A DNA stretch of 64,000 bases from Actinopolyspora halophila DSM 43834. GTDB taxonomy: Bacteria > Actinomycetota > Actinomycetes > Mycobacteriales > Pseudonocardiaceae. Under the pieces are notes generated by a model. That model saw only the letters and a list, made by a program, of their open reading frames with translations. It was not told the origin of the DNA and searched no databases. Numbering within the stretch: position 1 is the stretch's first letter; every line of letters begins with the position of its first letter. Position numbers and translations under genes: made by a program. Where the stretch lies: NCBI RefSeq assembly GCF_000371785.1, contig NZ_AQUI01000002.1:248001-312000 (forward strand). Direction: 5' to 3'. Shown here piece after piece: positions 1-64,000 of the stretch.

Positions 1-325
1 CGCGGCGGTGCGGGGTCGGAGAGAACCGACTTGCGTCCAGTTCGGACGGTGTGATGGGACGTCGGGCGGTGGCACCGCACGCGGGGGCCGCGTGTTTCGC
101 GTGTGGTCGACTGTGGACCGGGTTTTTCGCGGCGGATTGCGACGATCGTGCGAATGCACGTGCACCCACCGCGCGAAACATGAATGCGGGGGCTTAGTTT
201 GAATGCGGTGAGTCACACGCTTCACCCGCGGTCGGTGTTCACGGGTGGCGCCGCGGGCGCCGCTTTGACGCGCTCGGTCGACCGTGGACGTGAGTTCGGT
301 GAGCGCGGGAGGATTGGGCTTTGCC
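1..325. other. Leading intergenic stretch
   Basis: No convincing coding region is visible on either strand; the short open frames here lack a ribosome binding site and recognisable domains. The stretch probably carries the end of the preceding gene's untranslated region and the promoter of the response regulator at 326. The sequence just before 326 holds GGGAGGA (about 307-313), which serves as that gene's ribosome binding site. Confidence 0.4.
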
Positions 326-1225
326 GTGAGTACACCACAGCGCATCAGCGGCCCGCCCGAAGGGCGTAACGGCAGCGGCGGATCGAGCAGGGCAGGACTC
401 GTCATCCTGATCGTCGACGACGAGGTTCCTGGACTCGAGACGACGCAGGGAATGATCGAGAAGAACCCGCGTGTCGGCAAGGTGCTGACGGCGTTCGACG
501 CGGCCGAGGCGCTGCGGATACTGCGCAGCGACAACCCCGACCTGCAGGGGCGCCCCGCCGACGCGCCGCTGGTCGACGCCGTCTTCATCGACGTCGCCAT
601 GCCGGGACTGACCGGAATGGACCTGGCCAGGGTGCTCTTCTCCTTCGAGAACTCACCGGCCCTGGTGTTCATCACCGCGCACGGCGAGAACGCGCTGGAG
701 GCCTTCGACCTGGGCGCCATCGACTACGTGATGAAGCCGGCCAGTCCCGAAAGGGTGGAACGCGCGCTGCGCAAGGTGCAACGCATAGCCGCCCCGCCGG
801 AAGCGGGCGGCGACGGTGCCAGCGCGTTGACCGCGGGCGGCGAGCGGGCGGAGGCGCAGCAGCGGGCCGACGACCACTCGGTCATTCCCGTGGAACTGGG
901 AGGAACCACCCGCCTGGTGCAGCGTTCCCAGGTGCGCTGGGTGGAGGCCCAGGGGGATTACGCGCGGCTGCACACCGACGAGGGGTCGCACCTGGTGCGC
1001 ATCCCGCTGGCCCAGTTGGAGGAGAAGTGGGCGGACGCCGGATTCGTGCGCATTCACCGATCCTATCTGGTCGCGCTGAACCTGATCAACGAGCTGCGCA
1101 TGTCCTCCTCCGGGTATTCGGTGCTCATCGCGGGGGGACAGCACCGGGAGACCCGTGAGTTGCCGGTCAGTCGCAGGCACACCCGTGAGCTCAAGGACCG
1201 GCTGGTGCGTTCGCCGCGTCAATGA
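326..1225 (+). CDS. LytTR-family DNA-binding response regulator
   Basis: Two-component output protein of 299 aa. An N-terminal receiver domain (about residues 25-150) shows the acidic pair after LVILIV, the phospho-acceptor Asp in FIDVAMPG (about D89) and the conserved Lys in YVMKPAS (about K137). A linker leads to a C-terminal LytTR domain (about 187-290, containing RWVEAQGDYARLH and FVRIHRSYLV). The GTG at 326 is chosen because GGGAGGA lies about 12 bases upstream; an in-frame GTG at 284 is the alternative. The cognate kinase is not in the window and may lie upstream. The next genes encode a small membrane protein and an acetate-type symporter, so regulation of carboxylate uptake is likely; that is inferred from position. 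Confidence 0.9.
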   Translation: MSTPQRISGPPEGRNGSGGSSRAGLVILIVDDEVPGLETTQGMIEKNPRVGKVLTAFDAAEALRILRSDNPDLQGRPADAPLVDAVFIDVAMPGLTGMDLARVLFSFENSPALVFITAHGENALEAFDLGAIDYVMKPASPERVERALRKVQRIAAPPEAGGDGASALTAGGERAEAQQRADDHSVIPVELGGTTRLVQRSQVRWVEAQGDYARLHTDEGSHLVRIPLAQLEEKWADAGFVRIHRSYLVALNLINELRMSSSGYSVLIAGGQHRETRELPVSRRHTRELKDRLVRSPRQ

Positions 1226-1648
1226 CCGCGGAACCGTTGTCCGGAACGGGGGCGCCGTTGGATGATCGCTTCGACGGATCGTGCAACTTCCGCGAGAACG
1301 GGGGTTCCTGTCGGGTCGTCGGCCGTTGCGACTCCGGCGTGCCGGCGCCGAAACACCACCCGAGCAGTCGGCTTTGCCGAGCAAGAATTCCCGGAGGAGG
1401 GGCATCGCCGGGCAAGGGCTCCCGGAAAGGAACTCCCAACAGAAGGACACCGTCCAACGCAAACGCTCTGAGCCTAAGTACCCGGCACCGCCGGGGGTTC
1501 TCAGCCGCGGGTCTCGTGAGGACAGCCTCGACGTTGTGTAGTGCCTACCCGATGTCGAGGATCCCGCAGCGAGACCCCGACTGAGGTTCCCCTACCCGAG
1601 CCGGTGAGCAGGCCGATCCGCGGACTCTCCAGATAAGGTGGTGGGGCA
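1226..1648. other. Intergenic region with repeat modules C and A
   Basis: This 423-bp gap carries a linker module C (about 1429-1475, reverse orientation) followed by one family-A inverted repeat (about 1484-1594). No gene with domain or ribosome-binding support is visible. The end of the gap (about 1635-1648, ending GTGGGGCA) supplies the leader of the small membrane protein starting at 1649. Confidence 0.6.
1484..1594 (-). repeat. Family-A inverted repeat, copy A1
   Basis: A long imperfect palindrome whose core (1526-1560) pairs CCTCGACGTTGTGTAG with CTACCCGATGTCGAGG. Other copies have CCCGAC/GTCGGG at the base of this core; here both arms changed together to CTCGAC/GTCGAG, a compensatory substitution. 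The outer arms (GGGTCTCGTGAGG and GCGAGACCCC) are also complementary. It is oriented opposite to copies A4-A7, A9 and A10. Confidence 0.8.
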
Positions 1649-2041
1649 GTGACCACGGGTAGATCTTCGGCACCCCAGCAGCGCGCTCCGCGGCGCAAGC
1701 GCGTGGTGCTGGCCGACCGGCGCGGTTCGCGCGACGTTCCGCGCACGATCATCGATCTCGAGAACCAGAGCACCATGGGCGAGGCGATGATCCGGAACCT
1801 GGTTCGTGCCCAGTTGCGTTCCGCGCTGTGGCTGGCCGCGATCAGCGTGGCGTTCCTGGGCGCGCTGCCCGTGCTGCTGCGTTACGTCCCCGTCCTGTCC
1901 GAGATCCGGCTGTTCGGCGTCCCGCTGCCCTGGTTTCTCCTGGGAGTGCTGCCGTTTCCGTTCATCCTGCTGATCGGCTACATCGGTACGCGCAAAGCCG
2001 AACAGCACGAACGTGAGTTCATGGAGATGGTGGACCGGTGA
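1649..2041 (+). CDS. Small two-helix membrane protein upstream of symporter
   Basis: A 130-aa protein with a basic, polar N-terminus (about 1-55) and two hydrophobic segments (about 60-80, starting LRSALWLAAI, and about 92-112, FLLGVLPFPFILLIGYIG), ending in a short charged tail. GTG start preceded by GTGGGGCA. It overlaps the symporter gene by four bases (GTGA), so the two are translationally coupled. Small DUF485-like membrane proteins commonly precede acetate-type SSS symporters and the arrangement matches, but I cannot confirm the family from sequence alone. It probably acts as an accessory subunit of the transporter. Confidence 0.8.
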   Translation: MTTGRSSAPQQRAPRRKRVVLADRRGSRDVPRTIIDLENQSTMGEAMIRNLVRAQLRSALWLAAISVAFLGALPVLLRYVPVLSEIRLFGVPLPWFLLGVLPFPFILLIGYIGTRKAEQHEREFMEMVDR

Positions 2042-3876
2042 ATCCGTGGGCCCTCGGCGGCGTCACGTTGATAGCCGCCGTCACCTTCGCCCTCGCGATG
2101 TGGGGGTCGCGCGGAGCACGGACCACTTCGGACTTCCTGCTGGCCCGCCGCATGGTCGGGGTGGAGCGCAACGCGGCCGCCATAGCCGGTGAGTACCTCT
2201 CGGCGGCCTCCTTCCTCGGTGTGGCGGGGTTGCTGCTCAAGGACGGCATCGAGGCCCTCTGGTACCCGATCGGCTACACGGCGGGGTACTTGGCGCTGAT
2301 CCTGTTCGTGGCCGCGCCGCTGCGTCGTTCCGGCGCCTACACGCTGCCGGACTTCGCGCAGGTGCGGCTGGACTCCACCCGGGTACGTGCCGTCTCGACG
2401 GTCCTCGTGGTGCTGATCGGATGGCTCTACCTGGTTCCCCAGCTGCAGGCGGCAGGCGTGACGCTGTCCACGATCACCGGAATCCCCTACTCGAGCGGGA
2501 TCCTGGCCGTGGCGGTCATCGTGCTGGCCGGAGTGCTCAGCGGGGGGATGCGTGCGGTCACGTTGGTGCAGGCCTTCCAGTACGGCGTCAAGCTCTTCGC
2601 CATCAGCGTGCCCGTGTTCGTGCTCTTCTTCGTTTTCCTCGGGCAGGACGATCAGCACCGCAGGGGGCTGGACGAGCCCGTCCCGCCCGCTTTCGAACGT
2701 GCGACCACGGTGCGGATCGAGACGGACGTGCGGCTGCGGGTCACCGAGCCGGTCTGGGTGGACGTGTTGTCCGGCCCCGGACCGGAGGCGCTGGACGGGG
2801 TCGCGGCCTCGGAAGGGGGCGGTTCCAGGGAGAGCGTTTACCTCACCGAGGGGCTCCACTCGGTGAGCTCCGGTTCCGAGCTGCGTTTCCCGGAGGGAAG
2901 CGCGGTCCCGACGGTCGCCGACGCGGAGCCGAACAACCGGGACTGGTTGCTGCCGCAGAGCGGTGACTCCTACGAGCTGTTCGAGGCGTACTCCCTGATT
3001 CTGTCCACTTTCCTCGGGACCATGGGGCTTCCGCACGTGCTGATGCGCTTCTACACCAACCCGACGGGGCAGGGGGCGCGGCGCACCTCGTTCGTGGTGT
3101 TGGGTCTGCTCGGGGTCTTCTACCTGTTCCCGACGATTTTCGGGGTGCTGTCCCGGTTCTACGTGCCGCAACTGCTGGTGACGGGCAACACCGACGCCGC
3201 GGTGCTGCTGCTGCCCACGGCGATGCTGCAGGGGTGGCCGGGCGAGCTGATCGGTGCGATCACCGCGGCAGGTGCCTTCGCCGCGTTCCTGTCCACTTCT
3301 TCCGGGCTGGTCATGAGTGTGTCCAGTGTGCTGTTCACCGACCTGCTTCCCGGCAGGCTCGGCAACTTCCGGATGATCGCTCTCGGTTCGTGCATCCTTC
3401 CCGTGGCGCTGGCGCTGATCGCCATCGGGCGGGACATCTCGCAGAGCGTCGGCCTGGCCTTCGCCATGGCCGCTTCCACCTTCTTCCCGCTGCTGGTGCT
3501 CGGCATCTGGTGGCGCAAGCTGACCGCGGCCGGGGCCATGGGGGGGCTGGTCGTGGGGGGCGGTCTGGTGCTGATCGCGGTGCTGACCGGGGCTTTCCTC
3601 GGCGACGGGTACGGGTGGTGGTCGGCCGTGCTGCTGCAGCCCGCCGCTTTCACCGTGCCGGTGGCCTTCGTGGTGACGGTGGTGGTCAGCAAGCTCACCG
3701 GACGCAACGTCCCTTCGGGGACCGGGCGTGTGATGCTGCGGATGCACACCCCGGACCGGCTCGGTTTCCTCCGGGACCGTTCCGTGGACCAGGGGGAGGT
3801 CGCGGAGCGGAGCTCGTCGGTGAGTCGTGGCGGGCGCGGCAGGCATCGACTGGCCCGCGGCAGGCGCCGGAGCTGA
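2038..3876 (+). CDS. Sodium:solute symporter, cation/acetate type
   Basis: A 612-aa multi-pass SSS/SLC5-family permease probably importing acetate or another short monocarboxylate with a cation. Family signatures include AAIAGEYLSAASFLGVAG near residue 50 and GTMGLPHVLMRFYTNPT near 328, close to the motif of characterised acetate/monocarboxylate permeases such as MctC and ActP. An unusual polar stretch of about 110 residues (about 202-312) lies between two membrane helices. It is rich in Glu/Asp/Ser/Val and looks beta-rich and extracytoplasmic. The C-terminal tail after residue 560 is basic. The gene is coupled to the small membrane protein by a four-base overlap and likely controlled by the LytTR regulator upstream. 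Confidence 0.93.
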   Translation: MNPWALGGVTLIAAVTFALAMWGSRGARTTSDFLLARRMVGVERNAAAIAGEYLSAASFLGVAGLLLKDGIEALWYPIGYTAGYLALILFVAAPLRRSGAYTLPDFAQVRLDSTRVRAVSTVLVVLIGWLYLVPQLQAAGVTLSTITGIPYSSGILAVAVIVLAGVLSGGMRAVTLVQAFQYGVKLFAISVPVFVLFFVFLGQDDQHRRGLDEPVPPAFERATTVRIETDVRLRVTEPVWVDVLSGPGPEALDGVAASEGGGSRESVYLTEGLHSVSSGSELRFPEGSAVPTVADAEPNNRDWLLPQSGDSYELFEAYSLILSTFLGTMGLPHVLMRFYTNPTGQGARRTSFVVLGLLGVFYLFPTIFGVLSRFYVPQLLVTGNTDAAVLLLPTAMLQGWPGELIGAITAAGAFAAFLSTSSGLVMSVSSVLFTDLLPGRLGNFRMIALGSCILPVALALIAIGRDISQSVGLAFAMAASTFFPLLVLGIWWRKLTAAGAMGGLVVGGGLVLIAVLTGAFLGDGYGWWSAVLLQPAAFTVPVAFVVTVVVSKLTGRNVPSGTGRVMLRMHTPDRLGFLRDRSVDQGEVAERSSSVSRGGRGRHRLARGRRRS

Positions 3877-3980
3877 CCGATCGTTCCGCGCGGCGTGCCG
3901 GGTGCGGTGGGAGCGGTTCCGCTCGGCCGCTCGGCGACTGCGGTGGGCGTGCTCGGCGCGCGGCGTGGCAGCATCGAGGT

Positions 3981-4334
3981 GTGACTACTCCGATGCATGG
4001 TCGAGTTCCGGCGGTGTCCCCCGAGGAGCTGCCGGAGCGGCTTCCCGAGGGCAGCCTGCTCGACGTCCGTGAGCAAGAGGAATGGGACGCGGGCCACGCG
4101 CCGGGTGCGGTGCACATCCCGATGAACGAGATCCCGCAGCGGCTCGACGAGATCCCCGAGGCGGACCAGCTCTACGTGATCTGCCGGTCGGGTGGCCGCT
4201 CGTCCAAGGTGACCGCTTATCTGAACGCCGGCGGTTGGGACGCGGTCAACGTCGACCGGGGGATGAACGGTTGGTCGTCCGTCGGTCGTCCGGTCGTGGC
4301 GGACGACCCCGACGCGGAACCCCACGTGCTGTGA
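3981..4334 (+). CDS. Single-domain rhodanese-like protein
   Basis: A compact 117-aa sulfurtransferase-type domain. It contains LLDVREQEEWDAGHAPGAVHIPM and the active-site loop VICRSGGRS with the catalytic Cys at about residue 68, followed by the usual C-terminal NVDRGMNGW segment. Such stand-alone domains transfer sulfane sulfur; the partner is unknown. The GTG at 3981 follows GAGGT closely, so an ATG at 3993 or a leaderless transcript is possible. The stop overlaps the next gene's GTG, suggesting co-transcription with the DUF4328 protein. Confidence 0.9.
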   Translation: MTTPMHGRVPAVSPEELPERLPEGSLLDVREQEEWDAGHAPGAVHIPMNEIPQRLDEIPEADQLYVICRSGGRSSKVTAYLNAGGWDAVNVDRGMNGWSSVGRPVVADDPDAEPHVL

Positions 4335-5248
4335 CGGGCCCTCCTCCGCGGTCCGGGCCTCCGGTGGAGTGGTCGGCCACTCCACCGGGTGGTCCGAACG
4401 TGCGGCAGCGTGCCCGGCCGCGGCCCCCCTACACCGGACCCCCGGCCTACCCGGCTCCGCCGCGCTGGGGGTTTCCCCCGCTGACCTGGCGTTGGCCGCT
4501 TTCGCTTCCGAACGCGCGGCGCGCGGACCCGGCGGAACGCGTGGCGGCCCTGTCGGGGACGGCGGTCTCGACCCTCTGGATCACCGCGGTGCTCGCGGTG
4601 CTGGCCGCGGGGGTGGAGTCGTGGCGATACGTGCTGCTGCTGTGGAGCCGTTCGGGCGCGCTCGGCCGCACCACGCTGGCTGTCTCGGACGCGCTCGTGG
4701 CCACGGTCGGCATCATGACCTGGTTGTTCGGGCTGCTGAGCGCGGTGGTCGGGGTGCTGTGGGCGCTGCGGGCCCGCTCCTACGCTCACGAGCGGGCGGG
4801 ACTGCGTCCTGCCCGTCCGGACTGGCAGGTGGTGCTCGGCACGCTGATCCCCGGGGTGAACCTGTTCGTCCCCGGTTCGGTGCTCGCCGAGTTGGAGGAC
4901 GCGGCGCTGCGTGGCTCGGGTGAGTCCGCGGCTGGCGCGCGGCCAGTCCCCTCGCGGTTGGTCCGGCTCTGGTGGTTCTGCTGGGCCGGTTGCCTGCTGG
5001 TGGGCTGGTCGACGATGCTGTGGGGGCTGCGGGACGGTGTCCAGGCCCTGGCCGACGGGGTGCTGCTGCACGCCTTCTCCGACGTGCTGCTGGTCGTGCT
5101 GGCCGTGGTTTCGGTGCGCGTGGTCAAGCGGTGCACCCGTGTGCTCGTCCCGCCGGATCCGAACACGTTGCGGAGCAGGCGGGTGCTGCGGGTGCGGGGT
5201 GCTCCGGTGCCGCCGCGCGCGGCTCGTCCCCCGCACGCCGTGCGGTGA
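4331..5248 (+). CDS. DUF4328-like membrane protein
   Basis: A 305-aa protein with a Pro-rich cytoplasmic N-terminus (about 1-55), then hydrophobic segments around residues 75-95, 120-150, 175-195 and 225-275. The order of helices, the WALRARSYAHERAGLRPARPDW stretch and LGTLIPGVNLFVPGSVLAELEDAA match the actinobacterial DUF4328 family, whose function is unknown. The start is the GTG overlapping the rhodanese stop (GTGA). No catalytic motif is visible. Identification as DUF4328 is from memory of the family pattern. Confidence 0.8.
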   Translation: MTGPPPRSGPPVEWSATPPGGPNVRQRARPRPPYTGPPAYPAPPRWGFPPLTWRWPLSLPNARRADPAERVAALSGTAVSTLWITAVLAVLAAGVESWRYVLLLWSRSGALGRTTLAVSDALVATVGIMTWLFGLLSAVVGVLWALRARSYAHERAGLRPARPDWQVVLGTLIPGVNLFVPGSVLAELEDAALRGSGESAAGARPVPSRLVRLWWFCWAGCLLVGWSTMLWGLRDGVQALADGVLLHAFSDVLLVVLAVVSVRVVKRCTRVLVPPDPNTLRSRRVLRVRGAPVPPRAARPPHAVR

Positions 5249-5712
5249 TCCGCGGGGTCCGGAGCGGCGGGCCTCCGTTTCCTGTCGGGCTGCCCGGCTG
5301 CGCCGGTCGGGGCGGTGTTCGATAGCGTCGCCCGGATTCGAAGGTGACGCCGGTGCGCCCGCACGTCGGGTTTTCCCGGTGGGGGCGGTTCACTCTTCTG
5401 CGGGAGGAACTCACTGATGCTTTCCTGCCGCGTCGACGATTCGGTGTGGTGCTTCGGCGCTGCCTGCGCCGAAGCTCACCACCCGAGCAGCTCGCGCCGC
5501 CGCGGGGTCTCCCGTGGTGCTCTCGCGAGGACGGTCGGAGACGTTGTGTAGCCGCCTACCCGATGTCGGGGCACCCGCGGCGAGAGCCCGCGCGAGGTTC
5601 CGCCAAGTGACCAACCAACCTGAACAGAAGAACTCGGTGATTCGGTCGGCACGCGGCGTTCGTGGGCGTGCCGATGCGTCTCGCGGAGCAGAACGCGCCA
5701 AGGAGAGCGATC
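5249..5712. other. Intergenic region with family-A repeat
   Basis: A 464-bp gap holding one family-A inverted repeat (about 5497-5605) and, at its end, the AAGGAG ribosome binding site (5700-5705) for the SEC-C protein. A stretch at about 5405-5480 weakly resembles linker module C and contains a GCGCCGAAGC/GCTTCGGCGC inverted repeat. No gene is supported here. Confidence 0.55.
5497..5605 (-). repeat. Family-A inverted repeat, copy A2
   Basis: The apex is GTAGCCGCCTAC, read as GTAG-GCGG-CTAC on the other strand. The core base is GGAGACGTTGTG on one side and GATGTCGGG on the other, so it pairs less well than most copies. It shares the GGAGACG variant with copy A6. Outer arms CTCTCGCGAGG and GCGAGAGC pair. 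Flanked by CGCGGGGTCTC and AGGTTCCGCC, as in copy A8. Confidence 0.75.
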
Positions 5713-6675
5713 TTGAGTAAACGAACCGCGCCGGAGCAGAAACCGGCCGAGGACATTCCGGTGGTCGGACGCAGGCAGCCGTGCCCCTGTGGTTCCGGCA
5801 AGCGGTACAAGGCCTGCCACGGTGCTTCGGGGGGAGCGGCCAAGGTCAAGGTCACCCGCCCGTTCGAGGGGCTGGCGGCGGAGTGCGAGCTGGTCGCCCT
5901 GCGTGAGTTCGTGCCCTCGGCCACGGCGCGGCTGCCGCTGGCCTCCGGGGACGAGGAGATCCAGCTGGCCACGGTGTTGCCGATGGCCGCGGCGGCGCTG
6001 GTGCGCACCGACGGTGTGGCTTTCGTCGGCCTGCAGGTGCAGACGAAGTCCGGTGACGTGAGCAGGGATCTGGCGCGGGCCGTCGAGTGGGTGCGCACGG
6101 CCGAGCCCGGTGAGTCCCTGGCCGTGGTCGGCCCGGAGGACGCCCCGGCGGGCAGTGTTCCGACGCGGTTGCAGGACCTGCTGGATCCGGACGCACGACT
6201 GGATGTCCAGGTGCACGAGGACTTCTCCTGGTGGATGCCCGAGGGGGTCGAGGCCACCGGGGAGGTCGCGATGTCGCTGGAGCGGGCGAATTCGGCGATC
6301 ATGCCGACGCAGCGCCTGGAGACCGAGGGCGTGCACGCGGCGTACTGGGTGGACGCCACCGACCGTGCGCACCTGCGCTGGGTGCGGCCCGAGCCGGAGG
6401 AGCAGTTGATCTCGGCGCTCGCGCGGCTTTCGGCCCGCGGTGAGCTGGCGCTGGGCGAGGGCAGCCGCTACGCGGGATCGTTCCGCGCGCACGGGCTGCT
6501 GGTTCCGGTGTGGGATCTGGACCGGGAGAAGCACCCGGACGAGTGGGCCGAGCCCGCCGCCGCGCTGGGGCGCCGGTTGGACGAGGCGTTGGCCTCGTTG
6601 GACGAGCGGTCGCTGGACGCGGACGAGCGACGTGCCAGGGACGGGCTGCGCGGCAGGCAGATCACCGTCCGGTGA
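5713..6675 (+). CDS. DUF5926 protein with N-terminal SEC-C motif
   Basis: A 320-aa protein starting at TTG 5713, chosen because AAGGAG lies seven bases upstream. Residues about 20-37 form a SEC-C zinc motif (RRQPCPCGSGKRYKACHG) like the C-terminus of SecA. The rest is a mixed alpha/beta actinobacterial domain I recognise as the DUF5926 type, with no known catalytic residues. SEC-C motifs bind zinc and often mediate protein or ribosome contacts, so a housekeeping role is plausible. A monocistronic unit behind repeat A2 fits the spacing. Confidence 0.85.
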   Translation: MSKRTAPEQKPAEDIPVVGRRQPCPCGSGKRYKACHGASGGAAKVKVTRPFEGLAAECELVALREFVPSATARLPLASGDEEIQLATVLPMAAAALVRTDGVAFVGLQVQTKSGDVSRDLARAVEWVRTAEPGESLAVVGPEDAPAGSVPTRLQDLLDPDARLDVQVHEDFSWWMPEGVEATGEVAMSLERANSAIMPTQRLETEGVHAAYWVDATDRAHLRWVRPEPEEQLISALARLSARGELALGEGSRYAGSFRAHGLLVPVWDLDREKHPDEWAEPAAALGRRLDEALASLDERSLDADERRARDGLRGRQITVR

Positions 6676-6808
6676 GGTCGGCTTGCTCGGCTTGCTCGGC
6701 GGTCGTGCCCCGGGGAAGCGGGGTCCTGCGGTGAACGGGTTCGGTTCCTCACCCGTGCGGAGGTTCTGAATGGAGTAAGCGGATACCACTTTTCGGACGC
6801 TTGGTAAC

Positions 6809-6820
6809 GAGAACGCTCAC
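6809..6820. promoter_or_regulatory. Possible sugar-repressor operator upstream of GH3 gene
   Basis: The sequence GAGAACGCTCAC is a loose inverted repeat resembling the centre of CebR/LacI-type boxes (TGGGAGCGCTCCCA class) that control beta-glucosidase genes in actinomycetes. It lies about 60 bases before the GH3 start. The match is imperfect, so this is a weak suggestion. Confidence 0.25.
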
Positions 6821-6876
6821 ATTCATGCTGCGAAAGTGCTACACACCACACGTTCGCAGAACTGTGAGGAGTTCTC

Positions 6877-8889
6877 ATGACGTATCGAGCGACCGGAAGT
6901 CGCTTACGTCGTCTGTTCCCGTCGATGGCGGGCCTGGCGGTGGTCACACTGCTGACCGCGGGGCTGGCGCCCGCTTCGGCGGGGACGTCGCGGGCCGACT
7001 ACCAGGACCCGTCCCTGCCCGTTCAGCAGCGGGTCGACGACCTGATGTCGCGGATGTCGCTGCGGGACAAGATCGGTCAGATGGTCCAGATCGAGCGGGA
7101 CGCCGCGGGCCCGGCCGAGGTGGCGGACAACCGCATCGGCTCGGTGCTCAGCGGCGGCGGCTCGACGCCGGAATCGAACACCCCCGAGGCGTGGGCCGAC
7201 ATGTACGACCGCTACCAGCGCGCGGCCCTGGACACGCCCCTGGGAATCCCGCTGCTGTACGGCGTCGACGCCGTGCACGGGCACAACAACCTGCGCGGTG
7301 CCACGATCTTCCCGCACAACATCGGACTGGGTGCCGCGGACGACCCGAAGCTGGTCCAGCGGATCGGTGCCGCCACGGCCGAGGAGGTCGCCGCGACCGG
7401 CATCGACTGGACGTTCTCCCCGTGCCTGTGCGTGGCCAGGAACGACCGCTGGGGACGCACCTACGAGGCATTCGGCGAGACCCCGGAACTGCCCGAGAAG
7501 ATGACCAAGGAGATCACCGGTTATCAGGGCGAGCGGCTCGGCGAGGCCCCGAGCTCGATCATGGCCACGGCCAAGCACTACGTGGGCGACGGTGGAACCA
7601 CCGGCGGGCAGGACCAGGGGAACACGCAGCTCAGCGAGCGCGAGCTGCGCGAGATCCACCTCGAGCCGTTCCGCAAGGCGATCAAGCGCGACGTCGCCTC
7701 GGTGATGGTCTCCTACAGCAGCTGGAACGGTACGAAGATGCACGCCCACGAGTACCTGGTCCAGGACGTGCTCAAGCGGGAGCTGGGCTTCGACGGCATC
7801 GTGCTCTCCGACTACGACGCGCTGCACCAGCTCGACGGTGACGACTCGACGCTGACCGCCTCCGAGGTGCGCAGGTCGGTCAACGCTGGCCTGGACATGA
7901 TCATGCTGTCCACCGACCACGCCAAGTTCCTGCGGCTGCTGCGCCAGGAGGTGGAGTCGGGCAACATCCCGATGCGGCGCATCGACGACGCCACCGCCCG
8001 CATCCTGACCAAGAAGTTCGAGATGGGGCTGTTCGAGAACCCCTTCGCCCAGCGCGACCTGCTGCCCACCGTGGGCAGTGACGAGCACCGGGCCCTGGCG
8101 CGGCAGGCGGTGCGCGAGTCCCAAACCCTGCTGGAGAACGACGGGGTGCTGCCGCTCTCGCCCGAGGAGGACGAGGTGTTCGTGGCGGGCTCCAACGCCG
8201 ACGACATCGGCAACCAGAGCGGCGGTTGGACCATCAGCTGGCAGGGCTCCAGCGGCGACATCACCGAGGGGACGACGATCCTCGAGGGGATCCGGCAGGT
8301 GTCGAACTCGAAGGTCACCTACGACGAGCAGGGTGACGGCATCGACGGCAGCTACGACGCCGCGGTCGCGGTGGTCGGTGAGAAGCCCTACGCCGAGTAC
8401 GAGGGTGACCGTCCCGACGGGGTTCGGCTCAGCGAGGAGGACCTGAACACGATCGCCAAGCTGCGTTCCTCCGGGGTCCCGGTGGCCGTGGTGACGGTGT
8501 CCGGGCGTCCGGTGGACGTTTCCGAGCACGTAGACGGCTGGAACGCGCTGCTGGCCTCCTGGTTGCCCGGAACCCAGGGCGGTGGGGTGGCCGACGTGCT
8601 GTTCGGCGAGTACAACCCCACCGGCAAGCTCCCGGTGACCTGGATGCGCTCCTACGAGCAGCAGCCGATCAACGAAGGGGATCACAAGGATCCGCTGTAC
8701 CCGTACGGGTACGGGCTGAGCTACCACGACTCCGGGAACCCGGGACACGGCCACCCGGGACACGGCCACCCGGGACACGGCCACCCGGGGCACGGGAACC
8801 CGGGGCACGGGAACCCGGGGCACGGGAACCCGGGGCACGGGAACCCGGGGCACGGGAACCCGGGACACGGCTCCGGCCCTCCGGCCTGA
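6877..8889 (+). CDS. Secreted GH3 beta-glucosidase with PGHG-repeat tail
   Basis: A 670-aa extracellular glycosidase. The N-terminus (about 1-40) is a signal peptide: basic RLRR, a hydrophobic run, then ASAGTS. The GH3 N-terminal barrel follows (RVDDLMSRMSLRDKIGQM; the KELGF-like KRELGFDGIVLSDYDAL segment carries the nucleophile Asp), then the GH3 C-terminal domain (QTLLENDGVLPL, near YGLSYHDS). Expected role: hydrolysis of cello-oligosaccharides or related beta-glucosides outside the cell. After the catalytic end the protein has nine N/H-P-G-H-G pentapeptides. No fibronectin-III domain is seen. Start: ATG 6877 behind GAGGAG. Probably monocistronic. Confidence 0.93.
   Translation: MTYRATGSRLRRLFPSMAGLAVVTLLTAGLAPASAGTSRADYQDPSLPVQQRVDDLMSRMSLRDKIGQMVQIERDAAGPAEVADNRIGSVLSGGGSTPESNTPEAWADMYDRYQRAALDTPLGIPLLYGVDAVHGHNNLRGATIFPHNIGLGAADDPKLVQRIGAATAEEVAATGIDWTFSPCLCVARNDRWGRTYEAFGETPELPEKMTKEITGYQGERLGEAPSSIMATAKHYVGDGGTTGGQDQGNTQLSERELREIHLEPFRKAIKRDVASVMVSYSSWNGTKMHAHEYLVQDVLKRELGFDGIVLSDYDALHQLDGDDSTLTASEVRRSVNAGLDMIMLSTDHAKFLRLLRQEVESGNIPMRRIDDATARILTKKFEMGLFENPFAQRDLLPTVGSDEHRALARQAVRESQTLLENDGVLPLSPEEDEVFVAGSNADDIGNQSGGWTISWQGSSGDITEGTTILEGIRQVSNSKVTYDEQGDGIDGSYDAAVAVVGEKPYAEYEGDRPDGVRLSEEDLNTIAKLRSSGVPVAVVTVSGRPVDVSEHVDGWNALLASWLPGTQGGGVADVLFGEYNPTGKLPVTWMRSYEQQPINEGDHKDPLYPYGYGLSYHDSGNPGHGHPGHGHPGHGHPGHGNPGHGNPGHGNPGHGNPGHGNPGHGSGPPA
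8737..8871 (+). repeat. Nine-copy 15-bp tandem repeat encoding (N/H)PGHG
   Basis: Nine in-frame 15-bp units encode NPGHG or HPGHG; order is N,H,H,H,N,N,N,N,N. Synonymous differences (GGACAC versus GGGCAC) fall in blocks, as expected of recent slippage or unequal exchange. The product is a flexible Gly/Pro/His tail that could bind metal ions. The region is inside the GH3 gene. Confidence 0.95.
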
Positions 8890-8954
8890 GGGTGCTCACC
8901 TGACGTGTCGGGCGGCGTCCTGCCGAGATGGCGGGGCGCCGCTCACGGTCTTTC

Positions 8955-9515
8955 TCAGAGCGCGCCGCCCGCGGCCTCGGGAGCCGAGGGGTCGGCGCCC
9001 TCGTCGCCGACCTGCTCGCGGGCCAGGAAGTTCTCCACCTCGAACAGGTTGCCCTCGGCGCGGTCGAGCACGTTCAGCAGCGTGGACATCTGCGCGACCT
9101 CCTCGACCTGCTCCTTGAGGAACCACTGCATGAACTGCTCGCCGATGTAGTCGTCCTCGGCGCGGGCGGTCTTGGCGAGGTTCTCGATCTCGGCGGTGAC
9201 CTCGCGCTCCTGGGAAAGCGCCAGGGCCACGAGTTCGCGGGCCTCGTCGAATTCGTTGCGCACCTCGTCGGTGGACGGAATGCTCACGGAAATGTCGTTG
9301 TCCATCAGGAACTTGACGATCATCATTCCGTGGTTGCGTTCCTCAAGGGCCTGCTTGTAGAAGTGCGCGGCCAACCTGGGGAGGTCGTTCTCGTCGAACC
9401 ACACAGCCAGCGCGATGTACTGCTGCGAGGCGTTGAACTCGCTGCGCACCTGCTGCTGCAGCAACAGGTGGAACTTGGTTTCCTGCTTTTCGCTCCGTTG
9501 CTCCGTCGTGGTCAT
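8955..9515 (-). CDS. Ferritin
   Basis: A 186-aa ferritin-like iron-storage protein. The four-helix diiron fold is indicated by SEFNASQQYIALAVW (helix A), ALEERNHGMMIVKFL (helix B) with ferroxidase Glu/His residues, and EQFMQWFLKEQVEEVAQM (helix D region). A short acidic C-terminal tail ends in AAGGAL. ATG at 9515 is preferred over the upstream in-frame codon at 9530, as MTTTEQ is the natural N-terminus. It stores iron in the cytoplasm. Control by an IdeR/DtxR-type activator is suggested by box-like repeats upstream. Confidence 0.93.
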   Translation of the reverse strand: MTTTEQRSEKQETKFHLLLQQQVRSEFNASQQYIALAVWFDENDLPRLAAHFYKQALEERNHGMMIVKFLMDNDISVSIPSTDEVRNEFDEARELVALALSQEREVTAEIENLAKTARAEDDYIGEQFMQWFLKEQVEEVAQMSTLLNVLDRAEGNLFEVENFLAREQVGDEGADPSAPEAAGGAL

Positions 9516-9552
9516 GCCACGAATATACACATTCCTCGGAGTGGACCTTTTA

Positions 9553-9627
9553 TTCAGGTTCGCCTCAAATAGTTTTGGCTTCCCTCAAATAGGTGAGCCT
9601 TGTTTAACGAAGGCAAGCTTTGCTTTT
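9553..9627. promoter_or_regulatory. Candidate tandem iron boxes upstream of ferritin
   Basis: Upstream of the ferritin gene, CAGGTTCGCCTCAAATAG (9555-9572) is followed 20 bases later by TTGGCTTCCCTCAAATAG (9575-9592), then GGTGAGCCTTGTTTAACG (9592-9609) and AGGCAAGCTTTGC. Each resembles the IdeR/DtxR box (TTAGGTTAGSCTAACCTAA) at half or more positions. Mycobacterial bfrB ferritin is activated by IdeR through tandem boxes, and the arrangement here is analogous. The match is imperfect; the regulator itself is not in the window. Confidence 0.5.
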
Positions 9628-9792
9628 CCCGGATTTGTGGGGCGGGAATTGTGCGTCGTCGCCACGATTGTGACACGGGCAACTTTTCCGCGCCGTTCCG
9701 GGCGGGGTGTTCCGGGAGTTGTCCCGCCCTGGGAGTCGCGCCCCGGGGAGTCGCTCCGGAGCGGGGCGGGTGCTCAGCCGAGGCGGTCGGCC

Positions 9793-10164
9793 TTGAGCGC
9801 GCTGATCAACGCCCGCCGCTGGTGGTGGCCGGCGGTGTCGGTGCTGCTGGGTGGTGCGGCGATCGCGCTCGGTGTCTCCGCCCAGCGGCGGGAGTGCCGC
9901 CCCCGGAATGCTCTCGGTGCGGTGCCCGGGCGGGACGCCGCCCGGCTGCGGCTGGAGGTGCTGGCTCGGGAGGGGCCACACGTACCCGAACCGATCCGGT
10001 GGCCCACCGTCGACCCGAACGCCGTCGTCGGAGAGCCCCCGAGCGCTCCGGTGGTGGAGTCCGCCGGTCCTGCGGAACGGACGGCCCCGATGGCCTCCGG
10101 TCTCCCAGCGCTCCGAGCTCACCCGTTCCACCGGAGGGGACCGAGGACCCCGCGCCGGCCCTGA
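9793..10164 (+). CDS. Hypothetical single-pass membrane protein
   Basis: A possible 123-aa protein starting at TTG 9793. It has one hydrophobic helix near the N-terminus (RRWWWPAVSVLLGGAAIALG) followed by an Arg/Pro-rich extracytoplasmic tail. There is no recognised domain, and only a weak purine stretch (CCGAGGCGG) before the start. The helix and the hairpin about 40 bases after the stop support it; the tail composition is typical of random GC-rich frames. I do not recognise a function. Confidence 0.35.
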   Translation: MSALINARRWWWPAVSVLLGGAAIALGVSAQRRECRPRNALGAVPGRDAARLRLEVLAREGPHVPEPIRWPTVDPNAVVGEPPSAPVVESAGPAERTAPMASGLPALRAHPFHRRGPRTPRRP

Positions 10165-10203
10165 TGCGCCGCGTGCCCGCCGGGCTCCACCGGCTGTGAC
10201 GCC

Positions 10204-10226
10204 TCCAGTTTTGCCCAGAACTGGGA
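10204..10226. terminator. TCCCAGTT-type hairpin, copy 1
   Basis: TCCAGTTTTGCC-CAGAACTGGGA forms an eight- to nine-base stem about 40 bases after a stop codon. It is one of five copies in the window that share stem and loop sequence. There is no U-run, so it would be a non-canonical terminator or a binding site. Confidence 0.6.
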
Positions 10227-10352
10227 ACACGGCCCGTCACGGCCGATTTCGTTCCGTGAAGAAAACGCGCTCGTTGTGAGAACGGTCCGGCGGGGGTGGA
10301 CCGCGCGGCGGATCAACTCCCGTGCTGCGCAGTATGGCGCAATCCTCGGCAG

Positions 10353-10384
10353 CACGGAAGTGGCCGTTTTCTGCGGAAAATGCC
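10353..10384. repeat. 31-bp hairpin repeat, left copy
   Basis: The sequence runs CACGGAAGTGGCCGTTTTC then TGCGGAAAATGCC, with a GTTTTC/GGAAAAT stem. A second copy at 12006-12036 has GTTCTC/GGAGAAT instead: the changed T-A pair became C-G on both arms. The two copies flank the amidohydrolase in direct orientation. Confidence 0.8.
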
Positions 10385-10631
10385 CGGAAAGCTCCCTCGG
10401 GGGTCCGCGCGGCACCATGCCGCGGACGGCGGTTCGTCCTGCTGTTCGGCGAGCGGTTCGGTGCCGACGGCCGCCACCCCGACGCTTTCACCCCGGAAAG
10501 AGTGATCTCGATGGACACCGGGCGAACCAGCCGGTAACGATCGAGGAAAGGACAACAGCGGAAGAGCTCCCTGCCGGTCGATGAGACGTCGGAAAAGTTC
10601 GACGACGAGCTTCGCGGAAGGAACTGCGATC

Positions 10632-11984
10632 GTGACAGAAGCGGCCGGGGCAAGCCGGCGAGGCACAACCAGGCTCCTGATCAGCAACGTGCGGGTCTTC
10701 GACGGGCTCGGTGGCCCTCCGCGTGCCGGATACGTGTTGATCGACGGTCGGAAGATCTCCGAGGTCGGCACCGGTGACGTGCCGCGGCCGAGCTCCACGG
10801 ACACAGCCGTCATCGACGGGGGTGGGCGGGTGTTGATCCCCGGGCTCAGCGATGCTCACGTCCACATCGTGCTGGCCGGGTCCACCCGGAGCGAGTTGAT
10901 GACCGGCGGCGCCGGGGTGGGATACCTGAAGGGGGCCGCCGAGGCGGAGGCGATGCTGATGCGCGGGTTCACCACGGTTCGGGACATGGGTGGGGACACC
11001 GGTGATCTCAAGCGCCTGATCGACGCCGACGTGCTGCCGGGCCCGCGGATCTACCCCAGCCAGGCGGGAGTTTCCCAGACCGCCGGGCACGGTGATTTCG
11101 GCATGGTCTACGACGAACCCAAGGTGCTGGGTGGATCCCCCACGCGAACCGAGGAACTGGGTGTAATGCGGGTCGCGGACGGACGCCCGCAGGTGTTGGC
11201 CGCCGTGCGGGAGCAGCTGAAGAGGGGGGCCTCCCAGATCAAGATGATGGCCGGTGGTGGTGTGGCCTCGGCCTACGATCCGCTGGAGGTGCTGCAGTTC
11301 ACCGCGGACGAGCTGCGCGCAGGGGTCGAGGCCGCCGCTGACTGGGGGACCTACGTCGCCGTGCACGTCTACACGGGTCCGGGAATCAGGCGGGCGGTCG
11401 AGGCCGGGGTCAGGGTGATCGAGCACGGGCACCTGGCGGAGGAGGACGACATCAGGCGGATGGCCGACGAAGGCGCCCGGCTGAGCACCCAACCGTTCCT
11501 CGAAAGCGATCACTCCTACTCGAATCCCGTCTCCGCGGAGAAGAACCGCCGGGTGTGCCGGGGGGTGGAGAGTACCTTCGCCTGGGCGGCCGAGCACGAT
11601 GTCCCGCTCGCGTTCGGCACCGACCTGTTGCTGGATCCGGCCAAGAGTTCCAAGCAGAGCGAGATGCTCACCCGCCTGGCGCGGTTCTGCGGTGGTTCGA
11701 GCGCCGGGCTGACAGTGGCGACCTCCGGCAACGCGGAGCTGTTCCGCCTGTCCGGGGCGCGTGATCCGTACCAAGCTCCTGTCCCGGCCGAGGGGAACCA
11801 GGAAACCGACCGGCCGGAGCCGCCCCATCTCAATCACCTGGGTGTCCTCGCCGAGGGCGCGTGGGCGGACATGTTGCTGGTCGAGGGCGATCCCACCCAG
11901 GACCTGGGGGTCCTCGGCGATCCCGAGACCAATCTGGCGGTGATCATCAAGGACGGTCGCGTGCACAAGAACACGCTGGCCTGA
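10632..11984 (+). CDS. Metal-dependent amidohydrolase (imidazolonepropionase-like)
   Basis: A 450-aa hydrolase of the amidohydrolase superfamily. The N-terminal beta-sandwich (LLISNVRVFDGLGGPP) leads to the metal-binding DAHVHI motif, a Lys in SQIKMMAGGG that may bridge the metals, later His residues in VAVHVYTG and VIEHGHLA, and the catalytic Asp in LAFGTDLLLD. The C-terminal segment ADMLLVEGDPTQDLGVL returns to the sandwich domain. Relatives include Xaa-Pro dipeptidases and imidazolonepropionase-like enzymes, so the substrate is not fixed. GTG 10632 is chosen because GGAAGGA lies nine bases upstream; an ATG at 10581 is in frame but has no ribosome binding site. Confidence 0.88.
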   Translation: MTEAAGASRRGTTRLLISNVRVFDGLGGPPRAGYVLIDGRKISEVGTGDVPRPSSTDTAVIDGGGRVLIPGLSDAHVHIVLAGSTRSELMTGGAGVGYLKGAAEAEAMLMRGFTTVRDMGGDTGDLKRLIDADVLPGPRIYPSQAGVSQTAGHGDFGMVYDEPKVLGGSPTRTEELGVMRVADGRPQVLAAVREQLKRGASQIKMMAGGGVASAYDPLEVLQFTADELRAGVEAAADWGTYVAVHVYTGPGIRRAVEAGVRVIEHGHLAEEDDIRRMADEGARLSTQPFLESDHSYSNPVSAEKNRRVCRGVESTFAWAAEHDVPLAFGTDLLLDPAKSSKQSEMLTRLARFCGGSSAGLTVATSGNAELFRLSGARDPYQAPVPAEGNQETDRPEPPHLNHLGVLAEGAWADMLLVEGDPTQDLGVLGDPETNLAVIIKDGRVHKNTLA

Positions 11985-12005
11985 TGTCGATGGGACGGCG
12001 GCTCG

Positions 12006-12036
12006 CACGGAAGTGGCCGTTCTCCGCGGAGAATGC
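12006..12036. repeat. 31-bp hairpin repeat, right copy
   Basis: The copy reads CACGGAAGTGGCCGTTCTC then CGCGGAGAATGC, placed about 20 bases after the amidohydrolase stop. It matches the left copy at about 27 of 31 positions, and two of the differences are compensatory in the central stem. Confidence 0.8.
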
Positions 12037-12162
12037 TCCACGAGAAATTCCGGGCGCGGTCGGCACGGGAACCGGACGCACCCGGTCAGCCGTTCCGTCC
12101 CCGGACCAGCTGGTTCGCCGCGACGAGCCCCACGGAGCCGGCTCGCCCCCACGGCCTCACGC

Positions 12163-13638
12163 TCACTCCTCGTGCAGCCAGCCGCGGTCGACCAGCTCGG
12201 AGTGGAACTTCCGGTAGTTCTCGGCCAGCGCGGCGACCTCCCGCTCGGCGGGCTCGACCAGCTCACCCCGCGGGACCATCTCCTCGGCCGCGCCGGCCGG
12301 ATCCGCGTGCACGGTTCCGCTCGCGGCCAGCAGCGCGGCCCCCAGCGAGGTCTCCGCACCGCGCACGCGCAGCACGGGCCGTTCCAGCACCGCAGCGCGC
12401 ACCCGGCACCACAACTCGCTGCGCGCCCCGCCGCCGACGGTGCGCACCGGCTCGGTCACCTCGACCCCCAGTCGGGCCAGCCTGTCCAGCGCGAGCTTCT
12501 CGCAGAAGGCCACCCCCTCCAGCCGCGCCCGATGCAGCTCCACCTCGTCGGGATCGCCCAGCAGGAAACCGCGCGCCCGGTCGGAGCGGAACGGGAAGCG
12601 TTCGCCACCGCGCCGCAGCGGGTAGCAGACCGCACCGGCAGGGCCTCGCGCGGAAGCCGCCCCGTCCAGTTCACCCAGCCGGGAGGGATCCACATCGGCC
12701 AGGGCCTCGCCCCCGGTGTTGGAGGCCCCGCCCGGCAGCCAGCCGCCCCCGGGGTGCCGATGGCTGTAAACCACCCCGGCCGGGTCGTGCACCAGCTCCC
12801 GCGAGACGGCCTTGAGCACCAGGGTCGTGCCGAGCACCGTGACCACCTGGCCCGCGCGCACCGCCCCGGCGGCGAGCTGACCCGCGCACCCGTCGGTCAT
12901 GCCGGAACGCACCTCGCAGGAGGTCGGCAACCCCGTCTCCCGCGCTGCCTCCGGGGAAACGCGACCCAACCCGCGCGCGGGCTCGACCACCTCGGGGAGC
13001 CGCTCCCGCGCGACCCCCAGCGCCTCCAGCGCCTCGTGCGCCCACCGGCCGCGAACCGGGTCGTAGCCGCTCTTCAGCGCGTGGCTGGTGTCGGCGGCCA
13101 CCGGATGACCGACGAGCCGCTCGCCGAGCACCTCCGGGGTGTGCAGCAGCCGCGCCCTCGAGTCGCCGAGCCGCTCGGCCAGCACTCCCAGGTGGGCCAG
13201 TCCGGAGGCGGCCGAGGGGGTGATCCCGATGTCGGCCCAGCGCGCGGCCCCGGCTTCCCGCGCCAGCTCGGCCTGCCGTGTTCCGCTCCGGTCGTCGTAC
13301 ATCAGCGCCGGGGCCACCGGTTCGGCGTCCTCGTCGACGGCGGCCACGGTCCCGGAGGTCGCGCTGATCGCCAGCGCCCGGATTCCCCCGGCGGCGGGGC
13401 CGAGCTCGGCCGTGCACCGGGCCAGGCAGTCCCGCACCGCCGGCCACCAGCTGCGGGCGTCCTGCTCGGAGGCCCCCGTCTCGTCCCGGCGGGGCGCGGG
13501 CAGGCCTTGCGCGGCCGCGGCCCGGCGCCCGCCGCGGGCGTCCAGCACCAGCACCCGCACCTCGGCCGTGGCCACGTCCACCCCGGCCACCAGCGGCTCG
13601 AATCCCCCCGAGCCGCCGCGCGCTCCCGGCGTGTTCAC
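12163..13638 (-). CDS. FGGY-family carbohydrate kinase (leftward arm)
   Basis: A 491-aa ATP-dependent sugar or polyol kinase. The N-terminal FGGY domain has LVAGVDVATAEVRVLVLDARG; the middle carries the substrate-contact segment ALMYDDRSGTRQAEL; the C-terminal FGGY domain has VVTVLGTTLVLKAVS and VRTVGGGARSELWCRVRAAVL. The substrate is unclear (ribulokinase- or xylulokinase-like). The stop side overlaps nothing; the start overlaps the upstream HAD gene by four bases, so the two are coupled. The cluster suggests a role in polyol or ketose phosphorylation. Confidence 0.9.
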   Translation of the reverse strand: MNTPGARGGSGGFEPLVAGVDVATAEVRVLVLDARGGRRAAAAQGLPAPRRDETGASEQDARSWWPAVRDCLARCTAELGPAAGGIRALAISATSGTVAAVDEDAEPVAPALMYDDRSGTRQAELAREAGAARWADIGITPSAASGLAHLGVLAERLGDSRARLLHTPEVLGERLVGHPVAADTSHALKSGYDPVRGRWAHEALEALGVARERLPEVVEPARGLGRVSPEAARETGLPTSCEVRSGMTDGCAGQLAAGAVRAGQVVTVLGTTLVLKAVSRELVHDPAGVVYSHRHPGGGWLPGGASNTGGEALADVDPSRLGELDGAASARGPAGAVCYPLRRGGERFPFRSDRARGFLLGDPDEVELHRARLEGVAFCEKLALDRLARLGVEVTEPVRTVGGGARSELWCRVRAAVLERPVLRVRGAETSLGAALLAASGTVHADPAGAAEEMVPRGELVEPAEREVAALAENYRKFHSELVDRGWLHEE

Positions 13639-14333
13639 GCTGCTTCCCCCTGGAAGCGGTGCAGCACGGTGGGCAGTTCGGTCAGTGAACCGATCACCGC
13701 GTCCGGTTCGGCGAGCTGCTCGGCCGTGGGTTCGGGAGGTGCCTCACCACGGGTGATCCACACGCTGCGGACGCCCACGGCCGCCGCGCCGCGCACGTCG
13801 GTGTCCAGCCGGTTGCCGACGTGCACCGCGCGTTCGGCCGTCACCCCGGCCTCGTACAGCGCGTGCCGGAATATCGCGGGGTCGGGCTTCTCGGCCCCAA
13901 CGACCTCCGAGATTGCCCACACGTCGATGTGCTCGTCGATCCCGTCGCGGCGCAGCGCCTCGGTCACCAGGCTCCGCTGGTTGGCCACCACGGCCAGGCG
14001 GTAGCGCGCGGAGAGCTCCCGCAGGACGGGCAGCACGTCGGGGTGCAGCGCTTCGGACGGGTACTCCCAGTGGCTTTCGGCCAGATCGGACAGTTCCTTC
14101 CTGCGCCCGGCGGTGAGGAAGTGCTCGGCCACCGCCGTGCGCAGCGACCCCCGCTGGCGTTGCCGCTGCGCGTCGTAGACCCGCAGGAACTCGGTCCCGT
14201 CCACTTCGTGCTCGGCGAGTTCGCGGGTGGCGCGCAGCAGCGCGTCGCGGTAGACGGCGTCGTCGTAGATCGGCCCGCCCACGTCGAGCAGCACCAGCTC
14301 GACGGGGGCGGGCGCGTCGTCGGATTCGTTCAT
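13635..14333 (-). CDS. HAD-superfamily hydrolase (leftward arm)
   Basis: A 232-aa HAD phosphatase-like protein. Motif I is LVLLDVGGPIYD, where the second Asp of the usual DxD is replaced by Gly. Motif II is VVANQRS, motif III is the Lys in GAEKPDPAIF, and motif IV is VHVGNRLDTDVRGA. The altered motif I may lower phosphatase activity or change the reaction. Coupled to the FGGY kinase by a four-base overlap. It may act on a phosphorylated intermediate of the polyol pathway. Confidence 0.88.
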   Translation of the reverse strand: MNESDDAPAPVELVLLDVGGPIYDDAVYRDALLRATRELAEHEVDGTEFLRVYDAQRQRQRGSLRTAVAEHFLTAGRRKELSDLAESHWEYPSEALHPDVLPVLRELSARYRLAVVANQRSLVTEALRRDGIDEHIDVWAISEVVGAEKPDPAIFRHALYEAGVTAERAVHVGNRLDTDVRGAAAVGVRSVWITRGEAPPEPTAEQLAEPDAVIGSLTELPTVLHRFQGEAA

Positions 14334-14403
14334 GGCTCCCGTTCGTCGTGTCGAGTACGGAGAGGGGGAACGCTGTCCCCCGTGAAGGCTCCTGACCGGG
14401 GGC

Positions 14404-14427
14404 TCCCAGTTATAGGCAAAATTGGGA
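14404..14427. terminator. TCCCAGTT-type hairpin, copy 2
   Basis: TCCCAGTTATAGGC-AAAATTGGGA has an eight- to nine-base stem with the shared AGGC loop. It lies about 20 bases after the SDR stop codon on the minus strand and before the HAD gene, so it may separate two transcription units of the leftward arm. Confidence 0.6.
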
Positions 14428-14447
14428 ACCCCCGGGGCGCGAGCCGG

Positions 14448-15206
14448 TCACCAGGAGGTGAACCCACCGTCTATCACGACGTTGCTGCCGGTCATGAAGC
14501 TGCTGGCGCTCGAGGCGAGGTAGACGGCAAGCGGCCCCAGCTCGGAGGGTTTGCCGACCCGCCCCATCGGGGTCTGCTCCAGCCAGGACGAGTACCACTC
14601 CGGCTGGGTCCGCTGAACTCCCTGGAGCAGGTCGGTTCCGATGTATCCGGGAGAGATCGCGTTGACGCGCACCCCGCGATCGGCCCACTCGCCCGCCAAC
14701 GACTTGGTCATCGTGATCACCCCGGCCTTGGAGGTGTTGTACGAGACCTGCGCCTGCGGGTGGTTGGAGATCATGCCGGACATGGAGGCGATGTTGACGA
14801 TGGAACCGTGCCCCTGGTCCAGCATGGCCTTGCCGACCTCGCGGCAGCAGTAGAACACGCCGTCGAGGTTGAGCCGCAGCACGTCCCGCCAGGACTCGTC
14901 GGTGGTGTCCTCGGCGTTCTCGTTGCGCACCATTCCGGCGTTGTGCACCGAGACGTCCAGCGAGCCGTGGTTGTCGACGATGTCCCGCACGACCTCGGCC
15001 ACCCGCCCCGAGTCGGTCACGTCGAGGTGGACGAACTCGCCGCCGACCTCCTCCGCGGCGAGCTTGCCGTTGTCGGGGTCTATCTCGCCGATCACCACCT
15101 CGGCCCCGTGCTCGGCCAGGGAACGAGCGATGTTCAGCCCGATACCCCGGCCACCTCCCGTGACCAGTGCGGTGTTGCCGTGCAGTGCGAAGTCCTCGTT
15201 GCTCAT
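14448..15206 (-). CDS. Short-chain dehydrogenase, threitol/polyol type
   Basis: A 252-aa NAD(P)-dependent SDR. It has TALVTGGGRGIGLNIA (Rossmann glycine motif), HNAGMV, catalytic Ser in NIASMSG, the YNTSK catalytic Tyr/Lys, and a C-terminal SSFMTGSNVVIDGGFTSW. Such proteins oxidise polyols to ketoses; the neighbours (polyol-type MFS, DhaK fusion, RpiB-like isomerase) match the D-threitol dehydrogenase of mycobacterial threitol use. Substrate assignment is inference. ATG at 15206 is used, with GGGAGAG just upstream. Confidence 0.9.
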   Translation of the reverse strand: MSNEDFALHGNTALVTGGGRGIGLNIARSLAEHGAEVVIGEIDPDNGKLAAEEVGGEFVHLDVTDSGRVAEVVRDIVDNHGSLDVSVHNAGMVRNENAEDTTDESWRDVLRLNLDGVFYCCREVGKAMLDQGHGSIVNIASMSGMISNHPQAQVSYNTSKAGVITMTKSLAGEWADRGVRVNAISPGYIGTDLLQGVQRTQPEWYSSWLEQTPMGRVGKPSELGPLAVYLASSASSFMTGSNVVIDGGFTSW

Positions 15207-15258
15207 CACGCTCTCCCGTGGCGCAGGGGCCCGCTGGTTCTTTCCGTCGTGCCGGAGG

Positions 15259-16632
15259 TCAGGTGGTCGCCGTTTCCGCCGGAGTATCGCTCGGGGCGCC
15301 GCGGTTCGCCTTGGCCTCGCCCGGATCGCTGGGATCCTTGACGTAGCTGGACAGCACGGCCACCACCACGTACATCAGCGCGAAGGTGATCGCGACACCG
15401 CCGCCACCGAGCACGGGGTGCACGAGGTAGACCGTCACCGGGCCGAGGAAGGCGGCACCGCCCGCGCCGAAGTTCAGCACGGCCAGCGAGGAGCCCTTGT
15501 CCTTGGTGGAGACCATCGAGGGCATAAGCGCGGACAGCGGCACGAACCCGGCCAGCAGCACGCCGTAGATGGCGCCGAGAACGGAAGCGACCGCGAAGCT
15601 CTGCGAACCGATGGCCGCGAAGTACCACAGCGGAGTGGCGATCGCGCATCCGACGCAGCCGAACCAGGTGACGGTGCGCCGCCAGCCGAAGTAGTCGCCG
15701 AGCACTCCGAAGCCCAGGTTCGCCACGATGTTCGCGGCGTAGGTGATGCTGCTCAGCGCGGCCACCTCGGAAGTGCTGAGGAAGCCGCCACCCGGGGTCT
15801 CCGGTCCGAAGACGAAGGGGAACATCGCGAAGAAGCCGAACTCGGGGGCGGTGTTGACGATCCTGGTCAGGCCGCCCGCGAGGGTTCGCTTGTCGCGCCA
15901 GAGGATGTCGACGCCCTCGAGCAGGCGCTTGGGGCTGCGCGGGTTGGTCACGCTCTCATCGGCGATCGGCTTGGTGCCGTGCGGTTCGTGGATGCCGAAG
16001 CAGCCGATGAGGCTGCCGATGGCCACCAGTACCAGCGACAGCACCAGTGTGGCGTGCAGGCTCATGCCGAGCGGTCCGATGGCCAGCGCGGCCACCGCCG
16101 CACCGAGGGTGGGCAGTCCGCCGGTGAAGACGAACCAGAACCAGCCCGCGACCGAACCGCGCATGTGCACGGGGCTGGCGACCTGGGCCCAGACGAGGAA
16201 GGCGTAGGAGAACAGCGGGTAGGCGAACCCGCGTATGCCGTAGATCGTCAGGATCAGCGCGTAGCTCTGGCTCGGTACGGCGACGAACAGGAAGAGGATC
16301 TCGAAGACGATCCACCAGGCAGCGCCGAGCCACATCACGTAGCGCGGTCCCCAGATCGAGGACAGCGTTCCGGAGAACCACGACGCGATCATCACGGCGA
16401 GGCCGTAGATGGTCACCGTGGCGAAGCTCGCCTGAGCGCCTGCCAGCCCGCCGCCCTGGGAGCTGGTCAGGTACTCGGTCAGGTAGCTGATCTCCACACC
16501 GTCGCCGATCATGAAGATCAGCACGCCGACGAATCCCCAGAACAGCGGCTTGGGGATGCCTATTCTTTCCAACCGGTTCCGGTTGTCCGGCGCGGTGTCC
16601 GCACTCACCGCGCCTGGTGGCTGCTGTGCCAA
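15259..16632 (-). CDS. MFS transporter, polyol permease type
   Basis: A 457-aa major facilitator with about twelve hydrophobic segments (first: LFWGFVGVLIFMIGDGVEISYLTEYL). The SDPETPGGGF-like FGPETPGGGFLS loop and DYFGWRRTVTWFGCVG are typical of the RbtT/DalT/CsbX ribitol-arabitol permease group. TTG 16632 is chosen because GGAGG is eight bases upstream; further upstream in-frame codons lack a site. It heads the leftward arm and is the likely uptake system for the polyol used by the cluster. Confidence 0.88.
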   Translation of the reverse strand: MAQQPPGAVSADTAPDNRNRLERIGIPKPLFWGFVGVLIFMIGDGVEISYLTEYLTSSQGGGLAGAQASFATVTIYGLAVMIASWFSGTLSSIWGPRYVMWLGAAWWIVFEILFLFVAVPSQSYALILTIYGIRGFAYPLFSYAFLVWAQVASPVHMRGSVAGWFWFVFTGGLPTLGAAVAALAIGPLGMSLHATLVLSLVLVAIGSLIGCFGIHEPHGTKPIADESVTNPRSPKRLLEGVDILWRDKRTLAGGLTRIVNTAPEFGFFAMFPFVFGPETPGGGFLSTSEVAALSSITYAANIVANLGFGVLGDYFGWRRTVTWFGCVGCAIATPLWYFAAIGSQSFAVASVLGAIYGVLLAGFVPLSALMPSMVSTKDKGSSLAVLNFGAGGAAFLGPVTVYLVHPVLGGGGVAITFALMYVVVAVLSSYVKDPSDPGEAKANRGAPSDTPAETATT

Positions 16633-16941
16633 TGTTCCCGCCTCCGAAGCGACTGAGGATGCCGGGTTCACCACGTGGGTGGGTGGCCCGTGTACGCGGC
16701 GGATGTGCAATCGAAAGTTGTGATGCGCGGCACCGCCGGTGTTAACCGAGCATCATGCATCTAGTGACTTTCACGCGCAAGGTGTTAATCCTAAGTTTCC
16801 GCATGTTGAACCCGTATGCCCTGGTGAGAGCTCCCCGGTTTCCCGTGGCGTCGGTGCGCTGCTCGGGTGGGGTTAATGCTGGGGCTGGACATATAAAGCG
16901 TGTAACGTTAATTTAACCTTAAGCTTGTGAAAGGACGGCGC
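16633..16941. promoter_or_regulatory. Divergent promoter region of polyol cluster
   Basis: This 309-bp gap separates the two arms. It contains several GTTAA-based motifs: GTGTTAACC (about 16739), GTGTTAATCC (about 16781), GGTTAATGC (about 16871) and the palindrome GTTAATTTAAC (16907-16917). The rightward gene is preceded by AAAGGAC (16929-16935). No regulator gene is visible in the cluster, so control is probably by a distant factor. Confidence 0.5.
16907..16917. promoter_or_regulatory. GTTAATTTAAC palindrome
   Basis: An 11-bp palindrome with perfect five-base arms (GTTAA/TTAAC) 25 bases before the HAD start and downstream of likely promoter sequence. AT-rich palindromes are rare in this DNA, so it is a credible operator. 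The related GTTAA copies on the other side of the gap could serve the leftward arm. Confidence 0.45.
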
Positions 16942-17664
16942 ATGACGGTCAGTCAAGTAACCGAGCCGCGGTCGACGGACCAGCTGCGCGCGGTCGTGTT
17001 CGACATGGACGGCGTGCTGGTGGAGAGCGAACACCTCTGGGAACGGATGTGGAGCCGCTACACCGCCCGCCACGGACACGAGTGGAGCTCCGCCGACACC
17101 TCGACGGTGCAGGGCATGAGCTCCCCGGAATGGTCGGCCTACCTCGGTCGGGTGTGCGGGTCGCCGGAGCCCGTCTCGGAGATCGAACGGGCGGTCGTCG
17201 ACGACATGATCGCCGCGCTGGACGACGGCGAGATCCAACTGCTCGACGGGGCACGCGAGATGGTCACCGAGGTCAGCGCGGTGGCCCCGATCGCGCTGGC
17301 CTCCTCGGCGGCGCGGCGGCTCATAGACGCCGTGCTCGACCGCAACGGACTCACGGAACACTTCGCGGCCACCGTGTCCAGCGCCGAGGTCCCCAGGGGC
17401 AAACCCAGTCCCGACGTGTACGCCGAAGCGGCCGAACGACTCGGACACACCGGATCCGAATGCGCGGCCGTCGAGGACTCCAGCAACGGTATCCGGGCGG
17501 CTCACGCGGCCGGGATGAGCGTGGTGGCGATCCCGAACCCCGCGTACCCGCCCAAGCCGGACGCCGTCGAGTCGGCCACCGTCGTGGCCGAGTCGCTGTC
17601 CCACGTCCGGCGCACCTTGCTGTCCATGTTGTCCGCCCCGGTGGTCGAAAGCGAAGGTGCCTGA
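16942..17664 (+). CDS. HAD hydrolase, beta-phosphoglucomutase-like (rightward arm)
   Basis: A 240-aa HAD protein opening the rightward arm. Motif I VVFDMDGVLVESE has both Asp residues; the cap follows; motif II LASSAA; motif III Lys in VPRGKPSPDVY; motif IV VEDSSNGIRAAHAAGM. This is the pattern of beta-phosphoglucomutases and sugar-phosphate phosphatases. ATG 16942 with AAAGGAC upstream. The stop overlaps the next start (ATGA). It probably hydrolyses or interconverts a phosphorylated intermediate. Confidence 0.92.
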   Translation: MTVSQVTEPRSTDQLRAVVFDMDGVLVESEHLWERMWSRYTARHGHEWSSADTSTVQGMSSPEWSAYLGRVCGSPEPVSEIERAVVDDMIAALDDGEIQLLDGAREMVTEVSAVAPIALASSAARRLIDAVLDRNGLTEHFAATVSSAEVPRGKPSPDVYAEAAERLGHTGSECAAVEDSSNGIRAAHAAGMSVVAIPNPAYPPKPDAVESATVVAESLSHVRRTLLSMLSAPVVESEGA

Positions 17665-19391
17665 TGACCGGACTGATAGACGGTGACTCCTTCAAGGAAT
17701 CCTGGCTGGAAGGGTTCGTCACCGCGTACGGGAGATCCGTGGCTCGTGTTCCCGGAGCGTACGGGGTGGTGGGGCGGCACGCGCCCCGCCAGGGCAAGGT
17801 CTCGGTGGTCATCGGTGGTGGCTGCGGGCACTACCCGGCCTTCGCCGGGTTGGTCGGTCCCGGACTGGCCGACGCGGCCGTGATCGGTGACGTGTTCACC
17901 AGCCCCAGCGCGGAACAGGTCTACCGCACGGCACGCGCGGCCGAAGGCGGCGCCGGAGTGCTGTTCGGCTACGGCAACTACGCGGGCGACGTGATGCACT
18001 TCGGGCTGGCAGCGCGCAGGCTGGCCGCCGAGGGAATCGACAGCAGGACCGTGCTGGTCACCGACGACATCGCCAGCGGCAGCGCCGAGAACGCAGCCGA
18101 GCGGCGCGGCGTGGCCGGTGACTTCTTCGTGTTCAAAACGGCTGGTGCCGCGGCCGAGCGCGGCGACGACCTGGACGCGGTCGCGGCCGTGGCGAGCAGG
18201 ACCAACGAGCGCACCCGCACCTACGGGGCCGCCTTCGGCGGGTGCACCCTGCCCGGCAAGTCCGAGCCGCTGTTCACCGTCGACCCGGGGCGGGTGGAAC
18301 TGGGCCTGGGCATCCACGGCGAACCCGGGGCGCGGGGAGTCGACGCCATGGGAGCCGAGGCGCTGGCGGCCGAGCTGGTGGACAAGCTGGCAGCCGAGCT
18401 GCCCGCCGGAACCGAACGGGTGGCCGTGCTGGTCAACGGGCTGGGCCGCACCAAGTACGAGGAGATGTTCGCCTGTTACCCGGCGATCGAGCGGCGCCTG
18501 CGCTCCGCCGGGCTGCGCCCGCACCGGCCCGAGGTGGGCGAGTTCGTGACCTCGCTGGACATGGCAGGTCTCTCGCTGTCGCTGCTGGCGCTGGACGACG
18601 AACTCGCCGAGCTCTACGACGCCGACTGCGACACCCCCGGTTACCGCCCGCTCAACCCGCTGGTCACCGGAGAGGACACCGGCCGGGCAGCCGCGGGGAC
18701 ACCGGAGACCGAACAGCAGCGGGAAAGCCGCGGCGGCGTGGTGCACACCCTGCTGGACGCGGCGCTGGAACGCGTCTCGGCGGCCGAGGACGAACTCGGT
18801 CGGCTGGACGCGGTCGCCGGGGACGGTGACCACGGGCAGGGCATAGTGCGCGGGTTGCGCGCGGCCGTGCGGGCGGCCGACTCCACGGGCAGCCACCCGG
18901 ACGACGCCCGCTCGATCGGTGACGCGTTGCTGGCCGCGGGAACGGCGCTGGCCGACGCGGCGGGCGGGGCCTCGGGAGCGCTCTACGGTGCGCTGCTGAG
19001 CCAGACCGGAGCCGGGCTGCGCGCCCACGAGGGCCGGGTGGACACCGCGGCGCTGGCCGAGGCGGTGCGCGGGGCCTGCTCCGCCGTGGCCGAGCTCGGA
19101 GGGGCGAGCCGCGGGGACAAGACGTTGCTCGACGCGCTGGAGCCCTTCCGCGACGCGCTGGTGGAACAGGCCGAGTCCGGAACGGCCCTGACCGAGGCGC
19201 TGACCTCCTCGGCACGGGTGGCGAGCAAGGCGGCCGAGGCCACCGCCGAACTCGCCTCCGCGCGCGGGCGGGCCTCCAGGCTCGGCGGCAGGGACCGGGG
19301 AACGCCCGATCCGGGGGCCACCTCGTTGGCGTTGCTGCTGGAAGCGGCCGCCGCCGCGGTGGCCGAGGGCGCCTGCGAGCGGGCCACCTGA
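17664..19391 (+). CDS. DhaK-DhaL fusion: dihydroxyacetone/erythrulose kinase
   Basis: A 575-aa ATP-dependent ketose kinase. The DhaK domain (about 1-345) has GGGCGHYPAFAG, the LVTDD segment and the substrate-binding His in GLGIHGEPG (about H218). The DhaL domain (about 370-570) has the Mg-ATP motif VAGDGDHGQG, GGASGALYG and RGDKTLLDAL. Fused kinases phosphorylate dihydroxyacetone; close relatives in mycobacteria phosphorylate D-erythrulose. Here the RpiB-like gene next to it favours a C4 ketose. Translationally coupled to the HAD gene. Confidence 0.93.
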   Translation: MTGLIDGDSFKESWLEGFVTAYGRSVARVPGAYGVVGRHAPRQGKVSVVIGGGCGHYPAFAGLVGPGLADAAVIGDVFTSPSAEQVYRTARAAEGGAGVLFGYGNYAGDVMHFGLAARRLAAEGIDSRTVLVTDDIASGSAENAAERRGVAGDFFVFKTAGAAAERGDDLDAVAAVASRTNERTRTYGAAFGGCTLPGKSEPLFTVDPGRVELGLGIHGEPGARGVDAMGAEALAAELVDKLAAELPAGTERVAVLVNGLGRTKYEEMFACYPAIERRLRSAGLRPHRPEVGEFVTSLDMAGLSLSLLALDDELAELYDADCDTPGYRPLNPLVTGEDTGRAAAGTPETEQQRESRGGVVHTLLDAALERVSAAEDELGRLDAVAGDGDHGQGIVRGLRAAVRAADSTGSHPDDARSIGDALLAAGTALADAAGGASGALYGALLSQTGAGLRAHEGRVDTAALAEAVRGACSAVAELGGASRGDKTLLDALEPFRDALVEQAESGTALTEALTSSARVASKAAEATAELASARGRASRLGGRDRGTPDPGATSLALLLEAAAAAVAEGACERAT

Positions 19392-19742
19392 TCGAGGTTG
19401 TCCCGCGGAACCGCCCGAGCAAACCGAGCCGATGCGAAACCTCGGACAGGAACTCCCGAGAAAGGGGTACCGCCCAACGCAAGTGCTCTGAGCCTGGGTT
19501 GTCGGCCCCGCCGGGGCCGGAACTTCCAGGAGAAGGCACCGCTCCAACGCAAGTGCTTACGAGCCTGAGCACCCGGCACCGCCGGGGGTTCTCAGTCTCG
19601 GGTCTCGCGAGGACGGTCCCGACGTTGTGTAGGACGCTACCCGATGTCGGGGCACCCGCAGCGAGACCCCGACCGAGGTTCCCCCACGGAACCGCCCGAG
19701 CAAACCGAGCCGCGCACTCTTCCAAAGAAAGGGGAACCGAGG
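19392..19742. other. Intra-operon gap with repeat modules C, C and A
   Basis: This 351-bp gap inside the rightward arm carries two linker modules C (about 19449-19494 and 19519-19565) and one family-A inverted repeat (about 19575-19690). No gene is supported. The last bases AAAGGGGAACCGAGG hold the ribosome binding site of the isomerase. Confidence 0.7.
19575..19690 (-). repeat. Family-A inverted repeat, copy A3
   Basis: The core at 19618-19651 pairs CCCGACGTTGTGTAG with CTACCCGATGTCGGG around the loop GACG. The outer arms GGTCTCGC and GCGAGACC are complementary, where most copies have CTCTCGC and GCGAGAG: a second compensatory position. Preceded by two C modules in tandem. Confidence 0.85.
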
Positions 19743-20204
19743 ATGACAATCACCGTCGCGGTCGCCGCGGACAACGCGGGCTTCGAACTCAAGCAGCTGA
19801 TCGCCGAACAGCTGAGAGCCGACGAGCGGGTCGGCGAGGTGCTGGACTACGGCGTGCACGACACCTCCGACGACCGCGCCTACCCCCGTCTCGGGCTGAC
19901 GGCCTCCGAGGCGGTGGCCCGCGGTGAGGCCGAGCGAGGCGTGCTGATCTGCGGAACGGGGATCGGCATGTGCATCTCGGCCAACAAGGTGGAGGGAGTG
20001 CGTGCCACCGTCGCGCACGACTCCTACTCGGTGGAACGTTCGATCAAGTCGAACGATTGCCAGATACTGACCATGGGGTCCAGGGTTGTAGGTTCCGAAC
20101 TGGCCAAACGCCTGGTCGACGAGTGGTTGGGCTACTCCTTCGACCCGGCCTCCGCGAGCGCGGAGAAGGTCGCCTACATAACCGACTACGAACACCAGCA
20201 CTGA
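19743..20204 (+). CDS. RpiB/LacA-family sugar-phosphate isomerase
   Basis: A 153-aa isomerase. VAADNAGFELKQLIAE matches the RpiB N-terminus, and GVLICGTGIGMCISANKVEGVRA carries the active-site Cys and anion-binding loop. The family interconverts ribose-5-P and ribulose-5-P; operon members in mycobacterial threitol and erythritol clusters isomerise erythrulose-4-P to erythrose-4-P. Sitting after the DhaK-type kinase, the latter is the more likely reaction. ATG 19743 follows AAAGGGGAACCGAGG. Confidence 0.93.
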   Translation: MTITVAVAADNAGFELKQLIAEQLRADERVGEVLDYGVHDTSDDRAYPRLGLTASEAVARGEAERGVLICGTGIGMCISANKVEGVRATVAHDSYSVERSIKSNDCQILTMGSRVVGSELAKRLVDEWLGYSFDPASASAEKVAYITDYEHQH

Positions 20205-20242
20205 ACGGAGGGTCGTCGGCTCGCTCTGCGTGGCGGTGCGGG

Positions 20243-20348
20243 TGGCGGAACCTCTCGCGGGCTCTCGCTCCGGCGAGGCCCGACATCGGGTAGCGGCCTA
20301 CACAACGTCGGGCCTTCCTCGCGAGAGCACCACGGGAGAACCCGCGGC
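20243..20348 (+). repeat. Family-A inverted repeat, copy A4
   Basis: The core at 20279-20312 pairs CCCGACATCGGGTAG with CTACACAACGTCGGG around loop CGGC. Outer arms GCGGAACCTCTCG...GCTCTCGCTCC and GCGAGAGCACC...GAGAACCCGC pair. Located between the isomerase and the dehydrogenase genes of the same operon, reversed relative to A3. Confidence 0.85.
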
Positions 20349-20453
20349 GGCGCCGATTGCGTAGGTGGCGCTTCGGCGCAGGCGCCGAAGGACAAACCCG
20401 TACAACCGAACGAACACACCTGACGAAGCATCATCAGAGACGGGGAATCGATC

Positions 20454-21506
20454 GTGCGCGTTTTGGCTGCGGGTGACAACTTCGTCGGCCCCGACCTGCT
20501 CGAGTCGGCACTGCGGTCCGAGCTGGAAGGGTCCGAGCAGGAGGATCCGGAGGTCGGCAAGCTCAAGCTGCCCTGGCCGGTGGAGCCCTTCGGCCCGGTC
20601 GGCGGGGTCGAGGAGGCCAGCGGAAGCGAAGAGCAGATAATCGAGGCCGTCGACGGCGCCACGGCCTGCGTCACGCAGATGGGGCCGTTCACCGGGCGGG
20701 TGTTCGCGGCGGCCCCCCAACTCGAGCTGGTGTCCGTGTGCCGGGGCGGTCCGATCAACGTCGACCTGGCCGCGGCCACCGAGGCCGGGGTCTCGGTCAC
20801 CTACGCCCCGGGGCGCAACGCGGCCGCGGCCGCCGAGTACGCGGTCGGCATGATCCTCGCCGCGCTGCGCCGCATCCCCGATTCGGACTCCGAGCTCAAG
20901 AAGGGGAACTGGCGCGGGGACTTCTACGCCTACCCCGAGGCCGGGGTCGAACTGGAGGGCGGCACGGTCGGGCTCGTCGGCTACGGGGCCATCGGCAGCC
21001 GGGTGGCGCGGGTGCTGCGCGCCTTCGGCGCCGAGGTGCTGGTAGCCGACCCCTACACCGAGCCGGACCGGCTCCGCGCCGACGGTGTCGAACCGGTGGA
21101 GCTGGAGAGCATGCTGCCGCGCTGCTCGGTGGTGAGCCTGCACGCCAGGCTCACCCCGGAAACCAGGAACCTGCTGGACGCGGGGAAGCTCGACCTGCTG
21201 CCCGAAGGAGCCGTGCTGGTCAACACCGCCCGCGGCGGGTTGCTCGACTACACCCCGCTGCCGGGGCTGCTGCGCTCCGGCAAGCTCGGTGCGCTGGCGC
21301 TGGACGTCTACGACGTGGAACCGCCGCCCGCCGACTGGCCGCTGCACGACGCGCCCAACGTCATCACCACCCCGCACCTGGCCGGGGCCACGCGGCAGAC
21401 CGCGCATCGTGCGGCCGGGATCGTCGCGGCGGAGGTCGGCCGTTTCGCGCGGGGTGAGCAGCAGGCGCATCTCGCCAACCCCGACGTTCGAGGGATCCGG
21501 ACATGA
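20454..21506 (+). CDS. D-isomer-specific 2-hydroxyacid dehydrogenase
   Basis: A 350-aa NAD-dependent dehydrogenase. The NAD-binding domain has VGLVGYGAIGSRVARVL; catalytic residues are the Arg in VNTARGGLLD, the Glu in LDVYDVEP, and the His in TTPHLAGAT. It resembles phosphoglycerate dehydrogenase-type enzymes without an ACT domain. Its substrate in the polyol cluster is unknown; a C4 hydroxyacid or its phosphate is a guess. GTG start at 20454. The stop overlaps the FGGY gene start by four bases. Confidence 0.9.
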   Translation: MRVLAAGDNFVGPDLLESALRSELEGSEQEDPEVGKLKLPWPVEPFGPVGGVEEASGSEEQIIEAVDGATACVTQMGPFTGRVFAAAPQLELVSVCRGGPINVDLAAATEAGVSVTYAPGRNAAAAAEYAVGMILAALRRIPDSDSELKKGNWRGDFYAYPEAGVELEGGTVGLVGYGAIGSRVARVLRAFGAEVLVADPYTEPDRLRADGVEPVELESMLPRCSVVSLHARLTPETRNLLDAGKLDLLPEGAVLVNTARGGLLDYTPLPGLLRSGKLGALALDVYDVEPPPADWPLHDAPNVITTPHLAGATRQTAHRAAGIVAAEVGRFARGEQQAHLANPDVRGIRT

Positions 21507-22954
21507 TCACCGCTGTCGACATCGGAACTTCGCTCACCAAGGCCGCCGCCTTCGACGACGGTGGCCGGGTGCTGGCCGAGGCCAGCAGGAACTCCCACCT
21601 GGAGTACTACGCCGACGGGCGGGTCGAGCAGGACCTCGACGACGTCGTGTCCACGGTCGCCGCCGTGGTCCGCGAAGTGGGGGAGCGCACCGGCACGCGC
21701 CCGCGCGCCGTCGCCCTCACCGGACAGGGGGACGGGCTGTGGCTGCGGGACGCCAGCGGCAGGCCCGTGCGCAGCCCGATCTCGTGGATGGACGGCCGTG
21801 CGGCGCCGGTCGTGCGGCAGTGGCAGCGCGACGGGGTCAGCAGGAGGGTCTACGAACGCACCGGCAACGGGCTCTTCCCGGGATCCCACGGGCCACTGCT
21901 GGCCCACCTCGCCGATCACGAGCCGGAGTCGCTGCGCGCCGCCGATGTGGCGGGCTACTGCGTCGACTCCGTGCTGCACGTGCTGACCGGGGAGATCAGC
22001 GTCGACGCCTCGGACGCCTCGGTCCCGTTCCTGGACGCGGACACGCGCTGCTACGACGACGCGGCGCTGGAGGCCTGCGGGCTGGCCGAGTACAAGCACC
22101 TGCTGCCGAAGCCGGCCAAGCCGCGTCAGATCTTCGAACTCGACTCCAACGGGGCCGAGCTGCTCGGGCTGCCCGCCGGTACACCGGTCACGGCCGGCCC
22201 TTTCGACCTGCCCGCCTGCGCGGTCGGGGGTGGGCTGAACGAGTTCGGCGACGGGTTGTTGACCGTGGGCACCACGCTGGCCTGCCAGGTGCTGACGGAG
22301 GTGGGCAACCGGCGCTGGCAGGACGAGCCCTCCGGGATGTGGTTGTGCACACCCGAGGAGAACCAGCTGCTGCACGGCATGCCCGCCATGGTGGGCACGG
22401 CCAGCCTGGACTGGGTGCTGGAACTGCTCGGGCTGGGCATCGACGATCTGGGGGCGCAGCTGGAGGCCAGCCCGCCCGGGGCCAACGACGTCTCGGCGCT
22501 GCCGTTCCTGGCGCCAGGCGGGGAGCGTTCCCCGTTCGTGGACCCCGGGGCCAGCGGTCAGTTGAGCGGGGTGCGGATCGGGACCACGCGCGCCGACGTG
22601 GTGCGGGCGGTCTGCGAGAGCGTCGCCTACGCCGCGCGGCACTGCTTCGAGGCGGCCGGTCTGGACGGCAAGCTGGTGGCCTGCGGCGGCGGGACGCGTT
22701 CGCACCCGTGGGCGCAGGTGTTCGCGGACGTGCTGGGGCAGCCGCTGCACCTGCCGGACGATCCGGGTATGGGAGCCAGGGGTGCGGCGGTCACGGCGGC
22801 ACGGGCCCTGGGTGATCCGGTGGATTCGGGCGAGTGGACGCTGCCGACGCGGGAGGTGACCCCGAACCCGGAGGTGCGGCAGCGCTACGAGGACGGATAC
22901 CACCGCTACCGCCAGACCCTGGCGAGCATGCGCGAGCTGTGGCGCTCGGGCTGA
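21503..22954 (+). CDS. FGGY-family carbohydrate kinase (rightward arm)
   Basis: A 483-aa kinase with ITAVDIGTSLTKAAAFD at the N-terminus, QGDGLWLRD and the substrate segment PISWMDGRAAPVV, then GLLTVGTTLACQVL and LVACGGGTRSHPWAQVFADVLGQPL in the C-terminal domain. This looks closest to erythritol/ribitol/xylulose-type kinases. It is translationally coupled to the hydroxyacid dehydrogenase. The cluster thus has two FGGY kinases and one DhaK kinase, which implies more than one substrate. Confidence 0.92.
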   Translation: MITAVDIGTSLTKAAAFDDGGRVLAEASRNSHLEYYADGRVEQDLDDVVSTVAAVVREVGERTGTRPRAVALTGQGDGLWLRDASGRPVRSPISWMDGRAAPVVRQWQRDGVSRRVYERTGNGLFPGSHGPLLAHLADHEPESLRAADVAGYCVDSVLHVLTGEISVDASDASVPFLDADTRCYDDAALEACGLAEYKHLLPKPAKPRQIFELDSNGAELLGLPAGTPVTAGPFDLPACAVGGGLNEFGDGLLTVGTTLACQVLTEVGNRRWQDEPSGMWLCTPEENQLLHGMPAMVGTASLDWVLELLGLGIDDLGAQLEASPPGANDVSALPFLAPGGERSPFVDPGASGQLSGVRIGTTRADVVRAVCESVAYAARHCFEAAGLDGKLVACGGGTRSHPWAQVFADVLGQPLHLPDDPGMGARGAAVTAARALGDPVDSGEWTLPTREVTPNPEVRQRYEDGYHRYRQTLASMRELWRSG

Positions 22955-23041
22955 TCGAGGTTCGACGGCGGTGCCGGTTATCGGGGTGGTTTGTTTCGGC
23001 GCCGCCGCCCCGAGAAGCCGTAGCGGCCCGCCGCGGTGAAC

Positions 23042-23093
23042 GGGCTCGCGGCCGGAAGTGTCGGCATCCCTCGTCCGGGCAGGCCGCGAGCCC
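23042..23093. terminator. Hairpin after FGGY kinase
   Basis: A 12-base perfect stem, GGGCTCGCGGCC (23042-23053) with GGCCGCGAGCCC (23082-23093), encloses a 28-base loop. It lies about 90 bases after the FGGY stop and before the peptide locus, so it probably separates the two transcription units. Confidence 0.5.
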
Positions 23094-23186
23094 CTCCTCC
23101 CGATGACGCTGCCCGCGGCCCTGATCGCGGGTGCGTCCCGGCGCTCCCCGAGTTTCCGGATCCCCCGGTGACGATTCCTCGGGTTT

Positions 23187-23237
23187 CCCGGAAAATTTTT
23201 CTTCGCTTGGGTTCGTTTTTTTCGGGAAATTTTCCCG
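23187..23237. promoter_or_regulatory. AT-rich promoter/operator with perfect palindrome
   Basis: CGGGAAATTTTCCCG at 23223-23237 is a 15-bp palindrome with seven-base arms. CCCGGAAAATTTTT about 36 bases upstream resembles half of it. Such AT tracts stand out against the surrounding ~70% GC and suggest a regulator-bound promoter region for the peptide gene. Confidence 0.45.
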
Positions 23238-23386
23238 GTGAGTCGTTGCTATTCCTTTCGTGTTCGATCCTCTGGGCCGTAAGCGTGTTTTCCTGTCACC
23301 TCGAGGGATGATTCCGCGTTCTTCCGTTGTGCTCCCGGTGCGTGTGCTGGCGTAATTGCCCACGCACCGCAGGAACTCGGCGGGAA

Positions 23387-23395
23387 GGGAGGTGA
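23387..23395 (+). promoter_or_regulatory. Strong ribosome binding site of the peptide gene
   Basis: GGGAGGTGA five bases before ATG 23401 is almost the full anti-16S complement. It is among the strongest sites in the window, and supports translation of the very short frame that follows. Confidence 0.85.
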
Positions 23396-23400
23396 GCACG

Positions 23401-23487
23401 ATGCGCGTCATCACGATCCAGGCCGCTCCCGTTGTCCGGAACGACCGGAAGAACCATCCGTACTTCTGGAAGTGGAACCCCACCTGA
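23401..23487 (+). CDS. 28-aa peptide, putative RiPP precursor
   Basis: A short gene encoding 28 residues, beginning MRVITIQAAPVV and ending NHPYFWKWNPT. The middle is charged (RNDRK). It has no Cys and no Ser, only two Thr, and four aromatic residues packed in the last nine positions. ATG follows a near-perfect ribosome binding site. A strong hairpin lies six bases after the stop, and a SagB/ThcOx-type dehydrogenase begins 90 bases after the stop. This is the classic layout of a RiPP precursor: leader, aromatic core, attenuating hairpin, modifying enzyme. I do not recognise the peptide family; function is inferred. A regulatory leader peptide is the main alternative. Confidence 0.65.
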   Translation: MRVITIQAAPVVRNDRKNHPYFWKWNPT

Positions 23488-23493
23488 TGAATG

Positions 23494-23533
23494 TTCGTCG
23501 CGGGGCGGATCACTCGATCCGCCCCGCGACGAA
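23494..23533. terminator. Strong hairpin between peptide and SagB genes
   Basis: An 18-base perfect stem: TTCGTCGCGGGGCGGATC (23494-23511), loop ACTC, GATCCGCCCCGCGACGAA (23516-23533). There is no T-tract. Placed between a very short gene and its probable modifying enzyme, it could act as a partial terminator or mRNA stabiliser giving excess peptide over enzyme, as in many bacteriocin and lanthipeptide operons. Confidence 0.85.
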
Positions 23534-23577
23534 TACCGATGACTCCGCGATCGAATTCGGAACCTCCTGGAGCACGC

Positions 23578-24693
23578 ATGCGCTTGCGCCGTCGTCATGG
23601 ACTGGTCTGTTATTGGTACGACGGGTCCTTCGTCGTCCACCCCCACCCGGGTGGTGACCCACTCGCCCTTCATCCGGCCGTGGCCGAGATCCTCTCCGCC
23701 TTCTCGGAATGGACCGAGCAGGCGGAAGCGGCCGAGAACCTGAACCACCTCTCCGCGGAAACGGTCGAGCAGGCGGTGGAGGAGTTGCGCGGGACAGGGC
23801 TGCTGTTGGCCGCCGATGCTCCCGAGGCGGCGGCCGATGAGCGGTTCGAGCGACAGTGGTCGACCTGGAGCCCGGAGGCCGCCTTCTTCCACTACGCGAC
23901 CCAGGACGTCAAGTATCCCGAGAACGACCCCGCGAGGGAGTCCCCGGCGAGTCGGGACCCGCAGGTCCCCTTCGTGCTGTTCACCGGCTATCCGCGGGCC
24001 GATCGGGTCCTGTTGCCCCGACCGCCGTCCACGGAGCTGCGCGCTCCCTACGAGCAGGTGCTCTTGGCACGCCACACCTGCCGGGACTACACGCCGGACC
24101 CGGTGCCGCTCTCCACACTGAGCACGTTGCTGTCCACGACGTTCGCCCCCGTGGACTTCATCGACTGCGGGCGGGGCGCGCTGTTCCGCCGCACGAGTCC
24201 CGCGGGCGGGGCGCGGCAGGAGCTGGACGCCTACGTGGCCCTCCGGAACGTGACCGGGGTCGAGCCGGGAGTGTACCACTACAACCTGCGGGAGCACTCG
24301 TTGGAACTGCTCTCCGAGGGGTTCACCTCCGCGGACGCGACCCACTTCTGCGCGGACCAGGAGTGGGCGGGTGGGGCGGCCTTCCTGGTGGTGCTCGGTC
24401 TCGTGGTGGACCGGCTGCTCAGCAAGTACCCCACGCCGCGTTCCTACCGCGTGAGCCTGCTCAACGCGGGGCATCTCGGTCAGACCTTCGCGTTGACCGC
24501 CACCGCGCTGGGGCTCGGGCCCGCGCAGACGGGTGCCTTCCACGACTCGTCGGTCGCCGAGCGGTTGGGGTTGGACAACATCGGCAGGACCCCGCTCTAC
24601 GTCCTCGCCTCGGGGTATCCGGCCGCCGAACAGCCCGCGGCACCGCCTGCCGCCGGGCTGTCGACGTTCCGGGAGACGACGTTGGAAGGGTGA
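23578..24693 (+). CDS. SagB/ThcOx-family FMN dehydrogenase with wHTH-like N-terminus
   Basis: A 371-aa nitroreductase-fold flavoenzyme. The C-terminal two-thirds show the FMN-site pattern: LLARHTCRDYTPDPVPLSTL (near 160), YHYNLREHSLELLSEG, then the PTPRSYRVSLLNAGHLGQ segment with ALGLGPAQTGAF. The first ~80 residues (LVCYWYDGSFVVHPHPGG, LHPAVAEILSAF, VEQAVEELRGTGLLLA) look like a winged-helix/PqqD-type peptide-binding domain. SagB enzymes oxidise azolines in azole-containing peptides, but no YcaO cyclodehydratase is present and the candidate peptide lacks Cys and Ser, so another oxidation is likely. ATG 23578 behind CTGGAG. Confidence 0.88.
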   Translation: MRLRRRHGLVCYWYDGSFVVHPHPGGDPLALHPAVAEILSAFSEWTEQAEAAENLNHLSAETVEQAVEELRGTGLLLAADAPEAAADERFERQWSTWSPEAAFFHYATQDVKYPENDPARESPASRDPQVPFVLFTGYPRADRVLLPRPPSTELRAPYEQVLLARHTCRDYTPDPVPLSTLSTLLSTTFAPVDFIDCGRGALFRRTSPAGGARQELDAYVALRNVTGVEPGVYHYNLREHSLELLSEGFTSADATHFCADQEWAGGAAFLVVLGLVVDRLLSKYPTPRSYRVSLLNAGHLGQTFALTATALGLGPAQTGAFHDSSVAERLGLDNIGRTPLYVLASGYPAAEQPAAPPAAGLSTFRETTLEG

Positions 24694-24701
24694 CGCAGGG
24701 T

Positions 24702-24727
24702 CTCCCAGTTTCGCCTAGAACTGGGAG
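24702..24727. terminator. TCCCAGTT-type hairpin, copy 3
   Basis: CTCCCAGTTTCGCC-TAGAACTGGGAG has a nine-base stem and lies nine bases after the SagB stop and five before the convergent DoxX stop. It is the best conserved of the five copies and probably ends transcription from both sides. Confidence 0.75.
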
Positions 24728-24731
24728 TTGT

Positions 24732-25187
24732 TCACACCCCGACGCTCTCGCTCGCGCGCTCCTGGCCGGAGCGGGAGCCGGAGCCGCTCAGCGCCCTGTC
24801 CAGCGCGAACCTTCCGCCGTTGAATCCGAGGGCCAGGGCGACGACCGCGAGCACGAGCACGTACTCGTAGCCGCCGCCGGAGGAGAAGAAGCCCTGGCCG
24901 AGGTGCACGAGCACGAGCGCGCCGAGCATGTTCAGCGCCAGCAGCACCCCCGCGACCGGCAGGGCGAGTCCGAGCAGGAGCGCGACTCCGCCGAGCGTCT
25001 CGACCAGCGCGGCCACCCAGGCCGCGAGCCCGGGGGCGGGGATGCCCATTCCGGCGAACGAGTCGGCCGTCCCGCTGATCCCCCACTGGACGAACTTCTG
25101 CATCCCGTGCGCGATGAACACGATCCCGGCCACCAGCCTGGCCAGCAGCAGTGCCAGGTCGCGGATCTGGGGTGGCAGTTGTGGCAT
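24732..25187 (-). CDS. DoxX-family membrane protein
   Basis: A 151-aa four-helix membrane protein. LLLARLVAGIVFIAHGMQKFVQWG is the typical DoxX first helix, and LVETLGGVALLLGLALPVAGVLLALNMLGAL and YEYVLVLAVVALALGFNGGRFALD follow. DoxX proteins are linked to redox and thiol stress in actinobacteria. ATG 25187 follows AAGGAG. It is divergent from a MarR regulator, with two palindromic operators in between, so it is probably the regulator's target. Confidence 0.9.
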   Translation of the reverse strand: MPQLPPQIRDLALLLARLVAGIVFIAHGMQKFVQWGISGTADSFAGMGIPAPGLAAWVAALVETLGGVALLLGLALPVAGVLLALNMLGALVLVHLGQGFFSSGGGYEYVLVLAVVALALGFNGGRFALDRALSGSGSRSGQERASESVGV

Positions 25188-25280
25188 GACTACTCCTTCC
25201 GAGCGTCTTACTTCGGGGCCCGGTCCGGTGTGTCGTCCGGTCCGGGAGGGGCGGGGTCGGGGCCCGCCGGAGCGTTTGTG

Positions 25281-25294
25281 GTTCAAATTTGAAC
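25281..25294. promoter_or_regulatory. MarR operator 1
   Basis: GTTCAAATTTGAAC is a perfect 14-bp palindrome in the gap between the divergent doxX-like and marR-like genes. Confidence 0.8.
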
Positions 25295-25312
25295 TAGTCC
25301 CACGCTACCGGG

Positions 25313-25330
25313 TTGTTCAAATTCGAACAA
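25313..25330. promoter_or_regulatory. MarR operator 2
   Basis: TTGTTCAAATTCGAACAA is a near-perfect 18-bp palindrome starting 17 bases before the MarR start codon. Its centre matches operator 1 with one change. The 34-bp spacing places both sites about three helical turns apart, fitting autoregulation plus control of the DoxX gene. Confidence 0.8.
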
Positions 25331-25346
25331 CCGCTAGGATGAGTGC

Positions 25347-25808
25347 ATGACGCAACCACGTTGGCTCGACTCCGGGGAGATGGCGGCCTGGAACGCGTTC
25401 CTGGAGGCCAGCCATCGCGTGGGCAGGCGCGTGGAGCACCAGCTCCGCGAGCAGGAAGGGCTCTCCCACCCCCAGTACGAGATACTGGTGTGGCTGGCGG
25501 AGGCCCCCGACCGCGAGGTGCGGATGACCGAGCTGGCCACACAATTGGTGACCTCCAAGAGCGGGGTGACCTATCAGATAGGCAAGCTGGAGAAGGCCGG
25601 TCTGGTGCGCCGTCGCTCGTGCCCCGGGGACGACCGCGGTGTCTTCGCGGTGCTCACCGACCGGGGGCTGGAGAAGCTCCGCAGTGCGGCCCCCGGGCAT
25701 CTCGAAGCCGTGCGTTCCTCGTTGATCGACCTGCTCACCCCCGAACAGCGCGAAGCGCTCCGCGACGGTCTGGACGCGGTTAACCGCGGCCTGGGCTCCG
25801 CGGATTGA
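25347..25808 (+). CDS. MarR-family transcriptional regulator
   Basis: A 153-aa winged-helix repressor. The DNA-binding core reads MTELATQLVTSKSGVTYQIGKLEKAGLVRRRSCPGDDRGVFAVLTDRGLE, with the wing at DDRGVF. Dimerisation helices lie at both ends. The twin GTTCAAATTYGAAC palindromes in its promoter are likely its own binding sites, and the divergent DoxX gene the second target. No Cys is placed as in OhrR-type redox sensors (one Cys in the wing region only). Confidence 0.92.
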   Translation: MTQPRWLDSGEMAAWNAFLEASHRVGRRVEHQLREQEGLSHPQYEILVWLAEAPDREVRMTELATQLVTSKSGVTYQIGKLEKAGLVRRRSCPGDDRGVFAVLTDRGLEKLRSAAPGHLEAVRSSLIDLLTPEQREALRDGLDAVNRGLGSAD

Positions 25809-26148
25809 GAACTCATAGTGGAACTTTGCTGAGCCGCCTCGGGTAGCCGTCACGTGAGTCGGTGCCTTGCTGCGTTGGAGGGCACCTCGAGTAGCGGCCT
25901 ACGCCACGTGCCCTCCCGCCTTGCAATGCATCCGATTCACGCACCGGAGCTTCTCGCTCTGCGCAGGCTGAAGCGCCCGCGTCGGACGAAGCCTTCTGCC
26001 GGAAGTTCTGAGTGAGGTTCTCCGTTTTGGTTCCCCGTGCGTTGACCAACTGTCACGCTATTGGTATAAACCAATTGATCGTTCGATGCAACAGGTGTCG
26101 GGGCCGGCACGACGTGTGACCAGCTTCGTGCACAGTGGAGGGTTCGGC
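25809..26148. other. Intergenic region with family-B repeat
   Basis: A 340-bp gap carrying one family-B inverted repeat (about 25843-25946) and a linker module C (about 25966-26010). The last ~60 bases are less GC-rich (CTATTGGTATAAACCAATTG near 26060) and contain GGTATAAACC, a short palindrome that may form part of the promoter of the next gene. Confidence 0.55.
25843..25946. repeat. Family-B inverted repeat, copy B1
   Basis: The apex GTAG-CGGC-CTAC (25891-25902) is flanked by complementary arms, including GTGCCTTGC...GGAGGGCACC on the left and GTGCCCTCC...GCCTTGCAATGC on the right, and ends CACGTGAGTCGG / CCGATTCACG. Different arms from family A, but the same four-base-loop apex. Confidence 0.75.
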
Positions 26149-27741
26149 ATGGACATCGCGTTGCGCGGAGCCCGCGTCGTGGACGGAACCGGATCCCCCG
26201 AGTACCGCGCCGACGTGGGAGTCCACAACGGACGGATCGCGGAGGTCGCCGCGCCGTTGAGCCTGAGCGCGCGCCGCGTGATCGACGCGTCCGGACTCGT
26301 GCTCGCTCCCGGGTTCGTCGACATGCACTCCCACTCCGACCTGCGGGTGCTCTCCGAGCCGGAGCACCTGGCCAAGGTCTCGCAGGGCGTGACCCTGGAA
26401 GTGCTCGGACAGGACGGGTTGTCCTACGCGCCCGTCGACGAGCGAACCCTGACGAGTCTGCGCGCCCAGCTCGCGGGCTGGAACGACGACCCGCCCGGCC
26501 TCGACTGGAACTGGCGCAGCGTGGCCGAGTACCTGGACCGGCTCGACGAGGGGATCGCGGTCAACGCGGCCTACCTGGTTCCCCAGGGCACCCTGCGCAT
26601 GCTGTGCGTGGGCAGCGAGAACCGCCCCGCGAGCGAGTCCGAGTTCGCCGAGATGCGCCGGGTGCTGGACCGCTCGCTGCGCGAGGGCGCGTTCGGCATG
26701 TCCGCCGGACTGACCTACACGCCGGGAATGTTCGCGGACCGGGCCGAGCTGGAAGCGCTGTGCGCGGTGACCGGGCAGCGCGGCGGGTTCTTCTGCCCGC
26801 ACCACCGCAGCTACGGCGCAGGGGCGCTGGACGCCTACACCGAGATGATCGAGGTCGGCGCGGCGGCGGGTTGCCCGCTGCACCTGGCGCACGCCACGAT
26901 GAACTTCGAGGTCAACGCGGGGCGGGCCGGTGAGCTGCTGACCCTGCTGGACGACGCGATCGACTCGGGCGCCGACATCACGCTGGACTCCTACCCGTAC
27001 CTGCCCGGCTGCACGGCGCTGCACGCGCTGCTGCCGAGCTGGGCCGGGGCGGGTGGCGTCGAGGCCACCTTGGAACGGCTGCGGGACCCCGCGCTGCGTG
27101 CGCGGATCCGCGAGGTCCTGGAGGTGGAGGGCTCCGACGGTTGCCACGGCGTTCCGGTCGACTGGGACGGCATCGAGATCAACGGGGTGCGCCGTCCCGA
27201 GGTCAACGCTCACCTGCTGGGGCGCACCGTGGGCGAAGTCGCCCGCGCGGAGGGAAAGCAGCCCACCGAGCTCTACCTGGACGTGCTGCTGTCCGAGCGG
27301 CTCGGCAGCTCCTGCCTCATGCACGTCGGCCACGAGGAGAACGTGCGGGCGATCATGCGCCACCGGGTGCACACCGCGGGCAGTGACGGGCTGCTCGTCG
27401 GTGACAAGCCGCACCCGAGGGCGTGGGGGACCTTTCCCCGCTACCTGGCGCACTACACCCGCGAGCTCGGGATCCTCGGTCTCGAGGAGTGCGTGAACCA
27501 CATGACCGCCCGGCCCGCCGACCGGCTCGGACTGCCGGACAGAGGTCGCATCCGGGAGGGCAACGTGGCGGACCTGGTGCTCTTCGACCCGGACGGGGTC
27601 GTCGACACGGCGACCTTCGACGATCCGCGCAGGCAGGCAGCGGGGATCCCGTACGTGCTCGTCAACGGCGTGCCCGTCATCGACGAGGGCGAGCGCACCG
27701 ACGCCCTGCCGGGGCACGCGCTGCGGCACCGCTGTCGCTGA
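26149..27741 (+). CDS. N-acyl-D-amino-acid deacylase-like amidohydrolase
   Basis: A 530-aa metal-dependent hydrolase of the D-aminoacylase branch. The start is ATG 26149 behind GTGGAGGG. Features: IALRGARVVDGTGSPEYRADVGVHNGRI; metal motif FVDMHSHSDLR; later metal or acid residues in FFCPHHRSYG, LHLAHATMN and CLMHVGHEENV; and the C-terminal sandwich GRIREGNVADLVLFDPDGVVD. Likely deacylates N-acyl-D-amino acids or hydrolyses a similar amide in the cytoplasm. No neighbouring gene indicates the substrate. Confidence 0.88.
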   Translation: MDIALRGARVVDGTGSPEYRADVGVHNGRIAEVAAPLSLSARRVIDASGLVLAPGFVDMHSHSDLRVLSEPEHLAKVSQGVTLEVLGQDGLSYAPVDERTLTSLRAQLAGWNDDPPGLDWNWRSVAEYLDRLDEGIAVNAAYLVPQGTLRMLCVGSENRPASESEFAEMRRVLDRSLREGAFGMSAGLTYTPGMFADRAELEALCAVTGQRGGFFCPHHRSYGAGALDAYTEMIEVGAAAGCPLHLAHATMNFEVNAGRAGELLTLLDDAIDSGADITLDSYPYLPGCTALHALLPSWAGAGGVEATLERLRDPALRARIREVLEVEGSDGCHGVPVDWDGIEINGVRRPEVNAHLLGRTVGEVARAEGKQPTELYLDVLLSERLGSSCLMHVGHEENVRAIMRHRVHTAGSDGLLVGDKPHPRAWGTFPRYLAHYTRELGILGLEECVNHMTARPADRLGLPDRGRIREGNVADLVLFDPDGVVDTATFDDPRRQAAGIPYVLVNGVPVIDEGERTDALPGHALRHRCR

Positions 27742-27784
27742 AGCGCCGGTCCGCGGTCGACGCCCCGGCACGGCGTGGCCGAGA

Positions 27785-27982
27785 TCAGCCCCGGTCGTAC
27801 TCGCCGGTCTTGAGCCGGTCCACGAATCCGGTCCAGGCCTGCGGGTGCACGGCGAGGGTGCCGCCCGAGCGGTCCTTGGTGTCGCGGATGCCGACCGCCT
27901 CGGAGGTTAAGGCGACTTCGACGCAGTTGGTCTTCTGGTGCGAGCGGCTGGACTTTCGCCAGGTGACGTTGCCGGTAATCAT
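27785..27982 (-). CDS. DUF397 protein
   Basis: A 65-aa protein with the family hallmark WRKSSRSHQKTNCVEVAL and a C-terminal WTGFVDRLKTGEYD. DUF397 proteins are the small partners of XRE regulators with DUF5753 in actinomycetes; some act as toxin-antitoxin-like or developmental switches. The gene overlaps the regulator stop by four bases (ATGA), so the two are coupled. Confidence 0.93.
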   Translation of the reverse strand: MITGNVTWRKSSRSHQKTNCVEVALTSEAVGIRDTKDRSGGTLAVHPQAWTGFVDRLKTGEYDRG

Positions 27983-28830
27983 TGCTGTGTCTCCATGTGC
28001 GTGGCGTAGTACTCGACGATCGTGCGCGATTCGTCCTGGGGAAGAGCTAATTCGCGCAACGTGGCGACGGCTTCCCGATAGGCTTCGACGTCACGCATAC
28101 CGTAGAGAAAGGCGGCCGAGCTGTAGTGTTCCAGATGCACGATCGGTGCCGCTTTGGCGAACTCGTACAGGACGAAAGGCCCCGCGTGCGCCGGGTGAAC
28201 GATCTGCTCCCGGCCGGGCAGCACCCGCACCGAGATGTTCGGCTCCTCGTCCATTTTGAGCAGATGACGAAGCTGCTCGCCCATGACCGAATGTCCTCCG
28301 GTGGGCTGCTGTAGCGCCTCCTCGGCGATGACGGCTGTCAGCTGCGGCCCGTTCGGTTTGGTGATCGTGTCGCGCCTGCCCAGGCGCAGCATGACCCGCT
28401 TCTCCGTCTCCCCGGACGAGATTCCCGACATCACCGTTCGCGTGTAGTCGGCGGTTTGGAGCAGCCCGGGCACCAGTAGCGGTGACACGTCGGTGATGGC
28501 TGTCGCGGATCGCTCGCACTCGAGCAGCGTGGTCAGCTGCTGTTCGACGCCAGGCACCCCGGAGGTGAGCCAGTTCGGTTCGCCGACCTCGTGGGCGAGG
28601 GCGAGGATGCGCTCGTGCTCGGCGTCGCTGACCCCGAGAGCAGTGAGGTAGTCGGCCACTCGACTGGCGTCGGGTACAGCGTCGCCCGTCTCGTAGCGGG
28701 AGACCGTCATGTGGTGCGTACCGAGTGCATGTGCCAGTTGGCGAATGCTCCTCTTCGCCCGTTGACGGCATTCACGCAGCTCAGCACCCAGAGCTCGTGC
28801 TTGCGGGCTTCCTCGTGCGCTGCGGGCCAT
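27979..28830 (-). CDS. XRE-family regulator with DUF5753 domain
   Basis: A 283-aa protein. The N-terminal helix-turn-helix (about 8-70: LRECRQRAKRSIRQLAHALGTHHMTVSRYETG) is followed by a DUF5753 domain (about 95-270; LLVPGLLQTADYTRT, VIAEEALQQPTGG, FVLYEFAKAAPIVHLEH). Such regulators pair with DUF397 proteins and control development and antibiotic genes in streptomycetes. ATG 28830 is selected over 28848 as AGGATGTG sits just before it. Divergent from the zinc-finger-like gene with an inverted repeat in between. Confidence 0.92.
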   Translation of the reverse strand: MARSARGSPQARALGAELRECRQRAKRSIRQLAHALGTHHMTVSRYETGDAVPDASRVADYLTALGVSDAEHERILALAHEVGEPNWLTSGVPGVEQQLTTLLECERSATAITDVSPLLVPGLLQTADYTRTVMSGISSGETEKRVMLRLGRRDTITKPNGPQLTAVIAEEALQQPTGGHSVMGEQLRHLLKMDEEPNISVRVLPGREQIVHPAHAGPFVLYEFAKAAPIVHLEHYSSAAFLYGMRDVEAYREAVATLRELALPQDESRTIVEYYATHMETQQ

Positions 28831-28919
28831 GTGCCACATCCTAGCCAAGCTCTCCAGCCCGCCAGATCACCTGAAGGAGTTATTGACCAAGAGTGATCGG
28901 AACTTGGAATCTGTAACAT

Positions 28920-28953
28920 GTGACAGCTACTTAAACATGTTCATGGCTGTCAC
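28920..28953. promoter_or_regulatory. Inverted repeat between divergent genes
   Basis: GTGACAGC (28920-28927) and GCTGTCAC (28946-28953) are perfect eight-base arms. AACATGT occurs on both sides of the left arm and of the spacer. It sits between the XRE regulator and the zinc-finger-like gene and may bind the regulator. Confidence 0.6.
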
Positions 28954-29007
28954 TCCGTCGAAAACAATCGCTCGAAGCGATCGGGGAGTTCGTGAGGAGT
29001 GTTGGTG

Positions 29008-29307
29008 ATGTTGGAGGTTCCGTTGGTTGGTTGGGGTTGGTCCGGGCCGGTGGTGTGGTGGAATCCGGTGGCCGGGTTTCGGCACGCGTTCTCGCGGGAG
29101 TTGCGTCCGCGTCCGGGTCAGGAGCGCGACACCTTGTGCGGGCAGTGGGTCACGCTGATGGATCCGTCCGAGTTGGACTGGTTGCTGCCGACCTGCGACA
29201 TCTGCATGAGCGTGGCCGTCGAGCACGGTCGGGACCAGGAGGACCGCGAGCGTCAGGCCCGTCGTCATCTGCGGGAGCGCTTCGGCTTCGACGGGGACGC
29301 GCTGTGA
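29008..29307 (+). CDS. Small zinc-finger-like protein (PVVWWNP type)
   Basis: A 99-aa protein. PVVWWNPVAGFRHAF near the start, DTLCGQWVTL and the CDIC motif in LLPTCDICMSV give two Cys pairs that could bind zinc. Similar small proteins occur next to XRE-DUF397 pairs in actinomycetes; function is unknown. ATG 29008 is eight bases after GAGGAG. The last codons overlap the next gene's GTG. Confidence 0.8.
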   Translation: MLEVPLVGWGWSGPVVWWNPVAGFRHAFSRELRPRPGQERDTLCGQWVTLMDPSELDWLLPTCDICMSVAVEHGRDQEDRERQARRHLRERFGFDGDAL

Positions 29308-29981
29308 TCGGCGCGGCGCTGACCCCGGGACCGGCACTGCTGCAACAGCCGGTCGGACTGCTGCCGATCCTCGGAACCGTGCTCGCGCTGGCCCTGGGCA
29401 GCGCGTTCGCCCCGCTGCGCGGCGGTCAGGGGCAGCACACCGGAGCCGGTCCGGGCGCGCTCACCGTCGCGGGCCTGCTCGACCGGCACCGCGTGCCGGA
29501 ACCCTCCGGTCGGCGCGAGCATTCGGCCACTGTGGACGAACATTCGGGCGCGGGCCCTGCCGGAGCCGCACCGGGTTCACCGCTGGAGGCGGCCACGCTG
29601 ATCCTCCACGGGCCCGACCGCTCCCCGGACTCCGACTGGTGGGACGCCCTCGGCTACTGGCCCGTCCCCGACCTCACCCCGGCCCAACGACGTGCCCTGC
29701 TCAACCATCCCGAGTACCAGCCACCCGACTCCGGCAGGTGGCAGCCGCGCCACCCCACCAGCCTGGTCGAGCAGGACCTCGCCGTCCTGCTCGGCCTCCC
29801 GGCCGGTCAGGACGAGCACCCGGAACCCGGCTACATCGGCAAGCACCGCCTCGCGCCGAGCGCGGACCGCGACTGCGCCTCCGGTCCGGAGTGGACCGCG
29901 CCGGTGGGTCTGCTGGCCCGCCGGCGAACCCCGCCGGGCGAAGCCGCGATGCCGCACCGGCGAATGCCCGTGGCGGCCTGA
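29304..29981 (+). CDS. Hypothetical protein with N-terminal membrane segment
   Basis: A 225-aa protein starting at GTG 29304, overlapping the zinc-finger-like stop. It has a hydrophobic stretch at about 8-35 (GLLPILGTVLALALGSAFAPL) and then a hydrophilic domain with WWDALGYWPVPDLTPAQRRALLNHPEYQP and a Pro/Arg-rich end. I recognise no family. Coupling to the preceding gene suggests a joint role; both may be under the divergent regulator. Confidence 0.65.
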   Translation: MIGAALTPGPALLQQPVGLLPILGTVLALALGSAFAPLRGGQGQHTGAGPGALTVAGLLDRHRVPEPSGRREHSATVDEHSGAGPAGAAPGSPLEAATLILHGPDRSPDSDWWDALGYWPVPDLTPAQRRALLNHPEYQPPDSGRWQPRHPTSLVEQDLAVLLGLPAGQDEHPEPGYIGKHRLAPSADRDCASGPEWTAPVGLLARRRTPPGEAAMPHRRMPVAA

Positions 29982-30072
29982 TCGAAGTCCGCTGTTCGGA
30001 TTGGAGGCAAAAATCGCGATGAATCAAGCGGAAAACCAATAATTCACCCTTTTGTGGGTTACGACGGGAATG

Positions 30073-30104
30073 TATCAACTGCTTGACCTGGGGTGAAGTT
30101 GATA
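30073..30104. promoter_or_regulatory. Inverted repeat upstream of lectin gene
   Basis: TATCAACT (30073-30080) and AGTTGATA (30097-30104) are perfect eight-base arms with a 16-base spacer, in an AT-rich stretch about 100 bases before the start codon. This could be a regulator site or an mRNA stem. Confidence 0.5.
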
Positions 30105-30205
30105 TTTCATTGTTTTCACTCGAAAGAGTTGTTGATCTTTGTTTTCGACGCGCCGATGATTCTCCCGGAAGTGTTCGAGTGACAACGGGAAAGGACCGGA
30201 TTCCG

Positions 30206-30787
30206 GTGAAGTCGAAAAAGCGGATCGCCCTGGTGCTCGCAGCCGCCTTCTCCATGGTCGGCGTCATGGGGGCAGGCGCGGGAGCCGCCGAGCAGGACGG
30301 ACAGCAGGGTCAGGCGCGGCCGCAGGCGCGTGAAGCGCAGACCTCGATCAACATGGACGAGCCCTACCACCTCTACAACCGCAGCGCTCACCTGTTCATG
30401 ATCACCAAGGGCTGGAACACCGCGGAGAACGGCGTTCTGGATCTGTGGCACACGCACCAGACCAACGTGAACCGCCTCCAGGAGCAGTGGAAGTTCCTCT
30501 CCACCGCTCACCACGGCGTGGCCCGCATCAAGAACGTCGGCTCGGGCCTGTGCCTGCAACCGAACAACCAGGACTCGCTGCGGCACGTGGTGCAGAAGCA
30601 GTGCGACAGGGGCGACCGCGAGCAGTGGTGGTCGGTGCGCAAGGACGAAGGACTGCGCATCTCGCCGTTCAACAACGAAAACCTGGTGATGAACCCCTAC
30701 CAGGCGGCGCTGCCCTCGCACGACATCGTGCTGCACAAGGACGTGGACAGCCTCTCCCAGCGGTGGAGTGCCGTGCCGGTCGACTGA
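30206..30787 (+). CDS. Secreted ricin-type beta-trefoil lectin-like protein
   Basis: A 193-aa secreted protein. GTG 30206 with AAAGGA ten bases upstream; signal peptide with KSKKR, a hydrophobic run and cleavage near AGA-AEQ. The mature part begins with a Gln-rich linker and forms one beta-trefoil: YHLYNRSAHLFMITKG, EQWKFLSTAHHGVARIKNVGSGLCLQPNN (a QxW plus CL pattern of ricin B repeats) and QWWSVRKDEGLRISPFNNENLVMNP. The likely role is binding glycans outside the cell. Cytolethal distending toxin A/C subunits have a similar single trefoil, but no toxin partner is near. Confidence 0.78.
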   Translation: MKSKKRIALVLAAAFSMVGVMGAGAGAAEQDGQQGQARPQAREAQTSINMDEPYHLYNRSAHLFMITKGWNTAENGVLDLWHTHQTNVNRLQEQWKFLSTAHHGVARIKNVGSGLCLQPNNQDSLRHVVQKQCDRGDREQWWSVRKDEGLRISPFNNENLVMNPYQAALPSHDIVLHKDVDSLSQRWSAVPVD

Positions 30788-31145
30788 CCCGCACCCCGCT
30801 CGCCTGCCAGTCGCCCCGGCCTCGTTTTCACCCCGGAACGAGGCCGGGGCGCCTTCGTTTCCCGCCCCGCTCTCCGTGCTCGATCTCTTTCGGGAATCGG
30901 TTTTTCCGTTCCGGTCGGAAGTCAACGGAATCGAAAAGTGTCCTGAAGTGAACAGAACGTGCTCGTAACAGTCTGCCCTGCGTATTCGTCTTCAGGGCGT
31001 GTTTTCGCTCGCGCCGTCCGGCAGTAGGGTTCCCCCGGAATTCCGGGTCGGGAAGTGTGCTGTGCGAACAATTCGGCTCCGCGCGTGATCGCGAATCGTG
31101 AGCCGGCACGACGCCCCGCATTCGATCCACGGAACTGGAGCGAGC
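30788..31145. other. Intergenic region with terminator
   Basis: This 358-bp gap holds the lectin gene's terminator (30813-30850) and, downstream, lower-GC sequence (about 30870-31000, e.g. CGATCTCTTTCGGGAATCGG). GGAACTGGAG precedes the SDR start. No gene is supported. Confidence 0.5.
30813..30850. terminator. Terminator after lectin gene
   Basis: A 14-base stem: GCCCCGGCCTCGTT (30813-30826) and AACGAGGCCGGGGC (30837-30850) with a 10-base loop, about 25 bases after the stop. It is followed by GCCTTCGTTT, a weak T-rich tail. Confidence 0.8.
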
Positions 31146-31937
31146 ATGGACCGTCTCGAACGACGCAGGGCACTGGTCACCGGTGCGGCTTCGGGGATAG
31201 GGCAGGCGACCGCGCTGCGGTTGCTCGACGAGGGCGCGCTGCTGGTCGCCGCGGACATCTCCGCGGAGGGGCTGGCCGAAACGCGGCGGCGGGCCGAGCA
31301 GGCGGGCACCGCCGAACGGTTGACCACGATATCGCTGGACACCGCCGACGAGGAGTCGGTGATCGCCACGGTCGGCGAGGCCGTGCGGTGGCTCGGCGGG
31401 CTCGACGTGCTGGTGAACTCGGCGGGAATCCTGCGCGCGGCACACACCCACGAGACCTCGCTGGAACTGTGGAACCGGATCGTCACGGTCAACCTGACCG
31501 GAACTTTCCTGGTCACCAGGCAGGCCCTTCCCGCACTGCTGGAAAGCGATCACGGGGTGGTGGTCAACTTCAGCTCCACCTCGGCCTCCTTCGCCCACCC
31601 GTACATGGCCGCATACGCCGCCAGCAAGGGCGGCATCCAGTCCTTCACGCACACGCTGGCCACCGAGTACGCCGCGCAGGGGCTGCGCGCGGTCTGCGTC
31701 GCCCCGGGCAGCATCAAGAGCGGCATCACCGACGAGACCCCGAACCACCTGCCCGCCGACGCGGACATGTCGCTGTTCGCCAAGCTCTCCCCGGCGCTGC
31801 GCACCGAGCAGCGGGCGGGCGGGGCCACGATGGCAGGCCCGGAGACCGTGGCCGGTGTGGTGGCGATGCTGGCCTCCGACGACGGGGCCTTCACCACCGG
31901 TACGGAGATCCGCATCGACGGCGGCACCCACGCGTAG
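31146..31937 (+). CDS. Short-chain dehydrogenase/reductase
   Basis: A 263-aa classical SDR. Rossmann motif ALVTGAASGIGQATALRL, NSAG, catalytic Ser in NFSSTSA, YAASKGG catalytic Tyr/Lys and the C-terminal GAFTTGTEIRIDGGTH. ATG 31146 after GGAACTGGAG. Substrate unknown; monocistronic and convergent with the arginine deiminase gene. Confidence 0.9.
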   Translation: MDRLERRRALVTGAASGIGQATALRLLDEGALLVAADISAEGLAETRRRAEQAGTAERLTTISLDTADEESVIATVGEAVRWLGGLDVLVNSAGILRAAHTHETSLELWNRIVTVNLTGTFLVTRQALPALLESDHGVVVNFSSTSASFAHPYMAAYAASKGGIQSFTHTLATEYAAQGLRAVCVAPGSIKSGITDETPNHLPADADMSLFAKLSPALRTEQRAGGATMAGPETVAGVVAMLASDDGAFTTGTEIRIDGGTHA

Positions 31938-31992
31938 GGGCTGCGTCGGCCCCGTCCGCTCAGGGAATCGCTCGGCGAAGCGCGGTGGAGAA

Positions 31993-32018
31993 CTCCCGGT
32001 TTTAGGCAAAACTGCAAG
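31993..32018. terminator. TCCCAGTT-type hairpin, copy 4
   Basis: CTCCCGGTTTTAGGC-AAAACTGCAAG retains the loop TAGGC and the left arm, but the right arm has GCAAG in place of GGGAG, so it pairs over fewer bases. It lies about 56 bases after the SDR stop, between convergent genes. Confidence 0.55.
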
Positions 32019-32024
32019 TCCCCT

Positions 32025-32057
32025 GTGGACCTCGAGTGGACCTCGAGTGGACCTCGA
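32025..32057. repeat. Three perfect 11-bp tandem repeats
   Basis: GTGGACCTCGA occurs three times without change, 32025-32057, in the convergent gap just before the arginine deiminase stop codon. Confidence 0.9.
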
Positions 32058-32073
32058 CCCGCCGGGGGTGCCG

Positions 32074-33273
32074 CTAGTCCAGTCCCTCCCGCACGACCGG
32101 GGAGGACATGCAGCGCGGCCCGCCGCGACCGGAGCCCAGCTCGGAGCCGCTGATGCGCAGCACCTCGATGCCCGCGTCCTCCAGCCGCGCGTTGGTCTCC
32201 ACGTTGCGTTCGTAGGCCACCACCGTGCCGGGCGAGACCGCGAGGGTGTTGTTGCCGTCCTCCCACTGCTCGCGCTCGGCGGTCACCGGGTCCAGCCCGG
32301 TGTCGATCACCCGCAGTCGCTCCAGGTCCATGGCCTCGGCCGCGGCGCGCAGGAACGGTTCCGGACCGGACACCTTGATCCCGTCCCCGGCGGGACGCAG
32401 CACGTAGGCGGTCAGGTGGTCCTGGATCGCCGGATACATCACCACGGCGTCCCGATCGACCATGGTGCACACCGTGTCCAGGTGCATCGAGGCCCGCGTC
32501 TGCGTGATCGGCACGGCCAGCACGGTGTGCGCGAGCCCGTCGGTGAACATGGACCGCGCCAACGACTCGGCCCCGGCCGGTGTGGTGCGCTCGCCGACCC
32601 CGACGGCGACCACGCCCGGAGCCAGCAGCAGTATGTCCCCGCCCTCCACCGGGGCGGAGTGCGCACCGTAGGCGCGTGCGGACTGCGCGAACCTCGGGTG
32701 GTAGGCGTAGACGAGATCGGTCAACGCCGACTCGCGGGTGCGCGCGGGCATGGCCAACGAGGTCACCGCCACCCTGTCGCCGATCCACACCGAGGAGTCC
32801 CTGGTGAACAGCAGGTTCGGCAACGGGTCGATCGCGAAGTCGTGCGGCTGGTGCATCCGCCGCACCAGCGACTGCCCCTCCGCGGCGGGCAGCTCCTCGA
32901 AGGTCATTCCGGCCACCAGGGCCGTGGTCAGCGTCCTGTCGTCCACACTGGCCAGATACGAGCACAGGGTGTCGGCCACCTCGGTGCTCAGCCTGCGCTC
33001 GTCCACGCCGCTGTGCAGTGCGGCCGTCCTGGCGCGGGGATCGGCGAGCGCCTCCGTGATCAGCTCGTCCAGCAGCAGTACCTCGACCCCCCTGCCGCGC
33101 AGCACCTCGGCGAAGGCGTCGTGCTCCTGCTCGGCGCGGTCCACCCAGGGGATCGCGTCGAACAGCAGCTGGTCGTTGTTGCGCGGTGTGAGCCGCTTGA
33201 GTTCCCCGCCGGGGCGGTGCAGCAGCACGGTGCGCAGCGGGCCGACTTCGCTCGTCACGTGTGGAGTGGTCAC
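32074..33273 (-). CDS. arcA: Arginine deiminase
   Basis: A 399-aa enzyme hydrolysing arginine to citrulline and ammonia. The guanidine-deiminase fold is clear: [15 protein letters not shown] (Asp), [12 protein letters not shown] (His), and the nucleophilic Cys in [11 protein letters not shown] near the end. Length matches the family. No ornithine carbamoyltransferase, carbamate kinase or antiporter is nearby, so it is not part of a complete arginine deiminase operon in this window. The ATG start is close to the preferred [14 protein letters not shown]-terminus. Confidence 0.95.
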
Positions 33274-33386
33274 GGCCCCGCAGCCTAGCGCTGTTGAGCG
33301 AGAATGGCCGCATTCGGCGCGAAATTCGAAGGATCGTTAAGCACGAGCGCACACTGGGGTTCAGTTCGTTGCGTCCGGCTGTGCGA

Positions 33387-34250
33387 TCAGGGCAGCCAGC
33401 CCACCCGCCCGCGCAACAGGGCATAGCCGAGGAAGGCCACTACGTCGATCAACGCGTGTCCGACGACCAGCGCCCACAGCCGGTCGGTCCGTTGCCACAC
33501 CCGGCCGTAGACCAACCCCATGACCACGTTGCCGACGAATCCGCCGAAGCCCTGGTAGAGGTGGTAGGAACCGCGCACCACCGCCGACAACCACAGCGCT
33601 CCGTTCTCGCGGAGCCCGAGCTGACGCAGCCGGGTGAGCAGATAACCGACGACCAGCATCTCCTCGGCGAAGGAGTTCCCCAGGGCAGACAGGACCAGTA
33701 CCGGTGCCCGCCACCACGCGTCATCCAGAGTGGACGGTTGTACGGACAGGTTCAGGCCGAGCGAGTGAGCCAGCAGGTACAGCCCCAGGCCGGGGACGCC
33801 GATGAGCGCGGCCATCCCCGCGCCGCCCGCGCAGTCTCCCCGGATGCGGTCCCCGCGCAGCCCCACCGAACGCAGCGCGATGCCGCCCCGCCACAGCAGG
33901 TAGGCCCCCAGCGCTCCCCAGGCGAACAGCCGCAGGATGTTGACGAGCTGCTGCGCAAGGTCCAGCAGCCCGAGAGTCGAACGCGAGGAGTTGATCGCCA
34001 CCGCCTGCTCGCCGAGCCCCTCGGGCCGCAGCAGCGCGTCGAGCAGCGAGAGCAGGCTCTGCACCCCGGCCATGCCCAGGGTGATAGCGAAGACGATCAG
34101 CAGCTCGGCGACGATCGCCCGGCGTTCGCGGCGGGTGGTGACCGTGCTCGGTTCGGTGGGACGGGGCGGGAAGAGCCAGTCACGCAGCACGGAGCGGGAA
34201 CGCGTCGCGGGAGGCTCGGGCAGCGCTTGCCCCGAAGTGGAGGTGCTCAC
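33387..34250 (-). CDS. CPBP-family intramembrane protease
   Basis: A 287-aa membrane protein of the CAAX-protease/bacteriocin-processing type. Motif 1 is the EE in SFAEEMLVVGYLLTRL, motif 2 the RGSYHLYQGFGG stretch, and motif 3 the GHALIDVVAFLGYAL His/Asp. Multiple hydrophobic helices flank them. GTG 34250 is used; an ATG at 34292 is possible, and neither has a strong ribosome binding site. Substrate unknown. Confidence 0.87.
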   Translation of the reverse strand: MSTSTSGQALPEPPATRSRSVLRDWLFPPRPTEPSTVTTRRERRAIVAELLIVFAITLGMAGVQSLLSLLDALLRPEGLGEQAVAINSSRSTLGLLDLAQQLVNILRLFAWGALGAYLLWRGGIALRSVGLRGDRIRGDCAGGAGMAALIGVPGLGLYLLAHSLGLNLSVQPSTLDDAWWRAPVLVLSALGNSFAEEMLVVGYLLTRLRQLGLRENGALWLSAVVRGSYHLYQGFGGFVGNVVMGLVYGRVWQRTDRLWALVVGHALIDVVAFLGYALLRGRVGWLP

Positions 34251-34460
34251 CCGGGGCACTCTAACCAAGGCAGCGGCTCGTGCCGTGCTCACCGACGGCC
34301 CGGCGGGGAGGCCGTCCAGGCCGCGGGAGCTCGGCGCCGGAGGCGCGGAAGACCGTTCCGGCGCGGCGGCAGCTGTTGGTGAGCGGGCCTGTGGACGGCC
34401 GCGTTCGCTGTGGGAACCCGTCCCCTTGAGGCCGAGCGCGAAACCGTCAACGGCGGCGGG

Positions 34461-35231
34461 TCAGCGCTGGGCGGCCAGGAACGGGCACCCCATCAGCCTG
34501 CGCAGTTCGGTGCTCAGTTGCTCGGAGTCCTCCACCGGCTGGGAGAACCCGATGCGCACGTCGTGGTCCCCGTCCGCGGCCTCCACCCGGAGGCGAACCC
34601 CGTAGCGGTCCAGCCCGAGCGGGCGCAGGTGCCCGCCGCGCAGCCGGACGGGCAGATACCGGGTGAGCAGCCCGACCACGTCCCGGTGTGACAGCTCGAG
34701 GTGGCGCAGCCACCCGTCCTCGTAGAGGCAGAAGGGATCGGGCTCGGCCGCCGCGAACTCGCCGGGCTCCAGCGATTCGGTGCTCTCCGAGTCGGCCAGC
34801 ACCAGCGAGACGGTCTCCAGCCGCAGGACCGTCGCCCCGTGGCCCGCGTCCAGCAGGCGCGGGTCGGGCCGCTGCTCGGCCACGCGCAGGACTTCGCGGT
34901 GGGCCGTTTCCGGGTCGGGCATCCGCAACCTGCCGGTGAGCCAGAGCAGCCCACGCACGGGCTCGCGCAGGCGTACCGGGGCGGAGTCGGTCACTTCGAG
35001 CACGCCCGTGAGCTCCCCGCGCGGGTTCTGCCACGCAGTGGCCACCAACGGGTGCTCGTCAGCCAGCAGCACGGCCGCGGTGCCGTCCGCGTGCACGTGG
35101 TGCAGCAGCGGCCGCGCGCGGCTGGAGGTCTCGCCGGACGGCAGTACGGTCGCTCGCCCACCGCGTTTCGCGATGGTGCGGGCCCGCTCGGCCGGGGCTG
35201 GAGTCGCGGGCCTGCGAGCGGTCTCGTGCAT
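34461..35231 (-). CDS. DUF2470-containing protein
   Basis: A 256-aa protein. The N-terminal half looks like a split-barrel flavin/heme-binding domain (ERARTIAKRGGRATVLPSG, LHHVHADGTAAVLLADEHPLV) and the C-terminal half (about 170-250: LSHRDVVGLLTRYLPVRLRGG, VRIGFSQPVEDSEQL) matches DUF2470, found in heme-oxygenase-like and glutamyl-tRNA-reductase-binding proteins. A role in heme biology is plausible. ATG at 35231. Confidence 0.82.
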   Translation of the reverse strand: MHETARRPATPAPAERARTIAKRGGRATVLPSGETSSRARPLLHHVHADGTAAVLLADEHPLVATAWQNPRGELTGVLEVTDSAPVRLREPVRGLLWLTGRLRMPDPETAHREVLRVAEQRPDPRLLDAGHGATVLRLETVSLVLADSESTESLEPGEFAAAEPDPFCLYEDGWLRHLELSHRDVVGLLTRYLPVRLRGGHLRPLGLDRYGVRLRVEAADGDHDVRIGFSQPVEDSEQLSTELRRLMGCPFLAAQR

Positions 35232-35456
35232 TGCTCACCTCTCGAGGGGACGCGCTGGCCGGATCGGAACCGCTCCGGGGAGAACATGCCGGACGAGCGA
35301 CTGCCCTCGCCCGTGGCGCTCACGAGCGCTCGTGCGCGCCACGGGCGAGACCCGCGGAGCTACTTAGGCGACCCTAACTCGAATGGGGTGGATCTGGGAA
35401 TGGCCCGTTCGGGTTGGGAGGACTGTCGGCGGTGCCGGTTGCTTGGGTGGCCGCTT

Positions 35457-35560
35457 GGCGGAACCTCTCGCGGGCTCTCGCTCCGGCGAGGCCCGACATC
35501 GGGTAGGCACCTACACAACGTCGGGCCTTCCTCGCGAGAGCACCACGAGAGAACCCGCGG
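35457..35560 (+). repeat. Family-A inverted repeat, copy A5
   Basis: The core at 35492-35525 pairs CCCGACATCGGGTAG with CTACACAACGTCGGG around loop GCAC. Outer arms GGCTCTCGCTCC and CTCGCGAGAGC pair. Preceded by CGGCGGTGCCGG, which also precedes copies A6 and A10. Confidence 0.85.
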
Positions 35561-35727
35561 TCGGCCGGGCTGCGTGGGCTCAGAGTGCTTGGGTTGGACG
35601 GTGTCCTTCTTCTGGGAGTTCCGGTTCGGGGTTGGTGCTGCGGCGTCGAAGGGAGAAACCCCGAGAACTTCGAACACAAGGGATTCACCCCAACGCGAGC
35701 GCTTCAGCCTACTCAGGACGAGGAGCT

Positions 35728-35832
35728 CCGGTGCGTGAGTCGGATGCGTTGCAAGGCCGGGCCGCTCGCCGCGTAGGTGGCTACTCATCAGCGGCCCAAC
35801 GCTGGCAAGGCTCCGACTCACGTGACGGCTAC
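35728..35832. repeat. Family-B inverted repeat, copy B2
   Basis: The apex GTAG-GTGG-CTAC (35773-35784) is flanked by GCAAGGCCGGGCCGC and GCGGCCCAACG...GGCAAGG, and ends CGTGAGTCGGATGCG / CGACTCACGTGACGG. It is joined to A5 by module C. Confidence 0.75.
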
Positions 35833-35860
35833 CCGGCCACCCGAGCAGAGCGCCGTCGCG

Positions 35861-37030
35861 TCACAAACCGGCCCAACTCCGCGCGTACGAGGGATCCTCG
35901 CAGGCCGTGGCCGCCTCGCCCATGCGGAGCGGGCGGAAGGTGTCGATCATGACCGCGGTCTCGTCGAACCGCTCGGCGCCGAGCGAGGCCTCCGCGGCCC
36001 CGGGCTGTGGACCGTGGCTGCACCCGGAAGGATGAAGCGAGAGGGAGCCGATCCCTATCCCGGAGCCCTTCCGCGCCTCGTAGTTGCCGCCCACGTAGAA
36101 CATCAACTCGTCCGAGTCCACATTGGCGTGGTTGTACGGGACCGGTACGGCGTCGGGGTGGTAGTCGACCTTGCGCGGGCAGAACGAGCACACCACGAAG
36201 TTGGGCCCCTCGAAGGTCTGGTGCACCGGCGGCGGCTGGTGGATCCGGCCGGTTATGGGCTCGAAGTCGTCGATGTTGAACACCCACGGGTAGAGGCAAC
36301 CGTCCCAGCCGACCACGTCGAAGGGGTGGTGGGCATAGGTCATCCTGGTCACCCCGTGGTGGTGCCGGACGAGCACGTCCACATCGCTTCCCTCCAGCAG
36401 CAGCGGTTCCGTCGGGCCGCGCAGGTCCCGCTCGCAGTACGGCGCGTGCTCCAGGAACTGCCCCTCGGCGCTCAGGTAGCGCTTGGGCGGGGCGATGTGG
36501 CCGGTGGACTCCACGATGTACAACCGGAGCGGCGCACCCTCGTGCGGCACGACCCGGTAGGTGGTCGAGGTGGGCAGCACCACGTAGTCGCCCTCGGAGA
36601 CCTCGAGGGCGCCGTAGACCGTCTCCACCCTGCCCGAGCCGGTCTGCACGTAGCACAGCTCGTCACCGACGGCGTTGCGGTACAGCGGACTGGTGGTGTC
36701 CGGCACCGCGAAGCACACCGCCACGTCCTCGTTGGCGAACAACAGCCTGCGCCCGGTGACCGCGTCGACCGAGTCGTTGGTGAAGCCGAGCTCGCCGGTG
36801 CGGAAGTGCCGCGGCTTCAGCGGCAGGTTGGGCGAGGTGGAGCGCCCGTGCTCGGCCACCGCCTCCGCGGCTACCACGGCCGTGGGCAGACCGCGGTGGT
36901 AGAGCAGCGCCGACTCGGCGGAGAAGCCCTCGATGCCCATCAGCTCCTCGGCATACAGGCTGCCGTCCGGCTGGCGGAACTGAGTGTGCCTCTTGCGGGG
37001 GATCTCGCCCACTTGACGGTAGTACGGCAT
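35861..37030 (-). CDS. hmgA: Homogentisate 1,2-dioxygenase
   Basis: A 389-aa Fe(II) ring-cleaving enzyme of the tyrosine/phenylalanine pathway, producing maleylacetoacetate. A double cupin fold with TGHIAPPKRYLSAEGQFLEHAPYCERDLRGP, HHPFDVVGWDGCLYPWVFNI and the C-terminal metal-ligand region PYNHANVDSDELMFYV and SLHPSGCSHGPQPGA (His, Glu, His). ATG 37030 has GGAGG eight bases upstream. Its length suits the shorter actinobacterial form. Divergent from the fahA operon. Confidence 0.95.
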   Translation of the reverse strand: MPYYRQVGEIPRKRHTQFRQPDGSLYAEELMGIEGFSAESALLYHRGLPTAVVAAEAVAEHGRSTSPNLPLKPRHFRTGELGFTNDSVDAVTGRRLLFANEDVAVCFAVPDTTSPLYRNAVGDELCYVQTGSGRVETVYGALEVSEGDYVVLPTSTTYRVVPHEGAPLRLYIVESTGHIAPPKRYLSAEGQFLEHAPYCERDLRGPTEPLLLEGSDVDVLVRHHHGVTRMTYAHHPFDVVGWDGCLYPWVFNIDDFEPITGRIHQPPPVHQTFEGPNFVVCSFCPRKVDYHPDAVPVPYNHANVDSDELMFYVGGNYEARKGSGIGIGSLSLHPSGCSHGPQPGAAEASLGAERFDETAVMIDTFRPLRMGEAATACEDPSYARSWAGL

Positions 37031-37210
37031 ACCGACCTCCGGTCGATCCGATGTCGAGTTGTCGGGTGCCGCGGTCGGTGAACCCTTCCGCTCGGACGGT
37101 CTCCCGGCTGGATCGCGCGGTGCTCCGTTGCGGTGCGACGACACGCCGTGCGGCCGACTCGTGGACGCTTCCGCCCCCTGCTCGGAGGCCGGTTGCCCCC
37201 GACGATCGGG

Positions 37211-37227
37211 TGTTCGTTTTACGGACA
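37211..37227. promoter_or_regulatory. Candidate operator in tyrosine-catabolism promoter
   Basis: TGTTCGTTTTACGGACA is a 17-bp imperfect palindrome (arms TGTTCG/CGGACA, one mismatch) in the divergent hmgA-fahA gap. The IclR regulator encoded nearby could bind it. Confidence 0.35.
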
Positions 37228-37257
37228 CTTTTGTTCACTACCCGGCACGGCATTAGC

Positions 37258-38130
37258 GTGGCACTCGTGTCAAGCGCTGTTGAACTCCACGCTCCCGGTC
37301 CGCGCGGTACTCCGCCCCTGCTCGCACGCCTGGCTGACGACGCATCACTGTTCTCGCCTGCCAGCGCGTCCGTCGCTCAGGCGGTCGAGGATCACCTGCG
37401 TGCGCGGGACGGTGAGTACGCGGGGCTACTGGGGCCTATCCTGTGCCAAGTCTCCCGACTGCCGGAACTGATCACCGAACTGGCCAAGGCCAAACCGGCC
37501 GAACCCGTTCCGATGTCGCTGGTCTGCGACACCGGACTCGGTGAGGTGCCGAAAGCACTCTCGATCATCGAAGGCCGTCAGGAACTGCTTTCGCTGCGAA
37601 TGGTCGAGATGCCCGGCCCCTCGGACGTGGACGACGTCTGGTTGGAACGCGTCTCCGAATTCGTTCCCGAGGACGTGGTGCGCGTGGTCGAACCCAGACG
37701 GGGTGAGGGGTGGCTCGACAGTGTGCGTCGGGTCGCCGAGTTCGGCTGCTGGCCGAAGCTGCGCTCCGGCGGGCAGACCGTCGAATCCTTCCCCAGCGTC
37801 GACGTGGTGGCCGAGTTCCTGGCCGTGGCCACCACGCTGGACGTTCCGTTCAAGGTGACCGCGGGCATGCCGAGGGCGGTGCGCCGCACCGACTCGGAAA
37901 CCGGATTCCCGTACCACGGTTTCCTGAACCTGCTGGTGGCCGTGGGGCGCGCGTTGTCGGGCCAGGACGTGCGCGGGGCGCTCGCCAGCACCGACGCGGC
38001 GGAGCTCGCGGCGGAGGCGGGTTCGTTCTCCGACGAGGCCGCCAAGGCGGTGCGCGGGGTGTTCGCCTCCTACGGGGCGAACTCGCCCACCGATCCCGTG
38101 TCCGATCTCGTCGAGTTGGAACTGTTGTGA
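37258..38130 (+). CDS. Unknown protein in homogentisate operon
   Basis: A 290-aa soluble protein without a signal peptide. It alternates beta-strands and helices (VPMSLVCDTGLGEVPKAL, VRVVEPRRGEGWLDSVRRVAEFGCWPKLRSGG, VPFKVTAGMPRAVRR, YHGFLNLLVAVGRAL), suggesting a barrel-like fold. The FKVTAGMPRAVRR and HGFLNLL motifs are shared with a family I remember only as hypothetical. GTG 37258 is taken as the start. Its stop overlaps fahA by four bases (GTGA), so a function in tyrosine breakdown is likely but unproven. Confidence 0.8.
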   Translation: MALVSSAVELHAPGPRGTPPLLARLADDASLFSPASASVAQAVEDHLRARDGEYAGLLGPILCQVSRLPELITELAKAKPAEPVPMSLVCDTGLGEVPKALSIIEGRQELLSLRMVEMPGPSDVDDVWLERVSEFVPEDVVRVVEPRRGEGWLDSVRRVAEFGCWPKLRSGGQTVESFPSVDVVAEFLAVATTLDVPFKVTAGMPRAVRRTDSETGFPYHGFLNLLVAVGRALSGQDVRGALASTDAAELAAEAGSFSDEAAKAVRGVFASYGANSPTDPVSDLVELELL

Positions 38131-39332
38131 GCTGGATCGAGGACCCGGAGTTCACTCCGGATCACCCCTTCGGGCCGCAGACCCTGCCCTACGGAGTACT
38201 GGGAACGGCGGCAGGCCCGACGGTGGCGGTGCGGGTCGGCAGGCACGCCATCCCGCTGCGCGGCATCGCCGAGGAGCTCGGACCGCGGTTGTCCGAGCTC
38301 GTCGGGGGGTCTTCACTGGACCCGCTGCTCGCGGCGGGCCGCCCCGCGTGGCGGGAACTGCGGGAACGCCTGCTCGAAGTGGTCCACGCCGACCGCGCTC
38401 CGGCGGGCGCCGAACTGCTGCGCACCGACTGGCACACCCAGTTGCTGCCGTTCACCGTCTCCGACTTCGTGGACTTCTACTCCTCCAAACACCACGCGGA
38501 GAACGTCGGGAGGATATTCCGGCGGGATGCGGAACCGCTGCTGCCGAACTGGACGCACCTGCCGGTCGGCTACCACGGCCGCTCCGGAACCGTGTTCGTC
38601 TCCGGAACGGACGTCACCCGCCCGAACGGTCAACGCCGGGTCTCCGGCGACCCCACCCCGGTCTTCGGGCCGACCCGCAGGTTGGACTTCGAGGCCGAGG
38701 TGGGTTTCGTCTGCGGAGGCGAACCGACCGCCTGGGTGGGCACGGAGGACTTCGCCGAGCACGTGCTCGGGGCGGTGCTGGTCAACGACTGGTCGGCCCG
38801 CGACATCCAGTCGTGGGAGTACCAGCCGTTGGGGCCGTTCCTCGCCAAGTCGTTCGCGACGTCGATCTCGGGGTGGATCACCCCGCTGGAGGCGCTGGAA
38901 CACGCCAGGGTCCCCACCACGGGGGAGGAACACGGGGTGCAGGACTACCTGACCGAACAACAGCCGTGGGGGCTCGACCTGCGGCTGGAGGTCCGGTGCA
39001 ACGACACGTTGCTGTCCGGTCCGCCGTTCGCGGAGATGTACTGGTCGCCCGCGCAGCAGCTCGCCCACATGACCGTCAACGGAAGCCCGGTCCGGCCGGG
39101 GGACCTGTTCGCCTCGGGAACGGTTTCGGGGCCGAAACCGGACCAGCGGGGGTGCCTGCTCGAACTCACCTGGGGCGGTTCGGAACCCGTCACACTCGAG
39201 GACGGCGAGCAGCGGACCTTCCTGCAGGACGGGGACAGGGTGATGCTGAGCGCGACCGCACCCGGCGAGCACGGCTCGGTGGTCGGGCTCGGCAACGTGG
39301 CCGGGACGATCCTCCCGGCCGTTCGGAGGTAG
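38127..39332 (+). CDS. fahA: Fumarylacetoacetase
   Basis: A 401-aa hydrolase cleaving fumarylacetoacetate to fumarate and acetoacetate, the last step of tyrosine catabolism. FTVSDFVDFYSSKHHAENVG, LPVGYHGRSGTVFVSGTDV, then the metal-binding FEAEVGFVCGGEPTAW and VLVNDWSARDIQSWEYQPLGPFLAKSF are all diagnostic. Full-length compared with the family (~400-420). Start GTG 38127 overlapping the upstream stop. Followed at once by an IclR regulator. Confidence 0.96.
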   Translation: MSWIEDPEFTPDHPFGPQTLPYGVLGTAAGPTVAVRVGRHAIPLRGIAEELGPRLSELVGGSSLDPLLAAGRPAWRELRERLLEVVHADRAPAGAELLRTDWHTQLLPFTVSDFVDFYSSKHHAENVGRIFRRDAEPLLPNWTHLPVGYHGRSGTVFVSGTDVTRPNGQRRVSGDPTPVFGPTRRLDFEAEVGFVCGGEPTAWVGTEDFAEHVLGAVLVNDWSARDIQSWEYQPLGPFLAKSFATSISGWITPLEALEHARVPTTGEEHGVQDYLTEQQPWGLDLRLEVRCNDTLLSGPPFAEMYWSPAQQLAHMTVNGSPVRPGDLFASGTVSGPKPDQRGCLLELTWGGSEPVTLEDGEQRTFLQDGDRVMLSATAPGEHGSVVGLGNVAGTILPAVRR

Positions 39333-39336
39333 CACG

Positions 39337-40041
39337 ATGAACACCGGATCGGCTCGGTCCGCCCGGGAACCCACTCCGGAACCGGAGCGGGAACCGGCCG
39401 GGGCGACCTCGACGAAGGAGAGCTCGTTGACCCTGGAGCGCGGTCTGAACCTGCTCCAGGCCGTGGCCGACGCGGACAGCGAGGCTCCCACGATCAGTGA
39501 TCTCGCTGCTGGTGTCGGGGTCAGCCGAGCCGCGGTGTACCGCCTGCTCGGGCCGCTGCAGAGCCGCGGCCTGGTGCGTCGGGAGGGTTCCAGGGTGCGG
39601 CTGGGACTGGGCGTGCTGTGGCTGGCGGGCAAGGTCGTTCCGCAGCTGCGGTTCGCCGCCCTGCCCGCGCTGCGCGCGCTGGCGGAACGGGTGGGTGCGA
39701 CCGTGCACCTGACCGTCGCCGACGGCAACGAGGCGCAGGCGATCGCCGTGGTCGAACCCTCGTGGACGAGCTACCACATCTCCTACCGGGTCGGCACCAG
39801 GCACTCGGTGCAGCGCGGGGCGGCGGGTCGTGCGGTCGACCTCCCCGCGGACGGGCCGAAATGGGTGACCAGCACCGGCGAGCTGCAGCCGGGCGCCTAC
39901 GGGGTGGCCGCTCCGGTTCGGGGTGTTCCCGGGCTGCGGGCCAGCGTCGGCGTGGTGGCGATGGAACCGCTCTCCCCGGACGAGGTGGGACCGCTGGTGG
40001 TGCAGTGCTGTGCCTCGGTGGCCGAGGCGCTGGGGCAGTAG
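39337..40041 (+). CDS. IclR-family transcriptional regulator
   Basis: A 234-aa regulator. The N-terminal winged helix (about 33-85: LERGLNLLQAVADADSEAPTISDLAAGVGVSRAAVYRLLGPLQSRGLV) precedes an effector-binding domain with VHLTVADGNEAQAIAVVEP and HSVQRGAAGRAV. It is shorter than usual (~250-270), with a truncated central part. ATG 39337 after GGAGGT. Four bases after fahA, so it is in the operon and probably controls it. Confidence 0.9.
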   Translation: MNTGSARSAREPTPEPEREPAGATSTKESSLTLERGLNLLQAVADADSEAPTISDLAAGVGVSRAAVYRLLGPLQSRGLVRREGSRVRLGLGVLWLAGKVVPQLRFAALPALRALAERVGATVHLTVADGNEAQAIAVVEPSWTSYHISYRVGTRHSVQRGAAGRAVDLPADGPKWVTSTGELQPGAYGVAAPVRGVPGLRASVGVVAMEPLSPDEVGPLVVQCCASVAEALGQ

Positions 40042-40297
40042 GGTTTCCTCGGCCCGGTCCGCCGTGGACGGAACCGCCGCGACGCGCCGCCCCGCGGCCC
40101 GGTGGAACGTTGCGCGCGAAACGTCCCACCGGGGGAGGGAACAGCACTTTCACCGGGTGTGTCGCCCCACCCTCCGGCCCCCGGTAAGCCGTTCCGGCGA
40201 AATTCCGCGAACACGCGCGTTCGATGTTGACTGACCCCGGAAACGGCGGGTTGGCTTTTTTCGCTGTCGAACCGCGAAGTCCAACCGGGGTGAGCGA

Positions 40298-43000
40298 ATG
40301 GGACTGTCATCGAGACGAGCGGGCGGTGTCCTAACCGGAGCGCTGCTCGCGATCACCACGGCCGTGGCTCCGGCGCAGGCGAATTCCGCACCGGCCGAGC
40401 CGTCAGCACCTTCCGCGCGGCACGGCCACGGATGCTCGCCGAACGACCCGGGCTGGGTGTTGTCGACCGAGGAGTTCGATCCCGCCTACACCAGGCACGC
40501 CTTCGTCGGCAACGGTTACCTCTCCCAGCGGGTGCCTCCCACGGGAACCGGATACGTGGCCACCGGAGGCGAGACCGGGTTCCCGCTGGAAACCCCGCGC
40601 TTCGACGGCGCTTTCGTCAGCGGGCTCTACGGCAGCGGTCCGAGCGCGCAGACCGACGAGGACAAGCACGCCATCGCCGCGATCCCCACCTGGTCCACGT
40701 TGACCGTCGACAACGGTTCCGGGACCTACGGAGCGGAAACCCCGGGCAAGCGGATCTCCGATTTCGAGCAGTCCCTCAACCTGCGCTGCGGGCTGCTGCG
40801 CACCTCGTTGACCTGGACCTCGAAGGACGGCAGGAAGACCGACCTGGTCTACGAGATCGTGGCCGACCGCTCCGAACCGCACGCGGGAGCCGTGCGGCTG
40901 CGCATGACCCCGCACTGGAGCGGGCGGACCACCGTGACGGGCGCGATCGACGGTGCCGGTGCGCGCCGGATGGAACCGACCGGCGGTGGTTCCGCGGACG
41001 GCGCCGTCCACGTCGGATTCCGCACCGACGAGGTCGGCGAGACCGGCACGGTCGCTTCGACGCTGCGTCCCGGAGAGGCCGCGCGCGCGAACACCACCGG
41101 GCGCGGGGAAAGCGTCGACGGCCTCGACGCCGAGCAGTCGGTCAGCTTTCGCGCGCGGCGGGGACACAGCTACGAGTTCGGCAAGTACGTCGGAGTGGAC
41201 ACCTCGTTGACCTCCGCGGACCCCCGCGCCGCGGCCCTGTCCGCGGCCGGGGAGGCCGCCGACCGCGGCTGGCCGGAGCTCTTCACCGCGCACGCGGACA
41301 GCTGGCAGCGCTTGTGGCGCAGCGACATCCGCACACCGGGGCGGCCGAAGATGCAGCGGTGGCTGCGTTCGAGCAAGTACGCCCTGCTGTCCAGCATCCG
41401 GCGCGGCCAGGACAACAGCATCTCCCCGGCAGGCCTGAGCAGTGACAACTACGCCGGGCTGGTCTTCTGGGACGCCGAACTGTGGATGTATCCCGCGTTG
41501 CTGGCCCAGCACCCGCGCATCGCCGAGTCGATCCCGGCCTACCGCGAGCGGACGCTGGAGACGGCCGAGCGCAACGCCGCGGAAGTCGGCCAGCAGGGCG
41601 CCTTCTACCCGTGGACCAGCGCCGACAGCGGCGACCTCGACGCCGACTGCCACAGCTGGGACCCGCCGCACTGCCTGACCCAGAACCACCTGCAGGGCGA
41701 CGTCGCGCTGGCCACCTGGCAGCACTACCAGGCGACCGGGGACGAGAAGTGGCTGCGCGAACACGGTTGGCCGGTGCTGCGCGGCATCGCCGAGTACTGG
41801 GCCGGACGCGTGACGCGCAATTCCGACGGCAGCTACTCGATCAACGACGTCGCCGGACCCGACGAGTACAGCAACGGGGTGGACGACGGAGCGTTCACCA
41901 ACGCGGGAGCCGCGACCGCGCTGCGCGACGCCACCAGGGCCGCCGAAGTGCTCGGCGAACCGGCCCCGGAGCGGTGGAACCGGATCGCCGAGGGCCTGCG
42001 CATTCCCTCCGACGAGGAGCGGGGGGTGTTCCTGCAGTACGCGGGCTACGACGGAAGCGAGATCAAGCAGGCCGACACGGTGATGTTGCAGTACCCGCTG
42101 GAGTGGCCGATGTCGCAGGAGCGGGCCGGGAACACGCTGGACTACTACGCGCAGCGCACCGACCCGGACGGCCCGGCGATGACCGACGCGGTGCACGCGA
42201 TCGACGCGGCGGCGATCGGCAGGCCCGGCTGTGTGACCAACACCTACCTGAACCGTTCGATCCGCCCCTTCGTCCGGGAACCCTTCGCCCAGTTCTCCGA
42301 GGCACGGGGAGAGCAGGCAGGCGACGACGGTGGTTCGCCCGCGTTGAACTTCCTGACCGGAAACGGCGGGTTCCTGCAGACCTTCACGCACGGCCTGACC
42401 GGGCTGCGCTGGAGGGCCGACGCGGTTCGGCTGGATCCGACGCTGCCGCCGCAGTTCCCGCGGGGCGTGGACCTGACCGGCATGAAGTGGCAGGGACGCA
42501 CCTACGACGTCCACATCGGGCCGGACAGCACGCGGGTGTGGCTGCGCGATGGTGAACCGTTCACCGTGCGCACCCCGGACGGGGAGCACACGGTCGACGA
42601 GGGGAGGCCGTTGACGATCGACACCCGGCGGCCGGACCTGGAACCGACCGCCAACCTCGCCCGCTGCCGGACGGCCACGGCCAGCGGATCCGAGCCGGGC
42701 AAGTACGCCGAAGCGGCCGTGGACGGCAGCACGGCCACCACGTGGACCGCGGACGAGCGGCGGGCCGAGCTGACCGTGGAGCTGGACGAGCCGGCGCGGG
42801 TCGACGGGGTCGAGCCACGGTGGACCGATGTGGCCCCGGTGTCGCACCGCGTGCTCACCTCGGTGGACGGTCACCACTTCAGCGAGTTCGACCCCGAGGC
42901 GGACGGGTCGGTGCTCGCCCGCTACGTGCGGGTGGAGGTGACCGGTCCGCGGGGGGAGGAGCACTCCGGGATGCGGGAGCTGACCGTGACCGCGAGGTGA
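40298..43000 (+). CDS. Secreted GH65-like acid trehalase with C-terminal F5/8C-type domain
   Basis: A 900-aa extracellular glycosidase. The signal peptide (about 1-30) ends in APAQANS. The N-terminal beta-sandwich (LSTEEFDPAYTRHAFVGNGYLSQRV) is followed by the (alpha/alpha)6 barrel with LVFWDAELWMYPALLAQHP, NHLQGDVALATW and the catalytic acid Glu in NDVAGPDEYSNGVDDGAFTNAGA. Near the C-terminus LARCRTATASGSEPGKYAEAAVDGSTATTWTA is an F5/8 type C (CBM32-like) module. Most likely trehalose hydrolysis outside the cell, relevant to a halotolerant organism. ATG after GGGGTGAGCGA. Confidence 0.92.
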   Translation: MGLSSRRAGGVLTGALLAITTAVAPAQANSAPAEPSAPSARHGHGCSPNDPGWVLSTEEFDPAYTRHAFVGNGYLSQRVPPTGTGYVATGGETGFPLETPRFDGAFVSGLYGSGPSAQTDEDKHAIAAIPTWSTLTVDNGSGTYGAETPGKRISDFEQSLNLRCGLLRTSLTWTSKDGRKTDLVYEIVADRSEPHAGAVRLRMTPHWSGRTTVTGAIDGAGARRMEPTGGGSADGAVHVGFRTDEVGETGTVASTLRPGEAARANTTGRGESVDGLDAEQSVSFRARRGHSYEFGKYVGVDTSLTSADPRAAALSAAGEAADRGWPELFTAHADSWQRLWRSDIRTPGRPKMQRWLRSSKYALLSSIRRGQDNSISPAGLSSDNYAGLVFWDAELWMYPALLAQHPRIAESIPAYRERTLETAERNAAEVGQQGAFYPWTSADSGDLDADCHSWDPPHCLTQNHLQGDVALATWQHYQATGDEKWLREHGWPVLRGIAEYWAGRVTRNSDGSYSINDVAGPDEYSNGVDDGAFTNAGAATALRDATRAAEVLGEPAPERWNRIAEGLRIPSDEERGVFLQYAGYDGSEIKQADTVMLQYPLEWPMSQERAGNTLDYYAQRTDPDGPAMTDAVHAIDAAAIGRPGCVTNTYLNRSIRPFVREPFAQFSEARGEQAGDDGGSPALNFLTGNGGFLQTFTHGLTGLRWRADAVRLDPTLPPQFPRGVDLTGMKWQGRTYDVHIGPDSTRVWLRDGEPFTVRTPDGEHTVDEGRPLTIDTRRPDLEPTANLARCRTATASGSEPGKYAEAAVDGSTATTWTADERRAELTVELDEPARVDGVEPRWTDVAPVSHRVLTSVDGHHFSEFDPEADGSVLARYVRVEVTGPRGEEHSGMRELTVTAR

Positions 43001-43032
43001 GAGGGAGTTCTCGCGGAGCAGTGACGCCGTGA

Positions 43033-43056
43033 TCCCGGTTTTGGGCGAAACCGGGA
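43033..43056. terminator. TCCCAGTT-type hairpin, copy 5
   Basis: TCCCGGTTTTGGGC-GAAACCGGGA is a nine-base stem with loop TGGGC, 33 bases after the GH65 stop. Compared with the other copies the A-T pair in CCCAGTTT/AAACTGGG is replaced by G-C on both sides, a compensatory change. Confidence 0.75.
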
Positions 43057-43058
43057 AG

Positions 43059-43097
43059 CCGCGTGCCGGGGTTCCCGGAACGAACCCTGGCACGCGG
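43059..43097. terminator. Second hairpin after GH65 gene
   Basis: A 16-base stem, CCGCGTGCCGGGGTTC (43059-43074) with GAACCCTGGCACGCGG (43082-43097), one G-U pair and a 7-base loop. Directly downstream of hairpin copy 5, so the two form a tandem terminator. Confidence 0.8.
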
Positions 43098-43239
43098 GGC
43101 ACCGCCGGTGGTACAACGAAGTTCACGCCTCCCGGCCCGCAGCCGGGACCAAGGTCCCGCCCGGGGTGGGACCTCGGTCCGCGCACGACAGGACCAACGG
43201 ATCTGTGAGCCCCCGTGAACACCGGGGAACCTGGGGACC

Positions 43240-44766
43240 GTGGATCTTCTCGATATCGCCAGGTGGCAGTTCGGGATCACGACGGTCTATCACTTCCTGA
43301 TGGTCCCGTTGACGATCGGACTCGCGATTCTCGTCGCCGGGATGCAGACCGCGTGGTACCGCACGGGCAACGAGCGGTACCTGAAGATGACCAAGTTCTG
43401 GGGCAAACTCATGATGGTCAACTTCGCCATGGGCGTGGTGACCGGCATCGTGCAGGAGTTCCAGTTCGGAATGGCCTGGAGCGAGTACTCCAGGTTCGTG
43501 GGCGACGTCTTCGGTGCCCCGCTGGCGATGGAGGGCATCGTCGCCTTCTTCGTCGAATCGGTCTTCCTCGGACTGTGGATCTTCGGCTGGGACCGGCTGT
43601 CCAAGCGGGTGCACCTGGCCTGCGCGTGGGCCTTCTCGCTGGCCACGGTGGCTTCGGCTTACTTCATCCTGGCCGCCAACTCCTGGATGCAGCACCCGGT
43701 CGGGGTGGAGCTGGTCGACGGGGAGCCACGCCTGACCTCCATCTGGGCGGTGCTGACCAACAGCACCCTGCTCGCCGCGTTCCCGCACACGATCTTCGGT
43801 TGCTTCGCGGTGGCCGGGACCTTCGTGCTCGGCATCGCCGCGTGGAAGGTGTGGAAGCGGGACCGCGCCGGCATGCCGCGCGACGAGGACCGCAGGGTTT
43901 GGCACAAGTCCATGCGGGTCGGCGCCTGGGTGGCCGTGGTGGCCTTCGCCGGGCTGGCCGTCTCGGGTGACGTGCAGGGCAAGCTGATGTTCTCCCAGCA
44001 GCCGATGAAGATGGCCTCGGCGGAGGCGCTGTGCCACACCGAGCAGCCCGCGAGCTTCTCGGTGTTCGCCTACGGAGACGTGAGCCAGCCCGACTGCGAG
44101 AGCGTCAAGAGCCTCACCGTCCCCTTCCTGCTGTCCTACCTCGCCCACGGTGACTTCAGCACCGAGGTCAAGGGCGTCCAGCAGCTCCAGCGGGAGTACG
44201 AACAGCAGTACGGCACGAACTACCCGGACGACCCGCGACTGGGCGAGCTCGCCGGTGAGCCGATCGACTACCAGCCGAACCTTCCCGTCACGTACTGGGG
44301 ATTCCGCTTCATGATCGGGTTCGGAGCCGTCTCGGCGCTGACCGCGGCGGCGGTGCTGTGGTTCACGCGGAAGGGCCGCTTCCCGACGGGACGCTGGTGG
44401 GGACCGCTGGCGCTGGCCTCGATCGCCACGCCGTTCCTGGCCAACGTCTTCGGCTGGGTGTTCACCGAGATGGGCAGGCAGCCCTTCGTCGTGGTGCCCA
44501 ACCCGAACCCGTCCGGAGTGGACGGCGTTCGGATGTACACCGCGCAGGCGGTCTCCTCCGGGGTCGCACCGGGCGAGATGCTCACCTCGCTGATCGCGCT
44601 GACCTCCGTCTACGCGGTGCTGCTCGTCGTCGAGGTGTTCCTGATGGTGCGCTACGCGCGCGGCGGGTTCGAGGCGGTCATGCCCCCGAAGCACTCCGAC
44701 GACGGGGGAGACGACTCGGATTCGGGCGAGGACTCCGACGACGATGTGCTGTCCTTCGCGTACTAG
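43240..44766 (+). CDS. cydA: Cytochrome bd oxidase subunit I
   Basis: A 508-aa membrane heme protein of the bd-type quinol oxidase. The N-terminal RWQFGITTVYHFLMVPLTIG carries a heme ligand His, SYFILAANSWMQHPVG holds the second region, and the quinol-site motif EMGRQPF lies near the C-terminus. No long Q-loop insertion. GTG 43240 after GGGGACC. It heads the cydAB-cydDC cluster for high-affinity oxygen use. Confidence 0.97.
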   Translation: MDLLDIARWQFGITTVYHFLMVPLTIGLAILVAGMQTAWYRTGNERYLKMTKFWGKLMMVNFAMGVVTGIVQEFQFGMAWSEYSRFVGDVFGAPLAMEGIVAFFVESVFLGLWIFGWDRLSKRVHLACAWAFSLATVASAYFILAANSWMQHPVGVELVDGEPRLTSIWAVLTNSTLLAAFPHTIFGCFAVAGTFVLGIAAWKVWKRDRAGMPRDEDRRVWHKSMRVGAWVAVVAFAGLAVSGDVQGKLMFSQQPMKMASAEALCHTEQPASFSVFAYGDVSQPDCESVKSLTVPFLLSYLAHGDFSTEVKGVQQLQREYEQQYGTNYPDDPRLGELAGEPIDYQPNLPVTYWGFRFMIGFGAVSALTAAAVLWFTRKGRFPTGRWWGPLALASIATPFLANVFGWVFTEMGRQPFVVVPNPNPSGVDGVRMYTAQAVSSGVAPGEMLTSLIALTSVYAVLLVVEVFLMVRYARGGFEAVMPPKHSDDGGDDSDSGEDSDDDVLSFAY

Positions 44767-44794
44767 GCGCCTCGAGACGTCCCGAGACACGACG

Positions 44795-44820
44795 GGGCAC
44801 CGGACCGCGCGCCGGTGCCC
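44795..44820. terminator. Hairpin between cydA and cydB
   Basis: GGGCACCGG (44795-44803) and CCGGTGCCC (44812-44820) form a nine-base stem with an eight-base loop in the short cydA-cydB gap. As the genes belong to one operon it may tune the ratio or stabilise the mRNA. Confidence 0.65.
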
Positions 44821-44871
44821 GGGGACGGGAGTGGCCCCGCCACCCCGTTCGACTACCGCCGGAGTGAGCTG

Positions 44872-45879
44872 ATGGATCTGCCGACTTTCTGGTTCTGCGT
44901 TATCGCCCTGCTCTGGTTGGGATACCTCTTCCTGGAGGGTTTCGACTTCGGGGTCGGGATGCTGCTGCCGATCCTGGGACGCAGGGAAGCCGAACGCCGC
45001 GTGCTGATCAACACGATCGGTCCGGTGTGGGACGGCAACGAGGTGTGGCTGATCGTGGCGGGCGGCTCCATGTTCGCCGCTTTTCCCGGCTGGTACGCCT
45101 CCTTGTTCAGCACCGCCTACCTCCCGCTGACCGTGCTGCTGATCGTGCTCATCGGCAGGGGAGTGGCCTTCGAGTACCGCGGCAAAGTGGACACCGCCCG
45201 GTGGAGGAGGTCCTGGGACGCGGTCATCGTGCTGGCCTCCTGGGCCGCTCCGCTGATGGTCGGCCTGATGCTGTCGGCGACCGTGTTCGGGCTCCCGCTG
45301 GACGCCAACGGCGACAGGGTGGGAAGTCCGCTGGTCATCCTGACCTGGCCCAACGTCCTCGGGGCCGTGTCCGTGCTCGCGTTCTCGCTGCTGCACGGAG
45401 CCGCCTTCCTCGCGCTGAAGACCGAAGGCGAGGTGCGGGCACGAGCCCAGCGGTTCGCGCTGACCCTGGGAATACCGCTGCTGGCTCCGCTCGGGGCGCT
45501 GCTGCTGGTGGCACAGCTGCGGGAGGGCGCGGGCTGGACCTGGATCCCGCTGCTGATCAGCCTCGTGACCGGGCTCGTCGCCCTGGGCCGCCAGGCGAGG
45601 TCCCGGGACGGACAGGCGTTCACCCTGCAGGGAATCGCGCTGGCCGGTGCGGTGGTCACCCTGTTCGGCGCGCTGTGGCCGAACGTGCTCCCCTCCACCC
45701 TCGACCCGGGATGGTCGCTTTCCGTGGCCGAAACCGCCTCCAGTCCCTACACGCTGGCCGTGGTGAGTTGGGTGGCCGCCTTCGGAACTCCGGCCGTGCT
45801 GATCTACCAGGGATGGACCTACTGGGTATTCCGGAAGCGGATCGGGACCAAGCACATCCCCCCGATCCATGCTCCGTGA
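44872..45879 (+). CDS. cydB: Cytochrome bd oxidase subunit II
   Basis: A 335-aa multi-helix partner of CydA. FLEGFDFGVGMLLP is the family N-terminal motif, and TIGPVWDGNEVWLIVAGGSMFAAFPGWYASLFST is the conserved second segment. ATG 44872 follows GGAGTGAG. Followed by repeat copy A6 and then cydDC. Confidence 0.96.
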   Translation: MDLPTFWFCVIALLWLGYLFLEGFDFGVGMLLPILGRREAERRVLINTIGPVWDGNEVWLIVAGGSMFAAFPGWYASLFSTAYLPLTVLLIVLIGRGVAFEYRGKVDTARWRRSWDAVIVLASWAAPLMVGLMLSATVFGLPLDANGDRVGSPLVILTWPNVLGAVSVLAFSLLHGAAFLALKTEGEVRARAQRFALTLGIPLLAPLGALLLVAQLREGAGWTWIPLLISLVTGLVALGRQARSRDGQAFTLQGIALAGAVVTLFGALWPNVLPSTLDPGWSLSVAETASSPYTLAVVSWVAAFGTPAVLIYQGWTYWVFRKRIGTKHIPPIHAP

Positions 45880-46119
45880 ACGGTCGGCGGTGCCGGTTGC
45901 TCGGTGGGTCGCTTGGCGGAACCTCAGCCGGCACCCGGCTGCGGGTGTCCCGACATCGGGTAGGCACCTACACAACGTCTCCGACCGTCCTCGCCGGGCA
46001 CTCGGCTGAGAACCCGCGGCGGTGCCGACTGCTCGGTTGGTTGTACGCGGCTGTGCCGCTTTGAAACCAGGCCGGAGCCGCTGTGCGGGACCGCCAGGAA
46101 AACGTTTGAGGAGGGGCGG
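45880..46119. other. cydB-cydDC gap with family-A repeat
   Basis: The 240-bp gap holds copy A6 (45915-46019) and ends in GAGGAGGGG before the TTG of cydDC. Apart from the repeat, only the ribosome binding site is seen. Confidence 0.65.
45915..46019 (+). repeat. Family-A inverted repeat, copy A6
   Basis: Apex GTAG-GCAC-CTAC. The outer arms are CTCAGCCGGCACCCGGC on the left and GCCGGGCACTCGGCTGAG on the right: quite different from most copies, yet largely complementary to each other. This is strong evidence that pairing, not primary sequence, is what persists. The core base is CCCGAC/GTCTCC, so it is partly unpaired there. Confidence 0.8.
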
Positions 46120-49100
46120 TTGAGAATTCCGAACCCCGTGCGCCCCCGAACGGGGGACGCCGGGCCGTCCGCGCTGAGCAGCGGACCGCTCGGGGCGTTG
46201 CCGCACCTGTCCGCCTCGACCCGCCGCGCGCTCGTCGCGTCCGGACTGCTCGCCCTGGTGAACGCGCTGGCACTCGTGGTGCAGGCGTGGGCGCTGGCGA
46301 GCGCCCTGGCCGATGTGGTCCTGCGTGGTTTCGGGGCGGACGGGACAGCGCTCCGGATCGGCGTGCTCTGCGGCGCGGTGCTGGCGCGGTCCGTGCTGAG
46401 CTGGGCGACCGAGAGCGTCTCGGCACGAGCCGCCGCGGGCGCCAAGGAGGAGCTGCGGGCGCTGCTGCTGGACTCGGCGCTGCGGCGCGGTCCGGAGTGG
46501 ATCGACGGGTACGGCGCGGCCGAACTGACCACACTGGCCACCAAGGGGCTGGACTCGCTCGACGCCTACTTCACCAGGTACCTGCCCGCTCTGGTGACCG
46601 CCGCGGTCGTCCCCCCGGTGATCGGAGCGCGGATCCTGGTGGCCGACTGGCCCTCGGCCGTGACGATCCTGCTCACCGTCCCCCTGATCCCGCTGTTCGC
46701 CTGGCTGGTCGGGCGTTACACGGAGGGCCGGACCAAACGTGCCGCCGACTCCCTGCAACGCATGTCCGGCCACCTGCACGAGCTGGTGCGCGCGCTGCCG
46801 GTGCTCACCGCCTTCGGCAGGGCGCGGGCCCAGAGCGAGGCGGTGCGCCGGGTCAGCGAGCAGCACCGGCGCCGTGGAGTGAGCACCCTGCGCATCGCCT
46901 TCCTGTCCGCGCTGGTGCTGGAGCTGTGCTCCTCGCTCTCGGTGGCGCTGGTGGCCGTCGGCATCGGGATGCGGCTGGTTTCGGGCGAGCTTCCCCTGGA
47001 AACGGGGTTGTTGGTGCTGGTGCTGGCGCCCGAGTGCTACCTGCCGCTGCGCGCGGTCGGAGCCGCGCACCACGCCAGCGAGGACGGGCTGGAAGCGGTG
47101 CGCCGCGTCGAACTGGTCCGCGCCGAGCGGGCGCGCGAGCCCGAGCGCGAGTCGGAAACGCGGCGGTGGCCGGACGAGTGGCCCGCCGATGCGCGGCTTT
47201 CCGTGGACGGGCTCAGCGTGCTCCGGCGCGGAACCCGCACCCCCGACGGCCTGAGCTTCACCGCCGGACCCGGCGATATCCTGCGCCTGGAAGGTTTCGC
47301 CGGGATCGGGCCGAGCGCGAGCGGCAAGTCCACCACGATCGCCGTGCTCCTCGGATTCGTCACCCCGGACGAGGGGAGCCTGCACTACGGCGGGGTCGAG
47401 ATCGACGAGCCCGCCGCGGACCGGTGGCGCTCGTTGCTCGCGTGGATACCGCAGCACCCCGTCTTCTCCGGAGGGACCGTCGAGGACGAACTGCTGGTCG
47501 CCGTGACCGACCAGCCCGCGGGAACCTCGGCCCACCTGGAGCGGGCGCTGGACTCCTCCGGAGCCGGGCACCTGCGGCACCGCCCGGTCGACACGCTGTC
47601 CACGGGAGAACGCCAGCGGGTGGCCGTGGCCCGTGCGCTGCTGCGGCTGCGCGGCGGGGCCCGGATCCTGCTGGCCGACGAGCCCACCGCTCACCTCGAC
47701 ACGGCCACGGCGGCTCGGGTCGAGACCGCCGTGGCCGAGGCGGCCGCGGCAGGTGCCGTGGTCGTGCTGGCCGGCCACCGACAGGTGAGCCCGCGGTCAC
47801 GGCAACCGGAGGTGCGCGGGCACGAGATCACGGGTCCCCCGGAAGAGGAGTTCCACGGGAAAGCGCGGATCCGCGACCTGGTCACCGCGCGCGGTCTCGG
47901 AGGTGCCGGGCTGGGAGTGCTCTCCCTGATGTCGGGGGTGGCGCTGACCGCGACCTCCGCGTGGTTGATCGCGCGGGCGGCGCAGCAGCCACCGGTGCTG
48001 ACCCTGAGCGTCGCTGCGGTGGGGGTGCGCACCTTCGCGCTCTCGCGCGCCGTGCTGCGCTACACCGAGAGGCTGCTCACTCACGACGCGGCGTTCCGGC
48101 TCGCAGGGGGGTTGCGCCGCGCGCTCTGGGAAGGGCTGGTGCGGCTGGGGCCGGCCAGGGCGGCCGCGCTCTCCAGGGGGGAGGGGGCCGCCAGGCTCGT
48201 TGAGGACACGGACACCGTGCGCGACCTCGTTCCGCGCGTGTTCGTGCCCCCGCTGATCGCGGCGGGTGTGGGCGGCGGCGCCGTCGTGCTGCAGGCCCTG
48301 GTGCTGCCCTCAGCCGGAGCGCTGCTCGCCGTGGCCCTGCTCGTGGCCGGGATCGCCGGTCCGGCCGTGGCGCTCGTGGTGCAGCGCCGTGCCGCGAGCG
48401 CTCTCGCGGAGGGGCGGCGCGAGGTTTCCACACGTGTGCTGGGGCTGCTGGAGGCCGCGGCCGAGCTGCTCTCGTTCGGGGCCGCGGGCTCCCGCAGGGC
48501 CGAGCTCGCCGCGGCGGACTCGAGGCTCGCGGCCAGGGCCAGGCGCGTGGCGGCGGGCGAAGGGGCGGCCGGGGCGGTGGTCACCCTGGTGATGGGGACC
48601 GCAGTTGTCGGCTGCACCGTCCTGGCGGCGCGTGCCGTGGCTCGGGGCGAGCTCGCCCCCGAACTCGCGCCGCTGCTGGCGCTGGTTCCGCTGGCCGCGA
48701 CCGAGGCGGTGGCCGAGCTGCCCGCGGCCGCGCAGCGGTGGCGACCGCTGCGGGCGGCCCGGGAGCGGCTGGCCCCGCTGCTCGTGGACTCCCGCGGAAC
48801 GCTGCCGGACGGTGCGGCGAGCCGGGAGGAGAGCCCCGGGGTACGCGCGGGCGAATCGGTTCCCCCGGACGAGCCCACCGTCGCGGGGGAGGTGCTGCTG
48901 GACGGGGTGGACGTGCGTTGGCCGGGAACCGCCGCCCCGGCGCTGCGGGACGTCACGCTGCGCGTGCCGCCGGGAACGCACGTCGCCGTGGTCGGCGAGT
49001 CCGGCCGCGGGAAGTCCACGCTGCTCGCGCTGCTCGCCGGGCTGCTACCTCCCGAAGGCGGGACGGCGAACACGGCCGGGCGGATCTCCTGGTGCCCGCA

Positions 49101-49590
49101 GGATCCGCAGCTGGTGTCGACCACCGTGCGGGAGAACCTGCGGCTGGCCGACCCGGAGGCCGACGACGAACGGATGGTGGGCGCGCTGCGCTCGGCCGCG
49201 TTGCCGGACTGGGCCGGACGGTTGAACGAGATCCTCGGAACCGGTGGGACGCGGCCCTCCGGTGGCCAGGCGCGACGTCTCGCGTTGGCGCGGGCGTTGC
49301 TGGTGCCCGACCCCGAGCTGGTGCTGCTCGACGAGCCGACGGCCCACCTCGACGTGGACACGGCCGACGAGCTCTCCACGAGGCTGCGCGCGGAGCTGAG
49401 CGGGCACACGGTCGTTCGAGTCACCCACAGGGAGTGCGAGGCGGCCGAAGCCGACCTGGTGCTGCGCGTGACGGAGGGCGGGCGCGTGGTGGAGGAAGCA
49501 CCCCCTCCCGAGCGGGGCAGGCACGACGAACGCGGGGCGGGGGAAACCGCTTCCACCGCGCGCGGGTCCGTCGAGCGGAGGGAGGTTTGA
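46120..49590 (+). CDS. CydDC fusion: thiol ABC exporter
   Basis: A 1156-aa fused heterodimeric ABC exporter needed for cytochrome bd assembly. First half: six-helix membrane domain, then Walker A GPSASGKST, signature LSTGERQRVAV, Walker B ILLADEPT. Second half: a membrane domain (SLMSGVALTATSAWLIARAAQQPPV), Walker A GESGRGKST, a degenerate signature PSGGQARRLAL and Walker B LVLLDEPT. TTG 46120 with GAGGAGGGG upstream. Fused CydDC is common in actinobacteria. It exports cysteine/glutathione-like thiols to the outside. Confidence 0.94.
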   Translation: MRIPNPVRPRTGDAGPSALSSGPLGALPHLSASTRRALVASGLLALVNALALVVQAWALASALADVVLRGFGADGTALRIGVLCGAVLARSVLSWATESVSARAAAGAKEELRALLLDSALRRGPEWIDGYGAAELTTLATKGLDSLDAYFTRYLPALVTAAVVPPVIGARILVADWPSAVTILLTVPLIPLFAWLVGRYTEGRTKRAADSLQRMSGHLHELVRALPVLTAFGRARAQSEAVRRVSEQHRRRGVSTLRIAFLSALVLELCSSLSVALVAVGIGMRLVSGELPLETGLLVLVLAPECYLPLRAVGAAHHASEDGLEAVRRVELVRAERAREPERESETRRWPDEWPADARLSVDGLSVLRRGTRTPDGLSFTAGPGDILRLEGFAGIGPSASGKSTTIAVLLGFVTPDEGSLHYGGVEIDEPAADRWRSLLAWIPQHPVFSGGTVEDELLVAVTDQPAGTSAHLERALDSSGAGHLRHRPVDTLSTGERQRVAVARALLRLRGGARILLADEPTAHLDTATAARVETAVAEAAAAGAVVVLAGHRQVSPRSRQPEVRGHEITGPPEEEFHGKARIRDLVTARGLGGAGLGVLSLMSGVALTATSAWLIARAAQQPPVLTLSVAAVGVRTFALSRAVLRYTERLLTHDAAFRLAGGLRRALWEGLVRLGPARAAALSRGEGAARLVEDTDTVRDLVPRVFVPPLIAAGVGGGAVVLQALVLPSAGALLAVALLVAGIAGPAVALVVQRRAASALAEGRREVSTRVLGLLEAAAELLSFGAAGSRRAELAAADSRLAARARRVAAGEGAAGAVVTLVMGTAVVGCTVLAARAVARGELAPELAPLLALVPLAATEAVAELPAAAQRWRPLRAARERLAPLLVDSRGTLPDGAASREESPGVRAGESVPPDEPTVAGEVLLDGVDVRWPGTAAPALRDVTLRVPPGTHVAVVGESGRGKSTLLALLAGLLPPEGGTANTAGRISWCPQDPQLVSTTVRENLRLADPEADDERMVGALRSAALPDWAGRLNEILGTGGTRPSGGQARRLALARALLVPDPELVLLDEPTAHLDVDTADELSTRLRAELSGHTVVRVTHRECEAAEADLVLRVTEGGRVVEEAPPPERGRHDERGAGETASTARGSVERREV

Positions 49591-49826
49591 CTGTTCCGAG
49601 GTGCCGTCCGCTGGCGGATCGGGACGTCGCCTCCGACAGCTGTCGTGGTCTCCGTGGAGCTCCGGTCCGCGCGGGCCGTGGTAGGCCTGGCACGCGGACC
49701 GGAGCGCGGGAACGTCCCCGGAGAGGTTCGTTCGGCGGACTCGCTCGGTGCGTCGTGGAACCGGGCACTCGTCCCGGCGCGGGAGCTCAGCCGAACGAGT
49801 CGTCCGCCGAACGGGCCGGGGACGGG

Positions 49827-50534
49827 TCAGTCAAGCGTGTACAGCCTGATGCCCGTCTGGTTCGAGTTCTGCGAGCTGTCGGCGTTCATCCAGACCATCT
49901 GGTTCCCGCTTCCCCAGAACGGCTGGGACTTCAGGACGCTCGACGTCTTTTCGTCCGTGGTGTACATGTCCTTGGCGCGTCCTATGGCCTTGACCCTTTG
50001 CCTGAGGTCCACGGCGGGGTTCGTCTTCACCACGAGGACCTCGGCCCTGTTCTGTTCGAACCGCACCATGCTGAAAGCGGTCTGCGGACTGGTCAGTTCC
50101 CACTGGTGCTTGCGGGACGGAGGGACGGCGTAGAACCGGTAGAACCTGTCGATCCCGTACCATTTCCCGTCGTTGCTCAGTTCCTGGTTGGTGAACCCGG
50201 TGGTGTCTATCGGCATGGCGCGGCTGGCGAGGAACGCCGTTATTTCGGTGGTCGGAGGGGCATCCTGGCGAATGGACACCTTCACGTACTTCGTGTCGCC
50301 GCCGTAGAAGAACATGATCGAGGCCAGCCCCTTGTCCCCCGTGGTTCCCGGGACCTCGATGCTGTGCGATCCCAGATCACTTTCCACGTGGACGGTGGCG
50401 TCGGTGTCGTTCTGCGCCGAATTGTAGAGGAACATTCCGTAGAGCTGGGTGTGGCTCAGGTTCTCCCGCGAGGTCGCGCTGTCTCCGCGCTTGAGCTTGA
50501 TCTGGCCGCCCTGGTCCCAGTTGTGCTCCGTCAT
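49827..50534 (-). CDS. Unknown protein, paralog 1 of a tandem pair
   Basis: A 235-aa protein without signal peptide or membrane helix. It begins MTEHNWDQGGQIKLKRGDS and has PIDTTGFTNQ, FYRFYAVPPSRKHQWELTSPQT, VVKTNPAVDLRQRVKA and a C-terminal WGSGNQMVWMNADSSQNSN. The same motifs recur in order in the neighbouring gene. I do not recognise the family; the aromatic/Gly-rich C-terminus and lack of Cys resemble secreted structural or toxin-like beta proteins. Lower GC than its neighbours. GAAGGGATC precedes the ATG. Confidence 0.72.
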   Translation of the reverse strand: MTEHNWDQGGQIKLKRGDSATSRENLSHTQLYGMFLYNSAQNDTDATVHVESDLGSHSIEVPGTTGDKGLASIMFFYGGDTKYVKVSIRQDAPPTTEITAFLASRAMPIDTTGFTNQELSNDGKWYGIDRFYRFYAVPPSRKHQWELTSPQTAFSMVRFEQNRAEVLVVKTNPAVDLRQRVKAIGRAKDMYTTDEKTSSVLKSQPFWGSGNQMVWMNADSSQNSNQTGIRLYTLD

Positions 50535-50641
50535 TCCTGTGATCCCTTCTCGTCGAAATCGTGCCGAACTCGGCTGTTCGTGCGGTTTGGGGAGTGGTTT
50601 TCCGAAATGGTTTCTCGTCTCGTGTGCCTTGTCGTGCGGGG

Positions 50642-51286
50642 CTAATCGGGGCTCATGCGCATCACCGCGTTCTTGGAGAAGTTGGCGTTCATCCAGACGA
50701 ACTGGCCTCCGTCACCCCAGACGGGGTCGTCGACGACTCGCCCTCCGTGCTCCGTGTCGTACTTGTCCCGCGCCGCCGGAGTGCTGTACACGTTCGGCTC
50801 GTGCTGGTGTGCGGCCGTGTTGAGGACGGTCACCTTGGCCTGCTGCCTGCGCATGCGGACCAGTACGAGGTTGTCGTGCGGGTCGAGCTGGGCGATCGTC
50901 ACCGTGTACCTGCGCCCGGAGGGCACGGCGTGGAACCTGCTGTACGTTCTCAGCTCGTGGACGGTGTCGACGGTGAGCGCGGCCGCGTGCACTCCCGTCG
51001 TGTCCGTCGGTTTGTCGACGCTGCCGAGAACGCACTCGATTTCTCCCGGCTCGTCCTCGTCCATGCTGACCGATATTTCGGAAACTCCGTAGGAGAACAC
51101 GATCGCGTAGCTCCGGGAGGATACCGTTATCCTTCGCACGTTGTTCTGCCACGAAATCACCGGGTTGGTTTCCTCCCCGTTGTGGTTCCGTAAGAACACC
51201 ACGTACAGCCGCGATGTGCTGAGCTCCGAAGAAGCGGCAATCTCATCCGGTTGCAGGGTTATGAGTCTCCCATCGTTCCAATTCAT
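50642..51286 (-). CDS. Unknown protein, paralog 2 of a tandem pair
   Basis: A 214-aa protein beginning MNWNDGRLITLQPDE (ATG 51286). It shares with its neighbour the N-terminal W-DG/QG start, PTDTTGVHAA, YSRFHAVPSGRRYTVTIAQ, VRMRRQQAKVTVLNTA, and WGDGGQFVWMNANFSKNA at the end. It differs in length and has one Cys. The pair likely arose by tandem duplication; the two may form a heteromer. No recognisable family, signal peptide or membrane segment. Confidence 0.72.
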   Translation of the reverse strand: MNWNDGRLITLQPDEIAASSELSTSRLYVVFLRNHNGEETNPVISWQNNVRRITVSSRSYAIVFSYGVSEISVSMDEDEPGEIECVLGSVDKPTDTTGVHAAALTVDTVHELRTYSRFHAVPSGRRYTVTIAQLDPHDNLVLVRMRRQQAKVTVLNTAAHQHEPNVYSTPAARDKYDTEHGGRVVDDPVWGDGGQFVWMNANFSKNAVMRMSPD

Positions 51287-51712
51287 CTCAACTGCTTTCC
51301 GGGTCGGTTTCCGTTCTCGGTGAATACGGTAATTCCGCGGGAAGCGGCGCAACAAGACTCCATTCCCGTGAACATTCCGCGGTGTGACGGCTGCTCTTTT
51401 CGATTGTTTTTCGGAATGGCTTTCGGGGGTTTTTTCGCGAATTTGTTTCCGAGTGGATAAATGTTTGCCCGGGAAGGGCGATCGGTGAAACGGGGGGGGT
51501 GTGGTTCCGATGGGGGGCGGTGACGCTCGTGATCGTGATCTTCCGGTGACTCCGCGTGTCCGCCCCGCGCTGGAAGGACCGGGGCGTCGAGGGCATCACG
51601 ACGAGCCTGCGGCTGCCCGGTTCGGGCGAACACGAGCCGTCCCTGTGACTTTGCTCGTCTTTTCCCGCAGCGGAGCGACTCCGCGGAGCACGGGGCCTAG
51701 TCTCGGGTTGCC
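51287..51712. other. Divergent intergenic region with AT-rich part
   Basis: A 426-bp gap between the paralog pair and the histidine kinase. The paralog-side half (51290-51460) has AT-rich runs (e.g. CGGAATGGCTTTCGGGGG, GGATAAATGTTTG) atypical for this genome, likely the promoter of the pair. The kinase-side half is GC-rich and shows no clear motif. Confidence 0.45.
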
Positions 51713-52867
51713 ATGGATTCAACGTTGGCCAGGCGGATGCTCGCGGCCTCGACCGAGATCACCCAGGCGGCGCTCGCCTCGGAGGACCCGGACGCCGTGC
51801 TCCCCCTGATCGTGCGCCGCGCCGTCGCGCTCACCGAGGCCGACCTCGGCCTGCTGATGGTCCGCGATGATCAGGACAACCTCACGGTCGAGGCCTCCTA
51901 CGTCGGTCAGCGGGCCGCGGGCCCGCTGACCGATCCGGTCGGAGCGGTGCTCTCCCCGCACTCGGCCGCATCCCACGTCGCCCACAACGGAGTGCCGGTG
52001 GTCGTGGACGATCTCATCGACGATCCGCTGACCGCGCCCTACGTCCCCCGGGCACTGCGCGTGTACGGCCCGTTCGCCGTGGCCCCCTTCGGCACCCGCG
52101 AGCGCCGCCTGGGGTCCCTGGCCGTCTACCGCAGGAGGAGCGCCGACCCCTTCACGAGAGTGACCGTCGACCTGCTGACCTCCTTCGCCGCCCAGGCCGG
52201 GCTGGCCCTGGTGCTGGCCGAGGGGTCGACGGCGCGGCAACGCATCGCCGTCTACCAGGAGCGGGAGTGGATCGCCCGTGACCTGCACGACGTGATCGTG
52301 CAGCGGCTCTACGGAGCGGGGGTGCAGCTGAACGTGCTGGGGCGCAGGCTGTCCGATCGGCTCGACGACGAGGACGCGAAACGGCTCACCGATGTGACCG
52401 ACCAGATCGACCAGACCATCGCCGAGGTCCGTGCCACGGTGCGCACCCTCACCTCCTCCGACCCGGAGCGCTCCGAACAGCCTCCGGAACTGGCCGACTC
52501 GCTGCGCTCGGAGGTCCGCATCGCGGGGGAACTGCTGGGGTGGTCCCCCGAGCTGGAACTGGACGGTGAGCTCGACGACGTGCCCGTCGTGGTGGCCGAC
52601 CACGCGCGTGCCGCCCTGCGGGAGGCCCTGTCCAACGTGGTGCGGCACTCCGGGGCCCGCGCGGTGTCGGTGCGGGTGCTGCGCACCGAGGCGGGACTGC
52701 TGTTGCGGGTCGTCGACGACGGATGCGGGATACCGCACGACGTGAGCAAGCGCGGACTGCGCAACATGGAGGAACGCGCGGTGGCCGCGGGAGGGCACTG
52801 CACGATCGAGTCCTCACCGGACAGCGGGAGTGCCGTGACCTGGGAAGTCCCCCTGTCTTCTGGGTAG
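51713..52867 (+). CDS. GAF-domain sensor histidine kinase (NarL-type partner)
   Basis: A 384-aa cytosolic kinase. An N-terminal GAF domain (about 15-165; LPLIVRRAVALTEADLGLLMV...GSLAVYRRRSADPF) is followed by a HisKA_3 dimerisation region with the phospho-His in REWIARDLHDVIVQRLYGAG and an ATPase domain (REALSNVVRHSGARAV, DDGCGIP, GLRNMEERA). Similar to DevS/DosT-type kinases but with one GAF domain and no heme-site evidence. Its likely partner is the convergent NarL-type regulator. Confidence 0.92.
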   Translation: MDSTLARRMLAASTEITQAALASEDPDAVLPLIVRRAVALTEADLGLLMVRDDQDNLTVEASYVGQRAAGPLTDPVGAVLSPHSAASHVAHNGVPVVVDDLIDDPLTAPYVPRALRVYGPFAVAPFGTRERRLGSLAVYRRRSADPFTRVTVDLLTSFAAQAGLALVLAEGSTARQRIAVYQEREWIARDLHDVIVQRLYGAGVQLNVLGRRLSDRLDDEDAKRLTDVTDQIDQTIAEVRATVRTLTSSDPERSEQPPELADSLRSEVRIAGELLGWSPELELDGELDDVPVVVADHARAALREALSNVVRHSGARAVSVRVLRTEAGLLLRVVDDGCGIPHDVSKRGLRNMEERAVAAGGHCTIESSPDSGSAVTWEVPLSSG

Positions 52868-52904
52868 TGGTTCTCGGCGGCTCGGTTTGCTCGGGTGGTT
52901 GCGT

Positions 52905-53007
52905 GGCGGAACCTCAGTCGGCGCCCGGCTGCGGGTGCCCCGACATCGGGTAGCGTCCTACACAACGTCGGGCCTTCCTCGCGAGAGCACCACGGGAGAA
53001 CCCGCGG
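52905..53007 (+). repeat. Family-A inverted repeat, copy A7 (chimeric arms)
   Basis: The core at 52939-52972 (CCCGACATCGGGTAG, loop CGTC, CTACACAACGTCGGG) is intact. The left outer arm CTCAGTCGGCGCCCGGC is of the A6 type while the right arm CTCGCGAGAGCACCACGGG is of the common type, so the outer stem does not pair. A recombinant between two sub-types. Confidence 0.8.
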
Positions 53008-53137
53008 TCGGTCGGGCTGCGTAGGCTCGTAAGCGCCTGGGGTGGAGCGGACCTCTTGGTCGGGAGTTCCTGGTGGGAGCTCGGCGGTTCCGACCGCGTG
53101 GCGGGGTACCCGGCCCGTTGTGACTCCGACCGGCGGC

Positions 53138-53773
53138 TCAACCCCGGTGGCGGGCGTACCAGGCCGCGGCCTGGGTGCGGCGCTCCATCCCGAGCTTGGC
53201 CAGCACCGAGGTCACGTAGTTCTTGACGGTTTTCTCCGCCAGGAACAGTCGTTCCGCTATCCCGCGGTTGCTCAGGCCTTCCCCGATCAGCTCCAGCACG
53301 CGGTGCTCCTGCTCGGTCAGGTTCCCGAGCTCGTCGTGTTCACCGCCGTCCCCCTCGCGCAGGCGGTCCAACACCCTCCTGGTGGTAACCGGGTCCAGCA
53401 GCGAACGCCCAGCGGCCACCTCACGCACGGCGTTGATCAGGTCCTGCCCGCGCACCTGCTTGAGCAGGTACCCCGAAGCCCCCGCGTTGATCGCCCCGAC
53501 GAGCGCCTGCTCGTCGTCGAAAGCCGTGAGCACCAGACAGTGCGGCGGATCGTCCGAGGCACGCAGCCTGCGACACAGATCGAGCCCGTCCCCGTCCGGC
53601 AGCCGCATGTCGACGACGGCGACGTCCGGCCGGTCGGCTCCCGTGCGGACGAGGGCTTCGTCCACTCCTCCGGCCTCACCGACGACCTCGACGTCCTCCT
53701 CGGTGTCCAGTAGATCGCGCAGACCCCTGCGAACGACTTCGTGGTCGTCGACGAGCAGTACACGTACCGGCAC
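53138..53773 (-). CDS. NarL/DevR-type response regulator
   Basis: A 211-aa regulator. Receiver domain (about 1-120) with VLLVDDHEVVRRG, phospho-Asp in AVVDMRLPDGDG and GYLLKQV, then a LuxR-type helix-turn-helix (NLTEQEHRVLELIGEGLSNRGIAERLFLAEKTVKNYVTSVLAKL). GTG 53773 used. It faces the histidine kinase tail-to-tail with repeat copy A7 between them, so the pair is inferred from proximity. Confidence 0.93.
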   Translation of the reverse strand: MPVRVLLVDDHEVVRRGLRDLLDTEEDVEVVGEAGGVDEALVRTGADRPDVAVVDMRLPDGDGLDLCRRLRASDDPPHCLVLTAFDDEQALVGAINAGASGYLLKQVRGQDLINAVREVAAGRSLLDPVTTRRVLDRLREGDGGEHDELGNLTEQEHRVLELIGEGLSNRGIAERLFLAEKTVKNYVTSVLAKLGMERRTQAAAWYARHRG

Positions 53774-53870
53774 GTCCGCAACGCTACTGGCAAGGAAAGC
53801 GCGGTGCGTCGGGCAGGGGCCCGAACGGCCGGCGCGACGCGCCCCGCCGGAACGGACCGCCCGAGGAGTC

Positions 53871-54395
53871 TCACCTGCCGGGCACGTGGCACTTGTTCTT
53901 CCGGCCCTTGCCGTTGCCGACGGCGTGCTGGGTGTGCTCGGCCACCCGGTGCGCACCGTGCCGGGCCCGGTAGCCGACCGAGGGCTTGCCCTTGGTGTCC
54001 ACGGCCGTGGTGAGCAGCCCGCCGAGCAGTCCGAGATTCTTGAGGAAATGTATTTGCTGGCCTGCCCGCTGCTCAGGGTCGGAGTACTCCCAGAACGCGT
54101 GCCCGGCCAGTGTGGTCGGGACCAGGCTGCCGCTGAGCAGCAGCGCGGAGAACCTGGGGAACTTGCCGAGCGCCAACAGCACCCCCGCGCCGATCTTGAC
54201 CCCGGCGTCGACCTTGACCAGTGTTTCGGTGTCGGTGGGGACCTGGTCGGGGAGAGTGCCCTGGACCGGGGTGGTGGCACGTTCCACGAGCGGGGCGGCG
54301 CCCTGGGCGTGGCCCTTCGGGTCGCGGAACACTCCGATGCCACCGTAGATGAAGACCGAGGCCAACAACGGCCGCGCGAGCCTGCGGATCAACAT
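53871..54395 (-). CDS. DoxX-family membrane protein 2
   Basis: A 174-aa membrane protein. LARPLLASVFIYGGIGVFRDP, LVKVDAGVKIGAGVLLALGKFPRFSALLLSGSLVPTTLAGHAFWEY and HFLKNLGLLGGLLTTAVDTKGKPSVGYRARHG are typical of the longer actinobacterial DoxX group. ATG 54395 with AGGAGG seven bases upstream. Basic C-terminal tail. Adjacent to the NarL regulator; function unknown, possibly in redox stress. Confidence 0.88.
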   Translation of the reverse strand: MLIRRLARPLLASVFIYGGIGVFRDPKGHAQGAAPLVERATTPVQGTLPDQVPTDTETLVKVDAGVKIGAGVLLALGKFPRFSALLLSGSLVPTTLAGHAFWEYSDPEQRAGQQIHFLKNLGLLGGLLTTAVDTKGKPSVGYRARHGAHRVAEHTQHAVGNGKGRKNKCHVPGR

Positions 54396-54546
54396 CGGCG
54401 AACCTCCTAGTAGCCGGCGACGTGTCGAGGTTACGCCCTCGAACCCTCGCACGCCCGGCCCAGAAGCCGGGTTCGGTGGCTCGGTTTGCGCGGCTGTTCA
54501 CCCGGCGGAACCCCCGGCGGTGCGAGAACCGCAGGTGGGCCGGGGA

Positions 54547-55152
54547 TCAGCGGCTGTGGGCCCGGGCGAACACTTCGTCCCAGGCCGCGGCGACCTGCTT
54601 CGCGCACAGTTCCGGCGCGGCCCCGCCCACTCCGGTTCCGAGCCCGGGAAGCGCTATGGAACGGACGACCTGGCGGACCGGGGTCCCGTTGTCGAGCACC
54701 GCCCCGGACCACAGCCGCAGCATGGCCCGCGCCGCGAGGTAGGGGTGCACCGTGTCGGCCGGAAGCTTCTCCCCCGGTTCACGCATCGTGGGTGCGCTTA
54801 TCAACCAGGCGGGCACCCGGGAACCGGTGGGCACCAGCAGCGCCTCCCCGACGGGGAGCTCACCACCGTGGTAGGCGAGCACCGCACTGCGTACCTGCTG
54901 CTCCACATCGGGGAACGCGTTCGCGTAGGCGGCGTCTATGCCTCCGCGCATCCATCCGTAGGAATTCGCCGGGCTGACGACGGCGTCCACTCGATTGTCG
55001 AGTACCGACCCGTGGTGCACGCTGACGCCGTCTCGACCGTCGGCGACCTCGTTCCAGGCTGCGGCCAGCGGCTCGTCCAATGCGCACAGGACCAGTCGCA
55101 GCTCCGGCTCCGCCCCGTGTCTCGAGCGCTCCGAATCCGCGGTCACGCACAC
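54547..55152 (-). CDS. Macro-domain protein
   Basis: A 201-aa protein. VSVHHGSVLDNRVDAVVSPANSYGWMRGGIDAAYANAFP matches the N-terminal macro (ADP-ribose-binding) motif, and VRSIALPGLGTGVGGAAPELCAKQVAAAWDEV the C-terminal loop. It may bind or remove ADP-ribose. GTG start; an in-frame GTG six bases further in is also possible. No partner gene is evident. Confidence 0.82.
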   Translation of the reverse strand: MCVTADSERSRHGAEPELRLVLCALDEPLAAAWNEVADGRDGVSVHHGSVLDNRVDAVVSPANSYGWMRGGIDAAYANAFPDVEQQVRSAVLAYHGGELPVGEALLVPTGSRVPAWLISAPTMREPGEKLPADTVHPYLAARAMLRLWSGAVLDNGTPVRQVVRSIALPGLGTGVGGAAPELCAKQVAAAWDEVFARAHSR

Positions 55153-55383
55153 AGCATCGCAGGAAATACCACTTTCGCGTAACTGGGTAGCTCACACTCA
55201 GGGGGCATGATCTTCACCACCGCGTTCCTCCGTTCCGGTGGGGATGGCTGCGCGCGGTTGTCCTCGGGAGAGGTGTGTTCCGGCTCGGCCGCGCCGAAGC
55301 ACTTCCGCGGTCCGGAGGCAGCGCCGGTACCCGCCCGGGAACCGGGGAGAGGGTCGGGGCCGTACCGTCCGTAACCTGAGCGT

Positions 55384-56310
55384 GTGCCCAGAATCGCCTA
55401 TCTCGGTCCGCCAGGGACGTTCGCCGAACAGGCGAGCCGCGCGTTGACGGAGGAAACCGACTCCGAACTGGTCCCCCACGAATCCATCAGGTCGGCACTG
55501 GACGCCGTGCGCGGCGGCGAGGTGCTCGCGGCCGGGGTTCCGGTGGAGAACTCGGTGGAGGGGGCGGTATCGGCGACCCTGGACGGGCTCGCCTCGGGCG
55601 AACCCCTCGTCGCCGTGGCCGAGACGGTGCTGCCGATCCGCTTCGACGTGCTGGTGCGGCGGGGCGTCTCGGCGCGGGACGTGACTGCGGTGGCCAGCCA
55701 TCCACACGCCCTGGCCCAGGTCCGCCGCTGGGTGACGGAACGGCTCCCCGGGGCGGGTACCGTGCCCGCCTCCTCCACCGCGGCGGCAGCCGAGGAGGTC
55801 GAGACGGGAAAGGCCGACGCGGCCGTGGTCGCCCCCGTCGCCGCGCAGCACCACCCCGAGCTGGTTCCGCTGGCCCGCGGGATCGCCGATGTGGACGACG
55901 CGGCGACGCGGTTCCTGCTGATCCGGGGCCCGGGGCCGCTGCCCGAGCCGACCGGGGCCGACCGGACCTCGATCGCCGTGGTCGCGCACGACGAGGTGGG
56001 CACGCTGGGGGAGGTGTTGTCCGAGCTCTCGCTGCGCGGGATCAACCTGAGTCGCATCGAGTCCCGCCCGACGGTGGACGGGCTCGGCACGTACCGCTTC
56101 TTCCTCGACCTGGACGGGCACGTCGCCGACGCGCGCGTCGGCGACGCGTTGGCCGGTCTGCACCGGCGCTGCTCCGAGGTGCGCTTTCTCGGGTCCTTCC
56201 CCAAGGCGGGGCGGGAGCCGGTCAACGTGCGCCCCTACGCCTCCGAACAGGCCTTCCGGGAGTCCGCGGACTGGTTGGAGCGGGTGCGCTCAGGACGTCT
56301 GGACTCTTGA
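55384..56310 (+). CDS. pheA: Prephenate dehydratase
   Basis: A 308-aa enzyme converting prephenate to phenylpyruvate for phenylalanine synthesis. Dehydratase domain with AYLGPPGTFAEQA, VPVENSVEGAV and DDAATRFLLI (TRF active site), then an ACT regulatory domain with GTLGEVLSELSLRGINLSRIESRPT, including the ESRP motif for feedback binding. GTG 55384. Monocistronic. Confidence 0.96.
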   Translation: MPRIAYLGPPGTFAEQASRALTEETDSELVPHESIRSALDAVRGGEVLAAGVPVENSVEGAVSATLDGLASGEPLVAVAETVLPIRFDVLVRRGVSARDVTAVASHPHALAQVRRWVTERLPGAGTVPASSTAAAAEEVETGKADAAVVAPVAAQHHPELVPLARGIADVDDAATRFLLIRGPGPLPEPTGADRTSIAVVAHDEVGTLGEVLSELSLRGINLSRIESRPTVDGLGTYRFFLDLDGHVADARVGDALAGLHRRCSEVRFLGSFPKAGREPVNVRPYASEQAFRESADWLERVRSGRLDS

Positions 56311-56344
56311 GGGTTTCCGACTCGGCTTGCTCGGGTGGTTGCTT

Positions 56345-56395
56345 AGCCGTCACGTGAGTCGGCGCCTTGCGATGCCGGGCCGCTGGTGAGTAGCC
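56345..56395. repeat. Truncated family-B element, copy B4
   Basis: TAGCCGTCACGTGAGTCGGCG...GGGCCGCTGGTGAGTAG matches the left half of other B copies but stops after GTAG; the expected CTAC and right arm are missing. It abuts module C. Confidence 0.6.
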
Positions 56396-56486
56396 ACGCA
56401 GCGCAGAGATCCCAGCAGGAACAGGAACTCCCAACAGAAAGGCTCCACACCAACGCGGGTGCTCTGAGCCTACGTAGTCGGCACCG

Positions 56487-56590
56487 CCGCGGGGTCTCTC
56501 GTGGTGCTCTCGCGAGGAAGGCCCGACGTTGTGTAGGCCGCTACCCGATGTCGGGCCTCCCCGGAGCGAGAGCCCGCGAGAGGTTCCGCC
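56487..56590 (-). repeat. Family-A inverted repeat, copy A8
   Basis: Core 56522-56555 pairs CCCGACGTTGTGTAG with CTACCCGATGTCGGG, loop GCCG. Outer arms GTGCTCTCGCGAGG and CGGAGCGAGAGC pair. It is the reverse orientation of the A9/A10 copies and nearly identical to them. Confidence 0.85.
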
Positions 56591-56638
56591 AAGCGACCCG
56601 CCACGCAAACCGACCCGCCGACCCTCTCCCTTCCGCAG

Positions 56639-56989
56639 TCAGCCCCAGCCCAGGGCGTGCAACTTCGCGTCGTCGATGCCGAAGTGGTGCGCGAGCTCGT
56701 GGACCACGGTCACGGCGACCTCGTCGATCACCTCCCGCTCGGCGGAGCACATCTCCAGCAGCGGATCGCGGTAGATGGTGATCCGATCCGGCAGCACCCC
56801 GCCGTAGGTGCTGTCCCGCTCGGTCAGCGCGACCCCCTCGTACAGGCCCAGCAACGAGTCGTCCTCGGGATGGTGGTCCTCCACGAGCACGACGACGTTG
56901 TTCAGTTCGGCCATGAGCTCGCTCGGGACCAGGTCCAGGGCGTCGCCCACGAGCTCCTCGAACCGCTGGCGGGTCATCTCGACTGGCAC
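56639..56989 (-). CDS. Small zincin-type metallopeptidase
   Basis: A 116-aa protein of the minimal metallopeptidase family. VVHELAHHFGIDDAKLHALGWG carries the HExxH zinc motif followed by a downstream ligand. Start GTG 56989; an ATG at 56977 is possible. Located eight bases downstream of the septum-formation gene, so one transcript is likely. Substrate unknown. Confidence 0.88.
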   Translation of the reverse strand: MPVEMTRQRFEELVGDALDLVPSELMAELNNVVVLVEDHHPEDDSLLGLYEGVALTERDSTYGGVLPDRITIYRDPLLEMCSAEREVIDEVAVTVVHELAHHFGIDDAKLHALGWG

Positions 56990-56996
56990 TGTCGCA

Positions 56997-58037
56997 TCAC
57001 CTCGTGCCGGTTGCCGGTACGCCGGGGGTCGGGGAAGTGGTCGGGGCGGGCTGGTCGGAGACCGAGACCTCGGCGGCCACGCTGCCGGTCACCGGGGAGA
57101 ACCCGTCGTCCTGCTCCTGGGGAGCCGCGACCTTGCAGTTGACCTTGCGGGAACCGGCCTGCCAGCTCTGCTTCTCGAGGTTGTCCCAGTACAGCGCCAG
57201 CCCCTTGTCCTCGGCCGCGTTCTTGCTGCCCGCGTAGTTCTTCAGCTGCTCCTGGCAGGTGGTGATCAGGTACTTGTCCTGGTCCTCCGTGGGGGGGAAC
57301 CCTTCGTTGAACTCCTCGCTCAGGTCGGCGACGCCGACGATCTCCACGGAGTGCTGCTCCGAGCACTCCACGGGGGAGGAGAGCGAGGTTCCGCTGATGC
57401 CGAGGCAGGTTCCCACCTCGTAGGTGTCGGACTGGTCGAGCCGGCCGACCTTGTCGTCGAACCTGTACAGCTTTCCCGCCGGCCCGGGTTGTTGCAGCGC
57501 GCAGTGCAGCGTGCGGTCGCCGTTCCGCCAGCTCTCCCGGCTCGGGAGGAAGGCGCTGGCCTCGAACCGGCCGTTCGGGTCGAACCGGTCGTCGAGGTAC
57601 TGGCGAGCCACGTCGGTGCAGCGCTGCGTCTTGAGCTCGTTGAACACCTCGGTGCTGGGGAAGGGGGCGTCCGGACCGAAACGCGCCCACACTTCACTCT
57701 TTCCGGTCATCTCGAAGAGGTGTGGTTCCGAACAGTTCACCTTGCGGATGTCACTGGCGTCCGGCTCGGTCCAGTTCAGGCACGACCCCGCCGCGGCCTC
57801 GAACGGCGGGGGTGGTGCGGCGCTCGTTCGCTGCTCGCCCACTCCTCCCGACCCGGGGGCGTCCGAAGACGGCCAGTTCAACGCCGCCGCGACGGTGAAA
57901 ACCAGCAGAGCACCGAGAACGGCCGATATCATCACCAGCCGGGCGTTCGCGGAGTCGCGTCGCGCACGTCTCCCCTCCGAGGGGTGCGTCGAGTCGGACC
58001 GCTGGTCCTGCTGTTCGGGTTCGGGGGACTCGGCCAT
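56997..58037 (-). CDS. Septum-formation family membrane protein
   Basis: A 346-aa protein with a charged N-terminus, one transmembrane helix (about 35-58: LVMISAVLGALLVFTVAAAL) and an extracellular region with paired Cys-containing repeats (GSCLNWTE, CTDVARQYLDD, GTCLGISG, VECSEQHSVEIVG, TTCQEQLKNYAG), as in the actinobacterial septum-formation family (PF13845 pattern). ATG 58037 just after GGAAGGTG. Function is not established. Confidence 0.85.
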   Translation of the reverse strand: MAESPEPEQQDQRSDSTHPSEGRRARRDSANARLVMISAVLGALLVFTVAAALNWPSSDAPGSGGVGEQRTSAAPPPPFEAAAGSCLNWTEPDASDIRKVNCSEPHLFEMTGKSEVWARFGPDAPFPSTEVFNELKTQRCTDVARQYLDDRFDPNGRFEASAFLPSRESWRNGDRTLHCALQQPGPAGKLYRFDDKVGRLDQSDTYEVGTCLGISGTSLSSPVECSEQHSVEIVGVADLSEEFNEGFPPTEDQDKYLITTCQEQLKNYAGSKNAAEDKGLALYWDNLEKQSWQAGSRKVNCKVAAPQEQDDGFSPVTGSVAAEVSVSDQPAPTTSPTPGVPATGTR

Positions 58038-58171
58038 CACCTTCCATACTGCCTGCACCTCGTGCGGGTCGCTCAAGCAAGGGGGCTGCCCGGGTGTGGA
58101 CTCGCGCACCGGAGCGCCGTGGAAGCACCCGGGCTCGCCCGCCCGCCCGTCACAAGCTAGGCTGACCTGCC

Positions 58172-59431
58172 GTGATCGACCTGAAGACGCTGCGCGAGGA
58201 CCCGGAAGCCGTGCGCGCTTCGCAGCGCGCCCGCGGGGAGGACCCCTCCCTGGTGGATGCACTCCTCGCCGCCGACGAGCGGCGCAGGTCCGCGGTGGCC
58301 GGTGCCGACGACCTGCGCGCCGAGCAGAAGCGGATGGGCAAGGAGGTCGGCAAGGCTTCGGGTGAGGAGCGGGAGCGGTTGCTGTCCCGCGCCAAGGAGC
58401 TCGCGGGCCGGGTCAAGGAGGCCGAGGCGGAGCAGACCGCGGCCGAGACCGAGCTGGACCGCGCGCAGCGCGCCGTCGCCAATGTCGTCGAACCCGAGAC
58501 CCCTCCCGGCGGCGAGCAGGACTACGTGGTGCTCAAGCACGTGGGAACCCCGCCGGAGTTCGACTTCGAGGTCGCCGATCACCTCGACCTGGGGACCTCC
58601 CTCGGCGCCCTGGACATGGAGCGCGGGGCGAAGGTGTCCGGAGCGCGGTTCTACTTCCTGACCGGAGTCGGGGCCCAGCTCGAACTGGCGCTGCTGAACA
58701 TGGCCGCCGCCAGCGCCACGGCCTCCGGTTTCACGCTCACCGTCCCCCCGGTGCTGGTCCGGCCCGAGGTCATGGAGGGGACCGGTTTCCTGGGAGCGCA
58801 CTCCTCCGAGGTCTACCACCTGGAGGAGGACGATCTGTACCTGGTCGGAACCTCGGAGGTTCCGCTGGCCGGATACCACCAGGGCGAGATCCTGGACCTC
58901 TCCGAGGGGGCGCGGCGCTACGCGGGGTGGTCCACCTGCTTCCGCAGGGAGGCGGGCTCCTACGGCAAGGACACCCGGGGAATCATCCGGGTGCACCAGT
59001 TCAACAAGCTGGAGATGTTCGTCTACTGCGCTCCGGAACGGGCGCGGGAGGAGCACGAGCGGCTGTTGGCGGCCGAGGAGGACATGCTCGGCAAGCTGGA
59101 GCTGCCCTACCGGGTGATCGACACCGCGGCGGGGGACCTCGGGGACAGCGCCGCGCGCAAGTTCGACTGCGAGGCGTGGATCCCGAGCCAGCAGGACTAC
59201 CGCGAGCTCACCTCCACCTCGAACTGCACCACTTTCCAGGCACGGCGGCTCAACGTCCGCCACCGCGACGAGGAGGGTGGCAACCGCTTCGCGGCCACGC
59301 TCAACGGCACCCTGGCGACGACCAGGTGGATCGTGGCCATTCTGGAGAACCACCAGCGTGCCGACGGTTCGGTGCGGGTGCCGGAGGGTCTTCAGCCCTT
59401 CATGGGTGGAAAGGAACTCCTCACCCCCTGA
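58172..59431 (+). CDS. serS: Seryl-tRNA synthetase
   Basis: A 419-aa class II synthetase charging tRNA-Ser. The N-terminal coiled-coil arm (about 30-105: [39 protein letters not shown]) leads to the catalytic core with motif 2 [23 protein letters not shown] and motif 3 [21 protein letters not shown] 58172; no clear ribosome binding site, so possibly leaderless. Essential housekeeping gene. Confidence 0.97.
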
Positions 59432-59473
59432 GGTTTTTTCGTTCGGCGGGACGGTTTGCTTGGTGGGTCACTT

Positions 59474-59577
59474 GGCGGAACCTCTCGCGGGCTCTCGCTC
59501 CGGCGAGGCCCGACATCGGGTAGCGTCCTACACAACGTCGGGCCTTGCCTGCGAGAGCACCACGGGAGAACCCGCGG
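59474..59577 (+). repeat. Family-A inverted repeat, copy A9
   Basis: Core 59509-59542: CCCGACATCGGGTAG, loop CGTC, CTACACAACGTCGGG. The right arm has CCTTGCCTGCGAGAGC where others have CCTTCCTCGCGAGAGC, a small disruption. Right after serS. Confidence 0.85.
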
Positions 59578-59659
59578 CGGTGCGAGCTGATCGGGCTCAG
59601 AGCGCCTGTGTTGGACGGTGTCCTCCTGTCGGGAGTTCCTGTCTGGGAGTTCGGCGGCT

Positions 59660-59731
59660 CGGGCCGCTCGCCGCGTAGGTGGCTGCTCGATGTGCCCTGC
59701 AACGTCGCAAGACGCCGACTCACGTGACGGC
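59660..59731. repeat. Partial family-B element, copy B5
   Basis: GGGCCGCTCGCCGCGTAG-GTGG-CTGC and CGACTCACGTGACGGCTA. The left outer arm is missing, the rest matches copies B2 and B3. Confidence 0.6.
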
Positions 59732-59771
59732 TAACCGACCCCCCATGCAAAGCTTCAACCTGCGCGTCCTG

Positions 59772-60416
59772 TCAACCCGTGGTGGTCTCCCGGGTCACCT
59801 GCTCGGTCAGTCCCTTCTCCAGGGTGAGCCGCACGCAGGCGGCGGCGAGCCGCGCCAGTTCGGAGTCGTCCACGAGGGCGGCCAATCGCTGCCCGTCCGC
59901 GGGCAGCCCCGCCCGCCCCGCACCCGTGAGGGCCTTCTTGTCGAAGTGGGGGCGCAGCTCGGGCCAGACCTCCTGGGCCTCGCGGCAGAATATGTCCGTT
60001 CCCACCGGCCCCAGCTTGGGGACCTCGCGCAGTCCCGCGCGCAGCTTCCCCACGTCGCCGTCCGCGTCGCGGCGCAGTCGGCGCAGGTCCCCGCCGTACT
60101 TCGTGCGCAGCAGTTCGGCACCTTCCCCCAGAGCGGTGGCCGTGCTCTCGTCGTAGCGCACGTAGTGCCCCCTGCCGAGGGCGTCCACCCGTTGCTGCCA
60201 GGTGGCGCCGAGCATCCGCTCGGGCGTTCCGAACTCCGCCAGCTCACGGCAGGCCGACACGGCTATCCCGGCCTTGATCCGGGTGGACAGCAGCACCGAG
60301 AGCACGAGCAGCCGGTACAGCGGAGCCGGCTGGTCGCGCAGCCTGATCCCGGCCTCGGCCGCGTAGGTGGTGCCCGCTACTTCCAGCAGTCTGCGGGCGG
60401 TGTCTCGCTCCGACAT
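59772..60416 (-). CDS. HhH-type endonuclease-like protein
   Basis: A 214-aa protein of the helix-hairpin-helix/GPD superfamily related to endonuclease III. VSACRELAEFGTPERMLGATW, VPKLGPVGTDIFCREAQEVWPELRPHFDKK contains the hairpin; the usual C-terminal four-Cys iron-sulfur motif is absent. Catalytic residues cannot be assigned with confidence. ATG 60416 with GGGAGGTG upstream. Possible role in base-excision repair. Confidence 0.82.
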   Translation of the reverse strand: MSERDTARRLLEVAGTTYAAEAGIRLRDQPAPLYRLLVLSVLLSTRIKAGIAVSACRELAEFGTPERMLGATWQQRVDALGRGHYVRYDESTATALGEGAELLRTKYGGDLRRLRRDADGDVGKLRAGLREVPKLGPVGTDIFCREAQEVWPELRPHFDKKALTGAGRAGLPADGQRLAALVDDSELARLAAACVRLTLEKGLTEQVTRETTTG

Positions 60417-60793
60417 CGCACCTCCCTCGCGCTCGGTGTGCAGAGCGGGAAAACCTCTCCACACCGGGCTACCGCTCGGGGGGCGTGCCGAAACGTCCCC
60501 GAGCGGCGATGCGGCCCGGCAGTACTCTGCCGGGCTTGTTCGTCCGACGCGGTCGTCGGCCAAGCGGCACCGCCGCGAGCCGTCGAACAGGAACTCCCGG
60601 CGAAAGGTCCCTTCCGAATCAGGCGCTTCGAGCCCGTGCAGGACGAGGAGATCCGGTGCGTGAGTCGGATGCATCGCAAGGCGGGAGGGCACGTGGCGTA
60701 GGCCGCTACTCGAGGTGCCCTCCAACGCAGCAAGGCGCCGACTCACGTGACGGCTACCCGGCCAGCTCAGCAAAGCTCCACTGCGGGTTCCTA
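60417..60793. other. Intergenic region with repeat modules C and B
   Basis: A 377-bp gap with module C (60590-60634) and family-B copy B3 (60652-60757). No coding frame is supported. Confidence 0.65.
60652..60757. repeat. Family-B inverted repeat, copy B3
   Basis: The apex GTAG-GCCG-CTAC (60698-60709) is flanked by GCAAGGCGGGAGGGCACG and GAGGTGCCCTCCAACGC, and the ends CGTGAGTCGGATGC / GCGCCGACTCACG pair. The most regular B copy. Confidence 0.8.
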
Positions 60794-61687
60794 CTAGTGC
60801 TCCTTGAGACCGGGCAGCACCTCACTGGAGACCTCGTCCAGGATCGACTCCCTGCCCTCGAACGGCTCCTCCGTGCGCGGCCAGTGCACGATCACGTCCG
60901 TGAACCCGAGTTCGGAGGCCCTGCCCAGCACGTCCCTGAAGTGTTCGACGCTGGACAGCGAGTAGGACGGCCCGGCGTCGGCGTTGAGGTAGCGCGGCAC
61001 CCTGCCCGGAACACGCCCCTGTTGCTGGAGCGCCTCGTCGAAGCGTTCGGTGTTGTCCCGCAGGCCGCGCCACCACGCCGCGCTGTCGGTCACCTCGGTG
61101 CCGGGAGGACGCCCCGTGGTCACCCAGCCGTTTCCGAACCGCGCGGCCAGCCGCATGGCCCGCGCTCCCTCGGCGGCCACGACGAACGGCACCCGCGGCG
61201 TCTGCACGCACCCCGGGGCGCGACGTGCCTCGGCGGCCGAGTAGTGCTCACCGTCGAAGCTGGTGTTGTCCGAGGTCAGAATGGTGTCCAGCAGTTCGAC
61301 GAACTCGGTGAAGCGGTCGCCGCGTTCCGCGGCGGACAACGCCCGTTCACCGAACACCCGCGTGTCGAAACCGGAACCGCCCGATCCGACTCCCAGCAGG
61401 AAACGCCCGTCGCTGACGTCGTCCAGCGCCGTGAGCTCCCGCGCGAAGTGCACGGGATGTCGGAAGTTGGGCGAGGCCACCAGGGTTCCGAGCTTTATCC
61501 TCGAGGTCACGGTCGCGGCGGCCGTGAGGGTGGGCACCGCGTCGAACCAGGGTTTGTCCACCAGAGAGCCCCAACCCACGTGGTCGTAGGTCCAGGCGTG
61601 GTCGAATCCGTACTCCTCCGCCATCCGCCACAGCGGTTCCGCGGCCCACCAACGATGTTCGGGCAGAATCACTATCCCAACGCGCAC
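60794..61687 (-). CDS. LLM-class F420-dependent oxidoreductase
   Basis: A 297-aa luciferase-like flavin/F420 enzyme. MRVGIVILPEHRWWAAEPLWRMAEEYGFDHAWTYDHVGW at the N-terminus, then IKLGTLVASPNFRHPVHFARELTALDDVSDGRFLLGVGSGG are typical of the class. The substrate is not apparent. ATG at 61687. Convergent/divergent neighbours give no pathway hint. Confidence 0.9.
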   Translation of the reverse strand: MRVGIVILPEHRWWAAEPLWRMAEEYGFDHAWTYDHVGWGSLVDKPWFDAVPTLTAAATVTSRIKLGTLVASPNFRHPVHFARELTALDDVSDGRFLLGVGSGGSGFDTRVFGERALSAAERGDRFTEFVELLDTILTSDNTSFDGEHYSAAEARRAPGCVQTPRVPFVVAAEGARAMRLAARFGNGWVTTGRPPGTEVTDSAAWWRGLRDNTERFDEALQQQGRVPGRVPRYLNADAGPSYSLSSVEHFRDVLGRASELGFTDVIVHWPRTEEPFEGRESILDEVSSEVLPGLKEH

Positions 61688-61898
61688 ACTCGTGACCGTA
61701 TACGCTCACCCGGCTCCGCTACGAGAGGTCGGTGCGGCGTAGGCACAGGTACATGCGGCAGTGTTATGAAATTTTCCGGTCGGCCCCCCGTGGAGGAGTC
61801 GTGTCCGGGTTGTGAGAAGCCGCACTGTCGGCGCCACAGGCCTCAGGGGTGACCACGATCGCGTTACGAAACCGGCGTTTCGCGGGCATTATGGAGGC

Positions 61899-62711
61899 GT
61901 GCGTCAACCGTGCCTCGTCGCCTCGGACATCGACGGAACCCTGCTGGACCCGACCGAGAGGGTCACTGCCCGCACCGCCCGCAGCGCGCGTGGCGTCGAC
62001 GCCTCGGGAACCCCGCTGGTGCTGGTGACCGGGCGTCCACCGCGCTGGGTGCCGCGGATCGTCGACTCGCTGGGGGTGGCGGGCACCGTGGTGTGCGCCA
62101 ACGGGGCGGTGATCTACGACTCCGCCGCCGACACCGTGCTGCACTCCAGTGATGTCGACCCGCTGACGCTGCGGGACGTGACCAAGTTGCTTCGCGAGGC
62201 GCTGCCGGGGTGCTCCTTCGGGGTGGAGCGCGCGACCGGAGGTGCCCGGGATCGCGTCGACGAGCAGTTCCTCGCCGAGCCGGAGTTCCACCGCTGCTGG
62301 CCGAACCCGGACCTGCGGGTCGTGCCCGTCGACGAGCTCGTGGGTTACGCCGCGGGCAAGTTGCTCGTGCTGCACGAGCGCATGACCAGTGCCCAGATGG
62401 CCGTCGTGGCGGAGGAACTGGTCGGCAGCATGTTGCAGGTCACCTACTCGACCGGCTCCGGGCTGCTGGAGCTCTCGGCGCCCGGGGTGAACAAGGCGTC
62501 CGGGCTGGCCCGTGTCGTGGGTGAACTGGGGATCGCGGCTTCCGACGTCCTCGCCTTCGGGGACATGCCCAACGACATTCCCATGCTGGAGTGGGTGGGT
62601 CACGGTGTGGCCATGGGCAACGCCCACCCGGATGTCCGCCAGGCGGCCGACGAGGTGACGGCGAGCAACGAGGAGGACGGTGTAGCAGCCGTGCTGGACC
62701 GCTGGTGGTGA
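61899..62711 (+). CDS. Cof-type HAD phosphatase
   Basis: A 270-aa HAD IIB hydrolase. Motif I VASDIDGTLLDP, motif II VLVTGRPPRWV, a large C2 cap, motif III in VNKASGLARVV and motif IV FGDMPNDIPMLEWVGHGVAMGNA. Members dephosphorylate sugar phosphates or cofactors. GTG 61899; GGAGG lies right before it with very short spacing, so a leaderless or earlier start is possible. Confidence 0.9.
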   Translation: MRQPCLVASDIDGTLLDPTERVTARTARSARGVDASGTPLVLVTGRPPRWVPRIVDSLGVAGTVVCANGAVIYDSAADTVLHSSDVDPLTLRDVTKLLREALPGCSFGVERATGGARDRVDEQFLAEPEFHRCWPNPDLRVVPVDELVGYAAGKLLVLHERMTSAQMAVVAEELVGSMLQVTYSTGSGLLELSAPGVNKASGLARVVGELGIAASDVLAFGDMPNDIPMLEWVGHGVAMGNAHPDVRQAADEVTASNEEDGVAAVLDRWW

Positions 62712-63035
62712 GGTGAGAGTCGGCGGTGCCGGTTGCTCGGGTGGTTGCTTGGCGGAACCTCTCGCGGGCTCTCGCTCCGGCGAGGCCCGACATCGGGTAG
62801 CGGCCTACACAACGTCGGGCCTTCCTCGCGAGAGCATCACGAGAGAACCCGCGGTCGGTTGGGCTGCGTAGGCTCAAAGCGCTTGCGTCGAGCGGCTCGG
62901 TTTCCTCGGCGGCTCACTTGGCGGAACCAGCGGCGGTGCCAGCTGCTCGGGCTCGTAAGCGCTTGCGTTGGGGGTGGCGCCCTGGTCGGAAGTTCCTGTC
63001 CGGGGATTCGGCGTTGTTGGGGTGGCGTGACTCGC
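62712..63035. other. Convergent intergenic region with repeat modules A and C
   Basis: A 324-bp gap containing family-A copy A10 (62751-62854), a partial module C (about 62871-62900) and a full module C (62950-62995). No gene is supported. Confidence 0.7.
62751..62854 (+). repeat. Family-A inverted repeat, copy A10
   Basis: Core 62786-62819: CCCGACATCGGGTAG, loop CGGC, CTACACAACGTCGGG. Outer arms GCTCTCGCTCC and CTCGCGAGAGC pair. Nearly identical to A4. Confidence 0.85.
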
Positions 63036-64000
63036 TCACCCGGCGGCGTGCTTGCGGATGTCGTCCAGGCGCGCGTACAGGTTCCGGCCGGGGCAGGCGG
63101 TGTCACTGACGTCCCGGTGGGAGAAGATCCGGGGCAGGGTTACCGAGGTCCCCTCCGGGTACTTGTTGTCCGCGCCGCCGCCGGAGACCAGCGTCGTCCG
63201 CCCGAGCGGATCCCGTCCCACCGTTCCGAGCTTCCAACCCGCGATGGCCCCGGCCGAAGCGAGCGCGCGTTCGGACGGTCGGGCGGTCTGGAAGTTGCCC
63301 AGCAGCGCCACCCCGAAGGTCTGCGCGTTGAACCCCTTGGTGTGACCGCCGATCACGTGCCCGTCCAGCCCGCCGGTACGTCCCTCGAACACCGTGCCGC
63401 ACTTGTCGATCAACACCTGGTAACCGATGTCCCCCCACCCCAGCTCAGCGGCGTGGTAGTGGTAGAGCCCCCGGACGACCCGGGCGGACTCGGCGCAGGT
63501 GTAGTCGTTCGTCTCCACCGTGTGGTGAATGACGGCGGCCCGCGTGGTCGCCGCGTGTTGTGGGGGCCAGCGCATGAGGCTCTCGTCGGCCCCCCACTGG
63601 GCGCGGGTGACCACGGGTGGGCGAGGGCCCCGCGCGTCCGGCCCCTCGGGTGCGGGGGCGGAGGCCGGTCTGATCGCGATCAGCCGCAGTCGTCCGGTCA
63701 CGTCCGCGCCGCCGTGCCGGGCACGTACCTGCACCGCCGAGGTGGGGCCGGTCCACCGGGCGCGGGTGGCCCCCGCCGGGGAGCCGTGCCCGTGCCCGCG
63801 TGCCTCGGGAGCGTGGGAGGTGCCGAGCGGCTCGAGCGCGTGCCACTCGTCCCATTCCTTGCCTGTCCGTGCGCGTACGCGCAGCCGGTCCGGGGTGGGA
63901 CCGTTCCAGGTGAGCCCGATCATGCTGAACGGGCGGTCGGTCCGCACCGTGCGGGTGTCCTCCCGCCCGCGTGCGGTGGGGACCGTGGACAGGTCCACCC
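63036..64000 (-). CDS. Peptidoglycan-recognition/N-acetylmuramoyl-L-alanine amidase, partial
   Basis: The 3' part (at least 320 aa) of a secreted amidase cut by the window end; no signal peptide is visible, so the true start lies beyond 64000. The C-terminal domain (about 145-320) shows PGRP/amidase_2 zinc motifs: AVIHHTVETNDYTCAE, YHYHAAELGWGDIGYQVLIDKCGTVFEGR and SHRDVSDTACPGRNLY. The preceding domain (about 1-110) is rich in Arg/Gly with RVRARTGKEWDEWHAL repeated as VRARHGGADV. Likely cleaves the stem peptide from muramic acid in the cell wall. Confidence 0.9.
   Translation of the reverse strand, partial: VDLSTVPTARGREDTRTVRTDRPFSMIGLTWNGPTPDRLRVRARTGKEWDEWHALEPLGTSHAPEARGHGHGSPAGATRARWTGPTSAVQVRARHGGADVTGRLRLIAIRPASAPAPEGPDARGPRPPVVTRAQWGADESLMRWPPQHAATTRAAVIHHTVETNDYTCAESARVVRGLYHYHAAELGWGDIGYQVLIDKCGTVFEGRTGGLDGHVIGGHTKGFNAQTFGVALLGNFQTARPSERALASAGAIAGWKLGTVGRDPLGRTTLVSGGGADNKYPEGTSVTLPRIFSHRDVSDTACPGRNLYARLDDIRKHAAG

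Follow-up and report, generated by a model that had tools for sequence, protein, structure and literature searches.

The peptide gene, the hairpin and the enzyme

The window, by which we mean the whole 64,000-nt stretch of Actinopolyspora DNA analyzed here, carries on its forward strand a very short gene followed by a hairpin and by the gene of a SagB-type enzyme. The features of this locus are as follows:

23387..23394, + strand: Shine-Dalgarno (SD) sequence GGGAGGTG of the precursor gene, 6 nt ahead of the ATG, read from the sequence
23401..23487, + strand: putative precursor peptide gene, 28 aa, with a conserved leader and a variable tail
23494..23533, + strand: perfect 18-bp hairpin between the precursor and enzyme genes, from inverted repeat search and RNA fold
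23578..24693, + strand: SagB-type FMN dehydrogenase, 371 aa, from TIGR03605, Pfam nitroreductase and PDB profile matches
23578..23826, + strand: RRE-type winged-helix domain (residues 1-83), predicted from an AF2 model and VIA-align
24067..24618, + strand: nitroreductase-fold oxidase domain (residues 164-347, Pfam range) with R165/R169 and the K283-Y284 motif

The ATG-started CDS at 23401-23487 (+) encodes the 28-aa peptide MRVITIQAAPVVRNDRKNHPYFWKWNPT, which we divide into a leader of approximately residues 1-16 (MRVITIQAAPVVRNDR) and a tail of approximately residues 17-28 (KNHPYFWKWNPT), the border being our own choice. The tail contains one Thr, no Cys and no Ser, and the peptide, read in frame, matched no NCBIfam or Pfam family. 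The arms of the inverted repeat (23494-23511 and 23516-23533) are 18 nt long, are 100% complementary and enclose a loop of 4 nt, and the RNA fold has a z of -5.9 against shuffles. The short peptide gene with its strong ribosome binding site, the perfect hairpin and the SagB-type enzyme, on which the initial annotation of this DNA was built, are real and confirmed in the sequence.

The enzyme scored 106.4 bits against the NCBIfam SagB domain TIGR03605 (cut-off 78.4) and 77.6 bits against Pfam nitroreductase (cut-off 23.5), its PDB profile matches were CyaGox/ThcOx, BmdC and McbC, and a search of its own genome gave a single match at E<=1e-3. By the curated cut-off it is a SagB-family enzyme, and by its own cut-off it does not fall in TIGR04511; nor is the locus classed as a TOMM/LAP pathway. 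The columns of R165/R169 and K283-Y284 are conserved in alignment A1, and the alignment with BmdC was read beside the published account (PMC8795117, in part). Residues 1-83, refolded alone, gave an AF2 pLDDT of 91.3, and the order of elements in the model (E2-5, E9-14, E17-22, (E29-31), H33-40, H48-54, H60-73) is that of an RRE, defined as a winged helix with the order beta-beta-beta then alpha-alpha-alpha (PMC12710340, in part). The top VIA-align matches of the domain were TigE, MccB, MibB, NisB and further RiPP proteins, rows 1 to 23 being all RiPP proteins. The first 83 residues are predicted to adopt an RRE fold, which agrees with the winged-helix domain proposed for the N-terminus at the outset; the oxidase half of the full-length AF2 model was of low quality (mean pLDDT 62.6), and only the N-terminal domain of the models is trusted.

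Precursor family, distribution and genomic context

In other genera and families, too, the enzyme gene is preceded by homologous ORFs, with the leader MRxIxIxARxVxRxDR and an aromatic tail that varies. In a close group of 20 peptides (alignment A4) the pattern is MRxIxxxARPVVRxDR plus a variable tail, with M1, R2 and R16 invariant, and the mixed synonymous codons at R2, R13 and R16 (18 sequences counted) indicate that the leader is conserved at the protein level. Against its two nearest relatives the window copy shows 1 synonymous/0 nonsynonymous and 2/1 differences in codons 1-18, and 0/3 and 0/6 in codons 19-28; at wider distances nonsynonymous codon differences exceed synonymous ones in the leader too. 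The initial annotation had made its proposal depend in part on purifying selection on the peptide, and this can be seen at the few sites of the leader and is not clear beyond it. A conserved leader joined to a fast-changing core is the pattern of a RiPP precursor, here read from few sites and small numbers. For residue counts the tail border was set, again by choice, after [DE]R, and F, W and Y then make up 65 of the 255 residues of the close-group tails vs 3 of 300 in the leaders (first residue excluded). Every one of the 20 tails has at least one F, W or Y and 15 have Trp, and they share no invariant residue. The original remark on the missing Cys and Ser is right for the window copy and fails for its relatives, since C, S or T occurs in 17 of the 20 close-group tails, with 1 Cys among the 255 residues. 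Within the last 12 residues F, W, Y or H is found in 37 of 38 distinct peptides and is missing from one, a count that has no null of its own.

A more distant branch has even shorter peptides, many of them ending in SNHPA, TNHG, NHPTL or HHPGR, and its tails hold mostly His. Of the distant-branch peptides the profile made from the window's family (see below) picked up only that of L058, at noise level (E 0.44); homology of this branch to the close group has, as judged by profiles, no support beyond noise. At one locus (L062) a single SagB gene is preceded by a pair of similar precursor ORFs in tandem, MDIVIIEDREVVAHHPSL and MDIVIIEDSEALAHHQGL; both have an SD of their own, and they stop 327 and 161 nt ahead of the enzyme match. 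Two distant SagB relatives (L063 and L064) have acidic precursors upstream with the Cys-aromatic tails ACLCYEAP and ALACFDQVG, and stems of 19 and 16 bp. Stems were counted in 38 of 40 intergenic regions (L028 and L029 were removed as duplicates of the L027 peptide): at least 12 bp, with G-U allowed, were found in 27, with 0.28 expected from dinucleotide shuffles, and 24 of these 27 begin 3-27 nt past the precursor stop. In the other 11 regions the hairpin is absent or shorter than 12 bp.

The epidemiology of the pair was addressed in 17 loci, to which more were added from searches of 297, 394 and 394 genomes (partly overlapping sets). Of the relatives retrieved at more than about 35% identity almost every one has a short ORF ahead of the enzyme gene, with L010, L030 and L052 as exceptions. 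We built a profile on the window's family (11 peptides) and searched with it 5204 ORF segments from 43 loci outside the profile. Its top 11 matches (E<=0.023; the twelfth had E 0.43) all came from other families: ten are frames lying just ahead of the enzyme gene, and in the remaining one (L052) the precursor frame continues into a decayed enzyme. Nine distinct loci are represented, as L007/L048 and L008/L053 each seem to be a single locus counted twice. With the full precursor profile, and 27 candidates scored per genome, 13 of the 297 family genomes matched at E<=1e-6, the matches ending 75-135 nt before the enzyme; these 13 are the set of 14 genomes in which the enzyme search matched at E<=1e-100, with G177 taken out, and they are partly circular positives because the peptides found are also in the profile. 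Weak matches (5e-5 to 0.1) were given by 67 further genomes, the strongest (G151, 5e-5) being a frame without a SagB motif in its 3-kb locus; the other 66 (0.002-0.1) were taken for noise. Strong precursor matches occur only beside the enzyme among the 297 family genomes, and the absence of orphan precursors is well, though not fully, supported.

An ATG-started short ORF with a strict SD lies upstream in 38 of 53 enzyme loci vs 5 of 60 control ORFs, the controls being long high-GC3 ORFs from the same loci and not annotated genes. Four of the loci failing the strict rule (L008, L025, L049 and L053) nevertheless have a precursor, which starts with GTG or follows a weaker SD, and 11 of the 53 are without an intact precursor, namely L010, L011, L030 (where the start of the enzyme has gone with it), L041-L047, which form a SagB branch of 31-33% identity, and L052. 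The enzyme frame of L056 has an in-frame stop near its start. The decayed cassette of L052 (1159-2142) consists of a precursor frame without a stop ahead of a truncated enzyme in which homology is lost later. In the 31-33% branch L041, L045 and L047 share a similar ORF of 39-40 aa (acidic start, Trp, Pro-rich end) with a weaker SD; it stops 80-86 nt short of the enzyme match and may be another type of precursor. L042, L043, L044 and L046 have in common a GTG-started 23-aa ORF, MS[ED]AVHEWVA.RFKEL.GAGKGR, that ends 7-13 nt before the SagB match.

Within the genus an FGGY kinase gene lies upstream in nine of ten Actinopolyspora genomes. It is followed by precursor and enzyme in four (G000, G150, G188 and G038) and leads straight to DoxX, with neither cassette gene, in four others (G165, G117, G072 and G134). 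G177 has lost both precursor and hairpin along with the first ~94 enzyme residues, apparently in one deletion, and what is left of the enzyme has 75% identity; G097 has neither a kinase nor an enzyme match. Precursor and enzyme come and go as a unit at one site within Actinopolyspora. The pairing asserted in the initial annotation has held up, with the two genes conserved and co-occurring across genera and families, and the tests named there as able to refute the proposal have left it standing.

The ten window neighbors scanned encode an isomerase, a 2-hydroxyacid dehydrogenase, an FGGY kinase, DoxX, MarR, an amidohydrolase, a regulator, a lectin, an SDR and an arginine deiminase, and no NRPS domain was found among them. 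The RpiB/LacAB-type isomerase, 2-hydroxyacid dehydrogenase and FGGY kinase genes stand in a row at 19677-22954, likely a sugar-acid catabolic run, which L002 and L003 also have upstream of the cassette; at 30125-30787 a ricin-type beta-trefoil lectin domain occurs in a small protein whose N-terminus apparently suggests secretion. In a comparison of the window with L002-L011, covering ORFs of at least 80 aa up to 6 kb away, only six ORF pairs outside the enzyme span crossed genera. Among these loci L004 (4912-5607, -) and L008 (7200-7742, +) share a GNAT acetyltransferase (42% identity over 206 aa, both copies matching Pfam GNAT), upstream and divergent in the former and just downstream in the latter; it is in no other of 74 loci save the duplicates L022 and L053, and may perhaps be an optional tailoring or self-protection gene. 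The pfl cluster also carries a GNAT gene (PMC12636437, in part). A near-identical gene (87-94%, five frame pairs) is present in L005 (12.6-13.1 kb) and L011 (4.2-5.6 kb), not in register. A Pfam scan of ten neighbors in seven loci (L004-L010) gave no repeated function, an M43 peptidase in L007 and an MFS protein in L008 being singletons. No protease or transporter is conserved beside the cassette across genera in the loci compared, in line with the lack of both next to the window pair reported at first.

Relation to known SagB-type systems

The absence of YcaO, first remarked for this locus, extends to the whole genome (5.35 Mb, 99.75% complete), where no PF02624 match was obtained at E<=0.001 (control matched 5/14), and this makes ordinary azoline oxidation very unlikely. 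Membership of the azole/TOMM (linear azol(in)e peptide) class was rejected for the lack of a YcaO match, and the window tail does not have the Cys/Ser/Thr-rich core of linear azol(in)e peptides. An MNIO partner for the enzyme was likewise rejected, as the genome gave no PF05114 match (control matched 2/14). The putative TIGR04509/04510/04511 peptide system is similar in two respects: the enzyme matches TIGR04511 (SagB_rel_DH_2), though membership was rejected at 143.9 bits against a cut-off of 240, and the peptides of its distant relatives end in N-H motifs, which presumably link them to TIGR04509. Of what we take to be the partners of TIGR04511, the TIGR04510 cyclase had no match in the genome (control matched 8/14, none above cut-off) and the TIGR04509 peptide had no match anywhere; a scan of 13 of the peptides gave 0 NCBIfam matches.

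Several characterized enzymes share parts of this arrangement. In the microcin C7 pair MccB/MccA the difference lies in the enzyme type, MccB being a ThiF-type adenylyltransferase. Cyclodipeptide oxidases (albonoursin synthase, NdasCDO) resemble the enzyme in their nitroreductase-fold FMN chemistry, a C-alpha/C-beta desaturation of aromatic and other residues, but they form two-subunit filaments, take cyclic dipeptides as substrates, have a different active site and, to our knowledge, have neither an RRE nor a precursor. One of them, the C-alpha/C-beta dehydrogenase albonoursin synthase, is remotely related to our enzyme by fold. The active site and mechanism of cyclodipeptide oxidases differ from those of nitroreductases (PMC11760959, in part). 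The azoline oxidases SagB, McbC and ThcOx/CyaGox are of the same TIGR03605 family, with an aligned FMN site and the K-Y motif, but act after a YcaO cyclodehydratase on Cys/Ser/Thr heterocycles; since the K-Y motif is found in them as well it is no pointer to desaturation and does not separate the candidate chemistries. ThcOx also carries RRE copies, and BmdC, the bacillamide oxidase, combines an RRE-like domain with a SagB-type oxidase in which Arg145/146/149 and Tyr260 align with our enzyme, but its substrate is an NRPS-bound thiazoline and its RRE is called a remnant (PMC8795117, in part). RREs on RiPP dehydrogenases may be vestigial (PMC7470986, in part); in the loci compared no other gene that could recognize the leader is conserved with the pair.

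The closest parallel is PflD/PosD of Pseudomonas, in which a nitroreductase domain acts on a RiPP precursor without YcaO (PMC12636437 and PMC7726476, both in part). The nitroreductase domain of PflD makes Z-dehydro-Phe, and its authors describe nitroreductases without a YcaO association as rare, uncharacterized and able in principle to make other dehydroamino acids (PMC12636437, in part); an Os17 protein that we take for PosD is annotated as SagB-type and mcbC-like (PMC7726476, in part). PflD/PosD differs in being fused to an MNIO and in belonging to a larger cluster with an HEXXH enzyme, a GNAT, transporters and a longer precursor, whereas the Actinopolyspora enzyme is standalone and has its own RRE fold; a dehydroamino acid product is proposed for it by analogy. 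No description of the cassette was found in our searches of openly licensed PMC papers.

Proposed function and alternative readings

We regard the peptide gene and the sagB gene as almost certainly a genuine precursor-enzyme pair, and on balance we favor, by a little, a minimal RiPP-type cassette of two genes, whose SagB dehydrogenase, an FMN enzyme guided by the leader, would oxidize the aromatic tail, with desaturation the likeliest step. Genes and domains are those expected of a RiPP system; the modification itself we infer. The short precursor, with a leader (MRxIxIxARxVxRxDR) resembling a beta-strand at its N-terminus, would be synthesized at a high level, and the hairpin after its stop, perhaps a partial terminator or an mRNA-protecting stem, would probably end or protect part of the transcripts, by which the enzyme would be kept at a lower level than the peptide. 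The leader would be bound by the N-terminal RRE of the enzyme, and the FMN nitroreductase (SagB/McbC) domain would then dehydrogenate the tail, the likeliest step being C-alpha/C-beta desaturation of at least one aromatic residue (Trp, Tyr or Phe) with a loss of 2 Da each; in the distant 'NHP' branch His would perhaps be desaturated. FMN would be re-oxidized by O2 and the product finished by an unlinked protease and exporter.

That the enzyme oxidizes the tail seems to us highly probable; that it does so by desaturation rather than by another oxidation we would put just short of an even chance. Desaturation of the tail aromatics is favored because the genome is without YcaO and MNIO, the aromatic tail has no Cys or Ser, PflD offers the nearest tested chemistry and albonoursin synthase is a remote relative. 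Its main rival is the same cassette with a different oxidation, such as a Trp-Trp or Tyr-Trp cross-link, indole oxidation or C-terminal oxidation, which we consider unlikely. Closely spaced aromatics, as typical of cross-linked RiPPs, are present in many tails (WKW, WIW, WWW, HWHW, WQWRWRW, YYWY), but some tails, such as that of L056 (LLYK), have just one aromatic residue, His prevails in the distant branch, FMN nitroreductases perform two-electron oxidations, and no cross-linking SagB enzyme was found in our searches of openly licensed PMC papers.

Three readings that do without a modified peptide are much less probable. A Trp-rich short ORF followed by a strong hairpin, in most cases shortly past the stop, does resemble an amino-acid attenuator, and the peptide could be a regulatory leader whose Trp codons and hairpin control sagB; this we hold to be improbable, as conservation lies in the N-terminal leader and at the protein level with mixed synonymous codons, the tails exchange Trp for Tyr, Phe or His, the enzyme carries a predicted RRE fold and window positions 20000-28000 gave no Rfam match. 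A role of the hairpin in gene expression is compatible with both the cassette and the attenuator. Slightly less credible still is an ordinary azoline oxidase acting on azolines made elsewhere (e.g., in an NRPS siderophore of the nocobactin kind), the peptide then playing no part: the SagB family and the K-Y motif fit it, and SagB genes adjoining NRPS siderophore clusters exist (PMC7413640, in part), but the genome has no YcaO match, the scanned neighbors have no NRPS domain, precursor and enzyme co-occur and are lost together, and the peptide has no Cys or Ser. A length of only 28 codons would suit a chance frame, an explanation we give next to no weight in view of homologues across families, strong SDs, leader conservation and the control comparisons.

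Returning to the two-gene cassette, the new precursor-enzyme class announced in the initial annotation is plausible but unproven, and we see a fair chance that the cassette is one; its novelty is tempered by PflD, a YcaO-free nitroreductase already reported to make dehydro-Phe on a RiPP precursor (PMC12636437, in part). Whether there is a widespread actinobacterial class, in which a YcaO-free standalone RRE-SagB installs dehydro-aromatic (or cross-linked aromatic) residues in the fast-changing tails of 18-34-aa precursors, the distant His-ended (NHP, HHP) branch included, we judge to be evenly balanced. SagB enzymes are known as makers of azoles, and the chemistry here is probably not azole formation. 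A cassette of two small genes is directly testable. If the proposal is true, a standalone leader-guided SagB without YcaO would be among the smallest natural peptide-modifying systems, with naturally varied substrates, and its two components might serve as a biocatalyst for making peptides that contain dehydro-tryptophan, -tyrosine or -histidine.
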